NCBI RefSeq assembly: GCF_010122465.1 | Contig: NZ_WLZY01000013.1 | Span: 62,001 to 126,000, forward strand | Direction of reading: 5' to 3' | From: Phytoactinopolyspora mesophila | GTDB taxonomy: Bacteria > Actinomycetota > Actinomycetes > Jiangellales > Jiangellaceae | Length of the DNA stretch: 64,000 nucleotides | In this document: positions 1 to 64,000 of the stretch, in pieces | Numbering within the stretch: position 1 is the stretch's first letter | Layout: each line of letters opens with the position of its first letter | Notes under the pieces: model-generated | Databases searched by the model: none | Told to the model about the DNA's origin: nothing | Seen by the model: the letters and a program-made list of their open reading frames with translations, nothing else | Made by a program: the position numbers and the translations under genes

Positions 1-47
1 CCAGACGACGTACAGGGCACACTCGTGATCACGGCGGAGGTACGCGC

Positions 48-1208
48 ATGACGTCATCCGAGCCGACGGTGCTCCTACCGGACGAGCGCCGTGAGCACGT
101 CCTCGAGGTACTGCATCGACATGGGACGGTCCGGGTGAACGACCTCGCCCAGATCCTGGGTGTCACGCCCATCACGGTTCGCCGCGATATCGCGATGCTG
201 GCTGAGCAAGGCCTGCTCCGGCGCATTCACGGTGGCGCCACGGTTCCCGACGCCGGGCCCGACACAACCTCGCGTGCCCACGCGCAGAACTCCGGCGTCG
301 CGGCGGGTGAGCCGCCGCCCGACCAATCCGGCGGGACGTCGGCACAGCTCACCTTCGGCATGGTGGTGCCGTCGCTCGATTACTACTGGCCGGACGTGAT
401 CCGCGGCGTCCGTGAAGCGGCGGCAGCCGCGCATGCGCGGGTCGTTCTACGCGGAGCGACATACGAGGCGGCCGACGAACGCCACCAACTCGATCGCCTG
501 GTGGAGGCGGTCGGCGTGGACGGCCTCCTCGTCGCGCCGACCACCACCGGCCCGGAAGGACAGGAACTCGTGCGGTGGCTGGAGTCCACCACTACCCCCG
601 TGGTGCTGGTGGAGCGCTCAGCTGTGGTCGGGCCGTACAACGAGCCAATGGAGTCCGTGGTCAGCGACCACACCCTCGGAGCCGAGGTGGCCGTCAGGCA
701 CCTGGCCGGCCTGGGGCATCGCCGGATAGGGCTGGCTGCGTCCGTGGGTAGCCCCACTGCACCACACGTGCGGCGTGGCTGGCGCAAGGCGACCGAAGAA
801 CTCGGACTCTCGAGCGATGCCACACCCGACCTGCACACCGCGGATCACCGGGATGCCGGCTGGCCGGCCACCGTCGACCAGATCATCGACGCCTGCCTGG
901 CGAGCGGCACCACCGCGTTGCTCGTGCACTCCGATCCAGAGGCGATCTCCATCGTCGAACGGTGCCAGGAACGCGGTATCAAGGTTCCCGGCGACCTCTC
1001 CGTCGTCGCTTACGACGACCAAGTCGCTGGCCTGTCCGATCCGCCGCTCACCGCGGTGCGCCCACATCGAGAAGCCATCGGCCACGCGGCGATCGCCCTG
1101 CTGATGGCCAGGTTGCGGGACCCTGCCGCGGACCGGCCGCTCCACCGCGTGGTGATCGGCCCCCAGCTCGTGGTGCGTGAGTCCACCGCCGCCCCGGTTA
1201 TGGACTGA
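48..1208 (+). CDS. DeoR-HTH / LacI-sensor hybrid transcriptional regulator
   Basis: A 386-residue cytoplasmic regulator. Residues ~10-65 form a DeoR-type winged helix (ERREHVLEVLHRHG, then VTPITVRRDIAMLAEQGLL and the typical IHGGA end). Residues ~105-380 form a type-1 periplasmic-binding-protein sensor as in LacI/GalR proteins (FGMVVPSLDYYWPDVIRG; PGDLSVVAYDD; LTAVRPHREAIGHAAIALL). The usual LacI helix-turn-helix is absent, so the sensor has been joined to a DeoR reader. Such hybrids normally sense a sugar or sugar phosphate, but no sugar operon is visible here and the target may lie to the left. A GGAGG sequence eight bases before the ATG supports the start. The family call is firm; the ligand is unknown. 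Confidence 0.88.
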   Translation: MTSSEPTVLLPDERREHVLEVLHRHGTVRVNDLAQILGVTPITVRRDIAMLAEQGLLRRIHGGATVPDAGPDTTSRAHAQNSGVAAGEPPPDQSGGTSAQLTFGMVVPSLDYYWPDVIRGVREAAAAAHARVVLRGATYEAADERHQLDRLVEAVGVDGLLVAPTTTGPEGQELVRWLESTTTPVVLVERSAVVGPYNEPMESVVSDHTLGAEVAVRHLAGLGHRRIGLAASVGSPTAPHVRRGWRKATEELGLSSDATPDLHTADHRDAGWPATVDQIIDACLASGTTALLVHSDPEAISIVERCQERGIKVPGDLSVVAYDDQVAGLSDPPLTAVRPHREAIGHAAIALLMARLRDPAADRPLHRVVIGPQLVVRESTAAPVMD

Positions 1209-1226
1209 GCAGCCCGAAACTATGGC

Positions 1227-1294
1227 ACTTCAATACCGCCAGGTGGCAAAACCGCGCTCTCAAGCCGGTTCTAGCCACCTGGCGGTATTGAAGT
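1227..1294. repeat. 21-bp perfect inverted repeat between convergent genes
   Basis: Arms 1227-1247 and 1274-1294 are exact reverse complements (ACTTCAATACCGCCAGGTGG plus C) around a 26-base loop. It lies between the end of the regulator gene and the end of the phosphotransferase gene, so it could end transcription from both sides. There is no T run. It is one of several long intergenic palindromes in this window; no second copy of this sequence was seen. Confidence 0.8.
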
Positions 1295-1322
1295 CGTGAT
1301 CGCCAGCCGGCCGTACTTGATG

Positions 1323-2222
1323 TCAGTCTCCGGCTAATACCTGCTTCAGCGCGTGCGTACCCATCGCGGCCATACGTGGGTTGTCGTCGGAGTGTGCGGC
1401 CAACGCCGTACCCAGGCAGAGCGCCCAGGCGTGCGCCCGCTTCCAGGTGTGGTCGTCGACGCCGGAAAGCCGATCCACATGCGCCCGGAAGTCAGCGCGG
1501 GCGTCGGCTTCGAAGACCATCCAGGCGACCGCCAGATCTGTCGCCGGATCGCCGCTCGTGAGGTCGCCGAAGTCGATGACGGCGGCTAGCCGCGCGGACC
1601 CGTTGCCATCACCGGTGTCAATCACGATGTTGGCCGCGTGGAGGTCCCCGTGCACCCACAGAGCCGGACCGGCCCAGGGTGCGGTCGCGCTGAGCTCCTT
1701 CCAGAGCCGCCGCAGCTCCTCGGCGCGCGGGACGGCGCCACTGTCCAGGCGCTTCTCCACCGCGTCCGCGCGGACGCTGAGCGGGACGCCCCGCACGGGG
1801 TTGGCGGGCACGGACGCCGGTGCCGGAACATGGAGCTCCGCGAGGAAGCTCGCCAAGTCCGCGGCGATCGGGGCCCGCTCCGACGGTGGCATGTCCGCCG
1901 CCGCCTGCCCTTCGAACCACGGCCCGATCGTCCAGTGCCAGGGATAACCTTCGCCGGGTACACCAATGCGCACCGGGCCCGGTATACCCACGCTGACCCG
2001 GTCAGCCAGCTCTGGCAGCCAACGTTGTTCCTTCGCCACCAGGTCGGCGGCGATCTGGCGCCGTGGCAATCGCACGCTGAGATCGCTACCCAGCCGGAAC
2101 AGCACGTTGTCCCAGCCGTGTGCGACGAGAGTCAGCGGGCCGGCGAGATCCGGGTGCTGCGATCGGACTAACCGCTCGACGAGTTCCGCGTCGACATCGA
2201 CCTCGGCCGCGGGGGTGTCCAT
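1323..2222 (-). CDS. Aminoglycoside phosphotransferase (APH) family protein
   Basis: A 299-residue protein with the APH/choline-kinase fold. The catalytic loop is WVHGDLHAANIVID (residues ~188-201), with the catalytic Asp in HGDLHAAN, and the metal-binding segment is VIDFGDLTSGDPATDLA (~214-230). The N-terminal lobe has GWDNVLFRLGSDLSVRLPRR. In this family the ATP gamma-phosphate goes to a hydroxyl of a small molecule, and many members are not resistance enzymes. It stands alone, convergent to the regulator gene. The substrate cannot be told from sequence, so it should not be read as a proven resistance gene. Confidence 0.88.
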   Translation of the reverse strand: MDTPAAEVDVDAELVERLVRSQHPDLAGPLTLVAHGWDNVLFRLGSDLSVRLPRRQIAADLVAKEQRWLPELADRVSVGIPGPVRIGVPGEGYPWHWTIGPWFEGQAAADMPPSERAPIAADLASFLAELHVPAPASVPANPVRGVPLSVRADAVEKRLDSGAVPRAEELRRLWKELSATAPWAGPALWVHGDLHAANIVIDTGDGNGSARLAAVIDFGDLTSGDPATDLAVAWMVFEADARADFRAHVDRLSGVDDHTWKRAHAWALCLGTALAAHSDDNPRMAAMGTHALKQVLAGD

Positions 2223-2276
2223 CCGCCGATCTTTTCACGACCACAACCTCCCACGACCACAAACGCGCCCCCACCT

Positions 2277-2367
2277 CGGTGATCGTCAGGGTGTTGTGGT
2301 CGCGATTCGGTGATCGTCAGTGGGCTGTGGTCACGATCTCGCAACCACAACACCCTGACGATCACCG
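2277..2367. repeat. Long inverted repeat, GGTGATCG-type family (copy 1)
   Basis: Arm 2277-2303 pairs with 2341-2367 (27 bases, one mismatch). The spacer holds a third, direct, imperfect copy starting with CGGTGATCGTCAGTG at about 2309. It lies between the start of the APH gene and the end of the ATP-grasp gene. A related element with the same order of pieces lies at 17450-17541. Confidence 0.75.
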
Positions 2368-2393
2368 GGCAAATGGGGGTCCTCACAACTTTC

Positions 2394-3752
2394 TCACGGG
2401 GCGATGAGTGGAGGGGTGGTTTCACCGTCGGCGAAGTGTAAGCGGAGTGCGGCCACCAATTCCTCGGCCCGCACTCGGGCACCGTCGCCCGCCGGGTCTA
2501 CCGTGAGGACGTGCCCCAGATAGGCGTCGTTGTCTCGCGGACGACGCGCGGTGGCGGGGGTCGGGAGAGCCCAACGATGCACCCGCGGGTCAGCATCCAG
2601 CCGCTCCACCCCCGAAACGTGGCTGACCACGCCGTCCCTCGGCGACATCACGAAGAACACGGCCGCGCTCCCCGGCAACCCCGTCGTCGCGCCTTCGACG
2701 CTCCCGGCCATGCGCTGCCCGCCGTCACCAGCCGCGACGCGATCCAGCGATGCGGCGTTCACCCGCGAGTCCAGTGCCGGCATCTGGCCGAGCGCCAGGT
2801 CCACCAGCATCTCCAGCGGATGAATCCCCGTGACCAGGTGAACCAGGTCGAAGATGTATCCCCCGCCTTGCCGGGGATTGATCTCGACGATACGTGGGCC
2901 GTCGGCAGTGATCATCACCTCGATATGGCTGAGACCGTGGGTGAAACCGATAGCGTCCAGCGCGTCCACGGCGAACGTCTCGACCTGCCGGGCGATATCG
3001 GGACTCAGCCGTGCCGGGAACATGTGTCCTGACTCCACACACGCCGGTGGCGCCGTCAGACTCTTGTCAGTGATACCGATGATGGTGGTCAGTCCCTTGA
3101 ACGTCAGCGCCTCGACGCTGACTTCTTCACCCTCGAGCCGCTCTTCCATGAGCAGCAGACGCCGCAACGGCTGGCCACGCGTATTGCGCTCGGCACTGTT
3201 GACACCCCAGAAGGCGTCCTTCAGCCCGGCCTCGTCGCAGATCCGCTCCACGGCCGTCCCGGCGTTCAGGTCCACCGGTTTGGCGATCAGGGGAGTCCCG
3301 ATCCGGGCGGCGGCCGCGCGGGCATCATGCCAGTCGGCCGCGACCGCGAAGGCAGGGTTGGGCAACCCGGCCCCGTCCAGAGCGGCCCGCACTAGGTGCT
3401 TCTGGGTCGCGAGTCGCATCACGTCCGGAGGAGCGCCGGGCAGCTCGAGCAGTCTGGCCAGCGTCGCGACCGTGGCGAGGTAATAGTCGCAGGTGGTCAG
3501 TACGCCGTCGATGCGCCGCTTGCCGGCCAGTGCGCTGGCGGCCGCACAGGTGGCGTCGTCGTCATTGGTGTCGACGACGACGATCTCGCGGGCATCGCGG
3601 ATCACCGGATGCGGCTCACCGGGAGAAATCGGCGGATAGAGCGCCGGATCCTTGGTGAACAAGATGTATTCATGCCCGAGTCTGCGGATGATCGGTGGCA
3701 GGCACAGACCGGTCGAATGCAGCCAGCTCTCGACCATGAGCAGCGTTGCCAT
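2394..3752 (-). CDS. ATP-grasp ligase paired with a nicotianamine-synthase-like gene
   Basis: A 453-residue ATP-grasp enzyme. This fold activates a carboxylate as an acyl phosphate and couples it to an amine (peptide-bond-like ligation). Visible parts: an N-terminal Rossmann-like part with a TCDYYLATVATLARLL segment, the ATP-binding strand PLIAKPVDLNAGTAV (residue ~160), a substrate stretch LEGEEVSVEALTFKG, and the metal/ATP-binding IVEINPRQGGGYIFDLV (~305). The ATG at 3752 was chosen over an upstream in-frame start because it leaves one base after the stop of the preceding gene, and the extra N-terminus is arginine-rich shadow sequence. It probably modifies the product of that gene. The substrate is inferred from context only. 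Confidence 0.82.
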   Translation of the reverse strand: MATLLMVESWLHSTGLCLPPIIRRLGHEYILFTKDPALYPPISPGEPHPVIRDAREIVVVDTNDDDATCAAASALAGKRRIDGVLTTCDYYLATVATLARLLELPGAPPDVMRLATQKHLVRAALDGAGLPNPAFAVAADWHDARAAAARIGTPLIAKPVDLNAGTAVERICDEAGLKDAFWGVNSAERNTRGQPLRRLLLMEERLEGEEVSVEALTFKGLTTIIGITDKSLTAPPACVESGHMFPARLSPDIARQVETFAVDALDAIGFTHGLSHIEVMITADGPRIVEINPRQGGGYIFDLVHLVTGIHPLEMLVDLALGQMPALDSRVNAASLDRVAAGDGGQRMAGSVEGATTGLPGSAAVFFVMSPRDGVVSHVSGVERLDADPRVHRWALPTPATARRPRDNDAYLGHVLTVDPAGDGARVRAEELVAALRLHFADGETTPPLIAP

Positions 3753-3753
3753 G

Positions 3754-4626
3754 TCAGTGTTCCATTCCGTTGCGAGGGCCTGGGACCGCTGCCGTCCCGG
3801 TGACCCGGGCCAGGATCGCCGAGTTGATGACCTCGCCGCTCGGGTGGATGACATCCAAGACTTCGAAGCCGTCGATCGCTTGCGGATCTACCTCTGGATA
3901 CAGCAGCGTGCGCAAGCCACGGGCGCTGCGGATGAGCAACACCGCGCCGGGCGACATGGACACCGAGATACGACGCAGCACAGCGGCCTTCTCAGCCGGG
4001 CTCGAACCGACCAAGGCGGCGAGGATGACGACGTCGTATCTCGAAAGGTCCGCCGCCGCGACGTCCGCGGCATGAACGCGGAGGTTGTCGAGCCTCAACC
4101 GAGCGGCCAGCCGGCGCGAAGTATCCACTGCTCCTGGATTGTGATCTAGGTTGTCAATCGTGATGCCGAGCTCCTGAGCCAGGACCAGCGAGCTCAGCGG
4201 CAGCGGACCCGACCCGGCGAAGGCCATCGAGCGAATCGGGCGCTGCACAGCCTTGGTGACAGCGTCGAGTTCCATCCGGCACAACAACTGGTAGTTCTCC
4301 AGATACGGGAACCGGGCCAGCTCGGCATGTGGATCCTCACCGGCCGCGATGGTGTCGGCCCAAAAGGTCTCTAGTTCGAACTCGCCGCGGGCGCACAACT
4401 CTCGCAACCGTGGTGTAAGACCGCGCACGACCGGATCACCGAGGATGTCGGCCGCCTGCTCATCCGGCGTGGAGATAACCAAACGCACCAGACGGCTGAA
4501 CAACTCGTCCACGCGTGGACCGGGCCGCAGGTCTGGGTGGCTGTCGAGTTCGCGGTAGATGTCACAGATAGTTGTGGCGGCGCATCCCGCGGCAGGCGGA
4601 GCCGCGACGGCCGGAAGCAGGGTCAC
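3754..4626 (-). CDS. Nicotianamine synthase-like enzyme (CntL/NAS family)
   Basis: A 290-residue protein resembling nicotianamine synthases, which transfer aminobutyrate units from S-adenosylmethionine to make metal chelators. Seen: a helical N-terminal half, FPYLENYQLLCRMELDAV (106-123) matching the NAS region before the SAM fold, a Rossmann-type SAM loop AFAGSGPLPLSSLVLAQELG (136-155), the acidic strand end TIDNLDHNPGAV, and a late RSARGLRTLLYPEVD segment typical of the family. In staphylopine-type clusters the partner is an opine dehydrogenase; none is present here and an ATP-grasp ligase follows instead. The GTG start at 4626 has a GAGGTGG-like ribosome site. Family is fairly sure; the exact product is unknown. 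Confidence 0.8.
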   Translation of the reverse strand: MTLLPAVAAPPAAGCAATTICDIYRELDSHPDLRPGPRVDELFSRLVRLVISTPDEQAADILGDPVVRGLTPRLRELCARGEFELETFWADTIAAGEDPHAELARFPYLENYQLLCRMELDAVTKAVQRPIRSMAFAGSGPLPLSSLVLAQELGITIDNLDHNPGAVDTSRRLAARLRLDNLRVHAADVAAADLSRYDVVILAALVGSSPAEKAAVLRRISVSMSPGAVLLIRSARGLRTLLYPEVDPQAIDGFEVLDVIHPSGEVINSAILARVTGTAAVPGPRNGMEH

Positions 4627-4704
4627 TTGCTCGACCCACCTCTCAATTCGCAGTGTCCGTCAGCGCTGGCCGAACCGGTTTGACCTCGCGGCAGACCGGG
4701 ACAC

Positions 4705-4800
4705 ATCGGATACTTGAGGACGTTTGTGATTATGAGATTCATGTTCATTGTCGATCATGTTTTCACAATGAGGGGGGAGCGCGCTGCCAGAAACACCGAA
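4705..4800. promoter_or_regulatory. AT-rich patch, candidate promoter/operator of the NAS-like gene
   Basis: The 192-base gap between the ABC operon and the NAS-like gene holds a stretch (about 4718-4777) much richer in A/T than its surroundings, with several overlapping TCATG/ATGA/TGATTATGA pieces such as GATTATGAGATTCATG. It looks like a metalloregulator-type operator or a separate promoter, but I cannot assign a regulator. Confidence 0.35.
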
Positions 4801-4818
4801 ATCCACAGACAAGATCAA

Positions 4819-6669
4819 TTAGGTGGCCGCCCGACCTTCCTCACCGGCCGGATTCACCTCTCCCAGGGTCGAGACGAGGTCCGTGGCGGCGTCCACCTGC
4901 GCTTCGATCAGAGCCGCGTAAATGGGGCTACGTTGCACGAGTTCGTCATGAGTGCCGATGTCTACAACGCTGCCCTGGTCAAGAAGTACGATCCGGTCGG
5001 CTGCCAGGATCGTCGACAGGCGGTGCGCGATGACCACCGTGGTACGCCCGGTGCGCACGGCATCCAGCGCCGCGCGAACCTCGCGCTCGCTGAGCACGTC
5101 GAGCTGGCTCACCGACTCGTCGAGCACAAGAACCGGGGCGTCGCGAAGCACCGCGCGAGCCAGTGCGAGGCGCTGCCGCTCCCCACCGGACAGTGCCGCA
5201 CCACGTTCGCCGACGACGGTGTCCAGTCCGGCCGGGAGCGAAGCGACGAGCTCGTCGATACGGGCCGTCCGCAACACGTCCCAAAGAGCCTCGTCGTCGA
5301 CCGGCCGCCCATCCAGCGAACCGAGCAGCAAGTTCGCCCGAATCGTGTCGTGGAAGAGGAACACGTCCTGCGGAACGGGAGCGATCACCCGACTGAGCTC
5401 GCCCGGCGCCAGCTCGCGCAGGTCCACGCCGCCGACGCTGACCACACCGTGGTCGGGGTCGTGATACCGCGAGAGCAACGCCGCACAGGTGGATTTGCCG
5501 GCACCGGAGTGCCCGACCAACGCAACCGTCTCGCCCGGCTCGACCCGGAACGTCACCTGCTCGATCGCCGGGTGGTCGGTATCCGGCCAGCCGAAGGTGA
5601 CGTTGTCGAACTCGATCGCGGGCACCGTGTCCTCAGGCAGTGTCCTGGTACCACTCCGATCGACCGGGCTGGGCTCCTCCAAGAGGTCGAAGACCCGCTC
5701 CGCCGCCGCAGCCGTGAGCCCCCAATGCCTGGTGACGGCGAGGAGTTGAAGCGCCGGCATGACACTCTGGCCGGCCAGCACCACCACGACGGGAAAGAGC
5801 GTGCGATCCAGCGTGCCGTCGGCCACCTGCTGGGCCGCAACCGCCGCGGCGACGATCACACCGATACCGGCGATCGATCCGGTCAGCGCCGACTCCAAGC
5901 CGGTCCGGACGCCATGCCGCTGCTGACGAGCGACCAGCCGGCCTCCAAGGGCCGCCAGCGCCGCACTGCGCCGCGTCCTCAACCCGAAGGCCAAGATCTC
6001 CCGCAGACCTTGCACATCTTCGATGACCTGGGTGTGGACGTCAGCGGTGGCGGCCCGCACCCGCGCCCCGGAAGCCTGATTCAGTCGCCGCAACACCAGC
6101 GGCAGGGCCAGCGCGAGAAGCAGGACAAGGGCAGTCACGGCGGCGGCCTGCCAGCTGAACACGGCAAGAGCCATCAGCACCACCGGCGACACGATGGCGG
6201 TGGTGAAGATGTAGATGGACGTGTGCGCGTAGAAGACCTCAAGCGCCTCCGCATCGGCCATAGCCACCGAGGCCAGCTCGCCGGTCCGGCGCCGGGCGAG
6301 CCCACCCGGAGCGATCCGGGCCGTGGCCCGATACAGCCAGCCGCGAACCTCGGCCAGAATGCGGAATGCCAGCTCGTGGCTGATCCAGCTCTCCAGCCAG
6401 GCGGCCAGCGCCTTGCCGAGCACCAGGACACCGAGGATGATCAGCAGCCACACCAGGTCTGCCGCCGCGGTTCCGGTCAGTGACAACGCGACCGCGTAGG
6501 CACCAACGGTGACGGCGGCAATGCCGAACACGTGATTGAGCGACGCCCACGTGAGGCTGGACAAGAACGGCCGGCGATAGACCCACAACACGGCGAATAG
6601 TCCACGGATGCCGCGCTCGACCCGCTTCGCCTCGTACAGTCGGCCAGGCTTCCAATCCGGAGCTGTCAC
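4819..6669 (-). CDS. ABC half-transporter (TMD-NBD), second subunit of an IrtAB/YbtPQ-like pair
   Basis: An inner-membrane half-transporter of 616 residues: six hydrophobic segments (~30-310), then a nucleotide-binding domain with Walker A VALVGHSGAGKST (~386), signature ALSGGERQRLALARAVL and Walker B VLVLDESVSQLD. It very likely forms a heterodimer with the gene just upstream. Exporter-fold pairs of this kind import ferric siderophores (IrtAB, YbtPQ) or export compounds. The GTG at 6669 was chosen because it overlaps the upstream TGA (GTGA); a longer reading from 6714 adds only a glycine/cysteine-rich tail. Next to two metallophore pathways, metal-chelate transport is the best guess; direction is unproven. 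Confidence 0.88.
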   Translation of the reverse strand: MTAPDWKPGRLYEAKRVERGIRGLFAVLWVYRRPFLSSLTWASLNHVFGIAAVTVGAYAVALSLTGTAAADLVWLLIILGVLVLGKALAAWLESWISHELAFRILAEVRGWLYRATARIAPGGLARRRTGELASVAMADAEALEVFYAHTSIYIFTTAIVSPVVLMALAVFSWQAAAVTALVLLLALALPLVLRRLNQASGARVRAATADVHTQVIEDVQGLREILAFGLRTRRSAALAALGGRLVARQQRHGVRTGLESALTGSIAGIGVIVAAAVAAQQVADGTLDRTLFPVVVVLAGQSVMPALQLLAVTRHWGLTAAAAERVFDLLEEPSPVDRSGTRTLPEDTVPAIEFDNVTFGWPDTDHPAIEQVTFRVEPGETVALVGHSGAGKSTCAALLSRYHDPDHGVVSVGGVDLRELAPGELSRVIAPVPQDVFLFHDTIRANLLLGSLDGRPVDDEALWDVLRTARIDELVASLPAGLDTVVGERGAALSGGERQRLALARAVLRDAPVLVLDESVSQLDVLSEREVRAALDAVRTGRTTVVIAHRLSTILAADRIVLLDQGSVVDIGTHDELVQRSPIYAALIEAQVDAATDLVSTLGEVNPAGEEGRAAT

Positions 6670-8411
6670 GAGCCCACCACACCCTCCGCCTGCGCATGGA
6701 CCAGATCCCGCCATGCTCCGCGAGCACGCATCAACTCAGCCGGCGCGCCGGACTCGGCGATCCGGCCGGCTTCGAGTACCACGACGACGTCGGCGTCGGC
6801 CACGGTGGACAGGCGGTGAGCGACGACGACGGTGGTGCGGCCGTGCCGCAATTCCTGGAGCGCCGCTGCGACAGCGGCCTCGTTCTCGCCGTCGAGGCTG
6901 GACGTCGCTTCGTCGAGCACCAGGATCGGAGCGTCACGCAGCAGAGCTCTGGCGATGGCGACGCGTTGGCGTTCGCCGCCGGACAACCGGGCCCCGCGCT
7001 CGCCGACCTGGGTGTCCAGGCCTTCCGGCAGGCGCTCGACGACGTCGTCGAGCCGGGCCGCGCGGATCACCTGCATGAGCTCGGCATCGGTAACGTCCGC
7101 CTTGGCCAGGCGGATGTTCTCGCTGATGCTGCCGTGGAACAGCACGACGTCCTGGGACACGACGCCGATCAGGGAACGCAGTTGGTCCAGCGGGAGCGCA
7201 CGCAGGTCGGTGCCGTCGATGCGGATCGAGCCCGATTTGGGGTCGAAGACCCGCTGGAGCAATTGCACGACGGTGGACTTCCCGGCACCGGACCGCCCCA
7301 CCAGCGCGAGTGTGGAGCCGGCCGCCAGCTCGACGCTCATGCGGTCAAGCGCCAGCCGGTCAGACTCGGGGTAGGAGAACGTGACGTCCTCGAGAGTGAT
7401 CGACGGCGGGCTGGCGATGTCCCGGGGACGCACGTCAGGCGCGTCCTTGACGTCGGGCTGTGCCTCGAGCAACGCGTAGATGCCGTTGGCGGCGGCCATT
7501 CCGTAGAAACCCTCGTGCCAGTAGTTCTGTAGGTCACTCAGCGGCCGGAAGCACTCGGCGGACAGGAACAGCACGAGTAGTACTGCGGTCGCGTCCAGCG
7601 CCCCCGTCGCATGCCGCAATGCCGCGATGACCACCGCTATTCCGGTGCCGAGGCCCATTGCCGCGCTGGTCACCGTGTAGACGCCGAGCGACGCGCCCAA
7701 ACTCCGGGTGGTAGCCAGCCGGAGCCGTTCGGCCTCTTCGGCCAGGGCCTCGCCGTGCCGGCGGGCCGCGCCCAGCGCCACCAGGGTGGTCATACCTTGC
7801 AGGGCGTCGGTGGTCTTGGCTGAGTACTCGGCGTACATACCCCAGTGCGCCTGGCCGCGCACACCCAGGAGCTTGCGCCACATCTGCCGGGCGAAGGGCA
7901 CCACGATCACGCCGACTACCACCACCAGCGCCACCCAGGGGTCGAGCGTCACCAGGAAGGCGACCAGCGCACCCGGCACCACCAGGGCGATCACGGCTTG
8001 CGGCAGGTAGAAGCCTACGTAAGCCTGGATCGCTTCGACGCCGTCGACGAGCGTGGCCTGCACATCACCAACCCGGCGGCGAACCAGATGCCCCGGCCCG
8101 AGGTCGAATACGCGCTCGACGAGGCGGGCACGGACACGAACCTTGACCCGGGCGGCCGTCCAAGTGGCGCATTGGTCGCGAGCCCATAGCAGGACGAGCC
8201 GCAAGACGGTCATGATCGCGGCGAGCGCCAACGGGCCGTAGACCCCGGACACACCCGACGAGCCGTCGGCGAAGATGCGGCGGACCACGTCCACAAGGGC
8301 GAAGCCGGCTGCCACAGCAGCACCGGACGCGGCAATGCCGAAGAACACCGTCAATGCGAGTGGAAGCTTCGCATAGCTCACAAAGCGCGCCAACTGGCGC
8401 TGGACCATCAT
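6666..8411 (-). CDS. ABC half-transporter (TMD-NBD), first subunit of an IrtAB/YbtPQ-like pair
   Basis: A 581-residue half-transporter and first gene of the leftward operon. Transmembrane segments lie in the first ~300 residues. The nucleotide-binding domain has Walker A LALVGRSGAGKSTVVQLL (~373), signature RLSGGERQRVAIARALL and Walker B ILVLDEATSSLD (~497), so its ATP site has the full set of catalytic residues. There is no siderophore-interacting FAD domain as in mycobacterial IrtA. It is translated with the next gene through a GTGA overlap. A Zur-like box lies 43-57 bases upstream of its start and iron boxes lie further off, which suggests metal-controlled expression. Confidence 0.88.
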   Translation of the reverse strand: MMVQRQLARFVSYAKLPLALTVFFGIAASGAAVAAGFALVDVVRRIFADGSSGVSGVYGPLALAAIMTVLRLVLLWARDQCATWTAARVKVRVRARLVERVFDLGPGHLVRRRVGDVQATLVDGVEAIQAYVGFYLPQAVIALVVPGALVAFLVTLDPWVALVVVVGVIVVPFARQMWRKLLGVRGQAHWGMYAEYSAKTTDALQGMTTLVALGAARRHGEALAEEAERLRLATTRSLGASLGVYTVTSAAMGLGTGIAVVIAALRHATGALDATAVLLVLFLSAECFRPLSDLQNYWHEGFYGMAAANGIYALLEAQPDVKDAPDVRPRDIASPPSITLEDVTFSYPESDRLALDRMSVELAAGSTLALVGRSGAGKSTVVQLLQRVFDPKSGSIRIDGTDLRALPLDQLRSLIGVVSQDVVLFHGSISENIRLAKADVTDAELMQVIRAARLDDVVERLPEGLDTQVGERGARLSGGERQRVAIARALLRDAPILVLDEATSSLDGENEAAVAAALQELRHGRTTVVVAHRLSTVADADVVVVLEAGRIAESGAPAELMRARGAWRDLVHAQAEGVVGS

Positions 8412-8453
8412 GCTCGCTTGCTCCGATTCACAGCGCTTGAGCCTAGATGAGCC

Positions 8454-8468
8454 AGAGAATGATTATCA
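8454..8468. promoter_or_regulatory. Zur/Fur-like operator candidate upstream of the ABC operon
   Basis: AGAGAATGATTATCA agrees at 12 of 15 positions with the actinobacterial Zur box TGAAAATGATTTTCA (consensus from general knowledge) and is an imperfect palindrome around the central G. It lies 43-57 bases before the start of the ABC operon. Fur-type recognition is also possible. Confidence 0.5.
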
Positions 8469-8581
8469 ACTCACCGCCCCAAGTCCCGACCAACGCGACC
8501 GTACCCTCCCCCGCCTTCCCGGTGATTGGGCGGGCCGGAGGGCGGATCCAGCGGAACGAAGGGGTTGCGTCGCCTATCAAT

Positions 8582-8622
8582 TTAGGCAAGCCTAGTCTTC
8601 ATGAAGTTAGGCATGCCTAACT
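8582..8622. promoter_or_regulatory. Two DmdR/IdeR-type iron boxes before the siderophore operon
   Basis: TTAGGCAAGCCTAG (8582-8595) and the perfect palindrome AGTTAGGCATGCCTAACT (8605-8622) match the TTAGG...CCTAA iron-box pattern bound by DtxR-family repressors with Fe(II). They lie 38-78 bases upstream of the first rhb-type start, so high iron should shut the siderophore operon off. A second effect on the leftward ABC operon is possible. Confidence 0.85.
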
Positions 8623-8659
8623 TGCACGGATATGGCTATGAATGGAAGGAATATGCCCA

Positions 8660-10132
8660 GTGACTCAGTCCGAGGGCGTGACGCTGGCCGAACACGATAG
8701 GCCGCGCACATCTACCGAAGGTCACGGATCGCAGGACCCCGCCGCCACGGAGTACACCTCGCGGGATGCCGGCGCGGACGGTGGCTCCCCCCTTCTCACG
8801 ACAACCCTGCCGCGCCGGCGCGAATCGAGTGCACGTTCCTATCCCCAGCGACTACCCATCACGTTGGCCTGGGGCCGCGGCGCCGTGGTCGGCGACACGC
8901 GGGGCGGAGAGTACATCGACTGCCTCGCCGGTGCCGGTGCGCTGGCGCTCGGACATCATCACCCGGCTGTCGACGACGCCATCCGGGCCACCCTGGACAG
9001 TGGGGCCCCGTTGTCGACACTGGACCTTTCCACGCCCGTCAGGGATCAGTTCGTCGAGCAACTCTTTTCCATCCTTCCCAGCTCATTGTCCAGTGGCCGT
9101 ATCCTGTTCTGCGGCCCCAGCGGCGCCGACGCAGTCGAGGCCTCGATCAAGCTGGCCCGCACCTGCACCGGGCGCACCGGAGTCATCGCCTTCGGAGGCG
9201 GCTACCACGGCATGACCCAGGGCACGCTCGCCCTGACCGGGCGTCGGTCGGCGAAGGAGCCGCTCGGCGCGCTTCTCCCAGAGGTTCATCACCTGCCGTT
9301 CCCCACCGAATACCGCTCGCCCTTCGGCCCAAGCGCAAACGCTGACATCGCGGGCCGGCTCGTGACGTGGGCACTGACCGACGACCACAGCGGCATCGCC
9401 GCGCCTGCGGCGGTGATCGCCGAACCCGTCCAGGGCGAGGGCGGGGTCTATCCGATGCCGGCTCCATTCGCCGCCACACTGCGCGCGTCGACCCGTTCAG
9501 CCGGTGCTGTACTCGTGGCCGACGAAGTCCAGACCGGGCTCGGCCGTACAGGCTCGCTGTGGGCCAGCGACCCGATCGGCCTGGACCCCGACGTTCTCGT
9601 GTTGTCCAAGGCGATCGGCGGCGGGCTGCCACTGGCCGTCATCGTCCACCGCGGTGAGCTCGACGCCTGGCAGCCCGGCGCGCATGCGGGCACATTCCGC
9701 GGTTCGGCGCTGTCTATGGCCGCCGGCGCGGCGACAATCCGCGAGGTCGTGCGGGGCGGTCTCGCGGATCGCGCCCGCGAACTCGGCCAACGCCTCTCGG
9801 ACGGCTTACGTGCCGTCGCCGGCGACGACGCCCGGGCCGGAGACATTCGCGGGCCCGGCCTGATGGTCGGCGTGGAATTGGTGGACCCGGCCGCGGCCGA
9901 CGCCGACGGAGTTCCCGCTCCAGACGGACGCCTCGCGCAGGCCGTACAGCGCGCGATGATGAATCGCGGGGTGATCGTCGAGGTAGGCGGAACCGACGAC
10001 GCCGTCGTCCGGTTCCTCCCTCCACTGATCATCGACGAGGAACAGATCGACCAGGTCGTCGATGCTTTCGGTGCGGCGCTGCGGGCGGTGCCGGCAGCAC
10101 TGCCGCACCACAACTCGAAGGCTCCGTCGTGA
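8660..10132 (+). CDS. rhbA: L-2,4-diaminobutyrate:2-oxoglutarate aminotransferase (RhbA type)
   Basis: Class III PLP aminotransferase that makes 2,4-diaminobutyrate from aspartate semialdehyde, the first step to 1,3-diaminopropane. Visible: substrate loop GAGALALGHHHPAV, cofactor loop FCGPSGADAVEASIKLA, VLVADEVQTGLGRTG with the PLP-contacting Asp, and the PLP lysine in VLSKAIGGGLPLAV. The GTG at 8660 was chosen because GGAAGGA stands nine bases before it; an in-frame ATG at 8642 has no ribosome site and is the alternative. First gene of a tightly coupled six-gene operon, downstream of two iron boxes. Its stop overlaps the next start (GTGA). Confidence 0.9.
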   Translation: MTQSEGVTLAEHDRPRTSTEGHGSQDPAATEYTSRDAGADGGSPLLTTTLPRRRESSARSYPQRLPITLAWGRGAVVGDTRGGEYIDCLAGAGALALGHHHPAVDDAIRATLDSGAPLSTLDLSTPVRDQFVEQLFSILPSSLSSGRILFCGPSGADAVEASIKLARTCTGRTGVIAFGGGYHGMTQGTLALTGRRSAKEPLGALLPEVHHLPFPTEYRSPFGPSANADIAGRLVTWALTDDHSGIAAPAAVIAEPVQGEGGVYPMPAPFAATLRASTRSAGAVLVADEVQTGLGRTGSLWASDPIGLDPDVLVLSKAIGGGLPLAVIVHRGELDAWQPGAHAGTFRGSALSMAAGAATIREVVRGGLADRARELGQRLSDGLRAVAGDDARAGDIRGPGLMVGVELVDPAAADADGVPAPDGRLAQAVQRAMMNRGVIVEVGGTDDAVVRFLPPLIIDEEQIDQVVDAFGAALRAVPAALPHHNSKAPS

Positions 10133-11697
10133 ACTCTCAATTCTTCGACGGCACGGCCGAATCCGTTGCGGTGCTGCGGGACGCTGTCGCCTCGGTACTC
10201 GACATGCTGGCGTCGAACAGCCCTCACCAGCCCTTTCCCGCACGCACGCCCGCCGAGTTGCGCGCGGCGATCGAGGCGTTCGATCCGCTGCCGGCTCGTG
10301 GGGTGCCCTTCACCGACGTCATCAAAGAGGCCGGCGAAACCGTCGTGGCCAGCGGCGCCCGTGTGGTGGACCCTCGGTGCGCCGCTCACCTGCACGCACC
10401 GACGCTGATGAGCTCGGCGGCCACCGAACTCGCGATCGGAGTCACCAACCAGTCGATGGACTCCTTCGACCAAGCGCCGGCGGCCACGTATGCCGAGGAC
10501 CATCTGGTCCGCACTATTGCCGGCGTACTCGGTCTGCCGGAACAGGCCAGCGGTGTGATCACGTCAGGCGGAACGGCCTCGAACCTGCTGGGGCTGCTGC
10601 TGGCCCGGGATCGGGCCGCGGGCGGGGCCAACGTCACCGGCCTCCCGCCAGCTGCGGCGGGATGGCGGGTCCTCGCGTCACAGGCCGCGCACACGAGCGT
10701 CCGGCAGGCATGCGCCGTGCTCGGGCTGGGACGTGATGCCGTCGTTCCAGTCGATACCGACGGCTCCGGCCGCATCCGCCTCGAGGCCCTGGACGAGACC
10801 CTCCGGGCCGCCGAGCGACACGGCCATCAACCGATCGCCATCGTCGGAACAGCCGGCACGACAGACACCGGAGCCATCGACCCGCTCGACGCGCTCGCCC
10901 AGCGCGCGGCACAGTGCGGTGCCTGGTTTCACGTCGACGCCGCCGTCGGCGCCGGACTCGCACTCAGCCACCGGCTGGCACCGATGCTGCGCGGCATCGA
11001 GAAGGCCGATTCAGTCACCGCTGACCTGCACAAGCTGTGGTGGCAGCCGATCGGGGCGAGCATGCTGCTGGTCCGCGATGCCGGCTCGACGCACGGACTC
11101 CGGGAACCGGCCGATTATCTCAACCGGGCCGAGGACAACGACGTGCTCAACCTGGTCGATCGCTCACTCGACACATCCCGCCGCTTCGATGCCCTGAAGA
11201 TGCTCGTGTCGCTTCGCGCGACCGGCCGCGACCGGCTGGCCGGATTCGTCGAGCATCTGGTCGATCTCGCGGCCGAGGCGGGCCGGCTGATACATGCCCA
11301 CCCCGAGCTAGAGCTCGTTGTTCCTCCACAGAGCATCACCGTGCTGTTCCGCTGTCACCCGGCCGTGACCACGACGGACGACGACCTCGACGCGCTCAAT
11401 ACCGACGTGCAGCGCACGCTCCTCGGCGAGGGGCGAGCCGTCGTCGGCCGTACCAGGCTGCGCGGGCGCGTCGCCCTCAAACTCACCCTGGTCAATCCGA
11501 CGGCCACCGCCGAGGACATCGCTGAGCTGCTCGATCTAATCAGCGCCACCGGGCGACGCCGCACCGCGAACTGCCCGTCACCGCGCCCCCGTCCCGGCCC
11601 ACACTCCAGTTCGCCTCCCGAACCCGATCCCCCGAGCCGCGTTGATCATCACCAAAAGACACCCTTCGGACCGGTTGAGCGGAGCTATCGCCCATGA
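10129..11697 (+). CDS. rhbB: L-2,4-diaminobutyrate decarboxylase (RhbB type)
   Basis: Group II PLP decarboxylase that makes 1,3-diaminopropane, the amine core of rhizobactin/schizokinen-type siderophores. Seen: ITSGGTASNLLGLLLARD (~141), the cofactor Asp in WFHVDAAVGAGLALS (~265), and the PLP lysine in ADLHKLWWQPIGAS (~300). Similarity ends near residue 475 (AEDIAELLDLISATG). After that comes a Pro/Ser-rich tail of about 47 residues, whose last ~18 codons lie inside a dispersed palindromic repeat (11641-11702). The tail therefore looks acquired by repeat insertion or stop loss. Its TGA overlaps the ATG of the next gene. Confidence 0.9.
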   Translation: MNSQFFDGTAESVAVLRDAVASVLDMLASNSPHQPFPARTPAELRAAIEAFDPLPARGVPFTDVIKEAGETVVASGARVVDPRCAAHLHAPTLMSSAATELAIGVTNQSMDSFDQAPAATYAEDHLVRTIAGVLGLPEQASGVITSGGTASNLLGLLLARDRAAGGANVTGLPPAAAGWRVLASQAAHTSVRQACAVLGLGRDAVVPVDTDGSGRIRLEALDETLRAAERHGHQPIAIVGTAGTTDTGAIDPLDALAQRAAQCGAWFHVDAAVGAGLALSHRLAPMLRGIEKADSVTADLHKLWWQPIGASMLLVRDAGSTHGLREPADYLNRAEDNDVLNLVDRSLDTSRRFDALKMLVSLRATGRDRLAGFVEHLVDLAAEAGRLIHAHPELELVVPPQSITVLFRCHPAVTTTDDDLDALNTDVQRTLLGEGRAVVGRTRLRGRVALKLTLVNPTATAEDIAELLDLISATGRRRTANCPSPRPRPGPHSSSPPEPDPPSRVDHHQKTPFGPVERSYRP

Positions 11698-11702
11698 TCA
11701 AC
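11641..11702. repeat. 62-bp TGATCAT palindromic element, copy A (rhbB/rhbC junction)
   Basis: Ends GTTGATCAT (11641-11649) and ATGATCAAC (11694-11702) are exact inverted repeats. The reverse strand of 60883-60943 aligns to this stretch at roughly 50 of 62 positions, including ACACCCTTCGGA and ATCGCCCATGATCAAC. The element supplies the last codons of the decarboxylase and the start codon of the next gene. Confidence 0.8.
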
Positions 11703-13484
11703 ACGGATAAGGGCGACGCCGCCAAGCAGGCTGCCGATGACGCCGGTGTGCGTGCGCTGCTCACCTGTTGGGTCCGCGAGACGACGAACTGGTCGCTCGA
11801 ACCCCGCGCCCGGTTCCCGGAGCTGGCCGCGACACCCGCCGCACCCGTCCTGGTCGTTCCACTTCCGCACTGGAACGCACGGCTCGTCGCCGGTGTGACC
11901 CGGCAATCCCGGACTTTCCGGCATGAGCTCCGCTCACCTGTCCACGTCGTCGTCGGTGACCTGCCGCCGCGACCGATCAGGATCGAGACGCTGGCGGCGC
12001 TGCTCACCGACGAACTCGGGCCGGGCCCGAACGGCTCCTTGCTCAGCCGTATCCTCGACAGCACGTCAGCCGTCGCCGCTCACCTGCGGGCACGTGCCAC
12101 CGAGATAGACCGGCTGTGGAGCCCGGAACCGCTCAGCTTCGGCGAATCCGAACAGGCCCTGCTGCTCGGACACATGGCGCACCCGACCCCGAAGAGCCGC
12201 GGCGAGATGACCAGTTGCCAGCGCCTCGCGTACTCGCCGGAGACAGCCGGCCGATTCTCTCTTCGATGGCTGGCCGTAGAGCCTGATCTCGTCCGGCACG
12301 CCAGCGCGGTCGAGACGCCGGCACCGGAGCTCGCCGAGCACCTGCTTCGCAAGGACCCCGCGACCGACCTCGTCGCGCTCGATGCGATGCTCGACGCCGT
12401 CGGACCACGGATCCTCATACCGGCGCATCCCTTCGAGGCCGACCACCTCGCCGACGATCCGGCGACGGCACGGCTGTTCGGCAACGGCAGCGTCGTCGAT
12501 CTCGGCGAACTCGGCTCGCCGTACCTGCCGACCACGTCGGTGCGCACCGTCTACCGGCGTGAAGCGCCCTGGCAGCTGAAATTCTCGCTGCACGTGCGTG
12601 TCACCAACTCGATGCGAGTGACGCTGCCCAAGGAGCTGGACCGGGCGGTGGAGGCGGCCACCCTGGCGCTGACTGACGTGGGCCGCCAGGTCAGGGCCGT
12701 GGCACCTCGATTCACCCTGCTTCAGGATCCCGCCTACCTGACGGTCGCCGACGACGCCCAGCTCAGCAACGGCTTCTCGGTGCTGCTGCGGGAGAATCGC
12801 TGGCAGCCCGGAGCAGCGTGCGACGTCAGCGCGCTCACAACACTGTGCCAAGACCATCCATACGGCGGACGGAGCCGGCTCGCGGCGATCGTCGCCGCCA
12901 TCGCGCGGCGAGAACATCGCAGCGAGACCGACGTCGCCCGCGAGTGGTTCGCCCGCTTCTGCGACGTCGTCGTCCGTTCCCTCATCCGGCTGTACCTCGA
13001 CGTCGGGCTGTGTTTCGAGGCCCACCAGCAGAACACTCTCGTCGAACTCGACAGCGGATGGCCCGTCCACGGTGTCTACCGCGACAGCCAGGGCTATTTC
13101 CATCGCGAGGCGGCCCACGCCGATCTGACGCAGGTGATCCCGCGCCTCGGCGAAGCCACCGAGTCGATCTTCCCGGAGGCGCTGGCCGACGAGCGGCTCG
13201 TCTACTACCTGTTCGTCAACCTGACCCTCGGCGTCGTCAATGCTCTCGGCACAACCGTGGACGAAGACGTGCTGCTGCGCGACGTGAGGCGATTGCTGAA
13301 CGACGAACGCTCTCCCGGCGGCCGGTACCCGGCGTCCCTGCTGGACCGGTTGCTCGACGACGAGCGGTGGCCCTGCAAGGCCAATCTGCTCACGCGGGCA
13401 CATGACATGGACGAACTCGTGGGCGACATCGCGTCGCAATCCGTCTACGTCACACTGCCGAATCCGCTCCGGGAGGACCAGTGA
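11694..13484 (+). CDS. rhbC: NIS siderophore synthetase, IucA/IucC family (RhbC type)
   Basis: A 596-residue NRPS-independent siderophore (NIS) synthetase. It adenylates a citrate carboxyl and joins it to an amine or hydroxamate arm. Diagnostic parts: LLLGHMAHPTPKSRGEMTS (~157), with the ATP-binding His/Lys/Ser/Arg, LIPAHPFEADHLADD (~240), KFSLHVRVTNSMRVTLP (~297), and a C-terminal FerA/FhuF-like region with LCFEAHQQNTLVELD (~437). It is the first of two such synthetases in the operon, as expected for adding two arms to citrate. The ATG overlaps the decarboxylase stop (ATGA), so translation is coupled. Confidence 0.92.
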   Translation: MINTDKGDAAKQAADDAGVRALLTCWVRETTNWSLEPRARFPELAATPAAPVLVVPLPHWNARLVAGVTRQSRTFRHELRSPVHVVVGDLPPRPIRIETLAALLTDELGPGPNGSLLSRILDSTSAVAAHLRARATEIDRLWSPEPLSFGESEQALLLGHMAHPTPKSRGEMTSCQRLAYSPETAGRFSLRWLAVEPDLVRHASAVETPAPELAEHLLRKDPATDLVALDAMLDAVGPRILIPAHPFEADHLADDPATARLFGNGSVVDLGELGSPYLPTTSVRTVYRREAPWQLKFSLHVRVTNSMRVTLPKELDRAVEAATLALTDVGRQVRAVAPRFTLLQDPAYLTVADDAQLSNGFSVLLRENRWQPGAACDVSALTTLCQDHPYGGRSRLAAIVAAIARREHRSETDVAREWFARFCDVVVRSLIRLYLDVGLCFEAHQQNTLVELDSGWPVHGVYRDSQGYFHREAAHADLTQVIPRLGEATESIFPEALADERLVYYLFVNLTLGVVNALGTTVDEDVLLRDVRRLLNDERSPGGRYPASLLDRLLDDERWPCKANLLTRAHDMDELVGDIASQSVYVTLPNPLREDQ

Positions 13485-14263
13485 TGCAAGGGGAGACGCG
13501 ACGGAATCTCGGCCAGGGCTCGGCTCCGGGCATCGGCGAGCGAGGCACGAGCGAGTCCGCGGGCGGGGCCGAGATTCCGTCGCGTCTCCCCTTGCCACAG
13601 GTGGGGCCGGTACGCCCACACAGCTGGTCGGTGGTGCTGCCCGGGTCCACGGTGCGGATCGGTGTCGCCCCCGTCGAGGTGGACCGGCACGCCGAGCTGA
13701 TCCACGACTGGATGAACCGGCCACATGTCGTACCCTGGTGGCAGCTCGACCGTCCACTCGACGACGTGCGCGCGTATCTGCGCGGCCTGACCCACCTCCA
13801 GCCCTGGCTAGTGGCCGCGGACGGAGTCCCGTTCGGGTATGTCGAGACGTACCGCGCCACCGAGGATCCGCTGTCCTCGCACTATCGGGCCCGACCCACC
13901 GACGTGGGCTGGCATCTTCTCGTCGGGCCCCAAGAATTCATCGGCACCGGGACACCCCGGCTACTCGGGCGGGCCATGCTCGCCTACCTCCTGGGAGTCC
14001 ACGACGACGCGCGCAGCGACGGGCACCGTCATCGGGGTGACCGGGTGGTGTGCGAGCCCGACATCCGCAACACCCGCATGCACGCGTACTGCCGCAAGCT
14101 CGGCTTCCGCTCGATCGGAGAAGCCGAGCTGCCGGACAAGAAGGCGCTGCTGATGGCCTGCGAACGCACGGACTTCACCCGCGCCTGGCCCGGCGACGCA
14201 CGCCCCCGCACCGGAGACGCGCACCGCGCAGGCCCGGTCAGCTCGCCTGGAGGCACACCATGA
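13484..14263 (+). CDS. rhbD: Siderophore N-acyltransferase, IucB/RhbD type (GNAT)
   Basis: A 259-residue GNAT enzyme that acylates the hydroxylated diamine to give the hydroxamate. Family marks: HAELIHDWMNRPHVVPWW (~65), PWLVAADGVPFGYVETYR (~105), DVGWHLLVGPQEFIGTG with the acyl-CoA region, and VVCEPDIRNTRMHAYCRKLGF near the end. Homology starts only around residue 40. Residues 2-37 are encoded entirely by a 108-base palindrome (13487-13594) that keeps the frame open. The ATG at 13484 shares its A with the previous stop (TGATG), as coupling predicts, so the palindrome most likely inserted just behind an original start codon. Confidence 0.88.
   Translation: MQGETRRNLGQGSAPGIGERGTSESAGGAEIPSRLPLPQVGPVRPHSWSVVLPGSTVRIGVAPVEVDRHAELIHDWMNRPHVVPWWQLDRPLDDVRAYLRGLTHLQPWLVAADGVPFGYVETYRATEDPLSSHYRARPTDVGWHLLVGPQEFIGTGTPRLLGRAMLAYLLGVHDDARSDGHRHRGDRVVCEPDIRNTRMHAYCRKLGFRSIGEAELPDKKALLMACERTDFTRAWPGDARPRTGDAHRAGPVSSPGGTP
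13487..13594. repeat. 28-bp-arm inverted repeat inside the 5' end of rhbD
   Basis: Arms 13487-13514 and 13567-13594 are perfect reverse complements (beginning CAAGGGGAGACGCGACGG) around a 52-base GC-rich centre. The whole unit is 108 bases, exactly 36 codons, with no stop in the gene's frame. Folded in mRNA it would place a very strong hairpin right after the start codon. No second copy was found in the window. Confidence 0.85.
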
Positions 14264-15579
14264 CCACGTTCGATGTCGTCGGGGTCGGCCTGGGGCCGTT
14301 CAACCTCGGGCTCGCCGCGCTGCTCGATCCGGTCGGCGACCTCAACGCCGCCTTCTTCGAGGCCGAGACCAGCTTCGCGTGGCATCCAGGGCTGATGCTG
14401 CCGGGTACCACCCTTCAGGTGCCGTTCATGGCCGATCTGGTGACCCTGGCCGACCCCACCAATCGGTACTCGTTCCTCAACTATCTGCACGAACACAACC
14501 GGCTCTACCGTTTCTACTTCTACGAGCGCTTCCACGTGCCCCGCCGGGAATACGACGCCTACGCGCGCTGGGTCGCGGGGTCGCTGCCGTCGTGCCGCTT
14601 CGGTCAGCGCGTCGAATCCGTCGAACCCGGCGACGACGGCACCTGGACCGTCCATCTCCGAACACTCGCGCCTGGCGTAGAGCAGCTATCTGCGGTCAAG
14701 GCGCGGGCGGTGGTGTTCGGAGTGGGGAGCCGGCCGTCGGTGCCGGAGATCGCCCGCGAGCATCTGGGCGACGGCATCTTCCACGCCGCGGAGTATCTGG
14801 CGCTGCGGGAGAAGGCGGTCAACGCGGATGCGGTCACCGTGGTCGGATCCGGGCAGAGCGCCGGCGAGATCGTCGCCGACCTACTGGAGGCCGGGCTACC
14901 GACCGGGCAGCATCTGGACTGGTTCACCCGGAGCTCCGGCTTCCTGCCGATGGAATACTCCAAGCTCGGGCTCGAGCATTTCTCACCCGACTACATCGAC
15001 CACTTCCACGGCCTGCGGCCCGCCACCCGCGACCGGCTGCGTTCCGGCCAGGACCTGCTCTACAAAGGTCTATCCGCCGAAACCAGCGAACGTATATACG
15101 ACCTGCTGTACGAAGCGACGATCGACCGCGACGATCCACCCGTCACCTACGCGGCGCGTTGCGAGCTGGAAGGGATCGAGCCGTCGCCGGTTCCTGGCCG
15201 GCGCTGGCGCCTGACGTGGCGACATCGCGACGATGGGAGCGTCTTCGCCCGGGACACCGACGTCGTCGTGCTCGCAACGGGCTACGAGCCGGCCCCGCTA
15301 CCGCTGGCCGCCGATATGATCGCCCGCGACGAGCTGGGGCGACCGGTGGTCACGGCCGACTACCGGCTCCGCGTAATGGAGGACCGTCCCGGCAACCACA
15401 CCGGCCGGGTTTCGACCCTTTTCGTCCAGAACGCGGAACTGCATACCCACGGCGTCGGCGCACCCGATCTGGGGCTCGGAGCCCACCGCAACTCGGTGAT
15501 CGTCAACGCCGTCGCCGGCCGCGACATCTACCCCGTCCGCAGCCGAACCGTCTTCCAGCGCTTCGGCGCCCCGGTCTGA
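14260..15579 (+). CDS. rhbE: FAD/NADPH-dependent diamine N-hydroxylase (IucD/RhbE type)
   Basis: A 439-residue flavin monooxygenase of the lysine/ornithine N-hydroxylase family. It hydroxylates the terminal amine of the diamine arm, predicted here to be 1,3-diaminopropane. FAD site VVGVGLGPFNLGLAALLD at the very N-terminus, NADPH site VTVVGSGQSAGEIVADLL (~195), and the ATGYEPAPLP motif near 345. The MADLVTLADPTNRYSFLNYL block (~50) is typical of this family. The ATG at 14260 overlaps the previous stop (ATGA). An open frame extends upstream to 14050 but only reads the acyltransferase gene in another frame, so it was discarded. Confidence 0.92.
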   Translation: MTTFDVVGVGLGPFNLGLAALLDPVGDLNAAFFEAETSFAWHPGLMLPGTTLQVPFMADLVTLADPTNRYSFLNYLHEHNRLYRFYFYERFHVPRREYDAYARWVAGSLPSCRFGQRVESVEPGDDGTWTVHLRTLAPGVEQLSAVKARAVVFGVGSRPSVPEIAREHLGDGIFHAAEYLALREKAVNADAVTVVGSGQSAGEIVADLLEAGLPTGQHLDWFTRSSGFLPMEYSKLGLEHFSPDYIDHFHGLRPATRDRLRSGQDLLYKGLSAETSERIYDLLYEATIDRDDPPVTYAARCELEGIEPSPVPGRRWRLTWRHRDDGSVFARDTDVVVLATGYEPAPLPLAADMIARDELGRPVVTADYRLRVMEDRPGNHTGRVSTLFVQNAELHTHGVGAPDLGLGAHRNSVIVNAVAGRDIYPVRSRTVFQRFGAPV

Positions 15580-15651
15580 TCCCCGGCGATGGGCCCCGAA
15601 CGACCGTCGCATAACGTCCCAACAGTCCAAGATCACAGAACCGCGGAGAAC

Positions 15652-17454
15652 ATGGATACCCCGACCATCGACGCACTCCGGCTTCAGCCCTGGACCCGGG
15701 CCAACCGCGAGCTTCTCGCCAAGGCACTGACCGAGTTCATGTACGAGGAGATCATCGACCCGGACGTCATCAGCCATGAGAAGCTGGTCTACGAACTGCC
15801 TGGCGGCACCCTGACCGCCCGCGCCAAGCAGCGCTCGATGGGATGGTGGCGAGTCGATCCGGAGTCGCTGTCCTGGAGATCCGCGGGCACGAATCAACGA
15901 GGCGAAGACGCCGCAGCCGACGATCTTCCCGACACCGCGCAGGTGCTCGCCCAGATCCTGACCGCCCAGGGGGTCAAGCCGGCCACCACCGCGGGCCTGG
16001 TTTCCGAACTCATGTCCACCCTGTTGTCCGACACCTGGCAAGTGGGCCGCGGCCGTCCTTCTGCCGAGCTCACCGGACTCGAACCAGTCCTGGTCGAGGG
16101 CGAGCTGCGCGGACATCCGTGGATCGTCGCCAGCAAAGGGCGGATCGGCTTCGATGCCGTCGACTTCCTCTCCTACGCCCCGGAGGCCGGATCCGATCTC
16201 CGGCTGTTGTGGCTGGCGGCCGACCCGTCGATCGCGGCTACTCGCTCCATCCCCGAGATCGGCCACCATCAGGTCGTCCTGGAGCAGGTCGGCGCCTCCG
16301 AGTTCAAGCGGATGCGGGCGCTGGCGCAACTGGCCGGGCTCGACCCCGACACGTGTGTTTACGTGCCAGTCCATCCATGGCAATGGACCAACCGGATCCT
16401 GCCGCTCCACGCCGGAGAGCTGGCCCGCGGCACCCTCATCCCGCTCGGAGAGGGACTGGCGCGTTACCGCCCGCAACTGGCCATTCGCACACTCACCGAC
16501 CTGGACCACCCGGAGCGTCGTTACCTCAAGCTCCCGGTCTCGGTCCTGAACACCTCGGTGTACCGGGGGCTGCCGAGGGAACGCACACTCGCCGCCCCGG
16601 CGCTGACCGAGTGGCTCACCGGGATCGCAAGATCAGACGCCTTCCTCCAGGAGACCGGCGTCGTGTTCCTGGGCGAGGTCGCCTCGGTCAGCATCGCCCA
16701 TCCGGCCTACGAGGCGATCCCCGGTGTTCCCTACCAGCACACCGAAATGCTCGGCGCGATCTGGCGCGAATCGGTTCAGCCGCATCTGCGCCCTGGTGAG
16801 CAGGCGGTCTCCCTCGCCGCTCTCCTGCACGTCGATCCCGAAGGTGTGCCGTTCACCGGTTCGCTGATCAAACAGAGCGGTTTGGACGCCGCCGAGTGGT
16901 TCCAGCGTTTACACGGCGCCGTTCTGCCGCCTCTTCTGCACATGCTCTACAAGTACGGCACGATGTTCTCTCCGCACGGGCAGAACTGCATGATCGCGCA
17001 TCACGACGGTGTTCCCACCCGCCTGGTGGTGAAAGACTTCGTCGACGACGTCGCGATCTGCTCACGGGAGCTGCCGGAACTACGCGACATGGATCCGCAG
17101 GTGCGCACCGCACTGGCCGACGTCACACTGGCCCCGGAGACGCTGATCAAGTACCTGCAGAACGGTCTGTTGATTTGTGTCTACCGGTATCTGGCCGAAA
17201 TCGGCGCGGACATGCTGGGGGTGCCGGAGGCAACGTTCTGGAGCCTGGCCCGTCAGGAGCTCGTGGACTACCAGGAACGGTTCGAGGGCGAGTTGTCCGA
17301 GCGGTTCACCATGTTCGATCTGGAGACACCCACGTTCCCGAAACTGTGTCTGAACCGGCTGCGGCTCTTCGAGCGCGGATACGCCGACGATCCCGAGCGT
17401 CCGGTCATCACGGCCGTCGGCGTCGTCAGCAACCCCCTCGCCCCGCCCCGGTGA
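15652..17454 (+). CDS. rhbF: NIS siderophore synthetase, IucC family (RhbF type)
   Basis: A 600-residue IucA/IucC-family ligase, second in the operon, expected to attach the second hydroxamate arm to the citrate half-product. Marks: GHPWIVASKGRIGFDAVDFL (~159; the Lys/Arg ATP-binding block), VPVHPWQWTNRIL (~239), LKLPVSVLNTSVYRGLPR (~293), and YGTMFSPHGQNCMIAHHDGV in the C-terminal domain (~436). The ATG at 15652 is preceded by GCGGAG and starts the conserved region; an earlier ATG at 15589 adds 21 unconserved residues. A 72-base gap separates it from rhbE, the loosest junction of the operon. A palindrome covers its stop codon. Confidence 0.92.
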   Translation: MDTPTIDALRLQPWTRANRELLAKALTEFMYEEIIDPDVISHEKLVYELPGGTLTARAKQRSMGWWRVDPESLSWRSAGTNQRGEDAAADDLPDTAQVLAQILTAQGVKPATTAGLVSELMSTLLSDTWQVGRGRPSAELTGLEPVLVEGELRGHPWIVASKGRIGFDAVDFLSYAPEAGSDLRLLWLAADPSIAATRSIPEIGHHQVVLEQVGASEFKRMRALAQLAGLDPDTCVYVPVHPWQWTNRILPLHAGELARGTLIPLGEGLARYRPQLAIRTLTDLDHPERRYLKLPVSVLNTSVYRGLPRERTLAAPALTEWLTGIARSDAFLQETGVVFLGEVASVSIAHPAYEAIPGVPYQHTEMLGAIWRESVQPHLRPGEQAVSLAALLHVDPEGVPFTGSLIKQSGLDAAEWFQRLHGAVLPPLLHMLYKYGTMFSPHGQNCMIAHHDGVPTRLVVKDFVDDVAICSRELPELRDMDPQVRTALADVTLAPETLIKYLQNGLLICVYRYLAEIGADMLGVPEATFWSLARQELVDYQERFEGELSERFTMFDLETPTFPKLCLNRLRLFERGYADDPERPVITAVGVVSNPLAPPR

Positions 17455-17541
17455 TCGACAGTGGGGTGTGGCTGTCATACGACGACCACACCCCACTGTC
17501 GATCACCTCATAGCGACCACACCGCACTGTCGATCACCGAG
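17450..17541. repeat. Long inverted repeat, GGTGATCG-type family (copy 2)
   Basis: Arms 17450-17471 and 17486-17507 are perfect inverted repeats (GGTGATCGACAGTGGGGTGT plus GG). A third copy, GACCACACCGCACTGTCGAT, follows at about 17515-17534 in the same direction as the second arm. The first arm includes the stop codon of rhbF. It shares order and sequence with 2277-2367. Its position between convergent genes fits a two-way terminator. Confidence 0.75.
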
Positions 17542-17556
17542 GGGCGGCAGCCCGGC

Positions 17557-18297
17557 TTACGCGTCGGCCGATTCCCGAGGCGCGCCGCCGCGGGTGCGAC
17601 GGTGTGCGTACAGCAACGCAGCACCACCAAGCACGATGCCGGCCGCGCCGGTGCCGATCCCGGCGACGTTCGCCGCGCTCATCTCGGAATCACTCCCGGA
17701 CGCGTCGCCGTTCACATCACCATCGTGCACGCCAGCGCTGTGGTCGGCTCCGGCACCGTGATCAGCACCGTGGCCGCCGGAAACGGACTCGGCCACCTCG
17801 ACCAGGGGCGCCGGGTACTCGAGTTCGTGCGGGTCCTGGCCCTCGTCCGCGGTCTCCACCCAGGCGGACTCGCCTTCCTCACAGGTCTGGACGACCGGGA
17901 AGGCAAGAACTTCACCGGACTCGTCCGGCATCCGTACCGACAGCTCGAACGTGTCCCGCAAATCGTTGGGCAGCGGTTCGTGCGCGGTATAGACGACGTG
18001 TGTCACCGGTTCGCCGTCGGCCGGCGAACCGTCGGCCGCGAGCTGTTCCACTTCCCAGTTCGGATTGACCGTGGGTGTCACGGCCATGATCTGCTCGGGA
18101 ATCTCGATGGCGACCTCGGTGGTGCCCGACCCAGAGCAACCGTGTGGCACCGACGCGGTCAGCACGGCGTACGAGCCGGCCTCGGCGGTGTCCGGGCTGA
18201 TGGTGACGTGGGCGGTGGCGAGCGCCGGGAGGCCGAGGCAGAGTGCCGCTGCACCGGCAAAGGCGCCCGACGTGCGGGCAAGGCGGTTGGAAAGCAT
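17557..18297 (-). CDS. YcnI-family (DUF1775) copper-associated cell-surface protein
   Basis: A 246-residue exported protein. Signal peptide MLSNRLARTSGAFAGAAALC ending in ...ALATAHV. The mature protein starts AHVTISPDTAEAGSYAVLTA, the YcnI pattern in which the new N-terminal His (with a downstream Trp) binds Cu(II). VPHGCSGSGTTEVAIEIPEQ and NPNWEVEQL follow. A His/Asp/Gly-rich linker (GGHGADHGAGADHSAGVHDG) leads to one C-terminal membrane helix and an RRTRGG anchor. The ATG at 18297 has GGAG seven bases ahead; longer open frames upstream are not conserved. Function is inferred as copper handling at the surface. Confidence 0.88.
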   Translation of the reverse strand: MLSNRLARTSGAFAGAAALCLGLPALATAHVTISPDTAEAGSYAVLTASVPHGCSGSGTTEVAIEIPEQIMAVTPTVNPNWEVEQLAADGSPADGEPVTHVVYTAHEPLPNDLRDTFELSVRMPDESGEVLAFPVVQTCEEGESAWVETADEGQDPHELEYPAPLVEVAESVSGGHGADHGAGADHSAGVHDGDVNGDASGSDSEMSAANVAGIGTGAAGIVLGGAALLYAHRRTRGGAPRESADA

Positions 18298-18377
18298 CTT
18301 TTGGCTCCAGCTGGTTCGTGAGAAGAATGCGATGACGTCGGAGCTGCCCGCCATCCCACAAGAGCGACGCGCAGCGT

Positions 18378-18887
18378 TCAGGTGAACACCGGCGGAGCCC
18401 GCCCGTTGAGGCCGCTCAGACACGGTTCGAGGCTCGACGGCCGGATCGGCTCACGCGCATCGACGAAAGCCGGAGACCGGTCCTCCGGAACCAGCATGCT
18501 GACCCGCGGCACTCGCGGCAGCCGAGCAAGCTCACACAGAGCCCAGATCAGCCGCTCGCCGTGCGCCAGCAGGGTACTCACCGCCACGGCGGCCAAAGCG
18601 TGTGACGCGACCATCTCGGTGGTCCAGCCGAACGACGCCGGCTCGACATGATGCCCGCCTGCGCCGACGAACAGGTGCATGGCGATCTGCGAGACGACGA
18701 CCACAGCGAGGATGCCGCCGAACGAGCGGCGAGTGTCGGCGGCGGAAATACATATCACCGACAGGGCGAGTCCACCGATGAGCAGGCCCGGCGACACATG
18801 CACCGACCCCCCAGCCGACGCGTGCGCGGTCATCGACATCACCAGGCAGAAGACGGCAAGAGTCGAGCCGCGCGCGATACGCAGCAT
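18378..18887 (-). CDS. Polytopic membrane protein next to ycnI, function unknown
   Basis: A 169-residue protein with several hydrophobic stretches (STLAVFCLVMSMTAHASAGG; VSPGLLIGGLALSVICISAA; FGGILAVVVVSQIAMHLFVG; MVASHALAAVAVSTLLAHGE) and a polar C-terminal tail. His residues occur next to membrane segments (FVGAGGHHVEP, VASHALAA). It lies 80 bases upstream of the YcnI gene on the same strand and may be cotranscribed. That arrangement hints at copper or metal handling, but no named family is recognised. The start could be the ATG at 18887 or one at 18926. Confidence 0.65.
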   Translation of the reverse strand: MLRIARGSTLAVFCLVMSMTAHASAGGSVHVSPGLLIGGLALSVICISAADTRRSFGGILAVVVVSQIAMHLFVGAGGHHVEPASFGWTTEMVASHALAAVAVSTLLAHGERLIWALCELARLPRVPRVSMLVPEDRSPAFVDAREPIRPSSLEPCLSGLNGRAPPVFT

Positions 18888-18989
18888 TCCCCGCCCGGGA
18901 CTGGTCACGGCCGCGAATCCTAGCAACCCGGCTGACGGTATCCCCGTCCGGCCCGCCGCTCGGCGGGATGCCCGCCGTAGGGTGGAAGG

Positions 18990-19607
18990 GTGGTCAACCT
19001 GACGAAGATCTACACCCGTACCGGCGACGACGGCACCACCGGGCTCGGCGATTTCAGCCGAACCAGCAAAACCGATCCACGGCTCGTGGCGTATGCCGAC
19101 GTCAACGAGGCCAACGCCACCATCGGCGTGGTCATCGCGGCCGAACGCGGCGGCACCGGCGGCGGCGACCTCGGTCCGGACGCGCTGGCCTCACTCACCC
19201 GTATTCAGAACGACATGTTCGACGTGGGTGCGGACCTGTGTATGCCGCTCAAACCGAGCTACGAATATCCACCCCTGCGAGTGCAGGAGGAGTGGATCGA
19301 CGAACTCGAGGCGGACTGCGACACGTTCAACGCAGACCTGCCGAAACTGCGCTCGTTCATCCTTCCTGGCGGCACTCTCACCGCGGCGCATCTGCACGTC
19401 GCCACCACCACCGTGCGCCGCGCGGAACGGTCGGCATGGCAGGCACTGGAGATGTATGGCGACAGGGACGACGACGGCGTGAACCCGTTGACGGCCAAGT
19501 ACCTTAACCGGCTGTCCGACCTGCTGTTCATCATGGCGCGCTATGCGAACCGGGAGGCCGGCGACGTGCTGTGGCAGCCGGGCGGCGGCCGCGCCGCGCC
19601 CGAGTAA
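18990..19607 (+). CDS. Cob(I)alamin adenosyltransferase, PduO type
   Basis: A 205-residue ATP:cob(I)alamin adenosyltransferase that makes coenzyme B12. The N-terminal ATP-binding motif YTRTGDDGTTGLGDFSRTSK and DPRLVAYADVNEANATIG (~31) are diagnostic. The C-terminal part has FILPGGTLTAAHLHVATTTV, RRAERSAWQAL and LNRLSDLLFIMARYANRE. These are the standard active-site segments of the trimeric PduO/MMAB family. It stands alone between divergent and convergent neighbours, with an inverted repeat just past its stop. The GTG at 18990 begins right at the conserved region. Confidence 0.93.
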   Translation: MVNLTKIYTRTGDDGTTGLGDFSRTSKTDPRLVAYADVNEANATIGVVIAAERGGTGGGDLGPDALASLTRIQNDMFDVGADLCMPLKPSYEYPPLRVQEEWIDELEADCDTFNADLPKLRSFILPGGTLTAAHLHVATTTVRRAERSAWQALEMYGDRDDDGVNPLTAKYLNRLSDLLFIMARYANREAGDVLWQPGGGRAAPE

Positions 19608-19623
19608 CGCGATACGCACGCCC

Positions 19624-19673
19624 GTTGCGTCCTGCAAAGCGTGGCCTCGGGCGCACGCCTTGCAGGACGCAAC
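19624..19673. repeat. GTTGCGTCCTGCA inverted repeat, copy 1
   Basis: GTTGCGTCCTGCAA (19624-19637) and TTGCAGGACGCAAC (19660-19673) are perfect inverted repeats between convergent genes. A related element lies at 49436-49485. It may act as a two-way terminator or be a small dispersed palindrome. Confidence 0.7.
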
Positions 19674-19685
19674 ACAACATTCGTT

Positions 19686-21881
19686 TCAGTGGCGGAGCCA
19701 GGTGCCGGCCAAGCCCTGCTGTTCGAAGCCGGGTTTCGAGTAGTCGCAGACGCCGTCGGCGAATATCGCTTGTAGCCGGTCCCACTGCTCGTCGGTGAAG
19801 TCCACGTCGTAGTCGGCCGGATCGGGGTCTTTGCGCTGGCATTTGATGATGTCAGCCGCGACGCTCTCCCCAGCGACCTCGCGTGGGAACGACGCCGACG
19901 GATACAGCTGCTCGCATTCGCTGGCCGGATCGCGATTCAGGTCCTGGGCGATGAACATCGGGTCGTTGTCGCGGGTGTTGCATCCCTCGATCAGCTCGGC
20001 GGGCCGCGCGTCGGCGATCTTGTCGATCTGATCTCGATCGGAGTGGTCCGCGGCGAGGTTGCGCAGCCAGGTGTCCATCTGAGTGACGCCGTGCCGCAAC
20101 AACGGGCTGTTGGTGCTGAATCCGCCGTATCGGCGGTCTTCGAGCAGGCTGACATGGTTCACCGCGGTCCCGTTGGCTTTCTCCAGGCGCTCGCGCATAG
20201 AGAAGGTGTGATAGCGCACGTGGATGTCGCCCGTGGGGATCTCGTCCTGGTAGGCGCGGTAATCGATGATCGGCGTCTCGGCCAGCCCGCCGCCGCCATT
20301 GGTCAACCGCCCGGTCTGATACGCGGCCCGGGCGGCGTCGAGGTCGGCCACGGTGCGTTCGGCGCGGATGTTGGCGTCGTTGTCGAACCCGCCGACGTGT
20401 TCGTTGAGGTCGAGGAACTGCTCGACACTGATCACGCCGTCGTTCAGCGCGGCTAGGCCGTACTGGATGCCCTCGTTGTCGAGCGGACGGCGGGCGAACC
20501 CGGTCTCGGGATCGGTGCCGTAGACGTTGACGGTGTGATCATGAACGCCGCAGCGGACACCATCCGGGTTGTTCTGCGGGTGGTAGCGCAGCCCAGCCGG
20601 GACAATCGAGCAGAACGAGGTCGGGGAGATCCGTCGCGCTCCGTTGGCCACATTCGGGGCGGTGGCGTAGGTGACGAACCCAGTGACCGCGCGTTGTTGC
20701 TCCTCGGTCCACTCCACTGCCGCTCCGGTGAAGTAGGTGTCGAGTAGCCACGCATCGGTGATGAAGTTGACCGTGCCGAACCCGACCTCGGGAAACGACT
20801 GCCCCACCACGATCCCGTCGAAGATGCCCGGGTAGTTGTCCGAGATCTGATGCCCCTGATACGACCCACCGGATGCGCCGAACCCGATCACGTGGTCGAT
20901 CGGGCCGTAGGCCTCGACGAAGCGTTCCTTGACCATCATCGCCGACTCCGCCGCCGTCAGGTCCGAACAGTTCACCCCGAACACGTTCAACGACGACGAC
21001 ATCAGCGCATAACCCTCACCCAGCATGAACGCGTTGGTCACCCCGCCGGTGCGGTTACCCTGCCGATACCACCCATTCGTGCAGCCACCACCGAGAGTGA
21101 AGATCGCCGCACCGTTCCACCCCGCCGGGCGGGATGTGAAGTCCGGTTCCGGCTCACCCAGCGGGTCGTGCAGGATGCTGGTCTGATAGATCGCCCGGTT
21201 CAGCGTGCCGGTCTCCATCCGCACGATGAACGGCACCTCGGCACCGTCCCGCGTCGTCGTTGTCGCCAGATTCTCCGGGTACGACGACGCCCCGTCCGGC
21301 CACACGCTGAATCCACCGCTGGCCGTCCGGTAGAAATAGTCCACCCGCGTCTCTATCGAGCAGTCCTCATCCAGCGGTTCGCCGAGGTCCCCACCCAGCA
21401 CCGGCATAGTGAAAGCTTGCGTCTCACACGCGAACGGCTGCTGATGCGGCCCCGAGAACACCGGCCCCTCAACCGGGTGATTCACCAACGTCAGCGCCGC
21501 CGACGGACGGCTTCGTCCCTTCACCTGGACGAGGAGCTCGTTCTCCCCATCCTCCAGGTCGGTGACCAGCCCGGTCATGGTCCTCGCGGCTCGATCGACA
21601 TCGAAGGCACCGGTGATGTCACGGCCGTCGACGGTGATGCTCACCGTCTGGTATGGCACCTGACGCGGCAGCTCCACCTGTACCAAGGCGTCCCCACCAG
21701 TCACCATGTCCGACCGCCCGGACAGCGTGTTGACCTCGATCTCCGGCGGCGTCGCCGGTATCAGTGCCGGTGGGTCCGCGGCGCCCGCCGGTCCCGACCC
21801 GAGAAGCAACGGGACGACGAGAGTCAGCGGAACGAGTGCTTTGAGGGTGCGGTTTCGCCCGAAGCGGGGGTGCGACATCAC
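19686..21881 (-). CDS. Secreted DUF6351-family protein (tannase/feruloyl-esterase-like fold)
   Basis: A 731-residue exported protein. The signal peptide (first ~34 residues) ends ...LLLGSGPAGAADPP. An N-terminal beta-rich part (~45-135: VNTLSGRSDMVTGGDALVQV, with VSITVDGRDITGAF) comes before an alpha/beta-hydrolase-like part. That part has IGFGASGGSYQGHQISDNYP (~330), with Ser in GxSxG-like GASGGS, and HVGGFDNDAN. DUF6351 members are uncharacterised actinobacterial secreted proteins. The family name is from memory of the sequence type. A hydrolytic role is inferred from the nucleophile-elbow-like motif. No operon partner. Confidence 0.75.
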   Translation of the reverse strand: MMSHPRFGRNRTLKALVPLTLVVPLLLGSGPAGAADPPALIPATPPEIEVNTLSGRSDMVTGGDALVQVELPRQVPYQTVSITVDGRDITGAFDVDRAARTMTGLVTDLEDGENELLVQVKGRSRPSAALTLVNHPVEGPVFSGPHQQPFACETQAFTMPVLGGDLGEPLDEDCSIETRVDYFYRTASGGFSVWPDGASSYPENLATTTTRDGAEVPFIVRMETGTLNRAIYQTSILHDPLGEPEPDFTSRPAGWNGAAIFTLGGGCTNGWYRQGNRTGGVTNAFMLGEGYALMSSSLNVFGVNCSDLTAAESAMMVKERFVEAYGPIDHVIGFGASGGSYQGHQISDNYPGIFDGIVVGQSFPEVGFGTVNFITDAWLLDTYFTGAAVEWTEEQQRAVTGFVTYATAPNVANGARRISPTSFCSIVPAGLRYHPQNNPDGVRCGVHDHTVNVYGTDPETGFARRPLDNEGIQYGLAALNDGVISVEQFLDLNEHVGGFDNDANIRAERTVADLDAARAAYQTGRLTNGGGGLAETPIIDYRAYQDEIPTGDIHVRYHTFSMRERLEKANGTAVNHVSLLEDRRYGGFSTNSPLLRHGVTQMDTWLRNLAADHSDRDQIDKIADARPAELIEGCNTRDNDPMFIAQDLNRDPASECEQLYPSASFPREVAGESVAADIIKCQRKDPDPADYDVDFTDEQWDRLQAIFADGVCDYSKPGFEQQGLAGTWLRH

Positions 21882-21951
21882 TTCTCCTCTGCGGTAGCGG
21901 CGACCCAGGCCCCAGACGGCCCGGACTCGTGGAACATCGCGCCGGATACGT

Positions 21952-23487
21952 TCAGAAACTCAGACCGAACACCCAGCCGGCGAAGGTGTACATCACGACC
22001 AGGACGAGGATGAGGCCGATGATGTTCAGCCAGAACCCGGCCCGCACCATCTGGCCGATCTTGACGTAGCCGGACCCGAACGCGATCGCGTTCGGCGGGG
22101 TCGCCACCGGCAGCATGAACGCCAGCGTCGCCGCCAGCGCCGTGGGAATGACCAGCATCATCACATCGGCGTTCATCCCGATGGCGACGCCGCCCATGAT
22201 CGGCAGGAATGCGGCGGCCGTCGCCGTGTTGCTGGTCAGCTCGGTCAGCAGCAGAACCACGAGCGTCACGACGAGGATCAGCACCCAGATCGGCACCCCG
22301 TCCAGAACACCGACCCGCTCGCCGATCCAGGCCGACAGCCCCGTCTCACCGAACTGACGAGACAGGCTCAACCCGCCGCCGAACAGCAGCAGGATGCCCC
22401 ACGGCAATTTGACGGCGGTCTCCCAGTCCAATGCCCGGACGCCCCGGCGGCCGTCGACTGGGATCAAGAACAGCGCCACCGCGAGCGCCATGGCGATACC
22501 GGCATCGGAGATGTTGTCCAGCCACGGCGCCGTCTCGATAACGGTGTCGTTGTCCGCCAGCAGCGGAACGAAGACCCACGCCAGTGCGGCCGAGGCGAAG
22601 ACGAGCAGGACGGTCCACTCGCCCCGGGACATCGGACCGAGCTTGCGCAACTCGCCACGGATCAATTCGCGGCCACCGGCCAGTTCCTTGATCTTGGGCG
22701 GGTAGATGAATCTGGTCAGCACGAGCCAGGTGATGACGAGGAACACCACCGCGAGCGGAACACCCACGGCCATCCACTGACCGAAGCCGATGGTGATGCC
22801 GTGGTTCTCCGACAGGTACCCCCGCATCAACGCGTTCGGCGGCGTGCCGATCAGAGTCGAGACCGAGCCGATCGATGCCGCGTAGGCGATACCGAGCATC
22901 AGGGCGGTCGAGAAGTTGGTGTCCTCCTCGCCACGACGTACCTGCGCCACCAATGTGAGCACCGACAGCCCGATCGGCAGCATCATGATCGTCGTCGCCG
23001 TGTTCGACACCCACATCGTGATGAACCCGGTGGCGATCATGAAACCGGCGATCAGCATGACGGGGCTCGTGCCGACGGCCGCGACCACCACCAACGCGAT
23101 CCGCCGGTGCAGGTTCCACCGCTGCATGGCCAGGCCGAGCATGAACCCGCCCATGAACAAGAAGATGATGTCGTTGGCGTACGGGCTGGCCGCATCCGAG
23201 ATCTCGGCGACCCCGAGGAACGGGAACAGCACCAGCGGCAGCAGCGCGGTGGCGGGGATCGGAATCGCCTCGGTCATCCACCAGGCGGCCATCAACACCG
23301 CGATGGCGGCAGTCGTCTTGCCCTCGTCGCCAAGCGTGTCGGGCAGCAACAAGTAAACAGCGGCCGCGGCTACAACCCCCGCGACGAGGCCGATCCGTTT
23401 GCGCCTGCTGTACGTCTCCTCGACGGCCTCGGCCGGACCCGACCCCGGTGGCCGGCCGTCTTGGTGTTCCACAGTCCTCGTCGACAC
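21952..23487 (-). CDS. DASS/SLC13-family anion:Na+ symporter
   Basis: A 511-residue membrane transporter of the divalent-anion:sodium symporter family (succinate, malate, citrate or sulfate). About 11-12 hydrophobic segments. Family motifs: TEAIPIPATALLPLVLFPFL (~65), MWVSNTATTIMMLPIGLS (the SNT ion-binding motif, ~155) and, in the second half, ELTSNTATAAAFLPIMGGVA (second SNT, ~430), then VATPPNAIAFGSGY. The GTG at 23487 follows AAGGAG; a longer reading to 23673 is unsupported. It is divergent from a TAXI binding-protein gene and near a two-component system, suggesting dicarboxylate-responsive control. Confidence 0.9.
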   Translation of the reverse strand: MSTRTVEHQDGRPPGSGPAEAVEETYSRRKRIGLVAGVVAAAAVYLLLPDTLGDEGKTTAAIAVLMAAWWMTEAIPIPATALLPLVLFPFLGVAEISDAASPYANDIIFLFMGGFMLGLAMQRWNLHRRIALVVVAAVGTSPVMLIAGFMIATGFITMWVSNTATTIMMLPIGLSVLTLVAQVRRGEEDTNFSTALMLGIAYAASIGSVSTLIGTPPNALMRGYLSENHGITIGFGQWMAVGVPLAVVFLVITWLVLTRFIYPPKIKELAGGRELIRGELRKLGPMSRGEWTVLLVFASAALAWVFVPLLADNDTVIETAPWLDNISDAGIAMALAVALFLIPVDGRRGVRALDWETAVKLPWGILLLFGGGLSLSRQFGETGLSAWIGERVGVLDGVPIWVLILVVTLVVLLLTELTSNTATAAAFLPIMGGVAIGMNADVMMLVIPTALAATLAFMLPVATPPNAIAFGSGYVKIGQMVRAGFWLNIIGLILVLVVMYTFAGWVFGLSF

Positions 23488-23673
23488 GGGCACACTCCTT
23501 GCGGAAGGTGAACGGCGGGACGAGCCGGATACGCACACGTTTCCGCGAGATGTCCGGATCGTTGCCCCTGGCGCCTGTGATCCTGGCCACTCCACACGGT
23601 GCCGGACAAGATCAACGCCGGAAACTTCGGATTCCCTTGACATTCGCGGCCGAACCGACTTCAGCGATCCCAT

Positions 23674-24642
23674 ATGCTTCGGCCCGTGCGCAACCGCCGC
23701 GTCAGCCGCAGGTCAGCCTTGCTCGGGCTGGCCGGTGTTGTGCTCGGTGGATCGACGCCGGCTCTGCTGAGCGCATGCACCAGGGAAGCGACACTCAGCA
23801 TTACGGAGATCCGGCTGGCTACCGGCCCGGCAGGTGCGGTCTACCGGCGAATCGGCGGCGGCCTGGCCGACATCCTCGACCGGCGCTACCCGTCCGCCAC
23901 GGTGACGGCTGTGCCCAGTCATGCCTCCACGGACAACATCCGCATGCTCCTGGAGGACGAAGTCCACCTCGGCCTGGCGAACCTCGACGCGGCCGTCGGA
24001 CTCGACGCAGAGCCACCGGCCGGCATCGCCGCCCTTTGCCGGCTCTACGACAGCCACCTCCATCTCGCTGTACTCGCCGATTCCCCGATCCGCACAGTTG
24101 GCGATCTGGAAGGTCGCCGGGTGTCGTACGGAGCCGAAGACTCCGGCACCGACTTCACGTCGCGGCGGCTCATCGACCTCACCGGCATCGGCCTCCGCCC
24201 GGTCTGGCTCGACCAGGCGGAATCGGCACGCGCGCTGGCGGCTCGCGACATCGATGCGACCTTCTCGCTCACCGGCGTCCCGACCCCCGCGATCAGCGAC
24301 CTCGCCGAGCGGCGGCCGATCCGGCTGATCCCCATGCCTCAGGAGGCCGACGCGCTCGCCGACGCCTACCCGGGCCCGTACTTCCCGGCAACGATCCCGG
24401 CCACCGCCTACCACGACGTCCCGGCCTGCCCGACGCTCGCGATCCCTAACGTCCTGCTTGCCCGGACCGACCTGCCGGTGGACGTGGCGAAGGCGGTCAC
24501 CGAAGCGGTCTTCACCGAGGCTCCCGCGATCGCCTCCGACGTGCCGGAGGCCACCCAGATCAACGTCCGCACCGGTATCGCCACCGGCCCCATCCCGCTG
24601 CATCCCGGCGCGGCCGAGTGGTTCCGAGACCAAAAGCGCTGA
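23674..24642 (+). CDS. TAXI-family solute-binding lipoprotein (TRAP-associated type)
   Basis: A 322-residue exported binding protein. It has an Arg-rich start with an RRSALLGLAG Tat-like or Sec leader and a lipobox LLSACTR (Cys ~35), so it is probably membrane-anchored. The mature part shows the TAXI pattern: IRLATGPAGAVYRRIGGGLA, TVTAVPSHASTDNIRMLLED, HLGLANLDAAV, GRRVSYGAEDSGTDFTSRRL. TRAP permease genes, the usual partners, are absent. The neighbours are a DASS transporter (divergent) and a sensor kinase (convergent). It may act as an extracellular co-sensor rather than a transport subunit. Confidence 0.85.
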   Translation: MLRPVRNRRVSRRSALLGLAGVVLGGSTPALLSACTREATLSITEIRLATGPAGAVYRRIGGGLADILDRRYPSATVTAVPSHASTDNIRMLLEDEVHLGLANLDAAVGLDAEPPAGIAALCRLYDSHLHLAVLADSPIRTVGDLEGRRVSYGAEDSGTDFTSRRLIDLTGIGLRPVWLDQAESARALAARDIDATFSLTGVPTPAISDLAERRPIRLIPMPQEADALADAYPGPYFPATIPATAYHDVPACPTLAIPNVLLARTDLPVDVAKAVTEAVFTEAPAIASDVPEATQINVRTGIATGPIPLHPGAAEWFRDQKR

Positions 24643-24646
24643 CCTT

Positions 24647-24704
24647 CCCATGATCATTGACGGTTGACCACCGGATTCGGTGGTCAACCGTCAATGATCA
24701 TGGG
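24647..24704. repeat. 27-bp perfect hairpin with TGATCAT core, between convergent genes
   Basis: Arms 24647-24673 and 24678-24704 are exact inverted repeats (CCCATGATCATTGACGGTTG and on) with a four-base loop GATT. The right arm includes the stop and last codons of the sensor-kinase gene. It is well placed as a two-way terminator and has no T run. It shares the ATGATCAT ends with the repeats at 11641, 28161, 58947, 60882 and 61917. Confidence 0.85.
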
Positions 24705-26088
24705 GCACTGCGGGGAGACGTACGACGACGGCCAGGCCCGCGCCGCCGCTATCGTTGTGCATCCCCGCCTCCAGCCGAAGCTCTCCGCCGGCCGCCTCCA
24801 CGAGCTCGGCGCAAATCGCGAGTCCAAGCCCGGTACCCACGGTGTTCTGATGCTTCGGCGCTCTCCAGAAGCGGCCGAGCGCCGCGGCTCGTTCCTCCGG
24901 GTCGAGTCCGGTGCCGTCGTCGCTCACTCGCAACTCCACGACCTCGGCGGCGGTCGCGCTCATGTGCACGGTACTGCCGTCTGAGAGGCGGAGGGCGTTG
25001 CTGACCAGCTCGTCGAGCACGCTGCCCAAACCGCCCGGCGGTTCGAGCAAGACCATCCCCGTCGGGACCTCGATCTGGATGTCGAGACCGGCCGAGTCGG
25101 CCAGCGCGCGCCAGCGCTCAACGCGGGTCTCGAGTACCAGATCGAGTTCAACCGGTTCCGCCCGGCGAAAGCTCTCCAGCCTGGTCGCGGCCAGCAACGC
25201 GTTGAGCATCCGGTTCATGCCCTTCGCCTCGTCAATGGCGATGGAGTGCGCATCCAGCGCGGCGTCGCCGCGCAAGAACGGCCGCAGGTTCTCGACCGCC
25301 AGCCGCAAGCTGGTCAGCGGGTTGCGCAGCTGGTGCGACGCGTCGGAGACGAAGGCACGCTGCCGGTGCGCGGAACGCTCCACGGCTTCGATCATCGAAT
25401 TGAACGAGACTGCCAGCCGGCGCAGTTCGGGCGGGCCGTCGCTGACGTTGGCGCGCGCCGACAGGTCGCCGTCCGCGATGGCTGCCGTCGCCTCGTCGAG
25501 CTCCCGGACCGGACGCAGCACCCAGCGTGAGACCGGCCAGGCCACCGCCAGCAGCAATACCGTCGGGATGACGCCCAGCAGCGCCAGCCGTCCCCACCGC
25601 GAGAGCACCGTCGCCCCGAGCCCGTCGATCGACCAGACCGTGACGATGACACCCACCACCTCGCTGTCCCTGCCCACGGGCTCGGCCAGCACAAGCGGCC
25701 CGTCGGACCAGGGCCAGAGCACAGTGGGCGGCTCGGGGCGGTAGCCGGCGAGCGCCTGAATCAGGACCCCCTGCACCTCCGGCGTACCCACCCAGGGTGG
25801 GGAGGCACCGGAATCCGAGCTGAGCACCACCTCGCCGCCGGGATCGAGCAGTGCCACGGGGGTCTGGTAGAGCTCGCCATAACGTTCCAGTTCCATCTGC
25901 AGCGCTTCGACCCGGCCGGTGGACAGGGCCGTCTCCGCCAGGGAGGCGAAGCGGCCGACGTCGTTCAGCCGATCGACGTACATGTCCTGGGTCTCCCCCT
26001 GCGCGACCGTCGTCGCCAGCGGCACCCCGAGCGCACCAGCCAGCAAGATCGCCAACGGGATCAGGACGATGAGCAGCCGGCGCAGCAT
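24691..26088 (-). CDS. Membrane sensor histidine kinase
   Basis: A 465-residue two-component sensor. Membrane helix LLIVLIPLAILLAGALGVPL at the N-terminus, an extracytoplasmic domain (~35-165), and a second helix ALLGVIPTVLLLAVAWPVS. A HAMP linker (RPVRELDEATAAIADGDLSA) follows, then the HisKA box FVSDASHQLRNPLTSLRLAV (phospho-His near 250), the N box VSNALRLSDG, and G boxes VSDDGTGLDPEER and GTGLGLAICAELVEAAGGEL. It is read with the response regulator downstream of that gene. The signal is unknown; the TAXI protein and DASS transporter next door suggest an organic acid. Its last codons lie in a palindrome. Confidence 0.93.
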   Translation of the reverse strand: MLRRLLIVLIPLAILLAGALGVPLATTVAQGETQDMYVDRLNDVGRFASLAETALSTGRVEALQMELERYGELYQTPVALLDPGGEVVLSSDSGASPPWVGTPEVQGVLIQALAGYRPEPPTVLWPWSDGPLVLAEPVGRDSEVVGVIVTVWSIDGLGATVLSRWGRLALLGVIPTVLLLAVAWPVSRWVLRPVRELDEATAAIADGDLSARANVSDGPPELRRLAVSFNSMIEAVERSAHRQRAFVSDASHQLRNPLTSLRLAVENLRPFLRGDAALDAHSIAIDEAKGMNRMLNALLAATRLESFRRAEPVELDLVLETRVERWRALADSAGLDIQIEVPTGMVLLEPPGGLGSVLDELVSNALRLSDGSTVHMSATAAEVVELRVSDDGTGLDPEERAAALGRFWRAPKHQNTVGTGLGLAICAELVEAAGGELRLEAGMHNDSGGAGLAVVVRLPAVPHDH

Positions 26089-26097
26089 GTCTCCCCG

Positions 26098-26773
26098 CTA
26101 CTCCGGCTCGCCGGCCAGGCGGTAGCCGACGCCGCGTACCGTGCTGATCAGTACGGCGGTGCCGAGCTTCCCGCGCAAGGCCGCGATGTGCGTATCCAGG
26201 GTGCGCGACGACGCCTCCCAGGTAGCGGCCCACACCTGATCGAGAATCTTCTCCCGCGTCACTACCGCCGGAGCATGCGCGGCGAGAAGGGCGAGCACAT
26301 CGAATTCCTTACGGGTCAGGACCAGCTGGGTCTCCCCCCAGCGTCGCTTCGCGGGCAGCGATGTTGATCGACAACGGACCGATGTCCAGCGATGGCGGGC
26401 CGTCACCCGCGGCCGACCGGGCGACCCGGGTGCGGCGCAGCACAGCGTCGATCCGGGCCAGCAACTCGGCGATACCGAAAGGCTTCACCACGTAGTCGTC
26501 CGCGCCGGTGCGCAGGCCGCGCACACGTTCGTATTCCTCAGCCCGTGCTGTGACCGCGATGACCGCCGTTTCGGGGCGTTCCCGCAGCGCACGCAGCACA
26601 TCGATGCCATCGGCATCAGGCAACCCGAGATCGAGCAGCACGAGGTCGGCCGGCGGCGAGCTGAGCGCCGCGGCTGCCGTCGAGACCCGGGTCACGTCGA
26701 ATGACGCGTTGCGTAGCGCGGTGACCAGTCCCCGCGCCACGCGGTCGTCGTCCTCGACCACCAGGATCCGCAT
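26098..26773 (-). pseudogene. OmpR-family response regulator interrupted by a one-base frameshift
   Basis: The receiver half (26773 leftward) has ILVVEDDDRVARGLVTALRN, phospho-acceptor Asp in DLVLLDLGLPDADGIDVLRA, and VKPFGIAELLARIDAVLRR. The DNA-binding half, TQLVLTRKEFDVLALLAAHA with SSRTLDTHIAALRGKLG and TVRGVGYRLAG, is in another frame. The switch falls at a run of six G (minus strand; C at 26334-26339). Five G would read ...AREATLGETQLVLTRKEF continuously. Either the gene is broken, or the base run is a sequencing error or phase-variable site. An intact kinase gene sits nine bases downstream. Call: frameshifted gene, cause unknown. Confidence 0.85.
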
Positions 26774-26896
26774 GAGCAGTCATCGTATGGCCGCGCCGGA
26801 CGGCGTCGTACCCGGGCCGAGCGTGAGCGGCACCGCGACGGGCACGGCGAACGCATCCCGGCACGGCATCGGGCCGGGACACTAGACTCGAAACCC

Positions 26897-27526
26897 ATGA
26901 GACTGACGAAGTACGAGCACTCCTGTGTCCTCATCGAGGACGGTGACGCTCGCGTCTTGATCGACCCGGGCAACTTCTCCAGCGGCTTCGAATCCCTGAC
27001 CGGTCTGAGTGCCGTGCTGATCACCCACCAGCACCCCGACCACGTCGATCTCGAACGTCTGCCCAACCTGCTCGCGAAGAACCCGGACGCACAGGTTTAC
27101 ACCGACACCGGCACCGCGGAGGTGCTGGCTGGGGCGGGCATCGAAGCCACTGCCGTGCGAGCCGGCGACCACCTTGATCTGGGTGTGGGTGTGGACGTGC
27201 ACGGCGAGCAGCATGCCGTCATCCACCCCGAGATTCCGATCGTGCCCAACGTCGGTTACCTGGTTGGCGGGCGTTTCTTCCATCCCGGCGACTCGTTCAC
27301 GCCGCCGGAGGTAGAAATCGAGATCCTCGGCATGCCGACGTCGGCTCCGTGGCAGAAACTCTCCGAGGCCATCGACTTCTTGCGCGCCGTGCAGCCCAGT
27401 ACCGCCGTCCCGATTCACGAGGCCCTGCTCGCCCGGCCTCAGATGTACTACGGCCATTTCCAGCGACTCGGCCCCGATGGCATGGAACTGCGCACCGTCG
27501 AGCCCGGAGACACGGTCAAGCTTTGA
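26897..27526 (+). CDS. MBL-fold metallo-hydrolase
   Basis: A 209-residue metallo-beta-lactamase-fold hydrolase (UlaG/RNase Z-like small group). Metal ligands: HSC near the start (YEHSCVLIEDG), VLITHQHPDHVDLERLP (HxHxDH, ~55), GRFFHPGDSFTPP (His/Asp, ~134) and VPIHEALLARP (~176). In this group the fold often hydrolyses phosphodiesters or lactones; the substrate here is unknown. It is followed closely by a conserved hypothetical gene on the same strand, so the two probably form an operon. Confidence 0.9.
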   Translation: MRLTKYEHSCVLIEDGDARVLIDPGNFSSGFESLTGLSAVLITHQHPDHVDLERLPNLLAKNPDAQVYTDTGTAEVLAGAGIEATAVRAGDHLDLGVGVDVHGEQHAVIHPEIPIVPNVGYLVGGRFFHPGDSFTPPEVEIEILGMPTSAPWQKLSEAIDFLRAVQPSTAVPIHEALLARPQMYYGHFQRLGPDGMELRTVEPGDTVKL

Positions 27527-27585
27527 CTTACGACGACGGCTCTCCCCGTCCACGCCGCCCGATACTCAGCGGCGGCCTTCCTGAT

Positions 27586-28152
27586 ATGCCGGGCGATCCC
27601 GACCCAGCCGACCGGATCGCGCTCGCGCATGCGACGGCCGCTGCAGTGCTGCACGCCGGCCGATCCGACGACGCCGCGTCCGGCACGACGGAGCGGCTGG
27701 TCAACCTGGCCGACCGGATCGGCCTGGACGAACTCGCCGAACTGTGGCGGGAATCCGGGCCGGGCACGTTGCCGGGCACGTTGTGGTCGCTGTATTTGCT
27801 CCGCAGCTGGGTTCATCGCAACGGCGAGGAGATCTCCCGGCTCTTCACCGCCGGGCACCGGTACGCCGAGGTCTCTTCCGCCGTGGCCGGCCTGCCTGAA
27901 CCGCCTGGGCCGCGCGAGGTAGCGCACCTGGGCGACGCCATCTTGACCAGGGCCTTCGACGGCGACTTCGCCATCGCGCTGGAACGGGCCGCGGCATTCT
28001 GCCGGGTCGTCGCCACCGGGCGAGCCCACCTCGCCGACGATGCTCAGCACGACGAGGGCCAGCGCCAGACCCGGCTGGCGCGTGGCAACCAGCGTATGGC
28101 CGAGGAACTCGAACAGGCCGCGCATCTATGGCGCAAGAACGAACTCCACTGA
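27586..28152 (+). CDS. Hypothetical helical protein downstream of the MBL hydrolase
   Basis: A 188-residue soluble, alpha-helical, acidic protein with no motif I recognise. Features: RLVNLADRIGLDELAELWRE, SLYLLRSWVHRNGEEISRLF, and a C-terminal Gln/Arg-rich helix RQTRLARGNQRMAEELEQAA. The open frame extends upstream to 27349 but overlaps the hydrolase gene out of frame. The ATG at 27586 begins the coherent part; a TTG start nearer the hydrolase stop is possible. Likely cotranscribed with the hydrolase. Function unknown. Confidence 0.7.
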   Translation: MPGDPDPADRIALAHATAAAVLHAGRSDDAASGTTERLVNLADRIGLDELAELWRESGPGTLPGTLWSLYLLRSWVHRNGEEISRLFTAGHRYAEVSSAVAGLPEPPGPREVAHLGDAILTRAFDGDFAIALERAAAFCRVVATGRAHLADDAQHDEGQRQTRLARGNQRMAEELEQAAHLWRKNELH

Positions 28153-28160
28153 CCCTCCTT

Positions 28161-28236
28161 CAAATGATCATGTTCGGTGGGTTTTCTCGTACCTCAACAG
28201 GACTCCAGCCATGGTGACGCCCGAGAAGTCCTAGGG
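28161..28236. repeat. 72-75-bp dispersed palindromic element, family 2 copy A
   Basis: Starts CAAATGATCATGTTCGGTGG and ends GCCCGAGAAGTCCTAGG. The reverse strand of 58947-59020 matches it at about 64 of 72 bases. In this copy the internal stem has decayed, while the other copy still folds. It lies directly after the hypothetical gene stop. Confidence 0.8.
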
Positions 28237-28492
28237 ATATGGACCCGCGGCCGCTGTCGAGAACCCGGCGGAGTCCCACCACGCGCATGGAGCGGGCACT
28301 GACGATTTCGGAATAGATGCCGTGGTCGGGTAGTTTCGAATACGGCGACAGCCTTCGGGCCCTCGCTGGGCGTCGGGCCGCGGTAACCCCGGGTCCCACT
28401 TAACAGCCGCTACGAGCGGCCTTTGCGCCGAGAGGCGTTCCCGGCCCGACGTCCGTAACACCCCACTTCACACCGGCCACCTCGGCAGGGCG
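28237..28492. other. Intergenic stretch without a recognised gene
   Basis: About 255 bases between the repeat and the metallopeptidase stop. Short open frames exist on the minus strand but have no recognisable domain. There are GC-rich inverted pieces (for example GCCGCTACGAGCGGC, 28403-28417). It could be a decayed gene or an untranslated leader/RNA. I see nothing definite. Confidence 0.4.
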
Positions 28493-28840
28493 TCAGGCCC
28501 AGCCCAGCTCGTGCAGGCGATCGTCGTCGATGCCGAAATGGTGAGCTATCTCATGAACGACGGTGATCAGCACCTCTTCGACCACGTCGTCATACGTCTC
28601 ACAAACGCTCAGGATCGGCCCGCGAAACAGCCTGATGGTGTCCGGCAGCACGCCGCCATAGTCGCCGCGTTCGGTGAGCGGAGTCCCCTCGTAGAGCCCT
28701 AGCAGGCCCGGCGAATCATCAGGAGCGTCGTCCTCGACCAAGATCACGACGTTGTCCATGACCTCGACCAGTTCCGGCGGAATACCGTCCAGTGCATCCG
28801 CCACCAACGCCTCGAACTGAGCTTCGGTCACCTCGAGCAC
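28493..28840 (-). CDS. Small zincin-like metallopeptidase family protein (DUF1025 type)
   Basis: A 115-residue protein with the zinc-peptidase motif VVHEIAHHFGIDDDRLHELG (HExxHxxGxxD-like) near the C-terminus. It is preceded by the family's GLYEGTPLTERGDYGGVLPD and IRLFRGPILSVCETYDDVVE blocks. Length and motif order match the short minigluzincin-like proteins common in actinobacteria; their substrates are unknown. Separate transcription unit, divergent from the phosphoesterase gene. Confidence 0.9.
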   Translation of the reverse strand: MLEVTEAQFEALVADALDGIPPELVEVMDNVVILVEDDAPDDSPGLLGLYEGTPLTERGDYGGVLPDTIRLFRGPILSVCETYDDVVEEVLITVVHEIAHHFGIDDDRLHELGWA

Positions 28841-28948
28841 GCGGCCAATTCACCCCCACCGGGTATCCGGACGCCGCAGCATGACACTTCGGCAGGTTCC
28901 CGACCTGCAGTGATGTGAAGCGGCGATTGATGTGTTACCAACGTTACC

Positions 28949-30502
28949 GTGGGAGTGTCCACCGAAGAGCCGACGCATTCGCCCCTGGAGCGGCGCTCCT
29001 GGACCCGTCGCGCCCGAGATCTGCGGTCCAGGCTCGAGCCACACTGGCGGCAGCCGCCGCTACCGCCGAGGTTACGGCGATTCATCCCGATCCTGGCGAC
29101 CATCTTTCTCGCATTCGGCGGGGCCTGGGTGGCACTGGCCCTCGCCGGGACTTCGCAGGGCCTCGTAGGGCCGCTCGTCGTGGACGCCTCGGTACAGCCC
29201 TCGCTGGCCGGGGAATCCGTCGTCCGAGTCGACCCGATCGGCACGCTGGTCGTCGATTCTCACCGGGCCCCCATCTCCGTGCATGTAAGCGTCCGCGCGG
29301 TCCATGAGCAGGGCATTCAAGACATCGTTGACGACCCCATGTCGCTCGTTGAACTCGACGATCGACTCGTTGCCGACCTGCAAAGGGTGATCATCGATGC
29401 GGGCATCCGGGCTGCCGTCGTCGGCGTGATCGGAGCTGCGCTCGCCGCCGGCCTGGTGTTGCGGTCGGTAAGGCGGGCCTTGCTGGCTGCCGCGATCGCC
29501 GTCGCCGGAATCGGCGGCTCTTACGGGCTCGCCGCTCTCACCTTCAACGCCGAGGCGGTCCGCACGCCGACCTACACCGGCTTGTTCGAAGCAGCGCCGC
29601 AGCTCGTCGGCAACGCCGAGGAGATCGCCGCCAATTTCGATGTCTACGCCGAGCAGCTCGCCGGCATCGTGACCAACGTCGGCGCTCTCTACGACGCAAC
29701 TGTGTCATTGCCCACATTCACCCCCGCCGACGAGGCCATCCGGGTTCTCCACGTTGCCGACTTGCACCTCAACCCGGCGGCCTGGGGAATCATCGATTCG
29801 GTCGCCCAGCAGTACGACGTCGACGTGATCGTCGACGCCGGCGACATCGCCGACCACGGCACGCCCCTCGAGAACAACTACGTGCGTCCGATCGGCACCC
29901 TCGGGCGGCCCTACGTATTCGTGAAAGGGAACCACGACTCCGTGGCCACCGTCGCTGCCATCGAGGCCCAACCCAACTCGATCGTGCTGGATTACGAACC
30001 GGTTGAAGTTGCCGGCATCCGCTTCTTCGGGGCTCCCGACCCTCGCTTCACCCCAGATCAGACGACCAGGGGGACGGCCGGCGAAGACATCCTCCGGGGC
30101 ACGCAGGAGCTAGCTGAGGCAGCCCGGGAACTGGACCCGATGCCGGACATCCTCGTCTACCACGACCCTTCCCACGCCCAGCTTCTGGACGGCACGGCAC
30201 CTCTAGTGCTGGCCGGGCATGGGCATCGCCGCGACACGTACGTGATGGACGAGGGCACGCGGGTCATGATGCAGGGTTCCACCGGGGGCGCCGGGCTCCG
30301 CGCCCTGCAAGGCGAGGAGCCCACCCCGGTGATGCTCAGCGTGCTGTATCTCGATCCGGAGACGAAACGGCTCATCGCATGGGACGACATCACACTGGGC
30401 GGCCTAGGGCTGACAACCGCTCAGATCGAGCGCCATCAAGCCGCCCACGAAGAGGGTGGCGCGGCCGAGACCCCCGCCCCAACTCCCGGTTTGGAAAACT
30501 GA
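28949..30502 (+). CDS. Membrane-anchored metallophosphoesterase
   Basis: A 517-residue protein with a basic cytoplasmic N-terminus, a membrane helix FIPILATIFLAFGGAWVALA (~45), a second hydrophobic pair around 145-190 (AAVVGVIGAALAAGLVL; ALLAAAIAVAGIGGSYGL), and an outer calcineurin-like domain. Metal-binding motifs in order: LHVADLHLNP (DxH), VIVDAGDIADHG (GDxxD-type), VKGNHDS (GNHD), and VLAGHGHRRDTY (GHxH). The GTG at 28949 is used; a GTG six bases later is equally possible. Likely hydrolyses a phosphoester at the outer face. Substrate unknown. Two tRNA genes follow. Confidence 0.9.
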   Translation: MGVSTEEPTHSPLERRSWTRRARDLRSRLEPHWRQPPLPPRLRRFIPILATIFLAFGGAWVALALAGTSQGLVGPLVVDASVQPSLAGESVVRVDPIGTLVVDSHRAPISVHVSVRAVHEQGIQDIVDDPMSLVELDDRLVADLQRVIIDAGIRAAVVGVIGAALAAGLVLRSVRRALLAAAIAVAGIGGSYGLAALTFNAEAVRTPTYTGLFEAAPQLVGNAEEIAANFDVYAEQLAGIVTNVGALYDATVSLPTFTPADEAIRVLHVADLHLNPAAWGIIDSVAQQYDVDVIVDAGDIADHGTPLENNYVRPIGTLGRPYVFVKGNHDSVATVAAIEAQPNSIVLDYEPVEVAGIRFFGAPDPRFTPDQTTRGTAGEDILRGTQELAEAARELDPMPDILVYHDPSHAQLLDGTAPLVLAGHGHRRDTYVMDEGTRVMMQGSTGGAGLRALQGEEPTPVMLSVLYLDPETKRLIAWDDITLGGLGLTTAQIERHQAAHEEGGAAETPAPTPGLEN

Positions 30503-30572
30503 GGCTCGACGTCCTATGCTTCATGAGTCCCCGACGGCGACGAGCCAAGGGCCAAACCGTCAATGGGAACCA

Positions 30573-30645
30573 GTCCCCATCGTCTAGCGGCCTAGGACTC
30601 CGCCCTTTCAAGGCGGCAACGCGGGTTCGAATCCCGTTGGGGATG
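30573..30645 (+). tRNA. tRNA-Glu (anticodon TTC)
   Basis: Acceptor GTCCCCA pairs with TGGGGAT (first pair G-U). The D arm contains CTAGCGGCCTAG, the anticodon arm is GCC-CTTTCAA-GGC with anticodon TTC, and the T arm is CGGGTTCGAATCCCG. CCA is not encoded. Confidence 0.95.
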
Positions 30646-30699
30646 CTGGGAGTTCGGCGCAGTATGCATATACTGTGGCGGGCAGTAAGAACAAAGCAA

Positions 30700-30774
30700 G
30701 GTCCTGTGGAGCAGTCTGGAGTGCTCGCCGCCCTGTCAAGGCGGAGGTCGCGGGTTCAAGTCCCGTCAGGACCG
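30700..30774 (+). tRNA. tRNA-Asp (anticodon GTC)
   Basis: Acceptor GGTCCTG pairs with CAGGACC, discriminator G. The anticodon arm is CCGCC-CTGTCAA-GGCGG (anticodon GTC) and the T arm CGGGTTCAAGTCCCG. It lies 54 bases after tRNA-Glu and is probably cotranscribed with it. Confidence 0.95.
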
Positions 30775-30787
30775 CCAGCATCATCGC

Positions 30788-30818
30788 AGGTCACGGCCAT
30801 TTTGGCCGTGACCTTTTT
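30788..30818 (+). terminator. Rho-independent terminator after the tRNA pair
   Basis: A 12-base stem AGGTCACGGCCA / TGGCCGTGACCT with a three-base loop, followed by TTTTC. It ends the tRNA-Glu/tRNA-Asp transcript. It is the only classical T-tailed terminator I noticed. Confidence 0.9.
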
Positions 30819-30988
30819 CATGCCCGGGCCTCGTTCGCCCTTACGAGCCGGACTCGCCTCGCTGCCTCGTCCAAGGCATGCGGCATGACAGCCATCAAGA
30901 TGGCCCGATCGTCGGTGACTACGCCGTGGGGCCGAACGTCCTCTCGTGCGTGATCAAAACGGCCGCTCGCTCCTATCGACGGGCGGTG

Positions 30989-31885
30989 TTACTCCTCCCA
31001 GCCTTGGGTGTGCGGGTCCCAAGAGCCTGTGGCGGTGTCGGCGAGTAGTGGGTCAAGGAAGGGCTGGACTGCGATCAGCGCTGTCTCAAGATCGACTGCG
31101 TCGAAACCGATTGTTCGGCGAGCCTCGGCGCTATAGCCGCGTTTCCAAAGCGCACCGTCGGGAACGTCGAACGTAGCTGGCAGCGGGAGGTCTCGCCGGG
31201 CAGCTTCGTTCACCAGAGCCCGTCGCTGGATATCAGCTTCCACGGTCGCGCGGCGAGTGATTGCCACGAGGTCAACGAGATCCTTGTATCGGGTCGACGG
31301 CCTGCCATTGTGTCGCTCAAGGATCGCGCACACCTTGTCAGCAATGTGATCCACCAGAGGGTAGGCCATCCACATCGCTTTCTTACGGTCGACGATATGG
31401 GCATCGGTCAAGGGCGGCACCGGTTCCGGTGAGCCGGTCATCACAACGCCGTCGGCAACGATGTCGATCTGGAACGCAGCCCACAGCTTCGCGCCGATGA
31501 ACGACTGGACCTTGACCCGGGCCCCCTGAGCCCCATTGGCCGTGATCTTCAAGGCGGCACCAACCTCAAAGCGCATCCAATCGCCGATGTCGGCCGCAGC
31601 GGCCTCACGGACCTGACGCTCGACGTCGGTGATCGCTCCCGCACGGTAAACGTCGATGTCGACAGTGTGACGAACGGAGAGCCTCCGAGCGAGCAAGGCA
31701 GTTGCGCCTTTGATCACCCAAGCATCGTCGACACGATAAAGCCGCTCAACGAGTTGATCATAGGCATACTGACGCTGAAGGTCACCCAGCCGCCACGAGC
31801 TTGCAGCCGCCTCGACCTTGAGCTTGTCAGTAACCGCGCGCCTGGCCGCTTCAGGGGTCTTGTAGCGCTGCTCATCGCTGGTCAC
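30989..31885 (-). CDS. abiEii: AbiEii/AbiGii-type nucleotidyltransferase toxin
   Basis: A 298-residue nucleotidyltransferase of the type IV toxin-antitoxin/abortive-infection family. The pattern WVIKGATALLARRLSVRHTV followed at once by DIDVY (~56-80) is the KGG...R.T.DiD core of the DUF1814 fold. The downstream helices include KDLVDLVAITRRATVEADIQ. AbiEii enzymes transfer nucleotides to targets such as tRNA to stop growth on phage attack. The GTG start overlaps the TGA of the preceding antitoxin gene (GTGA), the normal AbiEi-AbiEii layout. Located near tRNA genes and an integrase remnant, so probably acquired. Confidence 0.87.
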   Translation of the reverse strand: MTSDEQRYKTPEAARRAVTDKLKVEAAASSWRLGDLQRQYAYDQLVERLYRVDDAWVIKGATALLARRLSVRHTVDIDVYRAGAITDVERQVREAAAADIGDWMRFEVGAALKITANGAQGARVKVQSFIGAKLWAAFQIDIVADGVVMTGSPEPVPPLTDAHIVDRKKAMWMAYPLVDHIADKVCAILERHNGRPSTRYKDLVDLVAITRRATVEADIQRRALVNEAARRDLPLPATFDVPDGALWKRGYSAEARRTIGFDAVDLETALIAVQPFLDPLLADTATGSWDPHTQGWEE

Positions 31886-32592
31886 GTGGTGGCACCTCCT
31901 ACGCTGCCGTCAGTGGCATCGGAAACGACTTGTTCCAGCCACGTCTCGCGTTCTGGGTCTGCGGTGAGGTCAAGGAGCCAACGAAACAGACCAACGCCGT
32001 CACCGCGGCGCAGACCATGCGCAGCCGCGTGCGGAGCAACCGTGCGGGCGACAACGCCGGGATAGTCGTAACCCGCACGCAGAGCATCGGCGACAAGCTC
32101 GCCGACAGCTCCAGGATCCTCTTTCTCCGCGAGAAGGTCAGCCGCGATCCGATGGGGCCGCGTGACCGGAAGTCCGCCTACATTCTGCCAATCGCTGTCA
32201 GAGAGCACCCGGCGATGAAGCCGTACGTCGTCGCGACGAGTCTGTCTACGGACAGGGAGCGTGAACTCATGGACATCGGCCGGGAGAAGGCCGAGACCGT
32301 AGAGCGCAGCCGCAGAACGATGAGAAACGACGCCTTGCTCCCGAGTACGTTCCCATGCTGGGATTGAAGGGCTGAGCTGCAGCCATGCGGCCCGAAGCTC
32401 AGAGTGCTCAGGCTCACCAGCACCACGTATTCGGTACACGCTGTGAGCCACGCGCTCAACAGAGCCCGAGCGGACCTGCCGAACAAGCGTTGACCACGCA
32501 ACGCCGGCGTTCTCGACCTGCCGCTTGGTCACCAGACCCCACTGCTCTTCCGCAATGGACAGCACCGTAGGCCACGAAGCCGAGCTAGACAT
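31882..32592 (-). CDS. abiEi: AbiEi-type antitoxin / transcriptional regulator
   Basis: A 236-residue protein of the AbiEi family. The N-terminal winged helix is VLSIAEEQWGLVTKRQVENA followed by GVAWSTLVRQVRSGSVERV and YRIRG. The C-terminal domain has VVSHRSAAALYGLGLLPADV, FTLPVRRQTRRDDVRLHRR and TRPHRIAADLLAEKEDP. It neutralises the toxin and represses its own operon. The ATG at 32592 is preferred over a reading from 32649, which would run through the operator repeats. Two similar AT-rich sites lie just upstream. Confidence 0.87.
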   Translation of the reverse strand: MSSSASWPTVLSIAEEQWGLVTKRQVENAGVAWSTLVRQVRSGSVERVAHSVYRIRGAGEPEHSELRAAWLQLSPSIPAWERTREQGVVSHRSAAALYGLGLLPADVHEFTLPVRRQTRRDDVRLHRRVLSDSDWQNVGGLPVTRPHRIAADLLAEKEDPGAVGELVADALRAGYDYPGVVARTVAPHAAAHGLRRGDGVGLFRWLLDLTADPERETWLEQVVSDATDGSVGGATT

Positions 32593-32602
32593 GTGCTTCA
32601 CT

Positions 32603-32682
32603 CTATAGCGAATCCGCCATATTTCGCAGTCGAGACACTCTGCGTCCATGCGTTCTCGTGTGATTCCGCTATATATTGCAGT
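32603..32682. promoter_or_regulatory. Twin AT-rich repeats, probable AbiEi operator and promoter
   Basis: GAATCCGCCATATTTCGCAG (from 32610) and GATTCCGCTATATATTGCAG (from 32662) are direct, imperfect 21-base repeats 52 bases apart, with CTATAGCG before the first. They stand immediately upstream of the antitoxin start in an otherwise GC-rich region. AbiEi proteins are known to repress through paired sites at this position. Confidence 0.55.
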
Positions 32683-32694
32683 AGTGCAACGAGG

Positions 32695-33198
32695 TTAGTT
32701 GCCGGCCCAGGGGCCAACACCTGCCTCGGCACGCCGGTTCGCACATGGTCGCCCCGCCGTGTGCTCCATCGACCACCACACCCACGTTCCTGACCAACAA
32801 CATCGCCTGTTCGAGCGTCGCGCGAGAGCGTCGAGATGGTCCACGAGGGCTTCGAGGTCGCCGTCGAATGGACCGGCGCAACTGTCAAGAGTCATGGACG
32901 CCTTGGCGTGGCCAAGCATGCGCTGAACCGCCTTGACGTTGCCGCCTGCGCTGACGGCGAGACTCGCGGCGGTGTGACGGCGTTCGCGCGGGTGGAATCC
33001 CTTCGGAACGCCGCCATCTCGGACGGCGCGGTCGAACCAAGGCCGCCACGCTCCAACAACCAGCAGTACCGCGCCTGGTGGCGAGGTGAAGACCGGGTCG
33101 TCCGTGCCTTTCTCCACGATCACACCATCCGAGACAAGCCAGAGGCCGGCCCGATCCCAACGATCATGCCGAACGGGTGTAGCCGGAATCGACACCAA
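32695..33198 (-). pseudogene. Remnant of a phage-type tyrosine integrase (C-terminal part)
   Basis: The reading frame keeps only the catalytic C-terminus of a tyrosine recombinase: VFTSPPGAVLLVVGAWRPWF, then HPRERRHTAASLAVSAGGNV (R..H region), then VQRMLGHAKASMTLDSCAGP. In active enzymes this last block ends in T/SxYA; here the nucleophile Tyr is Cys. The N-terminal two-thirds and the first catalytic Arg are missing, and the last ~45 residues are unlike integrases. It is inactive. Its place beside AbiE and 2 kb from two tRNA genes suggests the scar of an integrated element. Confidence 0.8.
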
Positions 33199-33266
33199 CC
33201 GTCTGGAGTTGCTGCAGATAACCTCTGACGCGTAGCACCGGCAAACGAGACGGAAGAGTCGAAACG

Positions 33267-34037
33267 ATGGCCTATTTCAAGCGGACCGGCGAGTCGACCT
33301 TCCAGGCGACCGACCACGTCGGCGGGGCGTGGGACCCCGAGTTCCAGCACATAGCACCCGCCTTCGGCCTGCTAGCCCATGCCGTGGAACTCGACCGTGA
33401 TCGCCGACGCGGCGACGACCTGGTGATCGGCAGGCTTTCCTACGACATCCTCGGCACCATCCCCATCGACGTCGTCGACATCACGGTCAGGGTCGTCCGG
33501 CCCGGCCGGACCATAGAACTCGTCGAGGCGGCCCTCGCTCATGACGGGCGCGACGCCGTTTTGCTGCGGGCCTGGCTTATGCGACCGGGAGACACCGCCG
33601 GTATCGAGGGGTCGGCGTTTCCAGCAATCCCACCGCCGGACGCCATGCCGGTGTGGGATCCGTTGACGGTGTGGCAGGGCGGCTTCATTGCCTCCACAGA
33701 CGTGCGCCGCATCGAGTCGACCCCAGGGCGCGCCGCGTACTGGGTACGGACTCCGCTCGCGCTCATCCACGGCGAGGACGTCAGCCCGCTGGCCAGCGCC
33801 GCCGGACTCTTCGACGCCGCCAACGGCATGGCCGTGCGAGTCTCGCCGAACGACGTGGCCTTCCCCAACCTCGACCTCACCGCGCACTTGTTCACCCAGC
33901 CCCGCGGCGAATGGATCGGTTTCGACACCACCGTATCCTTCGGACCTACTGGCCTGGGTTTGACCAGCAGCGTCGTCTACGACATCCGGGGGCCGGTCGG
34001 TACCGTTTCGCAGATCCTCACCGTGCGCCCGAACTGA
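33267..34037 (+). CDS. Acyl-CoA thioesterase-like double-hotdog protein
   Basis: A 256-residue protein with two hotdog halves. The N-terminal half starts FQATDHVGGAWDPEFQHIAP and has GRLSYDILGTIPIDVVDITV, the strand bearing the substrate-facing surface. The C-terminal half has FDAANGMAVRVSPNDVAFPN and DLTAHLFTQPRGEWIGFDTT, typical of TesB-like thioesterases in actinobacteria. It probably cleaves acyl-CoAs, but chain length cannot be told. It stands alone, convergent with the ABC exporter genes. Confidence 0.88.
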   Translation: MAYFKRTGESTFQATDHVGGAWDPEFQHIAPAFGLLAHAVELDRDRRRGDDLVIGRLSYDILGTIPIDVVDITVRVVRPGRTIELVEAALAHDGRDAVLLRAWLMRPGDTAGIEGSAFPAIPPPDAMPVWDPLTVWQGGFIASTDVRRIESTPGRAAYWVRTPLALIHGEDVSPLASAAGLFDAANGMAVRVSPNDVAFPNLDLTAHLFTQPRGEWIGFDTTVSFGPTGLGLTSSVVYDIRGPVGTVSQILTVRPN

Positions 34038-34053
34038 CGACACCGGGCGCCCC

Positions 34054-34881
34054 TCACTTGCCGCGGTTGAAACGGATCACCGCCAGTGGGATCGACACCA
34101 CAAGGATGCCGAGCACCCACAGCAGCGATCGTGTGATGTAGAAGCCGGCGGAGTGGTCCAGCAACGCCTCGCCAGCAGGGCCGAGCGTCAGCGCCCGGAC
34201 GGCGTCGATCATCACCGTCAGCGGCTGGTGCTCCGCGAACGGCTGGAGCACCCCGGGCAGCGATTCGACGCGGACGTAGGCGCTCGAGACGAACGAGAGG
34301 GGGAACACCATGAAAGACAGCCCCTGCGCGCCCTTGGCCGTGCCTGCGAACAGTCCAAGGACGATGAACAGCCAGATGAACGCGAATCCGATGACGACGA
34401 GCAGCCCGACAGCGAGGAGCGCGTCGGTGAGGGGGCCGTGGATCCGGAAGCCCACTACGACGCCGATCACGATGCCGGCGAACAGGCTCCAGACAAGCAC
34501 GCCCGTATCCGCGACGGCCCGGCCGGCCAGGAACGACAGGCGTGAGATCGGCAACGACCGCACGCGGTCGACGAATCCCTCTTCGAGGTCCGCGGCGACC
34601 GCTGCGGCAGTGCCCATGCCTGTGAACAGAACGGCGGCGGTGAGGAAGCCGGGCACGAGGAAGTCGACGTAAGAGACGCCCGGGATGTCGATCTCGCCGC
34701 CGAACACATACAGGAAGATCAGCATGAACATCGCCGTTGTGGCGGTCCCGGCGATCACCTCTTGCGGCGTCCGGAAGAACCGAGTCAGCGCGCGGCGGGT
34801 GATGACGAGGGTGCTGGTAAAAAGGCCGGCAGATGGTGCATCCGGACGGGCCGCGTCGTAAGTGGTTGCGGTGGTACTCAT
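34054..34881 (-). CDS. ABC-2 type permease (DrrB-like)
   Basis: A 275-residue membrane protein with six hydrophobic segments and the ABC-2 signature region (GFVDRVRSLPISRLSFLAGR, ~98). N-terminal RRALTRFFRTPQEVIAGTAT is the usual cytoplasmic coupling helix. FAEHQPLTVMIDAVRALTLG near the end is typical of DrrB proteins. It partners the ATPase encoded just upstream (ATGA-type overlap). DrrAB-type pairs export drugs, lipids or other hydrophobic compounds; the substrate is unknown. Confidence 0.92.
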   Translation of the reverse strand: MSTTATTYDAARPDAPSAGLFTSTLVITRRALTRFFRTPQEVIAGTATTAMFMLIFLYVFGGEIDIPGVSYVDFLVPGFLTAAVLFTGMGTAAAVAADLEEGFVDRVRSLPISRLSFLAGRAVADTGVLVWSLFAGIVIGVVVGFRIHGPLTDALLAVGLLVVIGFAFIWLFIVLGLFAGTAKGAQGLSFMVFPLSFVSSAYVRVESLPGVLQPFAEHQPLTVMIDAVRALTLGPAGEALLDHSAGFYITRSLLWVLGILVVSIPLAVIRFNRGK

Positions 34882-35861
34882 CGGGGATGCTCTCCTGGGG
34901 TCGAAGTGGCACCGGTTGAGACAGCAACGCTCTGCCCGGTCAGGGCGAGGAACACCTCGTCGAGCGTCGGGCTGCGCAGAGCGATGTCGTCGAGAATGAC
35001 CTCGGCCGCCTCGATCGCATGAACAGCCGCGACGAGCCGGTCGGCCCCGTGGTCGACGGGAACGCTCACTCGATGAGTCGAGGCCTCGACCTGTACGTCG
35101 CCGTCGTCGAGTTGACTCAGCACCTCGGCGAGACGAGGCAAGTCGGCACGGTGACGGACGTGCGCGTCGATCACGCTGCCACCCACGCGACGCTTGAGCT
35201 CGGCAGGTGTGCCGGCGGCGACGACGCGACCCCGGTCGATGATCACGATCAGATCGGCGAGGTGGTCGGCTTCATCTAGATACTGGGTCGTCAGCAGCAC
35301 ATCCGTGCCACTGGCAACGAGTTCACGGGTCGCTTCCCACAATTCGATGCGGCTACGTGGATCGAGCCCGGTCGTCGGTTCGTCGAGCAGGAGCAGCCGC
35401 GGCTGTCCGACAAGGCTGGCGCCGAGGTCCAGCCGGCGCCTCATCCCACCGGAATAGGTCCGCACCCGCCGGTCGCCCGCATCCGTCAGGCCGAGTTGCT
35501 CCAGCAGCCGGTCCGCGCTGCGCCGAGCCGACCGGCGGTCCTGCCCGTACAGGCGTGCCACCATCTGCAGGTTCTCTCGACCCGTCATCGCCGGCTCCAC
35601 CGCGGCATATTGGCCGGCCAGGCCGATCGCTCGCCGTACCCGACCCGGGTCGCGGGCGACATCGACGCCAGCGACCCGTAGCCGGCCACTGTCGAGGCGA
35701 AGCAGCGTGGCTACAGCACGCACGAACGTGGTTTTGCCCGCGCCGTTGGGGCCGAGCACGGCCGTCACCTGACCGGCCGGGGCGACGAGGTCGAGCCCGC
35801 CGAGCGCGGTCGTCTCTCCATAACGTTTGGTGAGGCCTTCGGCCTCGATCATCGCAGTCAT
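34878..35861 (-). CDS. ABC transporter ATPase (DrrA-like)
   Basis: A 327-residue ATPase. Walker A VTAVLGPNGAGKTTFVRAVA (~33), Q loop GLAGQYAAVEPAMTGRENL, signature TYSGGMRRRLDLGASLVGQP (~138), Walker B LLLLDEPTTGLDPRSR, and H loop LLTTQYLDEAD, where Gln replaces the usual His (TTQ), common in the DrrA group. A C-terminal ~80-residue domain is also DrrA-like. The ATG at 35861 has AAGGA five bases ahead; longer frames upstream are not conserved. Downstream of a double palindromic operator. Confidence 0.92.
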   Translation of the reverse strand: MTAMIEAEGLTKRYGETTALGGLDLVAPAGQVTAVLGPNGAGKTTFVRAVATLLRLDSGRLRVAGVDVARDPGRVRRAIGLAGQYAAVEPAMTGRENLQMVARLYGQDRRSARRSADRLLEQLGLTDAGDRRVRTYSGGMRRRLDLGASLVGQPRLLLLDEPTTGLDPRSRIELWEATRELVASGTDVLLTTQYLDEADHLADLIVIIDRGRVVAAGTPAELKRRVGGSVIDAHVRHRADLPRLAEVLSQLDDGDVQVEASTHRVSVPVDHGADRLVAAVHAIEAAEVILDDIALRSPTLDEVFLALTGQSVAVSTGATSTPGEHPR

Positions 35862-35977
35862 CACAGTCCTTGGGTGAGAGCTGGGCATGGCAACCGGCCG
35901 GCGCACATCGCCCTGATCAGCCCGTGCCGCCGACGCGTTGCCTGCTCTTCCGTCCGAGCAACACTCCGCCAACGAGA

Positions 35978-36013
35978 ATATTCAAGCTTGAATATACAGT
36001 CAAGCTTGAATAT
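35978..36013. promoter_or_regulatory. Double palindromic operator upstream of the DrrAB-like operon
   Basis: ATATTCAAGCTTGAATAT (35978-35995) is a perfect 18-base palindrome. GTCAAGCTTGAATAT (35999-36013) repeats its core 18 bases further on. Two sites so spaced fit a MarR-, PadR- or TetR-type dimer repressor. The nearest regulator gene is the XRE-cupin gene on the other side, whose family usually reads different sites. Confidence 0.65.
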
Positions 36014-36045
36014 CCCGTTGCCTCGAACTGGCAGCTGTTCGCGGA

Positions 36046-36633
36046 CTACTGAGCCGGCTTCGGGCGGGCCCGGATGTGGATACGTTCCCCTTGGGCGCCG
36101 AACAAGCTGAGCACCTCGACGGGGCCGGCGCCGGTGGAACCGAACCAGTGGGGTGTGTGGGTATCGAACTCCGCAACCTCACCGGGACCAAGGGTGAGGT
36201 CGTGCTCGGCGAGGATGACGCGGAGCCTGCCACTGAGGACATACAGCCATTCGTACCCAGCGTGCGTACGCAGGTAGGGATCACTCTCACTGGCGGGAAT
36301 AGTCACCTTGTACGCCTGCGGCTCACTGTGATGGCGCGACAGCGGCACGAACACGCGCCCCTCGGCCCTACTGGATCGCAACGGCACACGCGGATCTTGA
36401 ACCCGCGGCGGGGCAACGATCTCGTCCAGCGGCACCGCCAGCACGGCCGCGATGGGTAGCAGCAGGTCGAGACTGGGCTTGCGCTGGCCGCGCTCCAGCC
36501 GGGAGATCGTACTCTTCGAGATACCGGTCTGGGCGCTCAGATCGGCCAGCGAGATGTTCTTCTTCGCACGGATACGCTGCAGCCGGGCCCCGATCTTCTC
36601 CAAGCTAGCGGCGATCGCGGGCGTTGCACTCAC
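36046..36633 (-). CDS. XRE-family regulator with C-terminal cupin
   Basis: A 195-residue protein. The helix-turn-helix IGARLQRIRAKKNISLADLS and GISKSTISRLERGQRKPSLD lies near residues 12-55. A single cupin barrel follows (~95-185: HAGYEWLYVLSGRLRVILAE, LGPGEVAEFDTHTPHWFGST). The cupin keeps His and Glu residues expected to hold a metal or small ligand. The GTG at 36633 was chosen because upstream codons are not conserved; an ATG at 36702 is the longer option. It is divergent from the MFS gene that follows and probably controls that gene. Confidence 0.88.
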   Translation of the reverse strand: MSATPAIAASLEKIGARLQRIRAKKNISLADLSAQTGISKSTISRLERGQRKPSLDLLLPIAAVLAVPLDEIVAPPRVQDPRVPLRSSRAEGRVFVPLSRHHSEPQAYKVTIPASESDPYLRTHAGYEWLYVLSGRLRVILAEHDLTLGPGEVAEFDTHTPHWFGSTGAGPVEVLSLFGAQGERIHIRARPKPAQ

Positions 36634-36725
36634 AGACCCATGCAAACAGAATCGTCCCTGTTTTGGCAACGAATTTCCCGAATACCGCGACATGAGTGAC
36701 ACGGTGATCGCGGAGGTTGAGCCAT

Positions 36726-38170
36726 ATGGACAAGACAGCGCAGGACTTGCTGATCAGCAGCCGCAGTCGGGAACGTGCCGCGTTCGGGGCGTTGATCATC
36801 GTGCAAGCAACCCTGATCTTCACGATCGCGCTGATCACCGTGCCGCTTCCCCAGATAGGGCGGGAGTTCGATCTGACATCCGCGGAACTGCTGCTGGCGC
36901 TGGCCGCGTATGGGCTACCGTTCAGCGGCCTGCTGCTGTTCGGGGGTCGCCTTGCCGATCGATACGGCGGAAGGCACATGTTCACCGTCGGACTTCTCAT
37001 CTTCGGCTTGGCGTCAGCGATCGCATCGTTGTCGCCCAGCTTTGAAGTCCTCGTCGCCATGAGATTCGCTCAGGGCGTTGGCGGCGCTTTAACGGCGCCG
37101 GCCGCTATGGCGGTGCTGCGTTCGCTGTTCCCCGAGCCAGCCGCCTTTGGCCGGGCGATGGCCACCTGGGGCGGGGTATCCGTCCTCGGCGCCGTGATGG
37201 GCTTCGTCGTATCAGGAATCGCGACAAACTGGATCTCGTGGCGATGGATGTTCGCCGTCCCCCTGATCGTCGCGCTCATCGGCCTGACGAGCGCGCGCAG
37301 CTTGTTGCCGGCCGGCGCGAGTGATCGTGCCGCGCGGCCGGCATTGGACCCGCTGGGCGCCATCCTGGCCACCGTTGGCATTTCGTTGACAAGTCTGGCC
37401 CTGATCTTCACCGGCGATCATGCATGGTCGTCGAACACGGTGCGATTTCCGCTTGGGCTTGGCCTCATCCTGCTCGCCATCTTCGTCGTCGTTTTGAGCG
37501 TCACGTGCGCGATCCGCTCCTGCCGCCGGGATTCCTAGGTCAGCCACAGCGTTTGTCGGGCCTGACCGGCATGTTCCTCGCCGCAGCAGGCTCAGGAGTC
37601 GTCAACTTCGTGCTGGCTATCTATCTGCAACAGGTCCTGGACTGGTCCCCCTTGATGACGGCGATCTCCTTCCTGCCGTTCGCGATCGCGCTGATCGGCG
37701 TCGGCCAGGTCGCCGCTCGAATCATCGCAAGGTTCGGCCCCATCGCTGTCACGGCCGCAGGCCTGCTGACCGCTGCGGCGGGGTTGGGGCTGCTCGTCAG
37801 GATTGACCACGACACGACCTACGCGTTGGGACTAGTTCCGGGCCTTGTCCTCGTCGCCATCGGCATTGCACTCGCGTTCTCCGGCTCGGCGGTGCTTTCG
37901 ACCGCCGATGTCCCCCAGCGCCAGGCTGGACTGGCCGGTGGCGTCATGAACACCGCGATGGAGCTGGGCCCGACCGTTGGCCTCGCCGCACTCATGGCCG
38001 TGGCCGCAAGCCAAGTGGACCCCGTCGCGGGATACGGCTGGGCGTTCGGCACGGCGGCCGTCGCCTTCGTCGGCGCGGCTTTGCTCATGCTGCTGCCGAC
38101 CAAGACGCGCCGAGATAGAACACAGGGAGGGGAGCCAGCAGACACAGAAATCCGGCACCGTCAGCCATGA
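36726..38170 (+). pseudogene. MFS drug:H+ antiporter gene with a frameshift
   Basis: A 14-helix-type major facilitator in two frames. The first part (from ATG 36726, GGAGG nine bases ahead) has RVPLPQIG-like start VPLPQIGREFDLTSAELLLA, GGRLADRYGGRHMFTVGL (motif A) and VAMRFAQGVGGALTAPAAMA, and runs to a stop at 37536-37538. The second frame picks up the family sequence around 37500 (FERHVRDPLLPPGFLGQPQR) and continues through six more helices to 38170. Loss of two bases or gain of one near GTCGTCGTTTTGAG (37486-37499) would explain it. Probably inactive, unless it is a base-calling error. Divergent from an XRE-cupin regulator. Confidence 0.82.
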
Positions 38171-38223
38171 CACCATGGTTCGCGACGCCGCCCTGCCAAC
38201 AGCTCCGCGCCGGGTGCCGGCCG

Positions 38224-38598
38224 TCAACTGGGAGCCAGGTCCATCCGGAGAAACTCGGTAATACGGAGCAGCCTCGGCGGACGTGCCGCGTCATCAGGCA
38301 GGGCGCGCGACGCCTCGGCCTCCCCGACAAGGCGAGGGGCGACGAGCTCCACCTCCCGCCCGGCGACCAGGAGCCGCGCACCGTCGGCCGCCAGCACGTT
38401 CCGCACCCAATCCGAGCCCGCCCCATACACCAGCACGAACATGTACCCGCCGTCGATCGGATGTGCATCGAGCGGCGTACGGTACGTCGCTCCAGATGTA
38501 CGACCGACGTGCGTCAGCACCGGCCATCGCCCGCTCGCGATCGCCCGTGGGTTGAACACCCGCTTGTTCACGTGCCCCCACCACTTCGGCATCGGCAT
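38224..38598 (-). CDS. Deazaflavin (F420)-dependent nitroreductase family protein
   Basis: A 124-residue protein of the DUF385/Ddn family, small split-barrel enzymes that use F420H2 or bind flavins and lipids. Family marks: N-terminal WWGHVNKRVFNPRAIASGRW, then VLTHVGRTSGATYRTPLDAH, YMFVLVYGAGSDWVRNVLAA and the ELVAPRLV strand. The ATG at 38598 has GGAGGGA upstream. Twin palindromes lie about 80-110 bases upstream of the start. Role unknown, possibly reduction of a quinone or xenobiotic. Confidence 0.88.
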   Translation of the reverse strand: MPMPKWWGHVNKRVFNPRAIASGRWPVLTHVGRTSGATYRTPLDAHPIDGGYMFVLVYGAGSDWVRNVLAADGARLLVAGREVELVAPRLVGEAEASRALPDDAARPPRLLRITEFLRMDLAPS

Positions 38599-38678
38599 GG
38601 CGCTCCCTCCATCTCCTTTGCGCCGGTGTGATGCCCTTAAGCCCAACACGCATTTCGCGCCGCCTATGCACCGGCCGA

Positions 38679-38712
38679 CTTACACCTGTAAGAATGGCCT
38701 TACGCCCGTAAG
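38679..38712. promoter_or_regulatory. Twin CTTAC-N4-GTAAG palindromes
   Basis: CTTACACCTGTAAG (38679-38692) and CTTACGCCCGTAAG (38699-38712) are two matching palindromes 20 bases apart, the arrangement of a TetR-type operator with two dimers. They lie between the F420-type gene (minus) and the AraC-type gene (plus). The regulator is not evident. Confidence 0.6.
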
Positions 38713-38869
38713 ATTGTCAAGAGACTTCCGTTGTGCCTGGCCGGGTAGCGTGACCTTCCGATCCGCTCGACTCTCCACCTGGGCCCGTGTCCAGGCGCAG
38801 CAGCCGGTTCCGATACCGACAGGCAAAGGACGCTAGGCCCCTCTCCGCCGACATGGCATCATCGGGGGT

Positions 38870-39313
38870 GTGACCAGCGATCCTGCTACCGAGCAGCGTC
38901 TGCGCGACCTCGCGCGACTGCGCCGCGTTCGCGACCGGATCGACCGGGAGTACGCACAGCCGCTGGACGTCGAGGCGCTCGCCCGTGGCGTGAACATGTC
39001 GGCAGGGCATCTCAGCCGTCAGTTCCGGGCAGCGTACGGCGAGTCGCCGTACAGCTACCTCATGACACGGCGGATCGAGCGTGCGATGGCGCTGCTACGG
39101 CGCGGCGACCTCAGCGTCACCGAGATCTGTTTCAGCGTCGGTTGCTCGTCGCTGGGGACCTTCAGCACGCGTTTCACCGAATTGGTCGGCATGCCGCCTA
39201 GTGCCTACCGGCGCCAGTCGGTGAGCGCGACAGCGGGAATTCCGCCGTGCATCGCCAAACAAGTCACCAGGCCGATCAGGAATCGAGAAGCGCTCACCTC
39301 CAGCCGCAGCTAG
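38870..39313 (+). CDS. AraC-family transcriptional regulator (DNA-binding domain only)
   Basis: A 147-residue protein made of two helix-turn-helix units: PLDVEALARGVNMSAGHLSR QFRAAYGESP (~28-58) and LSVTEICFSVGCSSLGTFST RFTELVGMPPSAYRR (~80-115). No sensor domain is present, as in SoxS/MarA-size activators. It begins with GTG at 38870. It stands just upstream of a VOC gene and a UvrA-like gene on the same strand, a grouping I have seen often in actinobacteria, and probably controls them. Confidence 0.9.
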   Translation: MTSDPATEQRLRDLARLRRVRDRIDREYAQPLDVEALARGVNMSAGHLSRQFRAAYGESPYSYLMTRRIERAMALLRRGDLSVTEICFSVGCSSLGTFSTRFTELVGMPPSAYRRQSVSATAGIPPCIAKQVTRPIRNREALTSSRS

Positions 39314-39323
39314 CGTGACTGGC

Positions 39324-39734
39324 ATGGACATCATCATCAACGCGAGTTTCCTGCCGCATGACGACCCGGACGCCTCGATGGCGTTCTACCGCGACGCACT
39401 CGGCTTCGAGGTCCGCAAGGACGTCGGATACGAAGGGATGCGCTGGATCACCGTCGGTCCGCCCGGCCGGCCAGAGATGAACATCGTGCTGACGCCGCCG
39501 GCCGCCGATTCCGGCATCACCGACGACGAGCGCCGCACGATCGCCGAAATGATGGCCAAGGGCACGTATGCCGGCATCATGCTGGCCACCTCCGATGTCG
39601 ACGGCGTCTTCGATCGAGTACAGGCCAGCGGTGCCGAGGTCATGCAAGAGCCCACCGACCAGCCCTGGGGCGCTCGCGACTGCGCGTTCCGTGACCCCGC
39701 CGGCAACACGGTCCGCATCCAGCAACTGACCTGA
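39324..39734 (+). CDS. VOC-superfamily (glyoxalase/bleomycin-resistance-like) protein
   Basis: A 136-residue single-domain VOC protein: INASFLPHDDPDASMAFYRD start, DVGYEGMRWITVGPPGRPEM, the second module VDGVFDRVQASGAEVMQEPT, and the C-terminal CAFRDPAGNTVRIQQ. The first usual metal His is replaced (LPHDDPD), so metal binding is uncertain. Lies ten bases after the AraC-type regulator and is probably its target. An ATG (39324) and an upstream GTG (39315) are both possible starts. Substrate unknown. Confidence 0.88.
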   Translation: MDIIINASFLPHDDPDASMAFYRDALGFEVRKDVGYEGMRWITVGPPGRPEMNIVLTPPAADSGITDDERRTIAEMMAKGTYAGIMLATSDVDGVFDRVQASGAEVMQEPTDQPWGARDCAFRDPAGNTVRIQQLT

Positions 39735-39816
39735 GCCGGCTGAGCCCGCGAAGTCGGCTCTGAATGACAGACCGAGCCGAGAGCCACCAAAAGACGAGCG
39801 ACCCTAAGATGACCCC

Positions 39817-40092
39817 ATGGTCGAGGTCAAAGGTCTCAGGGGCGAGTCGCTGTTCTTCGACGGAGCGACACTGTGCAAGTTCCGCCACAACGGCAATGAC
39901 GAGGCGGCACGTAACCCTGTCTCGACGTACCGCGAAGTGCAGGTCAAACACAAGCCGGGAAAGCGCGGGAAAGAAGGTAGGTACGACGTCATCGTTGCGA
40001 TGTCGTCATTGATGTCTCTATCGATTCCCGAGTCCGAGAAGCCGGCACTCGACGAACTCATCGGCGCGCTCCGAGCGTCGCGCACGGAGTGA
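39817..40092 (+). CDS. Small hypothetical protein (91 residues)
   Basis: A short basic-to-neutral protein (VEVKGLRGESLFFDGATLCK; STYREVQVKHKPGKRGKEGR; IPESEKPALDELIGALRASR). The mixed beta start followed by one C-terminal helix is reminiscent of small PH-like domains, but I do not recognise the family. Its stop overlaps the region just before the UvrA-like gene by a few bases in another frame, so it is likely in the same transcript. Function unknown. Confidence 0.6.
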   Translation: MVEVKGLRGESLFFDGATLCKFRHNGNDEAARNPVSTYREVQVKHKPGKRGKEGRYDVIVAMSSLMSLSIPESEKPALDELIGALRASRTE

Positions 40093-40139
40093 GCAACCAC
40101 GATGAGCCGCCTGCTGCAGCGGTGGCCAAGGAGACACAT

Positions 40140-42500
<2,361 letters not shown>

Positions 42501-42641
42501 CGCGGGGACGTGGCGTGCGCCGGCCGTTGTCGCTGCCGTGCATGCCTAGGTCGGCAGCAGGACTCCTTCGATGTCACACCCGGGCGGACTGTCTCGTCTC
42601 AGTTCCAGAGACGGGTTCCGAAGATCAGAAGGTGATGGTTC

Positions 42642-43574
42642 ATGCGGATCTTCGTGGCAGGCGGGTCCGGAACACTGGGGCGGCGGCTAGTGCCGTTACT
42701 CGTCGCACGAGGCCACCAGGTGACGGCTACGACGACGAGCCCCGGCAAGCTGGACTTGCTGCGGCAGATGGGCGCCCACGCGGTCGTCATGAACGGCTTG
42801 GACGCGATGTCGGTTGGCGAGACGGTGGCGTCGGCCGGGCCGGACGTGATCGTGCACCAGATGACCGCACTTTCGATGGCGCACGCGGGCAAGCCGGATC
42901 TGAAACACCCTGACCGCTGGGCCGCCACCAACAACCGACTCCGCACCGAGGCGACGGATCACCTGCTGGGCGCCGCGGCGGCGACTGGCGTGTCCCACGT
43001 GGTAGCGCAGAGCATGGCCAACTGGTACGGCGGCCCCGAGCATGGGCGGGTGATCGAAGCGGATCCATTGCCGCCGGAGGAGGTCGCTCCGAAGATGCGC
43101 AAGTCGGTGGAAGCGCTGCGCTACGTGGAAGACAGGGTCGCCAAGGCTAACGGCGTGGTCCTGCGATATGGACCGTTCTACGGGCCCGGCGCCACCGACC
43201 ATGTCCTCGACCTCGTGCATAGGCGGAAGTTCCCGCTCGTCGGCCGCGGCGCCGGCTATTTCTCCTGGGTGCATATCGACGACGCGGCCAGCGCTACCGT
43301 CCTAGCTATGGAGCAGAAGGCGAACGGCGTATTCAACATCGTCGACGACGATCCAGCTCCTGTTGGCGAATGGCTGCTCCATGTGGCCGCGTGTGCGGGA
43401 GCGAAGCGGCCGGTGCGCGTGCCAAAGTGGCTGGCCCGACTGCTGGCCGGGGAGATAGCGGTGAAGATGATGACCGATGGGCGCGCATTCTCCAACGCCA
43501 AAGCCAAGCGAGAACTCGGCTGGCAGCTGCGTTATCCCTCATGGCGCGAAGGTTTCAAGGAAGAGCTGGCATGA
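42642..43574 (+). CDS. NAD(P)-dependent epimerase/dehydratase (extended SDR)
   Basis: A 310-residue Rossmann enzyme. Cofactor loop RIFVAGGSGTLGRRLVPLLV at the N-terminus, VIVHQMTALSMAH for the second strand, and VAQSMANWYGG in place of the usual YxxxK catalytic stretch. VLRYGPFYGPGATD and YFSWVHIDDAASATVLAMEQ follow, and NIVDDDPAPVGEWLLHVAAC near the end. The catalytic Tyr-Lys pair is not clear, so it may be an atypical member. Its stop overlaps the ATG of a SigJ-like sigma gene, a pairing common in actinobacteria where the sigma factor controls its neighbour. Confidence 0.9.
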   Translation: MRIFVAGGSGTLGRRLVPLLVARGHQVTATTTSPGKLDLLRQMGAHAVVMNGLDAMSVGETVASAGPDVIVHQMTALSMAHAGKPDLKHPDRWAATNNRLRTEATDHLLGAAAATGVSHVVAQSMANWYGGPEHGRVIEADPLPPEEVAPKMRKSVEALRYVEDRVAKANGVVLRYGPFYGPGATDHVLDLVHRRKFPLVGRGAGYFSWVHIDDAASATVLAMEQKANGVFNIVDDDPAPVGEWLLHVAACAGAKRPVRVPKWLARLLAGEIAVKMMTDGRAFSNAKAKRELGWQLRYPSWREGFKEELA

Positions 43575-44494
43575 CCCGGACCGAGGAGTTCGAAGAGCTG
43601 CGACCGATGCTGTTCTCGATCGCCTACCGGATCCTGGGGAGCGTCAGCGAAGCTGAGGACGCCGTCCAGGAGACGTGGCTTCGGTTCGAGACCTCCTCGA
43701 CGCTGCCCACGTCCACCAAGGCATTCCTCTCCGCCGTCGTGACGCGAATATCCATCGACGTACTGCGATCGGCGCGCTTCCAGCGAGAGAAGTACGTCGG
43801 CCAATGGCTCCCCGAGCCACTGCTCGACGACCCCTACGAAGATCCAGAGCGGTCCGCGGAACTAGCCGACTCGGTGTCGATGGCGGCCCTGTTACTGCTC
43901 GAGCGGCTCAGCCCGCTCGAACGCGCGGTGTTCGTGCTGCGCGAGGTATTCGGATTCGGCTTTGCCGAGATCGCGTCGGCGGTAGACCGGTCGGAGGCAG
44001 CGTGCCGCCAGCTCGCGGTACGGGCGCGCCGCCACATGGACGAGGGGCGCCCTCGATTCGAGGCGGACCGCCGGGAGCGGATGGAGCTGGCCGCACGGTT
44101 CTTCGACGCACTACGAGAGGGCGACGTCGACGGCCTTCGCCAACTGCTCGCCGCCGACGTCCAGGCGGTCGGCGACGGCGGCGGCAAAGCCCCGCAGCTG
44201 CCCAAGAGCATCGTCGGCGCCGACAACGTGGCCCGGGTTCTCACCTCGGGCTTCGCCCGGCTCGACGAACTCGGAGTGACCTTGGAGCTACGCGAGATGA
44301 ACGGTCAGCCGGGCGCGATCTTCCGTGATAGGGAGAACAAGGTGATCAACACCATGTCGGTCGACATACTTGACGGGCGGATCCAGATGATCCGCTCGGT
44401 GATCAACCCCGACAAGCTCGGCCACATCGGTCCAGTCGGGGACGCTTGGGCACTCGCCCGTCAGGCCAGACAAACGCGCAGATCGACGGGCTAA
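43571..44494 (+). CDS. ECF sigma factor, SigJ-like with SnoaL-type C-terminal domain
   Basis: A 307-residue sigma-70 family factor of the ECF41/SigJ kind. Region 2: LRPMLFSIAYRILGSVSEAE DAVQETWLRF (~9-38). Region 4: LLERLSPLERAVFVLREVFG and AEIASAVDRSEAACRQLAVR (~110-155). A ~150-residue SnoaL-like domain follows (MELAARFFDALREGDVDGLR; INTMSVDILDGRIQMIRSVI) that in this group tunes activity in place of an anti-sigma factor. It is translated with the preceding epimerase gene (ATGA overlap). Such factors usually transcribe the adjacent oxidoreductase gene. Confidence 0.92.
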   Translation: MTRTEEFEELRPMLFSIAYRILGSVSEAEDAVQETWLRFETSSTLPTSTKAFLSAVVTRISIDVLRSARFQREKYVGQWLPEPLLDDPYEDPERSAELADSVSMAALLLLERLSPLERAVFVLREVFGFGFAEIASAVDRSEAACRQLAVRARRHMDEGRPRFEADRRERMELAARFFDALREGDVDGLRQLLAADVQAVGDGGGKAPQLPKSIVGADNVARVLTSGFARLDELGVTLELREMNGQPGAIFRDRENKVINTMSVDILDGRIQMIRSVINPDKLGHIGPVGDAWALARQARQTRRSTG

Positions 44495-44560
44495 AACCGC
44501 AGAAGCTGCGACGTCTTCAGGCGGTAGACAAGACCCGGCCTGCGCGAGAACGGAACATAT

Positions 44561-44851
44561 TCAGAAGTCGTGGGCGGCCGCGGGCGGATGGGCAGCACCG
44601 ATCCGGCGCAGATGAATCTGCCGGCTGAGCCGGATCAGCGGACGGATCAGCAGCTCGATACTCCCGGCGAGGAAGCACCACGTGCCGACCGTGGTCCATG
44701 CCTCGGAGAAGAACATGATGCTACCGACGATGAACCAGACGGCGATAAGGATGTCGTTGACGATGCTGGCTGCCTCGTAGCGCTGCCGGATGACGAGTTC
44801 ATCATGGCCGATCCGGATCGACAGCTCCGACTTCTTCTCCTTGTCAGACAC
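44561..44851 (-). CDS. YrhK-family small membrane protein
   Basis: A 96-residue protein: a polar N-terminus (SELSIRIGHDELVIRQRYEA), two membrane helices (IVNDILIAVWFIVGSIMFFS; TVGTWCFLAGSIELLIRPLI) and the RLSRQIHLRR end typical of the YrhK domain. The function of this domain is unknown. Separate gene, convergent with the sigma factor gene. Confidence 0.85.
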   Translation of the reverse strand: MSDKEKKSELSIRIGHDELVIRQRYEAASIVNDILIAVWFIVGSIMFFSEAWTTVGTWCFLAGSIELLIRPLIRLSRQIHLRRIGAAHPPAAAHDF

Positions 44852-44860
44852 GCTCCGAAC

Positions 44861-45131
44861 CTAACCAACGGACGCGTCACCGCGCTCGGCATTCACGACG
44901 TACCACATCGCCAACACCGGAGACGGCGCGCTCGAGTGGAGCAACGTGACCACCCGCCAGGCTGCCCGCACGTTGCTGGCCGAGCGGCCGGACATGTCGA
45001 GCTGGCGCGCGTCCTGCCTTCGCTGTCGACCACGGAGTCGGGCCAGTCGACTCGAGATCATTCCAATATTCCATGGAATGACGTTACTATGAAGCCGTTG
45101 GTTCTCGGTCGTTGACAGCGGAGGTGGATCC
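44861..45131. promoter_or_regulatory. Upstream region of the sulfur operon, with ATTCCATGGAAT operator
   Basis: A 280-base gap. Near its end CATTCC-N10-GGAATG (45058-45079) encloses ATTCCATGGAAT (45068-45079), a perfect palindrome about 50 bases before the MBL-rhodanese start. It is a likely site for the ArsR-type regulator encoded at the end of that operon. The left part (about 44905-45035) reads TYHIANTGDGALEWSNVTTR in one frame without a proper start or stop and may be a decayed gene. Confidence 0.5.
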
Positions 45132-46490
45132 GTGGGCGCTTTCAAGGTGATCCCGTTGGTGAATGAAGGTCTCGGGAACTCGGCATACCTGGTGGACCTG
45201 GCCGACGGTCGTGCGCTCGCGGTGGATGCAAGTCTCGACCTGCGGGCATTGCGCGTGGCTGCCGAGCGCCGGGGGCTGACCGTGGCATACGCTGCGGACA
45301 CCCATCTGCACGCGGACTTCCTGACCGGCGCGCTCCAGCTCGCGGCCAGCGACGGCGCCACAGTGCTCGCGGCCGCAGCGGGCAATCGCGAGTTCCCGCA
45401 CCGGGAGTTGGCCGACGGCGACGAGATTGATCTGGGTGGACTCACGCTTCGCGCGCTCGCGACCCCTGGGCACACCCACGAGCACATCGCGTTCGAGGTG
45501 CTCGACGGTCGGCGGGTCCTCGGTGTCTTCACCGGCGGCTCGTTGCTTGTTGGGTCCGCTGCCCGCACCGACCTGGTCTCACCCGAGCGGACCGAGGAGC
45601 TGGCCCGCGCTCAATACCGCTCGCTGCAGCGACTGGCCATGCTCGACGACGACGTCGCGGTATGGCCCACCCACGGGGCAGGCTCGTTCTGCTCCGCGCC
45701 GCCCGGGACCGAGCGCATGTCCACGATCGGGACCGAACGAGCCACGAACACGCTACTCCGGTCCGAGAACGAGGACGCGTTCGTCAAGCAGCTGTTGGAC
45801 TCGCTGGGCTCCTTCCCGCCGTATTTCATGCGGTTGGGCGAGATCAACCGCCGCGGCCCTGCCCTGGTCAGGGGCGACGCGCTCCCGCCGGTCACGGTCG
45901 CTGAGTTCGCGCGGCTGCAAGCCGCCGGTGTCGTCGTGGTCGACGTGCGACCAGTGCCCGACTTCGCGGCCGGGCACGTGCCGGATTCGGTGTCTATACC
46001 GCTGCGGCCGGTCTTCGCGACCTGGCTCGGCTGGCTGATCGACATCGACCAGCCGGTCGTGATCGTGCGAAACGCAGACCAGGACCCCGCGGAGATCCTG
46101 TGGCAGACCCGTAACATCGGCTACGACCAGATCACCGGCGAGCTCGACGGTGGCATGGCCGCGTGGGCGTCAGCCGGCCGGCCGACGGCCTCGATCCCGC
46201 TCGTCTCCCCAGCCGCGCTCGGCGACACCCAGGTGCTCGACGTCCGCCAGGACAGCGAATTCCTCTCCGGACACGTGCCTGGCGCCCGCCATATCGAGCT
46301 CGGCGCCGTCAGCTCCCGCGTCACAGGCCTGCCGGCACAACCCATCGTCGTGATGTGTGGCCACTTCGAGCGGGCGATGGGCGCGGCCAGCCTCCTCGCG
46401 CGCGCCGGTCGCACCGACGTTGCCGTGTTCAGAGGTGGACCGCAGGATTGGGCAGCCGCGACCGGCAATAGCCTGGAGAAGGGGACGTGA
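45132..46490 (+). CDS. Persulfide dioxygenase-rhodanese-like fusion (MBL + two rhodanese domains)
   Basis: A 452-residue protein. Residues ~1-235 are an ETHE1/CstB-like metallo-beta-lactamase domain with ADTHLHADFLTGALQLAASD, TPGHTHEHIAFEVLDG and VWPTHGAGSFCSAPPGTE, the Fe-binding set of persulfide dioxygenases. Two rhodanese domains follow. The first (VVVDVRPVPDFAAGHVPDSV) lacks an active-site Cys; the second (VLDVRQDSEFLSGHVPGARH) has Cys in VVMCGHFERAM. It should oxidise or transfer sulfane sulfur (persulfide, thiosulfate). First gene of a three-gene operon with an MFS carrier and an ArsR-rhodanese regulator; all junctions overlap. Confidence 0.92.
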   Translation: MGAFKVIPLVNEGLGNSAYLVDLADGRALAVDASLDLRALRVAAERRGLTVAYAADTHLHADFLTGALQLAASDGATVLAAAAGNREFPHRELADGDEIDLGGLTLRALATPGHTHEHIAFEVLDGRRVLGVFTGGSLLVGSAARTDLVSPERTEELARAQYRSLQRLAMLDDDVAVWPTHGAGSFCSAPPGTERMSTIGTERATNTLLRSENEDAFVKQLLDSLGSFPPYFMRLGEINRRGPALVRGDALPPVTVAEFARLQAAGVVVVDVRPVPDFAAGHVPDSVSIPLRPVFATWLGWLIDIDQPVVIVRNADQDPAEILWQTRNIGYDQITGELDGGMAAWASAGRPTASIPLVSPAALGDTQVLDVRQDSEFLSGHVPGARHIELGAVSSRVTGLPAQPIVVMCGHFERAMGAASLLARAGRTDVAVFRGGPQDWAAATGNSLEKGT

Positions 46491-47794
46491 GCCGGCCCAA
46501 AGGCCATGGCCGCCCCGTGGTCTTGGGGCTGCGGGCGAACGCTGCCCAGTTCACACTACTCGTCGCGCTGAACGCGCTGGTCGGCGGCATGGTCGGGCAG
46601 CAACAGACGGTACTGCCGCTGCTCGCCGAGCGCGAATTCGGCCTGTCCGGGTACACCTTCATATTCACCTACGTGGTCGCCTTCGGCGTCACCAAGGCGG
46701 CCGCCAACTACGTCGCCGGTACCTGGTCGGATCGATACGGCCGCAAACCCGTTCTCATCATCGGGTGGCTGTTCGCCCTACCAGTGCCGCTGATGCTGAT
46801 ATGGGCCCCGAGCTGGGGCTGGGTCGTGGCGGCGAATGTGCTGCTCGGCATCAACCAGGGACTGACCTGGTCCACCACAGTGATCATGAAAATCGACCTT
46901 GTCGGGCCGAGGCAACGCGGTCTGGCGATGGGTCTCAACGAAGCCGCCGGTTACGGAGCGGTCGCCGTCACGTCCTTGGCCGCCGGCTACCTCGCCGCCC
47001 AGTACGGTCTTCGCCCCGCCCCGTTCCTGCTCGGCGTCTCTTACACGGCTTTGGCGCTCGGCCTGTCCACCTTGGCCGTGCGGGAGACCAGAGACCACGC
47101 CAGAGCCGAGGCAGCCGGCCACCTCCCCCGCGCCGACGGGCGTCACGATCACCTGCACAGCGAGCTCAACAGCCGCCACGTGTTCACCCAGACCAGCTTC
47201 CGCGAACCGGCGCTGTCGTCGGCCAGTCAGGCCGGCTTGGTCAACAATCTCAACTTCGGCCTGTCCTGGGGGCTGTTTCCCCTGTTGTTCGCGAGCGCAG
47301 GTCTGTCGGTGGACCGGATCGCAGTGCTCTTCTCGCTCTACCCAGCCGTATGGGGCTTCGGGCAGCTGTTCACCGGTGCACTGTCGGACAGGTGGGGCCG
47401 CAAGCACCTCATCACCGCGGGCATGCTCACCCAAGCAACCGCACTCGCCGTCATTGCCCTCGCCGATACATTCGCGCTCTGGGCGCTCGGCGCCACACTG
47501 CTCGGAGCCGGAACCGCGATGGTTTACCCGACGCTACTGGCAACCATCGGCGACGTGGCACACCCGGCCTGGCGCGGCCGCGCCGTCGGGATCTATCGGG
47601 TCTGGCGTGACCTCGGCTACGCCGTCGGCGCGCTGATGGGCGGGGTCGTCGCGGACCTGTGGGAGCTGCGCACGGCGGTTTGGGTAGCCTCTGCCATCAG
47701 CGTGATCTCCGCTCTGGTGGTCGCCATCAAGATGTATGAGACGCACCACCGTCCCACAACCAGCAGCGCACCGGAGGGAGCAAGCGATGGGTGA
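46487..47794 (+). CDS. MFS transporter in the sulfur operon
   Basis: A 435-residue, 12-helix major facilitator. Motif A-like GTWSDRYGRKPVLIIGWLFA after helix 2 and its repeat GALSDRWGRKHLITAGMLTQ in the second half. A long His-rich central loop (PRADGRHDHLHSELNSRHVF) could bind a metal. Placed between a persulfide dioxygenase-like gene and an ArsR-rhodanese gene, it may move a sulfur compound (sulfite, thiosulfate) or a metal. The GTG overlaps the previous stop (GTGA), and its end overlaps the next gene by eight bases. Confidence 0.9.
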   Translation: MSRPKGHGRPVVLGLRANAAQFTLLVALNALVGGMVGQQQTVLPLLAEREFGLSGYTFIFTYVVAFGVTKAAANYVAGTWSDRYGRKPVLIIGWLFALPVPLMLIWAPSWGWVVAANVLLGINQGLTWSTTVIMKIDLVGPRQRGLAMGLNEAAGYGAVAVTSLAAGYLAAQYGLRPAPFLLGVSYTALALGLSTLAVRETRDHARAEAAGHLPRADGRHDHLHSELNSRHVFTQTSFREPALSSASQAGLVNNLNFGLSWGLFPLLFASAGLSVDRIAVLFSLYPAVWGFGQLFTGALSDRWGRKHLITAGMLTQATALAVIALADTFALWALGATLLGAGTAMVYPTLLATIGDVAHPAWRGRAVGIYRVWRDLGYAVGALMGGVVADLWELRTAVWVASAISVISALVVAIKMYETHHRPTTSSAPEGASDG

Positions 47795-48452
47795 ACGTGC
47801 CGTCAAGGATGCGCTGTTCGCCGAGTTCGCCGCCGTCGGGAAAGTACTGGGCAACCCCAAGCGGCTCGAACTGCTCGACCTGCTGGCCCAAAGCCCGCGT
47901 AGCGTGGACGACCTTGCTTCGGCGGCCGACCTCGGAGTGAGCACCTGCTCGGCGCACCTGCAGACACTCCGTGAGGCGGGCCTGGTCGATACCCGCCGCG
48001 AGGGTAAACGGGTCTTCTACTCCCTCGCCGGTGACGATGTGGTTGGCCTCTGGAACCACCTACGCCGGGTAGCACAGCTGCACCGGCCGCACACCGAGCT
48101 CGCCCGGCGCGCCTATCTCGGCCCTGAGGACACCACCGCCGTCGATACCGACGAACTCCTTCGCCGCGTCGGCCGCGGTGACACCGTCGTCCTGGACGTA
48201 CGCCCCGAACCCGAGTATCTCGGCGGGCACCTTCCGGGCGCGATTCACATCCCACTCGACGAGCTGGCCGAGCGGCTCGAGGAGCTGCCACGGAACAAGG
48301 AGATCGTTGCCTACTGCCGTGGTCAGTACTGCGTCCTGGCCCACGATGCCGTCCGGCTGCTGAACGCCCGCGGGCTACCCGCACGGCGAGCTGCCGATGG
48401 CGTCGTGGAATGGCGGGTGGCCGGAATCCCCGTGGAGACCGGCGCCGCTTGA
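47787..48452 (+). CDS. ArsR-family regulator fused to a rhodanese domain
   Basis: A 221-residue protein. The ArsR winged helix is residues ~10-100 (VGKVLGNPKRLELLDLLAQS; DLGVSTCSAHLQTLREAGLV). A rhodanese domain covers ~120-215 (VVLDVRPEPEYLGGHLPGAI), with active-site Cys in IVAYCRGQYCVLAHDAVRLL. Cys occurs in the recognition-helix region and twice in the rhodanese loop. Persulfide-sensing ArsR proteins (SqrR/BigR type) use Cys pairs, so control by sulfane sulfur is likely. The ATG at 47787 has GGAGGGA in front. It ends the operon and probably represses it through the palindrome near 45068. Confidence 0.92.
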   Translation: MGERAVKDALFAEFAAVGKVLGNPKRLELLDLLAQSPRSVDDLASAADLGVSTCSAHLQTLREAGLVDTRREGKRVFYSLAGDDVVGLWNHLRRVAQLHRPHTELARRAYLGPEDTTAVDTDELLRRVGRGDTVVLDVRPEPEYLGGHLPGAIHIPLDELAERLEELPRNKEIVAYCRGQYCVLAHDAVRLLNARGLPARRAADGVVEWRVAGIPVETGAA

Positions 48453-48521
48453 GCCTGCAAAACCCAGCGTCGACCCGGCAAGTGCTCCGGCTGAGGCTGG
48501 ACCTAGCGTCGTGGCCAGTAG

Positions 48522-49370
48522 ATGTGTGTTACATCATCGCTTTCCCCGCCCACAGCGCATCAGGCCACGCATACCATCGGGAAGGTGGACGACACCGCGC
48601 GGCTGACCGACGACTCTGCCGAGGTCCCGTCGCTGGTCGGCGAGGCCGCCGAATTCTTGACCGAGTTCCGCCAGCTCCGGGACGAGTTCTCCCGGTTCAT
48701 GCTGTCGTACAAGTTCGGCATGGACGAGATCACCACAAAAGTGCGGATCCTCCAGGAAGAGTTCCGCCTCGTCCACGCGTACAACCCCATCGAGCACGTG
48801 TCCGCTCGGCTGAAGACGCCCGAGAGTGTGCTGGACAAGGTCGAGCGCAAGAAGTGCGAGCCGACGTTCGACCGAATCCGGGAAGAGATCACCGACATCG
48901 CGGGCGTCCGCGTCACGTGTTCGTTCGTGTCGGACGCCTATCGGGTGTTCGACCTGCTCACCGGCCAGCATGACATCCACGTGGTCACGGTCAAGGATTA
49001 CATCGAACATCCGAAGCCCAACGGGTACCGAAGCCTGCACGCCATCGTCGAGATCCCGGTCTTTCTGTCCGCCGGACCCACTACCGCGCGGGTCGAGGTC
49101 CAATTCCGCACCATCGCCATGGACTTCTGGGCCAGCCTTGAACACAAGATCTACTACAAGTACGACAAACACGTACCGGCCGAGCTCCTGAGCAGCCTGC
49201 GCGAGGCTGCCAGGACGGCGGCCAAACTGGACAACGACATGGAGCAACTACACCGGGAGATCCACGGCGACGACAGGCTGACGACGGAACCGACGGCAGG
49301 CAGCCTCGAGTTGTCCGAACGCGTGGTCGCCCAGCTGATCCGGCAACGCAACCACCTCCGCTCCGATTGA
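48522..49370 (+). CDS. Small alarmone synthetase-like GTP pyrophosphokinase
   Basis: A protein of up to 282 residues with a lone RelA/SpoT synthetase domain, expected to make (p)ppGpp from ATP and GTP/GDP. Visible: DEITTKVRILQEEFRLVHAY, ARLKTPESVLDKVERKKCEP, ITDIAGVRVTCSFVSDAYRV, VKDYIEHPKPNGYRSLHAIV and the catalytic EVQFRTIAMDFWASLEHKIY. No hydrolase or TGS domain. The ATG at 48522 opens the frame; a GTG at 48585 just before the conserved part is an alternative start. Separate transcription unit. Confidence 0.9.
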   Translation: MCVTSSLSPPTAHQATHTIGKVDDTARLTDDSAEVPSLVGEAAEFLTEFRQLRDEFSRFMLSYKFGMDEITTKVRILQEEFRLVHAYNPIEHVSARLKTPESVLDKVERKKCEPTFDRIREEITDIAGVRVTCSFVSDAYRVFDLLTGQHDIHVVTVKDYIEHPKPNGYRSLHAIVEIPVFLSAGPTTARVEVQFRTIAMDFWASLEHKIYYKYDKHVPAELLSSLREAARTAAKLDNDMEQLHREIHGDDRLTTEPTAGSLELSERVVAQLIRQRNHLRSD

Positions 49371-49435
49371 CGCCCGGCCCGCCCCTGTGGGCGCAAGCCT
49401 ACACACACTCCGCAGGCGGGTCCGCAGGACGTTAC

Positions 49436-49485
49436 GTTGCGTCCTGCAGGGAGTGCGCCCCGACGCTCGGTGTGCAGGACGCAGC
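49436..49485. repeat. GTTGCGTCCTGCA inverted repeat, copy 2
   Basis: GTTGCGTCCTGCA (49436-49448) pairs with TGCAGGACGCAGC (49473-49485) with one imperfect end. Extra TCCTGCA and GCAGGAC pieces lie on both sides (49422-49430 and 49491-49499). Related to 19624-19673. Between convergent genes. Confidence 0.65.
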
Positions 49486-49536
49486 GCAATGTCCTGCAGA
49501 TCCGTTCGGCCTTGAACCTGGGCACCCATTCGCGGC

Positions 49537-50154
49537 CTACGTATCGACCGGCGGCTCCTGGCCGGGACATGGAGCTCCGATACCGATTCCTGCTTCTTCT
49601 TCGGGCTCGCCGTCAACTCGAATGTGGAGCGTGTAACATCCAGGCTCGCTCACCCAGTAGCCTCCGGCGAAGGCCAGCCAATAGTCATGACCCGGACAGT
49701 CAGCCAGCACCGATATACCGGGCGAGGAAGGATGTCCGCCCCAGCCGATACGGAGATCGTCCGCATACTCCGGTGGAACCAGCAGCTCCACGTGGCGCCC
49801 ACCGCGGACGACCAGACCTGCTTTCGCGAAGAACCATCCCCCACTTGGGAGTTCGCTGGCTGAGCCGGGAACACCGGACTCCTCGACCGAGACCGCCTGC
49901 AGGGCGGGGCGTTCTGGAGACGGCATCGCCACGGCGTCGTCAATCGTGAGGTAACGGTCTGGTTCGGGGTCGCCGCCGCCGATGGTGTGACCGCACGTGA
50001 TGATGGCGTTCTCGTCCGCACCCGGCGTCGCGGTTCGCACATCCGGCACGGTCGGCGGTGGCGCGTCCCGCAGAGCGTCGTCGGACATTGAGCCATCCGA
50101 ACAAGACGCCACAAGAAGTCCGCCGAGCAGAACGGCCAGGCGAGTCTTCACCAT
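49537..50154 (-). CDS. Hypothetical lipoprotein
   Basis: A 205-residue exported protein. Lipoprotein signal KTRLAVLLGGLLVASCSDGS with lipobox Cys at ~19. The mature part is beta-rich with four Cys (ITCGHTIGGGD; VLADCPGHDYWLAFAGGYWV; PGCYTLHIRVDG; APCPGQEP), consistent with disulfide bonds outside the cell. No family recognised. The ATG at 50154 starts the signal; the open frame further upstream is not conserved. Confidence 0.75.
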   Translation of the reverse strand: MVKTRLAVLLGGLLVASCSDGSMSDDALRDAPPPTVPDVRTATPGADENAIITCGHTIGGGDPEPDRYLTIDDAVAMPSPERPALQAVSVEESGVPGSASELPSGGWFFAKAGLVVRGGRHVELLVPPEYADDLRIGWGGHPSSPGISVLADCPGHDYWLAFAGGYWVSEPGCYTLHIRVDGEPEEEAGIGIGAPCPGQEPPVDT

Positions 50155-50348
50155 CTCGATTCTAGCGGGACCTAGACGAACGGAGTCCGGGCGAGAACCC
50201 CAGTTCACGCCGGATCCACGCTGACCGGGATGTCGTCGAGTAGGCCGCAACCTCAGGGCGATGCGGGGACGCGCGCGGGAGATTGGGGCTGCCGCGTTTT
50301 TCAAGCGACTTCTGGACAAGCGCATCGCGCAGGGCTTACCCCGGTCCG

Positions 50349-51095
50349 TCAGAGGTCGTGTCGCACCCAGACATTCGGTTCTACATACACCGCGTAGCCG
50401 TGTACGAGATCACAGTGCACGGGAACAAGAGCTCCCGGTACGTCAATGTCACCCTCGTGATCGAAGGGCAGACCGGTCCATTCCCTCCACTGCGCGAGTG
50501 ACCCGGCGATCACCATCGATGCCGGCGCCGGCTTGATGACGGTTCCGCCGGCACGAACGTGGACCCGCAGCCATGGATCTGCCGGAAGCCCGTCCGGACG
50601 GATGTCGGCCAGGTATTGCTTGACCGGCACACCCGGTTGGAGGTGTTTCGCATTCGGGCGCACCGGTGCGATGAGTGCCTCGTGGCCTTGAGCCGCGACA
50701 GCGACCCGCAAGGCGCCGAGCATCTGGTGCGAGAGGCCTTGCCCCAGGTAGGCCGTGTCAACAACGATATCGAGCGCACAGGCAACCGTCGGCCGGTGCC
50801 CTTTGCGCTGGTCGGCGAATCCCCACTGCAGTACTGTGTCCCAGCCGCCGTCGGGAAACAGCTCCCGTCCGGCCCGTTCTGCATCGAATGGAATGCTACG
50901 GCCCCGCGCGACCAGTGTGTTGTCGTCCGTCGTCGCGACAACACAATACTCCGGGAAGACCAACGAGACCTGGTTGAGCAGAGCATTGGCGAGTTTGTCA
51001 TGGCCCATGAATTCTGGCCACGAATCTCGGATCTCGTACATCCGGCCGGCCAGTTCAGGGCGTTCGGCGACGGCGGTGATCGTGAGGTTGGGCAC
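50349..51095 (-). CDS. GNAT-like acetyltransferase
   Basis: A 248-residue protein with the acyl-CoA-binding strand and loop ALDIVVDTAYLGQGLSHQML followed by GALRVAVAAQGHEALIAPVR. The second half (DPWLRVHVRAGGTVIKPAPA; PGALVPVHCDLVHGYAVYVE) matches a larger GNAT-like group seen in actinobacteria. The substrate is unknown. Separate gene divergent from the VOC/ArsR/SRPBCC operon, sharing a 150-base control region with it. Confidence 0.8.
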   Translation of the reverse strand: MPNLTITAVAERPELAGRMYEIRDSWPEFMGHDKLANALLNQVSLVFPEYCVVATTDDNTLVARGRSIPFDAERAGRELFPDGGWDTVLQWGFADQRKGHRPTVACALDIVVDTAYLGQGLSHQMLGALRVAVAAQGHEALIAPVRPNAKHLQPGVPVKQYLADIRPDGLPADPWLRVHVRAGGTVIKPAPASMVIAGSLAQWREWTGLPFDHEGDIDVPGALVPVHCDLVHGYAVYVEPNVWVRHDL

Positions 51096-51188
51096 GATGT
51101 CAGCATGCCAGGGCTTGCTCTATACCACACACGTCTTTTCTCGGCACTCCTTCATCACTGGCAACTGATCTCGCAGCAGATACCCGCC

Positions 51189-51234
51189 GACAGGTAGGCG
51201 ATTGCCTACGCTTGACAGGTAGGACATTGCCTAC
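51189..51234. promoter_or_regulatory. Twin GTAGG-N6-CCTAC operators of the ArsR operon
   Basis: GACAGGTAGGCGATTGCCTA (51189-51208) and GACAGGTAGGACATTGCCTA (51214-51233) are near-identical direct repeats 25 bases apart, each containing the palindrome GTAGG-N6-CCTAC. They end about 15 bases before the VOC gene. Likely the binding sites of the ArsR-type protein encoded in the same operon. Confidence 0.75.
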
Positions 51235-51248
51235 CTAACGTGTCAGCC

Positions 51249-51605
51249 ATGGCTATCACACATGTACGGACGTTGAACGTCCCCGTTTCCGACCAAGATC
51301 GCGCCAAGGCCTTCTACACCGAGTCCCTCGGCTTTCACGTCGTCGTCGACAACTCGATGGGACCGATGCGGTGGCTGGAGGTCGCGCCGCACGGCGCTGC
51401 CACCAGCATTGTGCTCGGCGCACACCCGGACATGATTCCGGGCAGCCAGCAAGGCATCCTGCTCACTACAAACGACATCGACCGCGACTGCGAACAACTA
51501 CGGGCGGCGGGCGTCAGCGTCGACGGCCCGGAAGACCAGCCGTGGGGACGGCAGGCAAGCTTCACCGACCCGGACGGCAACGGCTTCCTGCTGAGCGCGG
51601 CATGA
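51249..51605 (+). CDS. VOC-superfamily protein, first gene of an ArsR operon
   Basis: A 118-residue VOC domain: HVRTLNVPVSDQDRAKAFYT, SLGFHVVVDNSMGPMRWLEV, GILLTTNDIDRDCEQLRAAG and ASFTDPDGNGFLLSA. This group sits beside ArsR and SRPBCC genes in many actinobacteria, and the trio often behaves as a stress or xenobiotic cassette. No strong ribosome site is seen before the ATG at 51249 (GTG at 51240 is possible), so translation may be leaderless. The stop overlaps the next start (ATGA). Confidence 0.9.
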   Translation: MAITHVRTLNVPVSDQDRAKAFYTESLGFHVVVDNSMGPMRWLEVAPHGAATSIVLGAHPDMIPGSQQGILLTTNDIDRDCEQLRAAGVSVDGPEDQPWGRQASFTDPDGNGFLLSAA

Positions 51606-51916
51606 CCACGTTGCGCGACGACGTCTTCGGTGCCCTGGCCAGCCCCACCCGACGGGAACTGCTGAACCTGCTTCTCACGGGCCCGCGCACGGTGAACGAT
51701 CTAGCATCCCATTTCGACATGCGTCGCCCCAGTGTGTCCGAACATCTCAAGGTGCTCCGGGACGCTGAACTGGTCACCGAGCAGAAGGTGGGCCGGGAAC
51801 GCCATTACCAGTTGGAGGCCGAACCCCTGATGAAACTCCAGCACTGGCTACACCCCTACGAACAGTTCTGGCGTGAGCGGATGAAGGCCTTGGGCGAGGT
51901 ATTGGAGGACATGTGA
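51602..51916 (+). CDS. ArsR-family transcriptional repressor
   Basis: A 104-residue winged-helix repressor: DVFGALASPTRRELLNLLLT, VNDLASHFDMRRPSVSEHLK (recognition helix) and VLRDAELVTEQKVGRERHYQ (wing). No Cys or metal-site residues, so it is probably not a metal sensor. It sits between VOC and SRPBCC genes with overlapping start and stop codons, which fixes its ATG at 51602. Expected to repress its own operon via the twin sites at 51189-51234. Confidence 0.93.
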   Translation: MTTLRDDVFGALASPTRRELLNLLLTGPRTVNDLASHFDMRRPSVSEHLKVLRDAELVTEQKVGRERHYQLEAEPLMKLQHWLHPYEQFWRERMKALGEVLEDM

Positions 51917-52362
51917 ACGACGTTGCCCATGGCACGATCCACCTCGACGAATTCCTTCCGCATGCGCCCCACAAGGTATGGCGCGCACTGACCGAGCCCG
52001 AGCTGATCGCACGCTGGCTGATGCCGAACGACTTCAAGCTCGAAGTGGGCCACAGGTTCACGTTCCGCTCCCGCCCCATGCCGGACGTGGGCTTCGGGGG
52101 TATCTGTCACTCAGAGGTCCTCGCCTTCGAGGTCGGACACATGCTCCGGATCGCCTGGAGAGCCGCGCCGGAAGACCGCAGCTCCCTCGATTCCGTCGTG
52201 ACGTTCACCCTGGAACCGGAGGGACGTGGCACCCGTTTGTTCCTGACCCACGACGGCTTCGACCCGGGTGATCCGTTGCAGGCACTGTCCCACCGGATCA
52301 TGGGTAGCGGCTGGAAGGGGATCGGCCGGCGCGTCGCGGCGGCGATCGAGAACGCCGGCTGA
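51913..52362 (+). CDS. SRPBCC/AHSA1-family protein
   Basis: A 149-residue START-like fold protein: HLDEFLPHAPHKVWRALTEP, ELIARWLMPNDFKLEVGHRF, TFTLEPEGRGTRLFLTHDGF, and RIMGSGWKGIGRRVAAAIEN. This Aha1-like group binds small hydrophobic ligands in a central cavity. Third gene of the VOC-ArsR operon (GTGA overlap). Role unknown. Confidence 0.92.
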   Translation: MNDVAHGTIHLDEFLPHAPHKVWRALTEPELIARWLMPNDFKLEVGHRFTFRSRPMPDVGFGGICHSEVLAFEVGHMLRIAWRAAPEDRSSLDSVVTFTLEPEGRGTRLFLTHDGFDPGDPLQALSHRIMGSGWKGIGRRVAAAIENAG

Positions 52363-52418
52363 CCCCCGGGCGCCACGTCCGTGCGCTGGGCCTCGGCACC
52401 GGTGGTACGGTCACGGCC

Positions 52419-53060
52419 ATGGGTTCGATCTTCCGCACGGCAGGCGCCGCGCTGCTGGCCGGTGCGCTCGTCGCGTGTGGCGGCGATGACTCCAGCGAGG
52501 GCGCCGACGATCAAGGCGTCGCCGACGAAGTCTTCATTGAAGACATCGACCTCGGTGACCTCGATCTCGACATCGACATGGAGGAGGTCCTCGCAGAGCT
52601 CGAGGACCTCGACTTTGACGAGTTGTTCGCCGGACTAGACGAAGCCGACCTCGACGAATTGTTCAGCGATTTCGGGGGCGCAGCCGACCCTTTGCGGACA
52701 GGACAGTGTTGGGGCCTCAAAGAGAGCGTCGAGCAAGATCCGATTCCTTGCGACCAACCACACGTCTACGAGGTGGTAGGTGTGTTCGACGACTTCGATC
52801 ACGACAAGTCCGAGGGCCCCCTCACGTTCGAAGAACTGCAGGAAGAAACGGCCGCCAAGAGGGAACTGTGTGAAGGCGCCTTCGCAGAGTACTTCGGGTT
52901 CTCGTATGAAGAGCAGGACACCCCCACGATCGTCGTCGACCCGATGCCCACCTACCTGGGGCAGCCCGAACTGGTGGTGTGCAGCGCGCATTCCGGGCCT
53001 GGCGTCGAGACCTACATGGACGAGGTCGTCGGCTCCTTCGCCGACCGCGGCATCAGGTGA
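52419..53060 (+). CDS. Acidic lipoprotein with septum-formation-like C-terminal domain
   Basis: A 213-residue exported protein. Signal FRTAGAALLAGALVACGGDD with lipobox Cys ~20. Next comes a very acidic Asp/Leu/Glu repeat segment (~40-85; pieces such as EDIDLGDLDLDIDMEEVLAE and DEADLDELF). A Cys-rich domain follows (GQCWGLKESVEQDPIPCDQP HVYEVVGVFDDF; CEGAFAEYFG; VVCSAHSG). The C-x-n-C-xx-PHxYEV pattern is that of actinobacterial septum-formation-like domains. The acidic spacer may bind cations or reach through the wall. Function unknown. Confidence 0.8.
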   Translation: MGSIFRTAGAALLAGALVACGGDDSSEGADDQGVADEVFIEDIDLGDLDLDIDMEEVLAELEDLDFDELFAGLDEADLDELFSDFGGAADPLRTGQCWGLKESVEQDPIPCDQPHVYEVVGVFDDFDHDKSEGPLTFEELQEETAAKRELCEGAFAEYFGFSYEEQDTPTIVVDPMPTYLGQPELVVCSAHSGPGVETYMDEVVGSFADRGIR

Positions 53061-53141
53061 TAGACGCGACGCCACGTTGCGGAGACGGCGGCCCCTGGCT
53101 GCCCAGCTGACCCTCGGCACCCTCCGGATGCTGAGATGTGA

Positions 53142-56100
53142 TCAGGTGACCAAACGTGGGGCGACGGCAGCCGCGGCGGTACCGGCGCCCGCCGCGGCGA
53201 ACACGGAGCCCCACGCGACTGGCCCAAGCGGCGTGCAACCGAGGAACTGGCTCAGCCCAGGCGTTTGCACAGCGACGACGAGCGCAACGGCGGAGCCGGC
53301 ACACGTGCCGATCACCAGCCGGCTGTGCCGACCGGCCAGCATCGTCTGCCCCAACTGGGTCATGATCAGCGCGGCCAGGCCCATGGTGCCCGCACGTTGC
53401 CGGCGGCCGGTGAATCGCCCGGCGGTCCAGGCCAGCGTCGCGCCGAGCGCAGTCGCCCCGCCACGCACCGCAACCGCCTTCGCCAACGGCGCCCCCAGCA
53501 TCGGGCCGACCGGGCCGTTGTGGTCCTCGTCATCATGGTTGCCGGCCAGCGCGACAGCCAACGCGGGGAACATGTCCGTGAGCATGTTGACCAGCAGCAT
53601 CTGACGAGTGTTGATCGGCGCCCGACCCGCCAACGCCGTTCCCAGCAGCATGAAGGTGACCTCCCCGGCGTTTCCGCCCACGAGGATCGACACCGCGTCA
53701 CGCGCCCGGCGCCACAGCGCCCGCCCTTCGAGCACCGCACGATGTACCTGCCGGATATCGGCGTTCGTGAGCACCAGGTCAGCCGACGACTGAGCCGACG
53801 TCGACCGCTGCGCACGCACACCGATGCCGACGTCGGCGAGCCGGATCGCCGCCGCGTCGTTCACCCCGTCGCCGATCATGGCGACGACGCGGCGCTCACG
53901 CTGCAGCGCGTCGACGATCTGTACCTTGTGCTCCGGCGACACCCGCGCGAACACCGTGCACCGCGCCACTCGACGGGTCCGCTCCCGCTCGCTCATCCGA
54001 TCCATCTCGGCTCCGGTCAGAACCGCGCCGTTGGCGATGCCGGTAGCGGCTGCCACCGCCCGGGCAGTCTCCGGATGATCTCCGGTCACCATGACGACTC
54101 GTGTTCCGGCGCCGGTCAGTTCGTTGACCGCCTCCGCCGCCTCGGCGCGAGGAGCATCGGCGATGCCGACGAAGCCGAGAAGTTGCAGGCCGCTGACCAG
54201 GGACTCGAGTTCGTCGGTCTGCTCCGGCACATCATCGCGACGCTCAGCGACAGCCAGCACGCGCAGACCATCGGCCGCAAGCCGCTCCACCGTGTCCTTG
54301 GCCCCCTCCGCCGCGTCGCATAGGGGCAAAATCACCTCGGGGGCGCCCTTCACCACCAGTTGCGGCCCATCCTCGGTCCGCCCGAGCGCGGCGAAGTACC
54401 CACGGCGAGTCTCGAACGGCAATTCCGTGATCAGTTCCCAGCCGGCTCGATGCACCTCGTCCGCGGCCACCGCCGCTTCCAGCACAGCACGGTCCGTGGC
54501 GTGCGGCAACCGGCTGACCTCGTCGGAACCCACCGCGGGGCAGGCCCGCCCCGCGGCCGCGAGCAGAACGTCGGACTCCGGTTCACCCGGCGTCAGGTCT
54601 TCAGCACCAGAAGCCAGCCGGGTGAGGCGGAGCCGCCCCTCCGTCAACGTCCCCGTCTTGTCGAAGCACACCACGTCAACCCGGCCGAGCGCCTCGAGCG
54701 CTCTCGACGTCCGGACCAGGGTGCCCTGTTGCGACAGCCTGCGCGCACCACCGGCTTGAGCCACCGTCGCGACCAGGGGTAACCCTTCCGGCACCGCCGC
54801 CACAGCGAGCGAAACCCCCGCGGCAATCGCCTGCCGCAACGGCAGACCGCGAAGTAATCCAACACCGGTTACCGCGGCGCCGCCGATCGCGGTGACGGGC
54901 AAGGCGAGCCGCGTCACCTCCTGAAGCCGGGCCTGCAGACCGGCTGGGCGCGGAGCACGCCCGGCAACAGCAGTGGCGCGGCCGGCCTCGGTCGAGCGCC
55001 CGGTGGCGACGACGACGGCGTACCCGGAGCCCGCCAGCACGCTGGTTCCCTCGAACACCATGCCGCTGCGTTCGGCTACCGCAGCCCCCGGCGTGGCCAG
55101 GGTGTCCTTGGCCACCGGCAACGACTCACCGGTCAACGTCGATTCGTCGACTTCGAGGTCCTCGGCATCGAGCAGACGGGCGTCGGCCGGCACGACGTCA
55201 GAGGCCCGCAGTTCGATCACGTCGCCCGGCACCAGTGCGCCCGCCACCACGCTCTCGACCTGGGCCTCAGTGAGCCGCTCGAGGTCTTGCAAGCGCAGTC
55301 TCCGCGCGCTGATCTCCTGCTCGGCCAGCAAGTGCCGCAACGCACGCTCCACCCGGAGCCGCTGCCCACCACTGATCAACACGTTCCCAGTCAGCACCGC
55401 CCCGACGAGAACACCGTCCAACGCCGAGCCCACGATCACCGACGCGGCAGCGCCGACCGCAAGCACCGGGGTCAGCGGATCGCGCAGTTCCTCATACACC
55501 GCCTTGGCCAGCCCGGCAACCTCCTGTGCCTGCCTGCTCACGAAGGCGACGCCGGGCAGGCCAGTGCCCACCGGCGGCGGATGGGGCGGTTGTCCGGCAC
55601 GGGTCCGCATCAGCCGGGCGTAGGCGTCGCGGGCATCCAGCTCATGCCAGGGCACCCTGGATATCGGCGGCGGCGGGCTGCCACGCGTCGCCCGAACCCC
55701 CGCGACCGTGCCATGTAGCAGCGCGAGCAGCGCGGCCACCTGGACCGGAGGCAGTTCACTCACGATCCGGCTTCGGCGATCCGCGGTGAGCACACTCAGG
55801 ACACCCAGCGCGGAACCGGCCTGGGCCAGGCGCACCGCGCTGCGGCTGACGGGGCGCGCGCGTTTCAAGGCGCACAGGATCCGCCACACGTCTTCCAGAC
55901 CGTTGGCGCACACGAGGTCGGCGGACCAGTAGGACGTGGTGTCCACGTCGAGGACGGCGACGGCGACATCCGCGGCAGACATCGCGTCCTCGTCAGAGGC
56001 GGACACAACCAGAACACCCTGGCCCTCGGCCTGCAGCCGGCGCACGTGGTCAGACAACGTGAGAGCCTGGTCAACCGTCTCGTCCGCCCAGGGCACGAGT

Positions 56101-57482
56101 TCGTCCGCCTCGGGCTGGGCGGTCAGGTGGATCGTCGCGCCGGATTCACGGGCTGCCTCGAGCACCGCGTCGGTCTTCGGGTCGAGTTCTCCATCGGACG
56201 TGACCAAGACCCGCGCATCGAGCACGATCACGGAGACCCGGTCCAGCCGCCGGAATGCCGCCGCGTTCAGTGGCACCACGCCGCGTCTGGCCAGGTCGCG
56301 GCCGACGGCCGCCGCGAACCCCTCGCGACCGTAGCGGGCTGCCCTGGGCACCGCCGCCTGAAACGCATCTGATGCTCGGCCGGGATTCCGGGTCAGGGCC
56401 AGAACCGCTGCCACGGCCCCCGAGGTCAGTGGTCCGAGCCGCCGGCTCCACTCCTCGATCGGCCCGTCCGGCCGGGGCTCCGGCCGCGGCTGCGGTCGTG
56501 GACCGCTGTCCGGCACGGTAGATGCTCGTCCAGACAGCTCCGGTTCCATCCGGTTCCACGCCTGACGCCGTTCCCACACCTCAGCCAGCAGAGTTGTGCG
56601 ATACAACGCGTCGACCGCCGGCGATGCGATCCCCCGGGAAAGTCCGTGCACCGCGGCATTGGCCAGCGTCAGTACGAGATCGGTTTCGACCGGCCCGATG
56701 CGCCGTTTCAACCCGCTGCGCAGCCCTCGTTCGATGTCCAGCATCGCTGTGACCGTCCGGAGGCTACGAGGCATCGGCGAGAACCGGAACACCGTTTGGA
56801 CCGTCGCCATCGACGTCGCCACGCAATCAGCCGCCAGTTCGGCTGCCACGGCCGCGATCGAAGCGGAGTCGCCCGGATGGGTCGGACGCTGCCAGGAGAA
56901 GTCGTCCTCGCGGGAGCCGTGGTCTTTCTCGACGGCGCGTACTGTGTCGAGCAACGTGTCCACGCTCAGCCGGCGCTCGTCGAAAGCGACCAGTACCTGC
57001 CCGGTCACCGCGTTGACCCGCGCCCAGCGCACCCCATGGAGTCTGCGTAGCGCCGAAGGTACCTGCTTGGTCAGCTTGCGCTGACCGTTGCCGTCGAGTC
57101 CGCGGACCTCGATGTGGGCGCGGCCGTGCCCGGTCCAGACCCGCCGCCGCTGCCGCCGGGGGTGCGCGTCAAGCAACGCGCGGGCCGCGCCCACCGACTC
57201 TCGCGCGGCATCGGTGGGCAGCACTCCAACGGCCGCTTGCGGCAGCTGGCTGACCGTCCCCTTCACCAGGCCCGCGGTGAACGCCGCCGCAGATACGCCG
57301 GCCATCGCAGCGCCGGCGCCGAGCTTGGCGACGCCGGCCGCGGCTCGCCCCACGCCAGCAGGCTCGCCGCGTGGCTCGGCTGTGTCTCGCTCACCCGGCG
57401 AGACGATGTGCGCACCGGTCCGCACGACACTGGCTGCGCCCCGTACCGGAGCGCTGAGCATTGAGCAAGCAGCACCAAGCAT
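53142..57482 (-). CDS. Very large cation-translocating P-type ATPase (CtpH/CtpI-like)
   Basis: A 1446-residue P-type ATPase. The N-terminal ~600 residues hold an HMA-like fold (IEVRGLDGNGQRKLTKQVPS; VTGQVLVAFDERRLSVDTLL, ~125-205) and a region resembling a degenerate second transporter half. The catalytic part is complete: EVDESTLTGESLPVAKDTLA (actuator, ~784), phosphorylation site VVCFDKTGTLTEGRLRLTRL (~940), MVTGDHPETARAVAAATGIA, and VAMIGDGVNDAAAIRLADVG (~1204). Membrane helices flank these and end the protein. Similar giant pumps are known in mycobacteria (CtpH, CtpI), with calcium or magnesium transport suggested. The ion is unproven. It occupies a single gene unit. Confidence 0.92.
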   Translation of the reverse strand: MLGAACSMLSAPVRGAASVVRTGAHIVSPGERDTAEPRGEPAGVGRAAAGVAKLGAGAAMAGVSAAAFTAGLVKGTVSQLPQAAVGVLPTDAARESVGAARALLDAHPRRQRRRVWTGHGRAHIEVRGLDGNGQRKLTKQVPSALRRLHGVRWARVNAVTGQVLVAFDERRLSVDTLLDTVRAVEKDHGSREDDFSWQRPTHPGDSASIAAVAAELAADCVATSMATVQTVFRFSPMPRSLRTVTAMLDIERGLRSGLKRRIGPVETDLVLTLANAAVHGLSRGIASPAVDALYRTTLLAEVWERRQAWNRMEPELSGRASTVPDSGPRPQPRPEPRPDGPIEEWSRRLGPLTSGAVAAVLALTRNPGRASDAFQAAVPRAARYGREGFAAAVGRDLARRGVVPLNAAAFRRLDRVSVIVLDARVLVTSDGELDPKTDAVLEAARESGATIHLTAQPEADELVPWADETVDQALTLSDHVRRLQAEGQGVLVVSASDEDAMSAADVAVAVLDVDTTSYWSADLVCANGLEDVWRILCALKRARPVSRSAVRLAQAGSALGVLSVLTADRRSRIVSELPPVQVAALLALLHGTVAGVRATRGSPPPPISRVPWHELDARDAYARLMRTRAGQPPHPPPVGTGLPGVAFVSRQAQEVAGLAKAVYEELRDPLTPVLAVGAAASVIVGSALDGVLVGAVLTGNVLISGGQRLRVERALRHLLAEQEISARRLRLQDLERLTEAQVESVVAGALVPGDVIELRASDVVPADARLLDAEDLEVDESTLTGESLPVAKDTLATPGAAVAERSGMVFEGTSVLAGSGYAVVVATGRSTEAGRATAVAGRAPRPAGLQARLQEVTRLALPVTAIGGAAVTGVGLLRGLPLRQAIAAGVSLAVAAVPEGLPLVATVAQAGGARRLSQQGTLVRTSRALEALGRVDVVCFDKTGTLTEGRLRLTRLASGAEDLTPGEPESDVLLAAAGRACPAVGSDEVSRLPHATDRAVLEAAVAADEVHRAGWELITELPFETRRGYFAALGRTEDGPQLVVKGAPEVILPLCDAAEGAKDTVERLAADGLRVLAVAERRDDVPEQTDELESLVSGLQLLGFVGIADAPRAEAAEAVNELTGAGTRVVMVTGDHPETARAVAAATGIANGAVLTGAEMDRMSERERTRRVARCTVFARVSPEHKVQIVDALQRERRVVAMIGDGVNDAAAIRLADVGIGVRAQRSTSAQSSADLVLTNADIRQVHRAVLEGRALWRRARDAVSILVGGNAGEVTFMLLGTALAGRAPINTRQMLLVNMLTDMFPALAVALAGNHDDEDHNGPVGPMLGAPLAKAVAVRGGATALGATLAWTAGRFTGRRQRAGTMGLAALIMTQLGQTMLAGRHSRLVIGTCAGSAVALVVAVQTPGLSQFLGCTPLGPVAWGSVFAAAGAGTAAAAVAPRLVT

Positions 57483-57685
57483 GCCGGTTCCGGTACCCCG
57501 TGCGCTCGTCCTTACGCCTCTTCAGGTTCGCGACCAGCAGAGGTATCCGCGCACAGGGAGCACCTCGCCACCGCTTCGACGTCCTCGGCCAGCTGATCCG
57601 GCAGCGCAGAGACCTCGTTTCGATTGGCGACCAGGCGTCCTCCGACCCGCTGGTTCTCGCCACGATCCCGGTATTCTCGCCACTC

Positions 57686-58225
57686 GTGACTCACGTAGAC
57701 GAACAGGGCCGGACCGAGCCTCCTATCGCAGCTGACGAAACCACCACGCTCCTCGGTTTCCTCGACTATCAACGCGAGACTTTGGCGTGGAAGTGCTCCG
57801 GGCTCGATGCGGCCGGACTGCAAGCCCGCGTCGCAGTGTCGTCGATGACCCTCGGCGGGATGCTCAAACACATGGCCTTCGTCGAGGACCATTGGTTCGC
57901 CCGGTTCCTTCATGGTCACGAGGGCCACCCGCCATGGGACACCGTCGATTGGAAAGCCGACCCGGACTGGGATTGGAACTCCGCGGTTGCCGACACTCCT
58001 GAGCAGCTACATGAGCTCTGGCACAACGCGGTGGATCGTTCCCGCTCCTTCGTCACCGAAGCGCTGGCCAACGGTGGCCTTGATCAGCTGGCCAAGCGCT
58101 CCTGGTCCAACGGTGAGACACCGAGCCTGCGCTGGATCATCTGCCACATGATCGAGGAGTACGCCAGGCACAACGGTCACGCCGATCTCATCCGCGAGTC
58201 GGTTGACGGCCTTACGGGCGAGTAG
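57686..58225 (+). CDS. DinB-family (DUF664) protein, mycothiol-transferase-like fold
   Basis: A 179-residue four-helix protein. Metal His residues occur in GMLKHMAFVEDHWFARFLHG and in WIICHMIEEYARHNGHADLI RESVDG. The DLIRESVDG end is the DUF664 signature. In actinobacteria these are proposed thiol S-transferases using mycothiol. The GTG at 57686 begins the conserved part; the open frame upstream to 57461 is not conserved. Single gene between the P-type ATPase and the AAC(2') gene. Confidence 0.88.
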   Translation: MTHVDEQGRTEPPIAADETTTLLGFLDYQRETLAWKCSGLDAAGLQARVAVSSMTLGGMLKHMAFVEDHWFARFLHGHEGHPPWDTVDWKADPDWDWNSAVADTPEQLHELWHNAVDRSRSFVTEALANGGLDQLAKRSWSNGETPSLRWIICHMIEEYARHNGHADLIRESVDGLTGE

Positions 58226-58332
58226 CGGATACGTCGATGCTCGGGCACCCGTGCCGCGTGCAGAATTCGTGAGCTACTACCCGGCTGGTCGACGCCGAAC
58301 CGGAACCGGTTATCCGGAAGCCGGCACGCCGC

Positions 58333-58872
58333 TCACCAGACGTCGCCCGTCCGCCAGTCACACGTGATCGCATCATCGAGGTCGAGTTCTGGACTTGTAG
58401 GGGTCGGCAGGACCAGGACGCCGCCGTCGTCGTCGGCCGTCCGCTCCATGCCGGTCGGCGCGAGGACCCAGGTCGGCCCGCTCCAGGTGAGCCAGCCTCG
58501 TCGCTGGTAGAAGTCCTGGATTCCGGTGCCGTCGGACAACGCGCCGAGGTCATATGCAGCTCGGATGACGCGCTCGGAAGCGGTCATGGCGGCCTCGGCA
58601 TGACCACGTCGCCGGTGGGCCTTATTGACGGCCAGGGCTTCCACGTACCCGGTGCGGATGGCCAGTCCCCGGTGGATCAGGCGCCGTTGAACGACGCAGG
58701 CATGTGCGACGATCACGCCGTCCTCCCGGACCACCACGTGGACGCCGCCGAGTGCGTGGTCCCAGTCTTCGTCGGCGAACTCGCCGTCGAAGGCGTCGTC
58801 GAGCAACCGGCGGATCGTCGTCAGGTCAGCCGGCGCCAGGTCAGCCGTGTGCGCAAGGGTGAGGTCGGACAC
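58333..58872 (-). CDS. aac(2'): Aminoglycoside 2'-N-acetyltransferase, AAC(2')-I family
   Basis: A 179-residue GNAT protein whose length and sequence follow the intrinsic AAC(2') enzymes of mycobacteria and Providencia: LLDDAFDGEFADEDWDHALG GVHVVV, VVQRRLIHRGLAIRTGYVEA, NKAHRRRGHAEAAMTASERV (acetyl-CoA loop), LGALSDGTG, YQRRGWLTWSGPTWVLAPTG and the C-terminal CDWRTGDVW. These enzymes acetylate the 2'-amine of gentamicin, tobramycin and similar drugs, and may have a cell-wall or metabolic role. GTG at 58872 follows GGAGG with eight bases spacing. Activity would need testing, but the match is strong. Confidence 0.9.
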   Translation of the reverse strand: MSDLTLAHTADLAPADLTTIRRLLDDAFDGEFADEDWDHALGGVHVVVREDGVIVAHACVVQRRLIHRGLAIRTGYVEALAVNKAHRRRGHAEAAMTASERVIRAAYDLGALSDGTGIQDFYQRRGWLTWSGPTWVLAPTGMERTADDDGGVLVLPTPTSPELDLDDAITCDWRTGDVW

Positions 58873-58946
58873 TGGTTGAGCCTCCCACACATGCGCACAA
58901 GGCGCACGAGTTGCGTCCCCGAGCCATCCTTATGGCTCGCGCCCTG

Positions 58947-59021
58947 CCAGGACTTCTCGTGCGTCACCATGCCTGCAGTCATGGTGACGGACGAGAAAAC
59001 CCACCAAACATGATCATTTGG
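58947..59021. repeat. 72-75-bp dispersed palindromic element, family 2 copy B
   Basis: The reverse strand reads CAAATGATCATGTTTGGTGG and on to GCACGAGAAGTCCTGG. It matches 28161-28236 at about 64 of 72 bases. This copy still folds: CGTCACCATG (58962-58971) pairs with CATGGTGACG (58980-58989), extended by TTCTCGT/ACGAGAA. Between the AAC(2') start and the end of paaE. Confidence 0.82.
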
Positions 59022-59048
59022 TTGAGGGGCTTGGTGACCGGGGCGGGT

Positions 59049-60131
59049 CTACGCGTCGTAGTCGACGACGACCTTCTCCGAGCGCACCAACGACTGGCAA
59101 GTGAGCACGAATCCGTCCTCGACCTCGGCATCCTCCAGTGCGAAGTTGCGCCGCATCACCACCTCGCCCTCGGTCACCTTGGCGCGACACGTGCCGCAGA
59201 CTCCGCCCTTGCAAGCGAAGGGCAGATCTGGACGGACCCGTTGGGCACCGTCCAGGACGGCGGTGTCGCGGTCCAGCGTCGTTGTGGTGGTACGGCCGTC
59301 GAGGATGATGGACACCTCGCTCGTCTCACCCTCCAAGGGGGCTTCTTCGTGCCGCAGCGCAGGCGGCGGCACGTCGTCCACGTAGAACAGCTCGTGGTGG
59401 ATGCGTGCCTTCTCCACCCCCACCTGCGCGAGTAGTTCCTCGGTGGCGGTGACCATCTCGTACGGCCCGCACAGCCACCAGTGATCCACCCGCGGAACGT
59501 CGACGAGCAGGTCCAGCAGGGTTTGAACCTTCTCCGGCGCTAGCCGCCCGGTGAACAGGTCCGCCTCGCGAGGTTCACGCGACAGCACGTGAATCAGCTC
59601 CAGGCGGTCCGGGTAGCGGTCCTTCAGATCGGCGAGCTCGTCGGCGAACATGACGGTGTTGGTGCGCCGGTTGCCATAGATGAGGGTAACGGTGGCGTCC
59701 GGGTGCCGAAGCACGCTGCCGACGATCGACAGCACCGGGGTGATGCCGGAGCCCGCCGCGAGAAGCACGTGGTGACCTGGCGTATCGACGTCGGGGGTGA
59801 ACCCGCCTGTGGGTGTGCCCACCTCGATCTCGTCACCAGGACGGAGATCGCGCACCAGCCAGCTGGAGAACAACCCGTCCGGGATTTCCCGCACACCGAT
59901 CCGCGGCCGGTCCCCCTCCGCCGCGCAGATGGAGTACGAACGCCGCTCGTCCCGGCCGTCGATCCGGCGCCGCAGCGTCAACGACTGACCGGCCCGGAAC
60001 GCATACAACTCCGCCAACTCCGGTGGAACGTCGAAGGTCACCGCGACGGCGTCGTCGCACAGCCGGTCCACCGAGGCCACCCGGAGCGGGTGGAACTCAC
60101 CACGCAGTCGAGCCTTGATCGCGGTGGCCAT
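59049..60131 (-). CDS. paaE: Ring-1,2-phenylacetyl-CoA epoxidase reductase subunit PaaE
   Basis: A 360-residue reductase that passes electrons from NADPH to the PaaA di-iron centre. FAD domain: RAGQSLTLRRRIDGRDERRS YSIC (~47). NADPH domain: LLAAGSGITPVLSIVGSVLR and WWLCGPYEMV. C-terminal plant-type ferredoxin: PFACKGGVCGTCRAKVTEGE with its fourth Cys in VLTCQSLV, so all four 2Fe-2S ligands are present. Last gene of the minus-strand paaZABCDE run, directly adjacent to paaD. Confidence 0.95.
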   Translation of the reverse strand: MATAIKARLRGEFHPLRVASVDRLCDDAVAVTFDVPPELAELYAFRAGQSLTLRRRIDGRDERRSYSICAAEGDRPRIGVREIPDGLFSSWLVRDLRPGDEIEVGTPTGGFTPDVDTPGHHVLLAAGSGITPVLSIVGSVLRHPDATVTLIYGNRRTNTVMFADELADLKDRYPDRLELIHVLSREPREADLFTGRLAPEKVQTLLDLLVDVPRVDHWWLCGPYEMVTATEELLAQVGVEKARIHHELFYVDDVPPPALRHEEAPLEGETSEVSIILDGRTTTTTLDRDTAVLDGAQRVRPDLPFACKGGVCGTCRAKVTEGEVVMRRNFALEDAEVEDGFVLTCQSLVRSEKVVVDYDA

Positions 60132-60659
60132 TCAGATCTCCTTGACATGTTCGAACGGCTCCTGGCACGCGCGGCAGCGGCGCAGCGCCTTGCACGCCGT
60201 GGCGCTGAACCGGGAGAGCTCCTCCGTGTCGGCGGAGTCGCAGCGCGGGCAGCGGACTCGCCGCACGGTCGGACCCAGCGTCAACGGCACCGGCCCGGCG
60301 AGCTCTCGAGGAGCTGCGCCCGGAGGCGCGATCCCGTGCTCGGCCAGTTTTCGTTTTCCCTCGTCGCTGATCCAGTCGGTGCTCCACGGCGGATGCAGGA
60401 CGGTGCGCACCTCGACGTCGTGGTAACCGGCCTTGCGCAAGACGTAGACGAGGTCATCACGCATCGTGTCCATGGCCGGGCAGCCGGTGTAGGTGGGTGT
60501 GATCGTCACGACGACGCGCTCGCCCTCGAGACACACATCACGCAGCACACCGAGATCGGCGAGCGTGAGCATGGGCAGCTCCGGATCGGTGACGACTTCG
60601 GCCACCCGCCGCGCAGCGGCGAGCCGGGTGCCGGTAGCGCTGCCTGCCATGGTGATCAC
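60132..60659 (-). CDS. paaD: Phenylacetyl-CoA epoxidase assembly subunit PaaD (DUF59)
   Basis: A 175-residue MIP18/DUF59-type protein, probably needed for iron-sulfur or di-iron maturation of the Paa oxygenase. N-terminal VVTDPELPMLTLADLGVLRD, then VVVTITPTYTGCPAMDTMRD DLV with the conserved Cys. The C-terminus has a zinc-ribbon-like Cys set (VRCPRCDSADTEELSRFSAT and ALRRCRACQEPFEHVK). Overlaps the stop of paaC (ATGA) and is directly followed by paaE. Confidence 0.95.
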   Translation of the reverse strand: MITMAGSATGTRLAAARRVAEVVTDPELPMLTLADLGVLRDVCLEGERVVVTITPTYTGCPAMDTMRDDLVYVLRKAGYHDVEVRTVLHPPWSTDWISDEGKRKLAEHGIAPPGAAPRELAGPVPLTLGPTVRRVRCPRCDSADTEELSRFSATACKALRRCRACQEPFEHVKEI

Positions 60660-61597
60660 CAGGTTCCGTCCGGGTGGGCTCGGGCGACGCTTTGCATCTC
60701 GGCGAGCAGGTATCCCATGGCCTCGGTGTGGACGCCGTCGCGTCCCGCCCGGCCGCCGACGCCCGGCAACGGCGACACGTCGGGAATCTGAAGCGTCGCA
60801 GCCCGGAACACCTGCGCCAGCACCTCGTCGAACTCCTCACGCACCGACGCCAGATCAATCCCAACCCCGACACCCCCGCCGTGTTGATCATGGGCGATAA
60901 CTTCTCCAGCCGGTTCCGAAGGGTGTTTTTGCCCATGATCAACAGGGTGGGTGAAGAGCTCGTCGACGTACGGCCAGACCGTCTCCAGCCCGGCAGCTAT
61001 CCGCTGCCGCGAGTACGGCGTGCCGTCGCCCAGTCGGACGGCCCACTGAGCGACGTAGTCGCGGTGATACCTCAGCTCCTTGACACCTTTCGCGGCGATC
61101 GCCGACAGCACCGGATCAGGTGAGCCGGTGAGCCGGCTGAACACGGCCAGCCGCCAGGTGGCGAACACCAGCAACCGGGCGATCAGCTCGCCGAAATCGC
61201 CGTTCTCCAGCTCCGCCAGGCGGACGTTGCGGAACTCGTGCTCGTCGCGGAAGAACGCGAGGTGGTCCTCGCCGGCAGCACCGGACGCCGCGGCCGAGCG
61301 GGCCAGCAGCAGCCTGGCCTGGCCGAGCAGGTCGAGGGCGATGTTGGCGATCGCGACCTCCTCTTCCAGCTCGGGCAGGCGGGTGCACCATTGCTGGAGC
61401 CGATGCGACATGATCAGCGCGTCGTCGCCCAGCATCAGGCAGTAGGTAGCGAGCTCATCCGCATCGACCCCGTCGGGCAGCGTCGTGTCGATACCGGACA
61501 GCGGGTCCTCGAACCCGGTGCCGAATGCCCACCTGGCGTCGTCGACACCTTCGGTGATCGACTCGTAGGCGTTGTCGAAACCCATCTCCGGCCTCAC
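60656..61597 (-). CDS. paaC: Phenylacetyl-CoA epoxidase structural subunit PaaC, with a repeat-derived insert
   Basis: A 313-residue ferritin-like subunit without a di-iron site. It supports PaaA in the oxygenase complex. Conserved: YCLMLGDDALIMSHRLQQWC, EEEVAIANIALDLLGQARLL, LVFATWRLAVFSRLTGSPDP, and VKELRYHRDYVAQWAVRLGD. Between YVDELFTHP and GVGVGIDLASV (residues ~218-239) lie about 21 residues (VDHGQKHPSEPAGEVIAHDQ H) encoded exactly by a dispersed palindromic element (60882-60944). The 63-base element keeps the frame. The GTG at 61597 overlaps the paaB stop. The insert falls at a likely surface loop, so the protein may still work. Confidence 0.93.
   Translation of the reverse strand: MRPEMGFDNAYESITEGVDDARWAFGTGFEDPLSGIDTTLPDGVDADELATYCLMLGDDALIMSHRLQQWCTRLPELEEEVAIANIALDLLGQARLLLARSAAASGAAGEDHLAFFRDEHEFRNVRLAELENGDFGELIARLLVFATWRLAVFSRLTGSPDPVLSAIAAKGVKELRYHRDYVAQWAVRLGDGTPYSRQRIAAGLETVWPYVDELFTHPVDHGQKHPSEPAGEVIAHDQHGGGVGVGIDLASVREEFDEVLAQVFRAATLQIPDVSPLPGVGGRAGRDGVHTEAMGYLLAEMQSVARAHPDGTW
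60882..60944. repeat. 63-bp TGATCAT palindromic element, copy B, inside paaC
   Basis: Ends TGTTGATCATGGGC (60882-60895) and GCCCATGATCAACA (60931-60944) are perfect inverted repeats. Its reverse strand aligns to 11641-11702. Exactly 21 codons in the paaC frame. Confidence 0.88.
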
Positions 61598-61896
61598 ATG
61601 TGCGGGACGTGCTCGGGAATGTCGTAGAACGTCGGATGCCGGTAGACCTTGTCCGCCGACGGCGCGAAGAACGGATCCTTCTCGTCCGGGCTCGACGCGG
61701 CGATATCGGACGACTTCACCACCCAGATGCTCACACCCTCGTTGCGGCGGGTGTACAGATCGCGGGCATGATGCAGAGCCATCTCGGCGTCGGCCGACCG
61801 CAGCGAGCCGACGTGCACGTGGTTCAGCCCGCGCTTGCTGCGCACGAACACCTCGTACAGCGGCCAGCCGGCGCGTGTACCTCCGGTCTCCGACAT
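61594..61896 (-). CDS. paaB: Phenylacetyl-CoA epoxidase subunit PaaB
   Basis: A 100-residue subunit that bridges PaaA and PaaC in the oxygenase complex. The sequence is typical throughout: WPLYEVFVRSKRGLNHVHVG, SLRSADAEMALHHARDLYTR, NEGVSIWVVKSSDIAASSPD and FFAPSADKVYRHPTFYDIPE. The ATG at 61896 has GGGAGAGG ahead; a longer frame to 61923 reads into a palindrome and is discarded. GTGA overlap with paaC. Confidence 0.95.
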   Translation of the reverse strand: MSETGGTRAGWPLYEVFVRSKRGLNHVHVGSLRSADAEMALHHARDLYTRRNEGVSIWVVKSSDIAASSPDEKDPFFAPSADKVYRHPTFYDIPEHVPHM

Positions 61897-61916
61897 CTCA
61901 CCTCTCCCTTCATCGG

Positions 61917-61969
61917 TGATCATGAGCGGTTTCGTGTCGCTATAGCGACGTGAATCCGCTCATGATCAC
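61917..61969. repeat. Nested perfect palindrome between paaA and paaB
   Basis: Outer arms GTGATCATGAGCGG (61917-61930) and CCGCTCATGATCAC (61956-61969), inner palindrome GTCGCTATAGCGAC (61936-61949). It covers the paaA stop codon and lies just upstream of paaB. As it sits within an operon, it is more likely an mRNA processing/stability hairpin or a dispersed element than a full terminator. Shares the TGATCATG ends with other repeats here. Confidence 0.8.
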
Positions 61970-62913
61970 GTGTGTTGTTTGGCTGCGTATGCCGCCGCGG
62001 CCTCGCGCACCCAAGCACCGTCTTCGTGCGCCGCACGACGGTGCGCCAGCCGTTCGGCGTTGCAGGGGCCGTTGCCGGAGATCACCTGCTTGAACTCGTC
62101 CCAGTCGATCTCGCCGAAATCGTAGTGGCCGCGCTCGTCGTTCCAGCTGATCTCCGGATCCGGCAGCGTGACGCCCAGCGCCTCAGCCTGGGGCACCGTC
62201 ATGTCCACGAAGCGCTGGCGCAGCTCGTCATTGGTGTGCCGCTTGATCTTCCACGCCATCGACTGAGCGGTGTTCGGGGAATCGTGGTCCGGCGGGCCGA
62301 ACATCATCAACGACGGCCACCACCACCGGTCGGTCGCATCCTGCACCATGCGCCGCTGCGCATCCGTTCCGCGCATCATGGTCATCAGCAGCTCGAAGCC
62401 CTGCCGCTGGTGGAAGGACTCTTCTTTGCAGATGCGCACCATGCCGCGCGCGTACGGGCCGAACGAACTCCGGCACAGCGGCACCTGGTTGCAGATGGCT
62501 GCACCGTCCACCAGCCACCCGATGACCCCGACGTCGGCGAAGTTCAGCGTCGGGTAATTGAAGATCGAGGAGTACTTCTGCTTGCTGTCGATCAGCTTCT
62601 CGGTCAGCTCGGTGCGGTCGGCACCCAAAGTCTCGGTCGCGGAGTAAAGGTAGAGACCGTGGCCGGCTTCGTCCTGCACCTTGGCCAGCAGGATCGCTTT
62701 ACGCCGCAGCGATGGTGCCCGGGTGATCCAGTTGGCCTCCGGCTGCATCCCGATGATCTCGGAATGCGCGTGTTGAGCCACCTGGCGGACGAGTGTCTTA
62801 CGGTATGCGTCCGGCATCCAGTCGCGCGGCTCGATCCGTTGATCGCGCTCGATGACCTGCTCGAAGTGTCGTTCGAGTTCAGGTTCGGACAGCGCTTGGG
62901 CTGCGGGGGTCAT
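61966..62913 (-). CDS. paaA: Phenylacetyl-CoA epoxidase catalytic subunit PaaA
   Basis: A 315-residue di-iron oxygenase that epoxidises the ring of phenylacetyl-CoA. Iron ligands in [20 protein letters not shown] (ExxH) and [20 protein letters not shown] (ExxH). Also [37 protein letters not shown], and the C-terminal [20 protein letters not shown] typical of PaaA. The ATG at 62913 overlaps the TGA of paaZ (ATGA). The open frame upstream of it to 63603 is another frame of paaZ and was discarded. Confidence 0.96.
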
Positions 62914-64000
62914 TGCGGCCACTCCTTCGCCACCAGGGTGAGGACGTCGTAGCGGGCGGTCAGCTCGCCGTCGGCATTGACGACGTCGGCATTCCACCGC
63001 ACCTCGCCGTAGTCGGCATCGACGCGCGGCGTGATCTGCGCGGCGGTCAGCGTCACGGTGAGCTCGTCGCCGGGTTTCACCGGTGTGAGGAATCGGAGAT
63101 TCTCCAGACCGTAGTTGGCCAGCACCGGGCCCGGCTCCGGGTCCACGAAGAGCCCGGCCGCGAGCGACAGCACCAGGTATCCGTGCGCGACAATTCCTTC
63201 GAAGAAGGGGTTCGCCGCCGCGGCTTCCTCGATGGTGTGTGCGTAGAACTTGTCGCCGGTGAACTCGGCGAAATGGTCGATGTCCTCCCGGGTCACCGTC
63301 CGCGGGCCACCAACCACGGTGTCGCCGACGCGCAGCTCGGCCAGAGACTTGCGGAACGGGTGCGTCTCGATGTCGGCGTGCGGCGCACCGTTGACCCACC
63401 GGTTGGTGACGGCACCGAGCACCTTGGGCGATGCCTGCACGGCCGTGCGCTGCATGTGGTGCAGGACGCTGCGGATGCCACCCAGTTCCTCGCCGCCGCC
63501 GGCCCGGCCTGGTCCACCGTGCACCAGCATCGGCAACGGTGAGCCGTGGCCGGTGGATTCCTTGGCGTTGTCCGAATCGAGAACGAGCACCCGGCCATGC
63601 CACGGGGCGACTCCCAGGACCACGTCCCGCGCGAAGTCTGTATCTCCGGTGACGACGGATCCGACCAGGCTGCCTGCGCCGCGGGCGGCGAGCTCGACGA
63701 CCTCATCCGCCGATGTGTAGGGCATCAACGTCGACACCGGGCCGAACGCCTCGACCTGGTGTGGCTCCGCCCGACCAGCGTCGTCGGCGCGAAGCAGCAC
63801 CGGCGACACGAACGCGCCTCGTTCGGCGTCGGCGTCGACCACGTCCACCCGCTCGGGATCACCGAATACGATCCGGCCCACGTCCATCAAGGCCTTCAGC
63901 GACCTGCGGACCTCCTCGCGCTGTTCCAGGCTGGCCAACGCGCCCATCCGGACGTCAGGGTTGGCCGGGCTCCCGACGACGACGCGGGCCAGCCGCTCGT
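62910..64000 (-). CDS. paaZ: Bifunctional oxepin-CoA hydrolase/aldehyde dehydrogenase PaaZ (partial, 5' end off window)
   Basis: At least 363 residues of the C-terminal part; the gene enters the window already open at 64000. The part before ~170 is the end of the aldehyde dehydrogenase domain ([31 protein letters not shown]). After it comes a MaoC-like hydratase domain ([60 protein letters not shown]), with the hot-dog Asp/His set DKFYAH and IVAHGY. It opens the oxepin-CoA ring and oxidises the resulting aldehyde. First visible gene of the paaZABCDE operon, overlapping paaA by four bases. Confidence 0.93.

Follow-up and report, generated by a model that had tools for sequence, protein, structure and literature searches.

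The closest described counterparts of the hairpin analysed here are the Rickettsia palindromic elements (RPEs), hairpins of about 100–150 bp that lie between genes and also in frame within unrelated protein genes, where they are tolerated (PMC10969869, PMC2229807). As described, RPEs carry terminal inverted repeats and encode a conserved peptide. Their repeats lose identity over time (PMC6649704). REPs measure 20–40 bp, have stems of 6–13 bp and are marked at one end by GTAG or CGTC (PMC3733652). The mitochondria of Nematomorpha carry long perfect inverted repeats in translated genes, both arms encoding conserved protein (PMC6649704). Arm homogenisation and spacer inversion have been explained by the polymerase switching template from one inverted repeat to the other (PMC8604942), a process also proposed to maintain hairpin stems (PMC8794818). 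The hairpin at the start of the rhbD gene of Phytoactinopolyspora mesophila is, in our assessment, probably an in-frame insert of a palindromic element dispersed among the Jiangellaceae, whose arms are likely kept paired by template switching. By analogy, its closest reading would be that of an interspersed palindromic element comparable to RPEs, but with site-specific arms.

The hairpin comprises two exactly complementary 29-bp arms flanking a 52-nt interior, 110 nt in total (Table 1). The original prediction had described a 108-base perfect palindrome with 28-base perfect arms; the inverted repeat is real and its arms are perfect, but they measure 29 bp, not 28, and the 52 nt in the middle do not form a palindrome. 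The claim of 36 codons without a stop holds, positions 13487–13594 being 108 stop-free nucleotides, as does that of a strong hairpin, the RNA being predicted to fold very stably (folding z-score −7.2, with 0 of 200 shuffles as stable). The DNA folding z-scores are −9.4 and −9.1 for the two strands, again with 0 of 200 shuffles as stable for each. Within the window (the whole 64,000-nt stretch analysed), no other perfect inverted repeat with a spacer of up to 120 exceeds it, and its length is above chance because arms reach only 15 bp in 60 dinucleotide-shuffled windows. Searches of Rfam recovered two tRNAs only in the window and, for seven copies of the element, six matches, none reaching the gathering score. 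Further long perfect inverted repeats occur at 24647–24704, 2277–2367, 17450–17507 and 1227–1294 (arms of 27, 24, 22 and 21 bp), all at or just past the ends of long reading frames and with interiors unlike that of the Jiangellaceae family. The hairpins at 2277–2367, 17450–17507, 60882–60944 and 61916–61969 have a common TGATC-containing outer end and differing inner parts; they may represent another hairpin family, one in which the outer part is conserved.

Table 1. Features of the rhbD locus (window positions) and copies of the element found in frame between Pfam domains elsewhere.
Feature	Positions	Strand	Remark
IucA/IucC-type synthetase gene	11694–13484	+	stop overlaps the rhbD ATG
GGGAGG, Shine-Dalgarno-like	13471–13476	+	7 nt upstream of ATG 13484, outside the stem; read from sequence
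rhbD-type GNAT acyltransferase gene	13484–14263	+	insert = codons 2–37
5′ arm, 29 nt	13486–13514	+	first base is the G of the ATG
Conserved interior ("loop"), 52 nt	13515–13566	+	defines the dispersed family
Inner mini-hairpin of the interior	13534–13559	+	CGGC-GA-GC[GAGGCACGA]GC-GA-GTCCG
3′ arm, 29 nt	13567–13595	+	exact reverse complement of the 5′ arm
In-frame GTG directly 3′ of the insert	13601–13603	+	candidate alternative start; read from sequence
Copy L149			linker between two ABC ATPase halves
Copy L167			linker between ABC membrane and ATPase parts
Copy L171			linker in a CobB/CobQ-type protein
Copy L189			linker between permease and ATPase

The host operon encodes, in the order recognised by Pfam, an aminotransferase, a decarboxylase, an IucA/IucC protein, the GNAT acyltransferase, a lysine/ornithine monooxygenase and another IucA/IucC protein, which we take to be the gene order of a rhizobactin-type rhb cluster. 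RhbD is the GNAT acyltransferase of this siderophore operon (PF13523, E 3.5e-44); its frame runs uninterrupted from the ATG at 13484–13486 to the stop at 14261–14263, and the TGA of the upstream gene (13482–13484) overlaps that ATG. As had been proposed, the element looks like an insertion right behind the coupled start codon: it is missing at all 47 other rhbD-homologue loci (48 including its own), a set in which some species are probably counted twice, as named and unnamed, and some homologues are distant. The N-terminus is also non-homologous, as claimed, the conserved block of RhbD starting only at W48, and conservation of the same N-terminal residues in unrelated genera, looked for at those loci, was seen at 0 of 47. 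In the predicted structure, with a 12-sequence alignment as input, residues 1–41 have pLDDT values below 50; the insert thus modelled probably adds a disordered N-terminal tail, and RhbD would tolerate it as such ahead of the conserved domain. The closest named relatives belong to Phytoactinopolyspora, followed by Jiangella. The relatives of rhbD, with 59–68% protein identity, are too distant to provide an empty site at the nucleotide level. No movement event was caught among those compared, and inspection of the window copy by eye, with no close empty site to compare, showed no target-site duplication.

The rhbD hairpin is one member of a large family. Searching its own genome with the region by blastn, with 40 of 74 candidates scored, returned at least 36 matches, itself and its inverse included, mostly to the interior. 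Alignment of the copies shows a conserved interior and arms, mostly 18–33 bp long, that differ between sites yet pair. The identity of the family resides in the interior of about 50 nt, with arms that are site-specific but complementary. A covariance model, R1, built from 35 rows that include the window copy, matches this copy at 13493–13588 (E 4.6e-16) and gives at least 81 matches in the same genome (E ≤ 0.01) and matches in at least 19 of the 22 Jiangellaceae genomes. The inner mini-hairpin contains tandem GA steps; it shows compensated changes in copies L032, L034 and L025, and a shorter inner stem with unchanged apical loop in L036, L093 and L110. Copies L148, L152, L154 and L182 are arranged in tandem or partial tandem; in the first three, the left arm and interior are repeated and the matching right arm is present on one copy only. 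The hairpin family was not found described in the literature searched, which left out most subscription journals.

Under stricter filters, with 14 candidates scored per genome, R1 has matches in at least 20 of the 296 genomes of the class, among them a single one outside the family, G117, whose copy (L272) has exact arms of 22 bp around the same apical motif. The 15-mer GAGCGAGGAACGAGC is present in 56 of the 296 genomes (19 of the 22 Jiangellaceae and 37 others), and its reversed-letter control in only 2. Eleven other loci with this 15-mer outside the Jiangellaceae were inspected and long arms were found at none; among 18 further outside loci from six genomes, three of the five G064 copies (L321–L323, in another family) have arms of 10–16 bp and weak R1 matches (E 0.0005–0.001). 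At eight loci of G102 no arm score exceeded 10, and G290, also outside, has 30 places with the 15-mer. Related hairpins may thus exist outside the Jiangellaceae, in G064, and the apical motif common to the G117 and G064 hairpins hints at a kind wider than this family. Plasmid and phage collections contained nothing similar to copy L016 at blastn sensitivity. We make no claim of viral carriage: a 21-letter core pattern occurs in seven IMG/VR contigs, but the model matches, given by five of the seven, are weak (lowest E 0.035, no score above 22.7 bits).

The arms of these dispersed copies covary. Across 35 copies, arm covariation is 0.889, against 0.216 after shuffling and no more than 0.208 after sliding, and 92.4% of 765 arm cells are paired, against 56.3% when shuffled; these copies were chosen among 48 for having their arms in register, which selects the level of pairing but not the letter differences. 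Pairs with double changes number 21 of 22, little above shuffles (18.8). No mismatch at all is found in the arms of 53 of the 109 scored copies. At one orthologous site, L128 has arms clearly homologous to those of L211, L134 and L142 and an inverted interior. In all, 5 of the 17 orthologous groups have the interior in both orientations; the arms are clearly homologous in this group and not clearly so in the other four. Template switching during replication, by rewriting one arm from the other and occasionally inverting the interior, would explain both the covarying arms and the inverted interior. The repeats for which this process has been described (PMC8604942, PMC8794818) resemble the present family in multi-base compensatory change and, in PMC8604942, spacer inversion, and would do so in arm homogenisation; they are single-locus repeats within genes of yeast, or else RNA-gene stems, whereas here a dispersed family has a conserved interior of about 50 nt. 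The inverted spacers reported in PMC8604942 measure 2–5 bp, so that flipping an interior of 50 nt in this way would be an extrapolation.

Orthologous sites qualify the argument for arm rewriting. A first comparison covered 11 orthologous groups, some cut to two members, and the full set has 17. In eight orthologous Jiangella groups, 440 positions compared pairwise, hence not independent, comprise 341 that are the same, 79 compensated, both arms having changed with pairing retained, 17 one-sided and 3 other. The corresponding figures for all 17 groups are 459, 236, 40 and 17, and the groups left out of, or shortened in, the 11-group comparison contribute 143 compensated, 21 one-sided and 14 other. 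The control of 28 non-orthologous Jiangella pairs (560 positions) gives 389 same, 157 compensated, 10 one-sided and 4 other, and a second control, taking non-orthologous first members from every group, gives 1039, 1316, 126 and 116. Since non-orthologous pairs agree at 389 of 560 positions, against 341 of 440 for orthologous ones, Jiangella arms follow a genus-wide pattern, with orthologous arms just slightly more similar. The ratio of 79 compensated to 17 one-sided differences at orthologous sites resembles homogenisation, yet that of 157 to 10 in the control shows that any two paired hairpins differ mostly in this compensated way, which weakens the arm-rewriting argument. Groups are also unequal: L209, L125, L097 and L096 keep 106 of 120 positions and L210/L131 keep 8 of 20. 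Judging from these sequences, much of the arm difference could come instead from independent insertion or from exchange between copies.

The genomic position of the copies bears on a different explanation, namely that the hairpins are functional RNA structures of gene 3′ ends (terminators, RNase III sites or stabilisers) whose arms are kept paired through selection acting at the RNA level, and that the copy in rhbD is a stray. In three genomes, with gene context taken from crude GC3-based gene calls, 63 copies lie between predicted genes: 28 in convergent, 33 in tandem and 2 in divergent gaps, compared with 9, 38 and 9 of 56 control gaps (p 0.0013 for convergent, 0.024 for divergent). Eleven more copies lie inside predicted frames and four could not be placed. 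Of the 61 copies with a measurable distance, 41 begin no more than 50 nt from a stop codon, or overlap one. Copies therefore favour gene 3′ ends, as this explanation would have it, and one intergenic hairpin is retained at the same site in four Jiangella genomes despite diverged flanks. On the strand of the interior, G.T mismatches also outnumber A.C ones, 37 to 13, in 109 of 116 distinct copies (seven with arm scores below 12 are omitted, and five partial matches, L233 and L113 were not entered). Template switching alone does not predict this bias. The two classes look similar in a sample of 35 copies (19 against 13) and stand at 32 against 9 in 87; for the bias, the p-value of 0.0009 is too small, orthologues having been counted separately. 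We nevertheless regard RNA selection at 3′ ends as rather unlikely. The G.T cells are only 37 of 2609, and their excess is gone when mismatches are re-read on the sense strand of the neighbouring or containing gene (13 against 11 in 45 copies), relative to which the interior occurs in both orientations (22 sense, 23 antisense). No T-run was noticed behind the stems when flanks were viewed by eye, and several copies lie within reading frames.

Among the 15 copies listed in reading frames, four are in frame in linkers between Pfam domains (Table 1). The in-frame status of L151, L159, L169, L184 and L186 is less clear, L186 lying within a Hydant_A_C match and L151 within an MTHFR domain, and the frames around L150, L163, L191, L198, L208 and L216 look spurious or overextended. 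A fused hydantoinase A/B gene contains the element in four genomes, G011, G009, G003 and G001, always in one region; the G001 copy has its interior reversed. The same gene in G004 contains a longer and weaker relative (L233, 1858–2004, E 2.5e-5) with extra sequence inside the interior.

The original prediction saw in the hairpin a device of rhbD itself, damping translation or moving initiation downstream, for which GTG 13601 is the candidate in our analysis. Its stem does start at the G of the ATG, so that initiation on the folded message should be hard, its folding energy with flanks is about −93 kcal/mol, and a start at GTG 13601 would give an N-terminus as long as in relatives. Such a role is nonetheless improbable: the frame is open across the insert, GGGAGG and the stop–start overlap belong to ATG 13484, no Shine-Dalgarno-like motif was seen ahead of GTG 13601, and the same interior recurs at unrelated loci by the dozen, most of them close to the 3′ ends of genes and some between domains. 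Translation from ATG 13484 across the insert appears appreciably likelier than a downstream start; a ribosome finishing at the overlapping upstream stop may open the base of the stem.

A mobile interior that inserts alone into the tips of pre-existing palindromic hairpins would explain locus-specific arms and both orientations, in line with the orientation differences among orthologous groups, with one site at which G018 has a complete element and G017 fused arms without interior, and with a second fused-arm palindrome in G017, but it is very doubtful, considering that G021 has neither arms nor interior at that site, that the exact fused-Jiangella-arm pattern (which misses the G018/G017/G021 site) occurs at a single place in 12 genomes, that in-gene copies have arms, and that L161 and L163 share arms besides the interior. 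These two copies have the innermost 19 bp of the arm in common and unrelated flanks, an argument for dispersal of the hairpin as a whole.

A dispersed palindromic element with arms kept paired by template switching remains our preferred reading, and it would have spread as a mobile unit. The Y1 transposase of the TnpA_REP type (PF01797), the class searched for, is detected in 0 of the 22 genomes, with 5 of 14 control genomes positive. The element resembles RPEs, by description only, in its in-frame insertion (rhbD, L149, L167, L171, L189). RPEs have shared terminal repeats and a conserved peptide, whereas here the interior alone is common and the arms are unlike in most copies, L161 and L163 being among the few that share them. 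RPE repeats decay while these arms stay complementary, and the host is a free-living high-GC actinomycete instead of Rickettsia. With REPs the family shares its dispersed, mostly intergenic palindromes; it differs in its arms of about 20–30 bp without conserved stem sequence and in the lack of the Y1 transposase, and no GTAG or CGTC tag was seen by eye at the ends of the window copy. Unlike MITEs, it shows no conserved terminal inverted repeats, the ends not being conserved among the 42 copies of this genome viewed. In contrast to the coding palindromes of Nematomorpha, the rhbD insert is extra, non-homologous sequence. More tentatively, and we think improbably, the mobile element might be defined by a folded single-strand interior and moved as such, its arms being rewritten after landing by template switching. 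Such a folded strand would yield the G.T bias, as could mutation bias or the non-independence of orthologues, and arm regeneration of this kind would allow the element to invert, to shed its interior and to persist within protein genes.

The family as a whole is of greater interest than the lone palindrome at rhbD. Rickettsia is the best-known source of in-frame palindromic elements; here a family of them, with arms that are site-specific yet match each other, occurs in free-living actinomycetes, across many related species. It could serve as a natural record of arm rewriting, of interior flips and losses, and of the entry of hairpin-coded peptides into proteins. It also indicates that hairpin covariation, commonly read as proof of a functional RNA, can arise otherwise.
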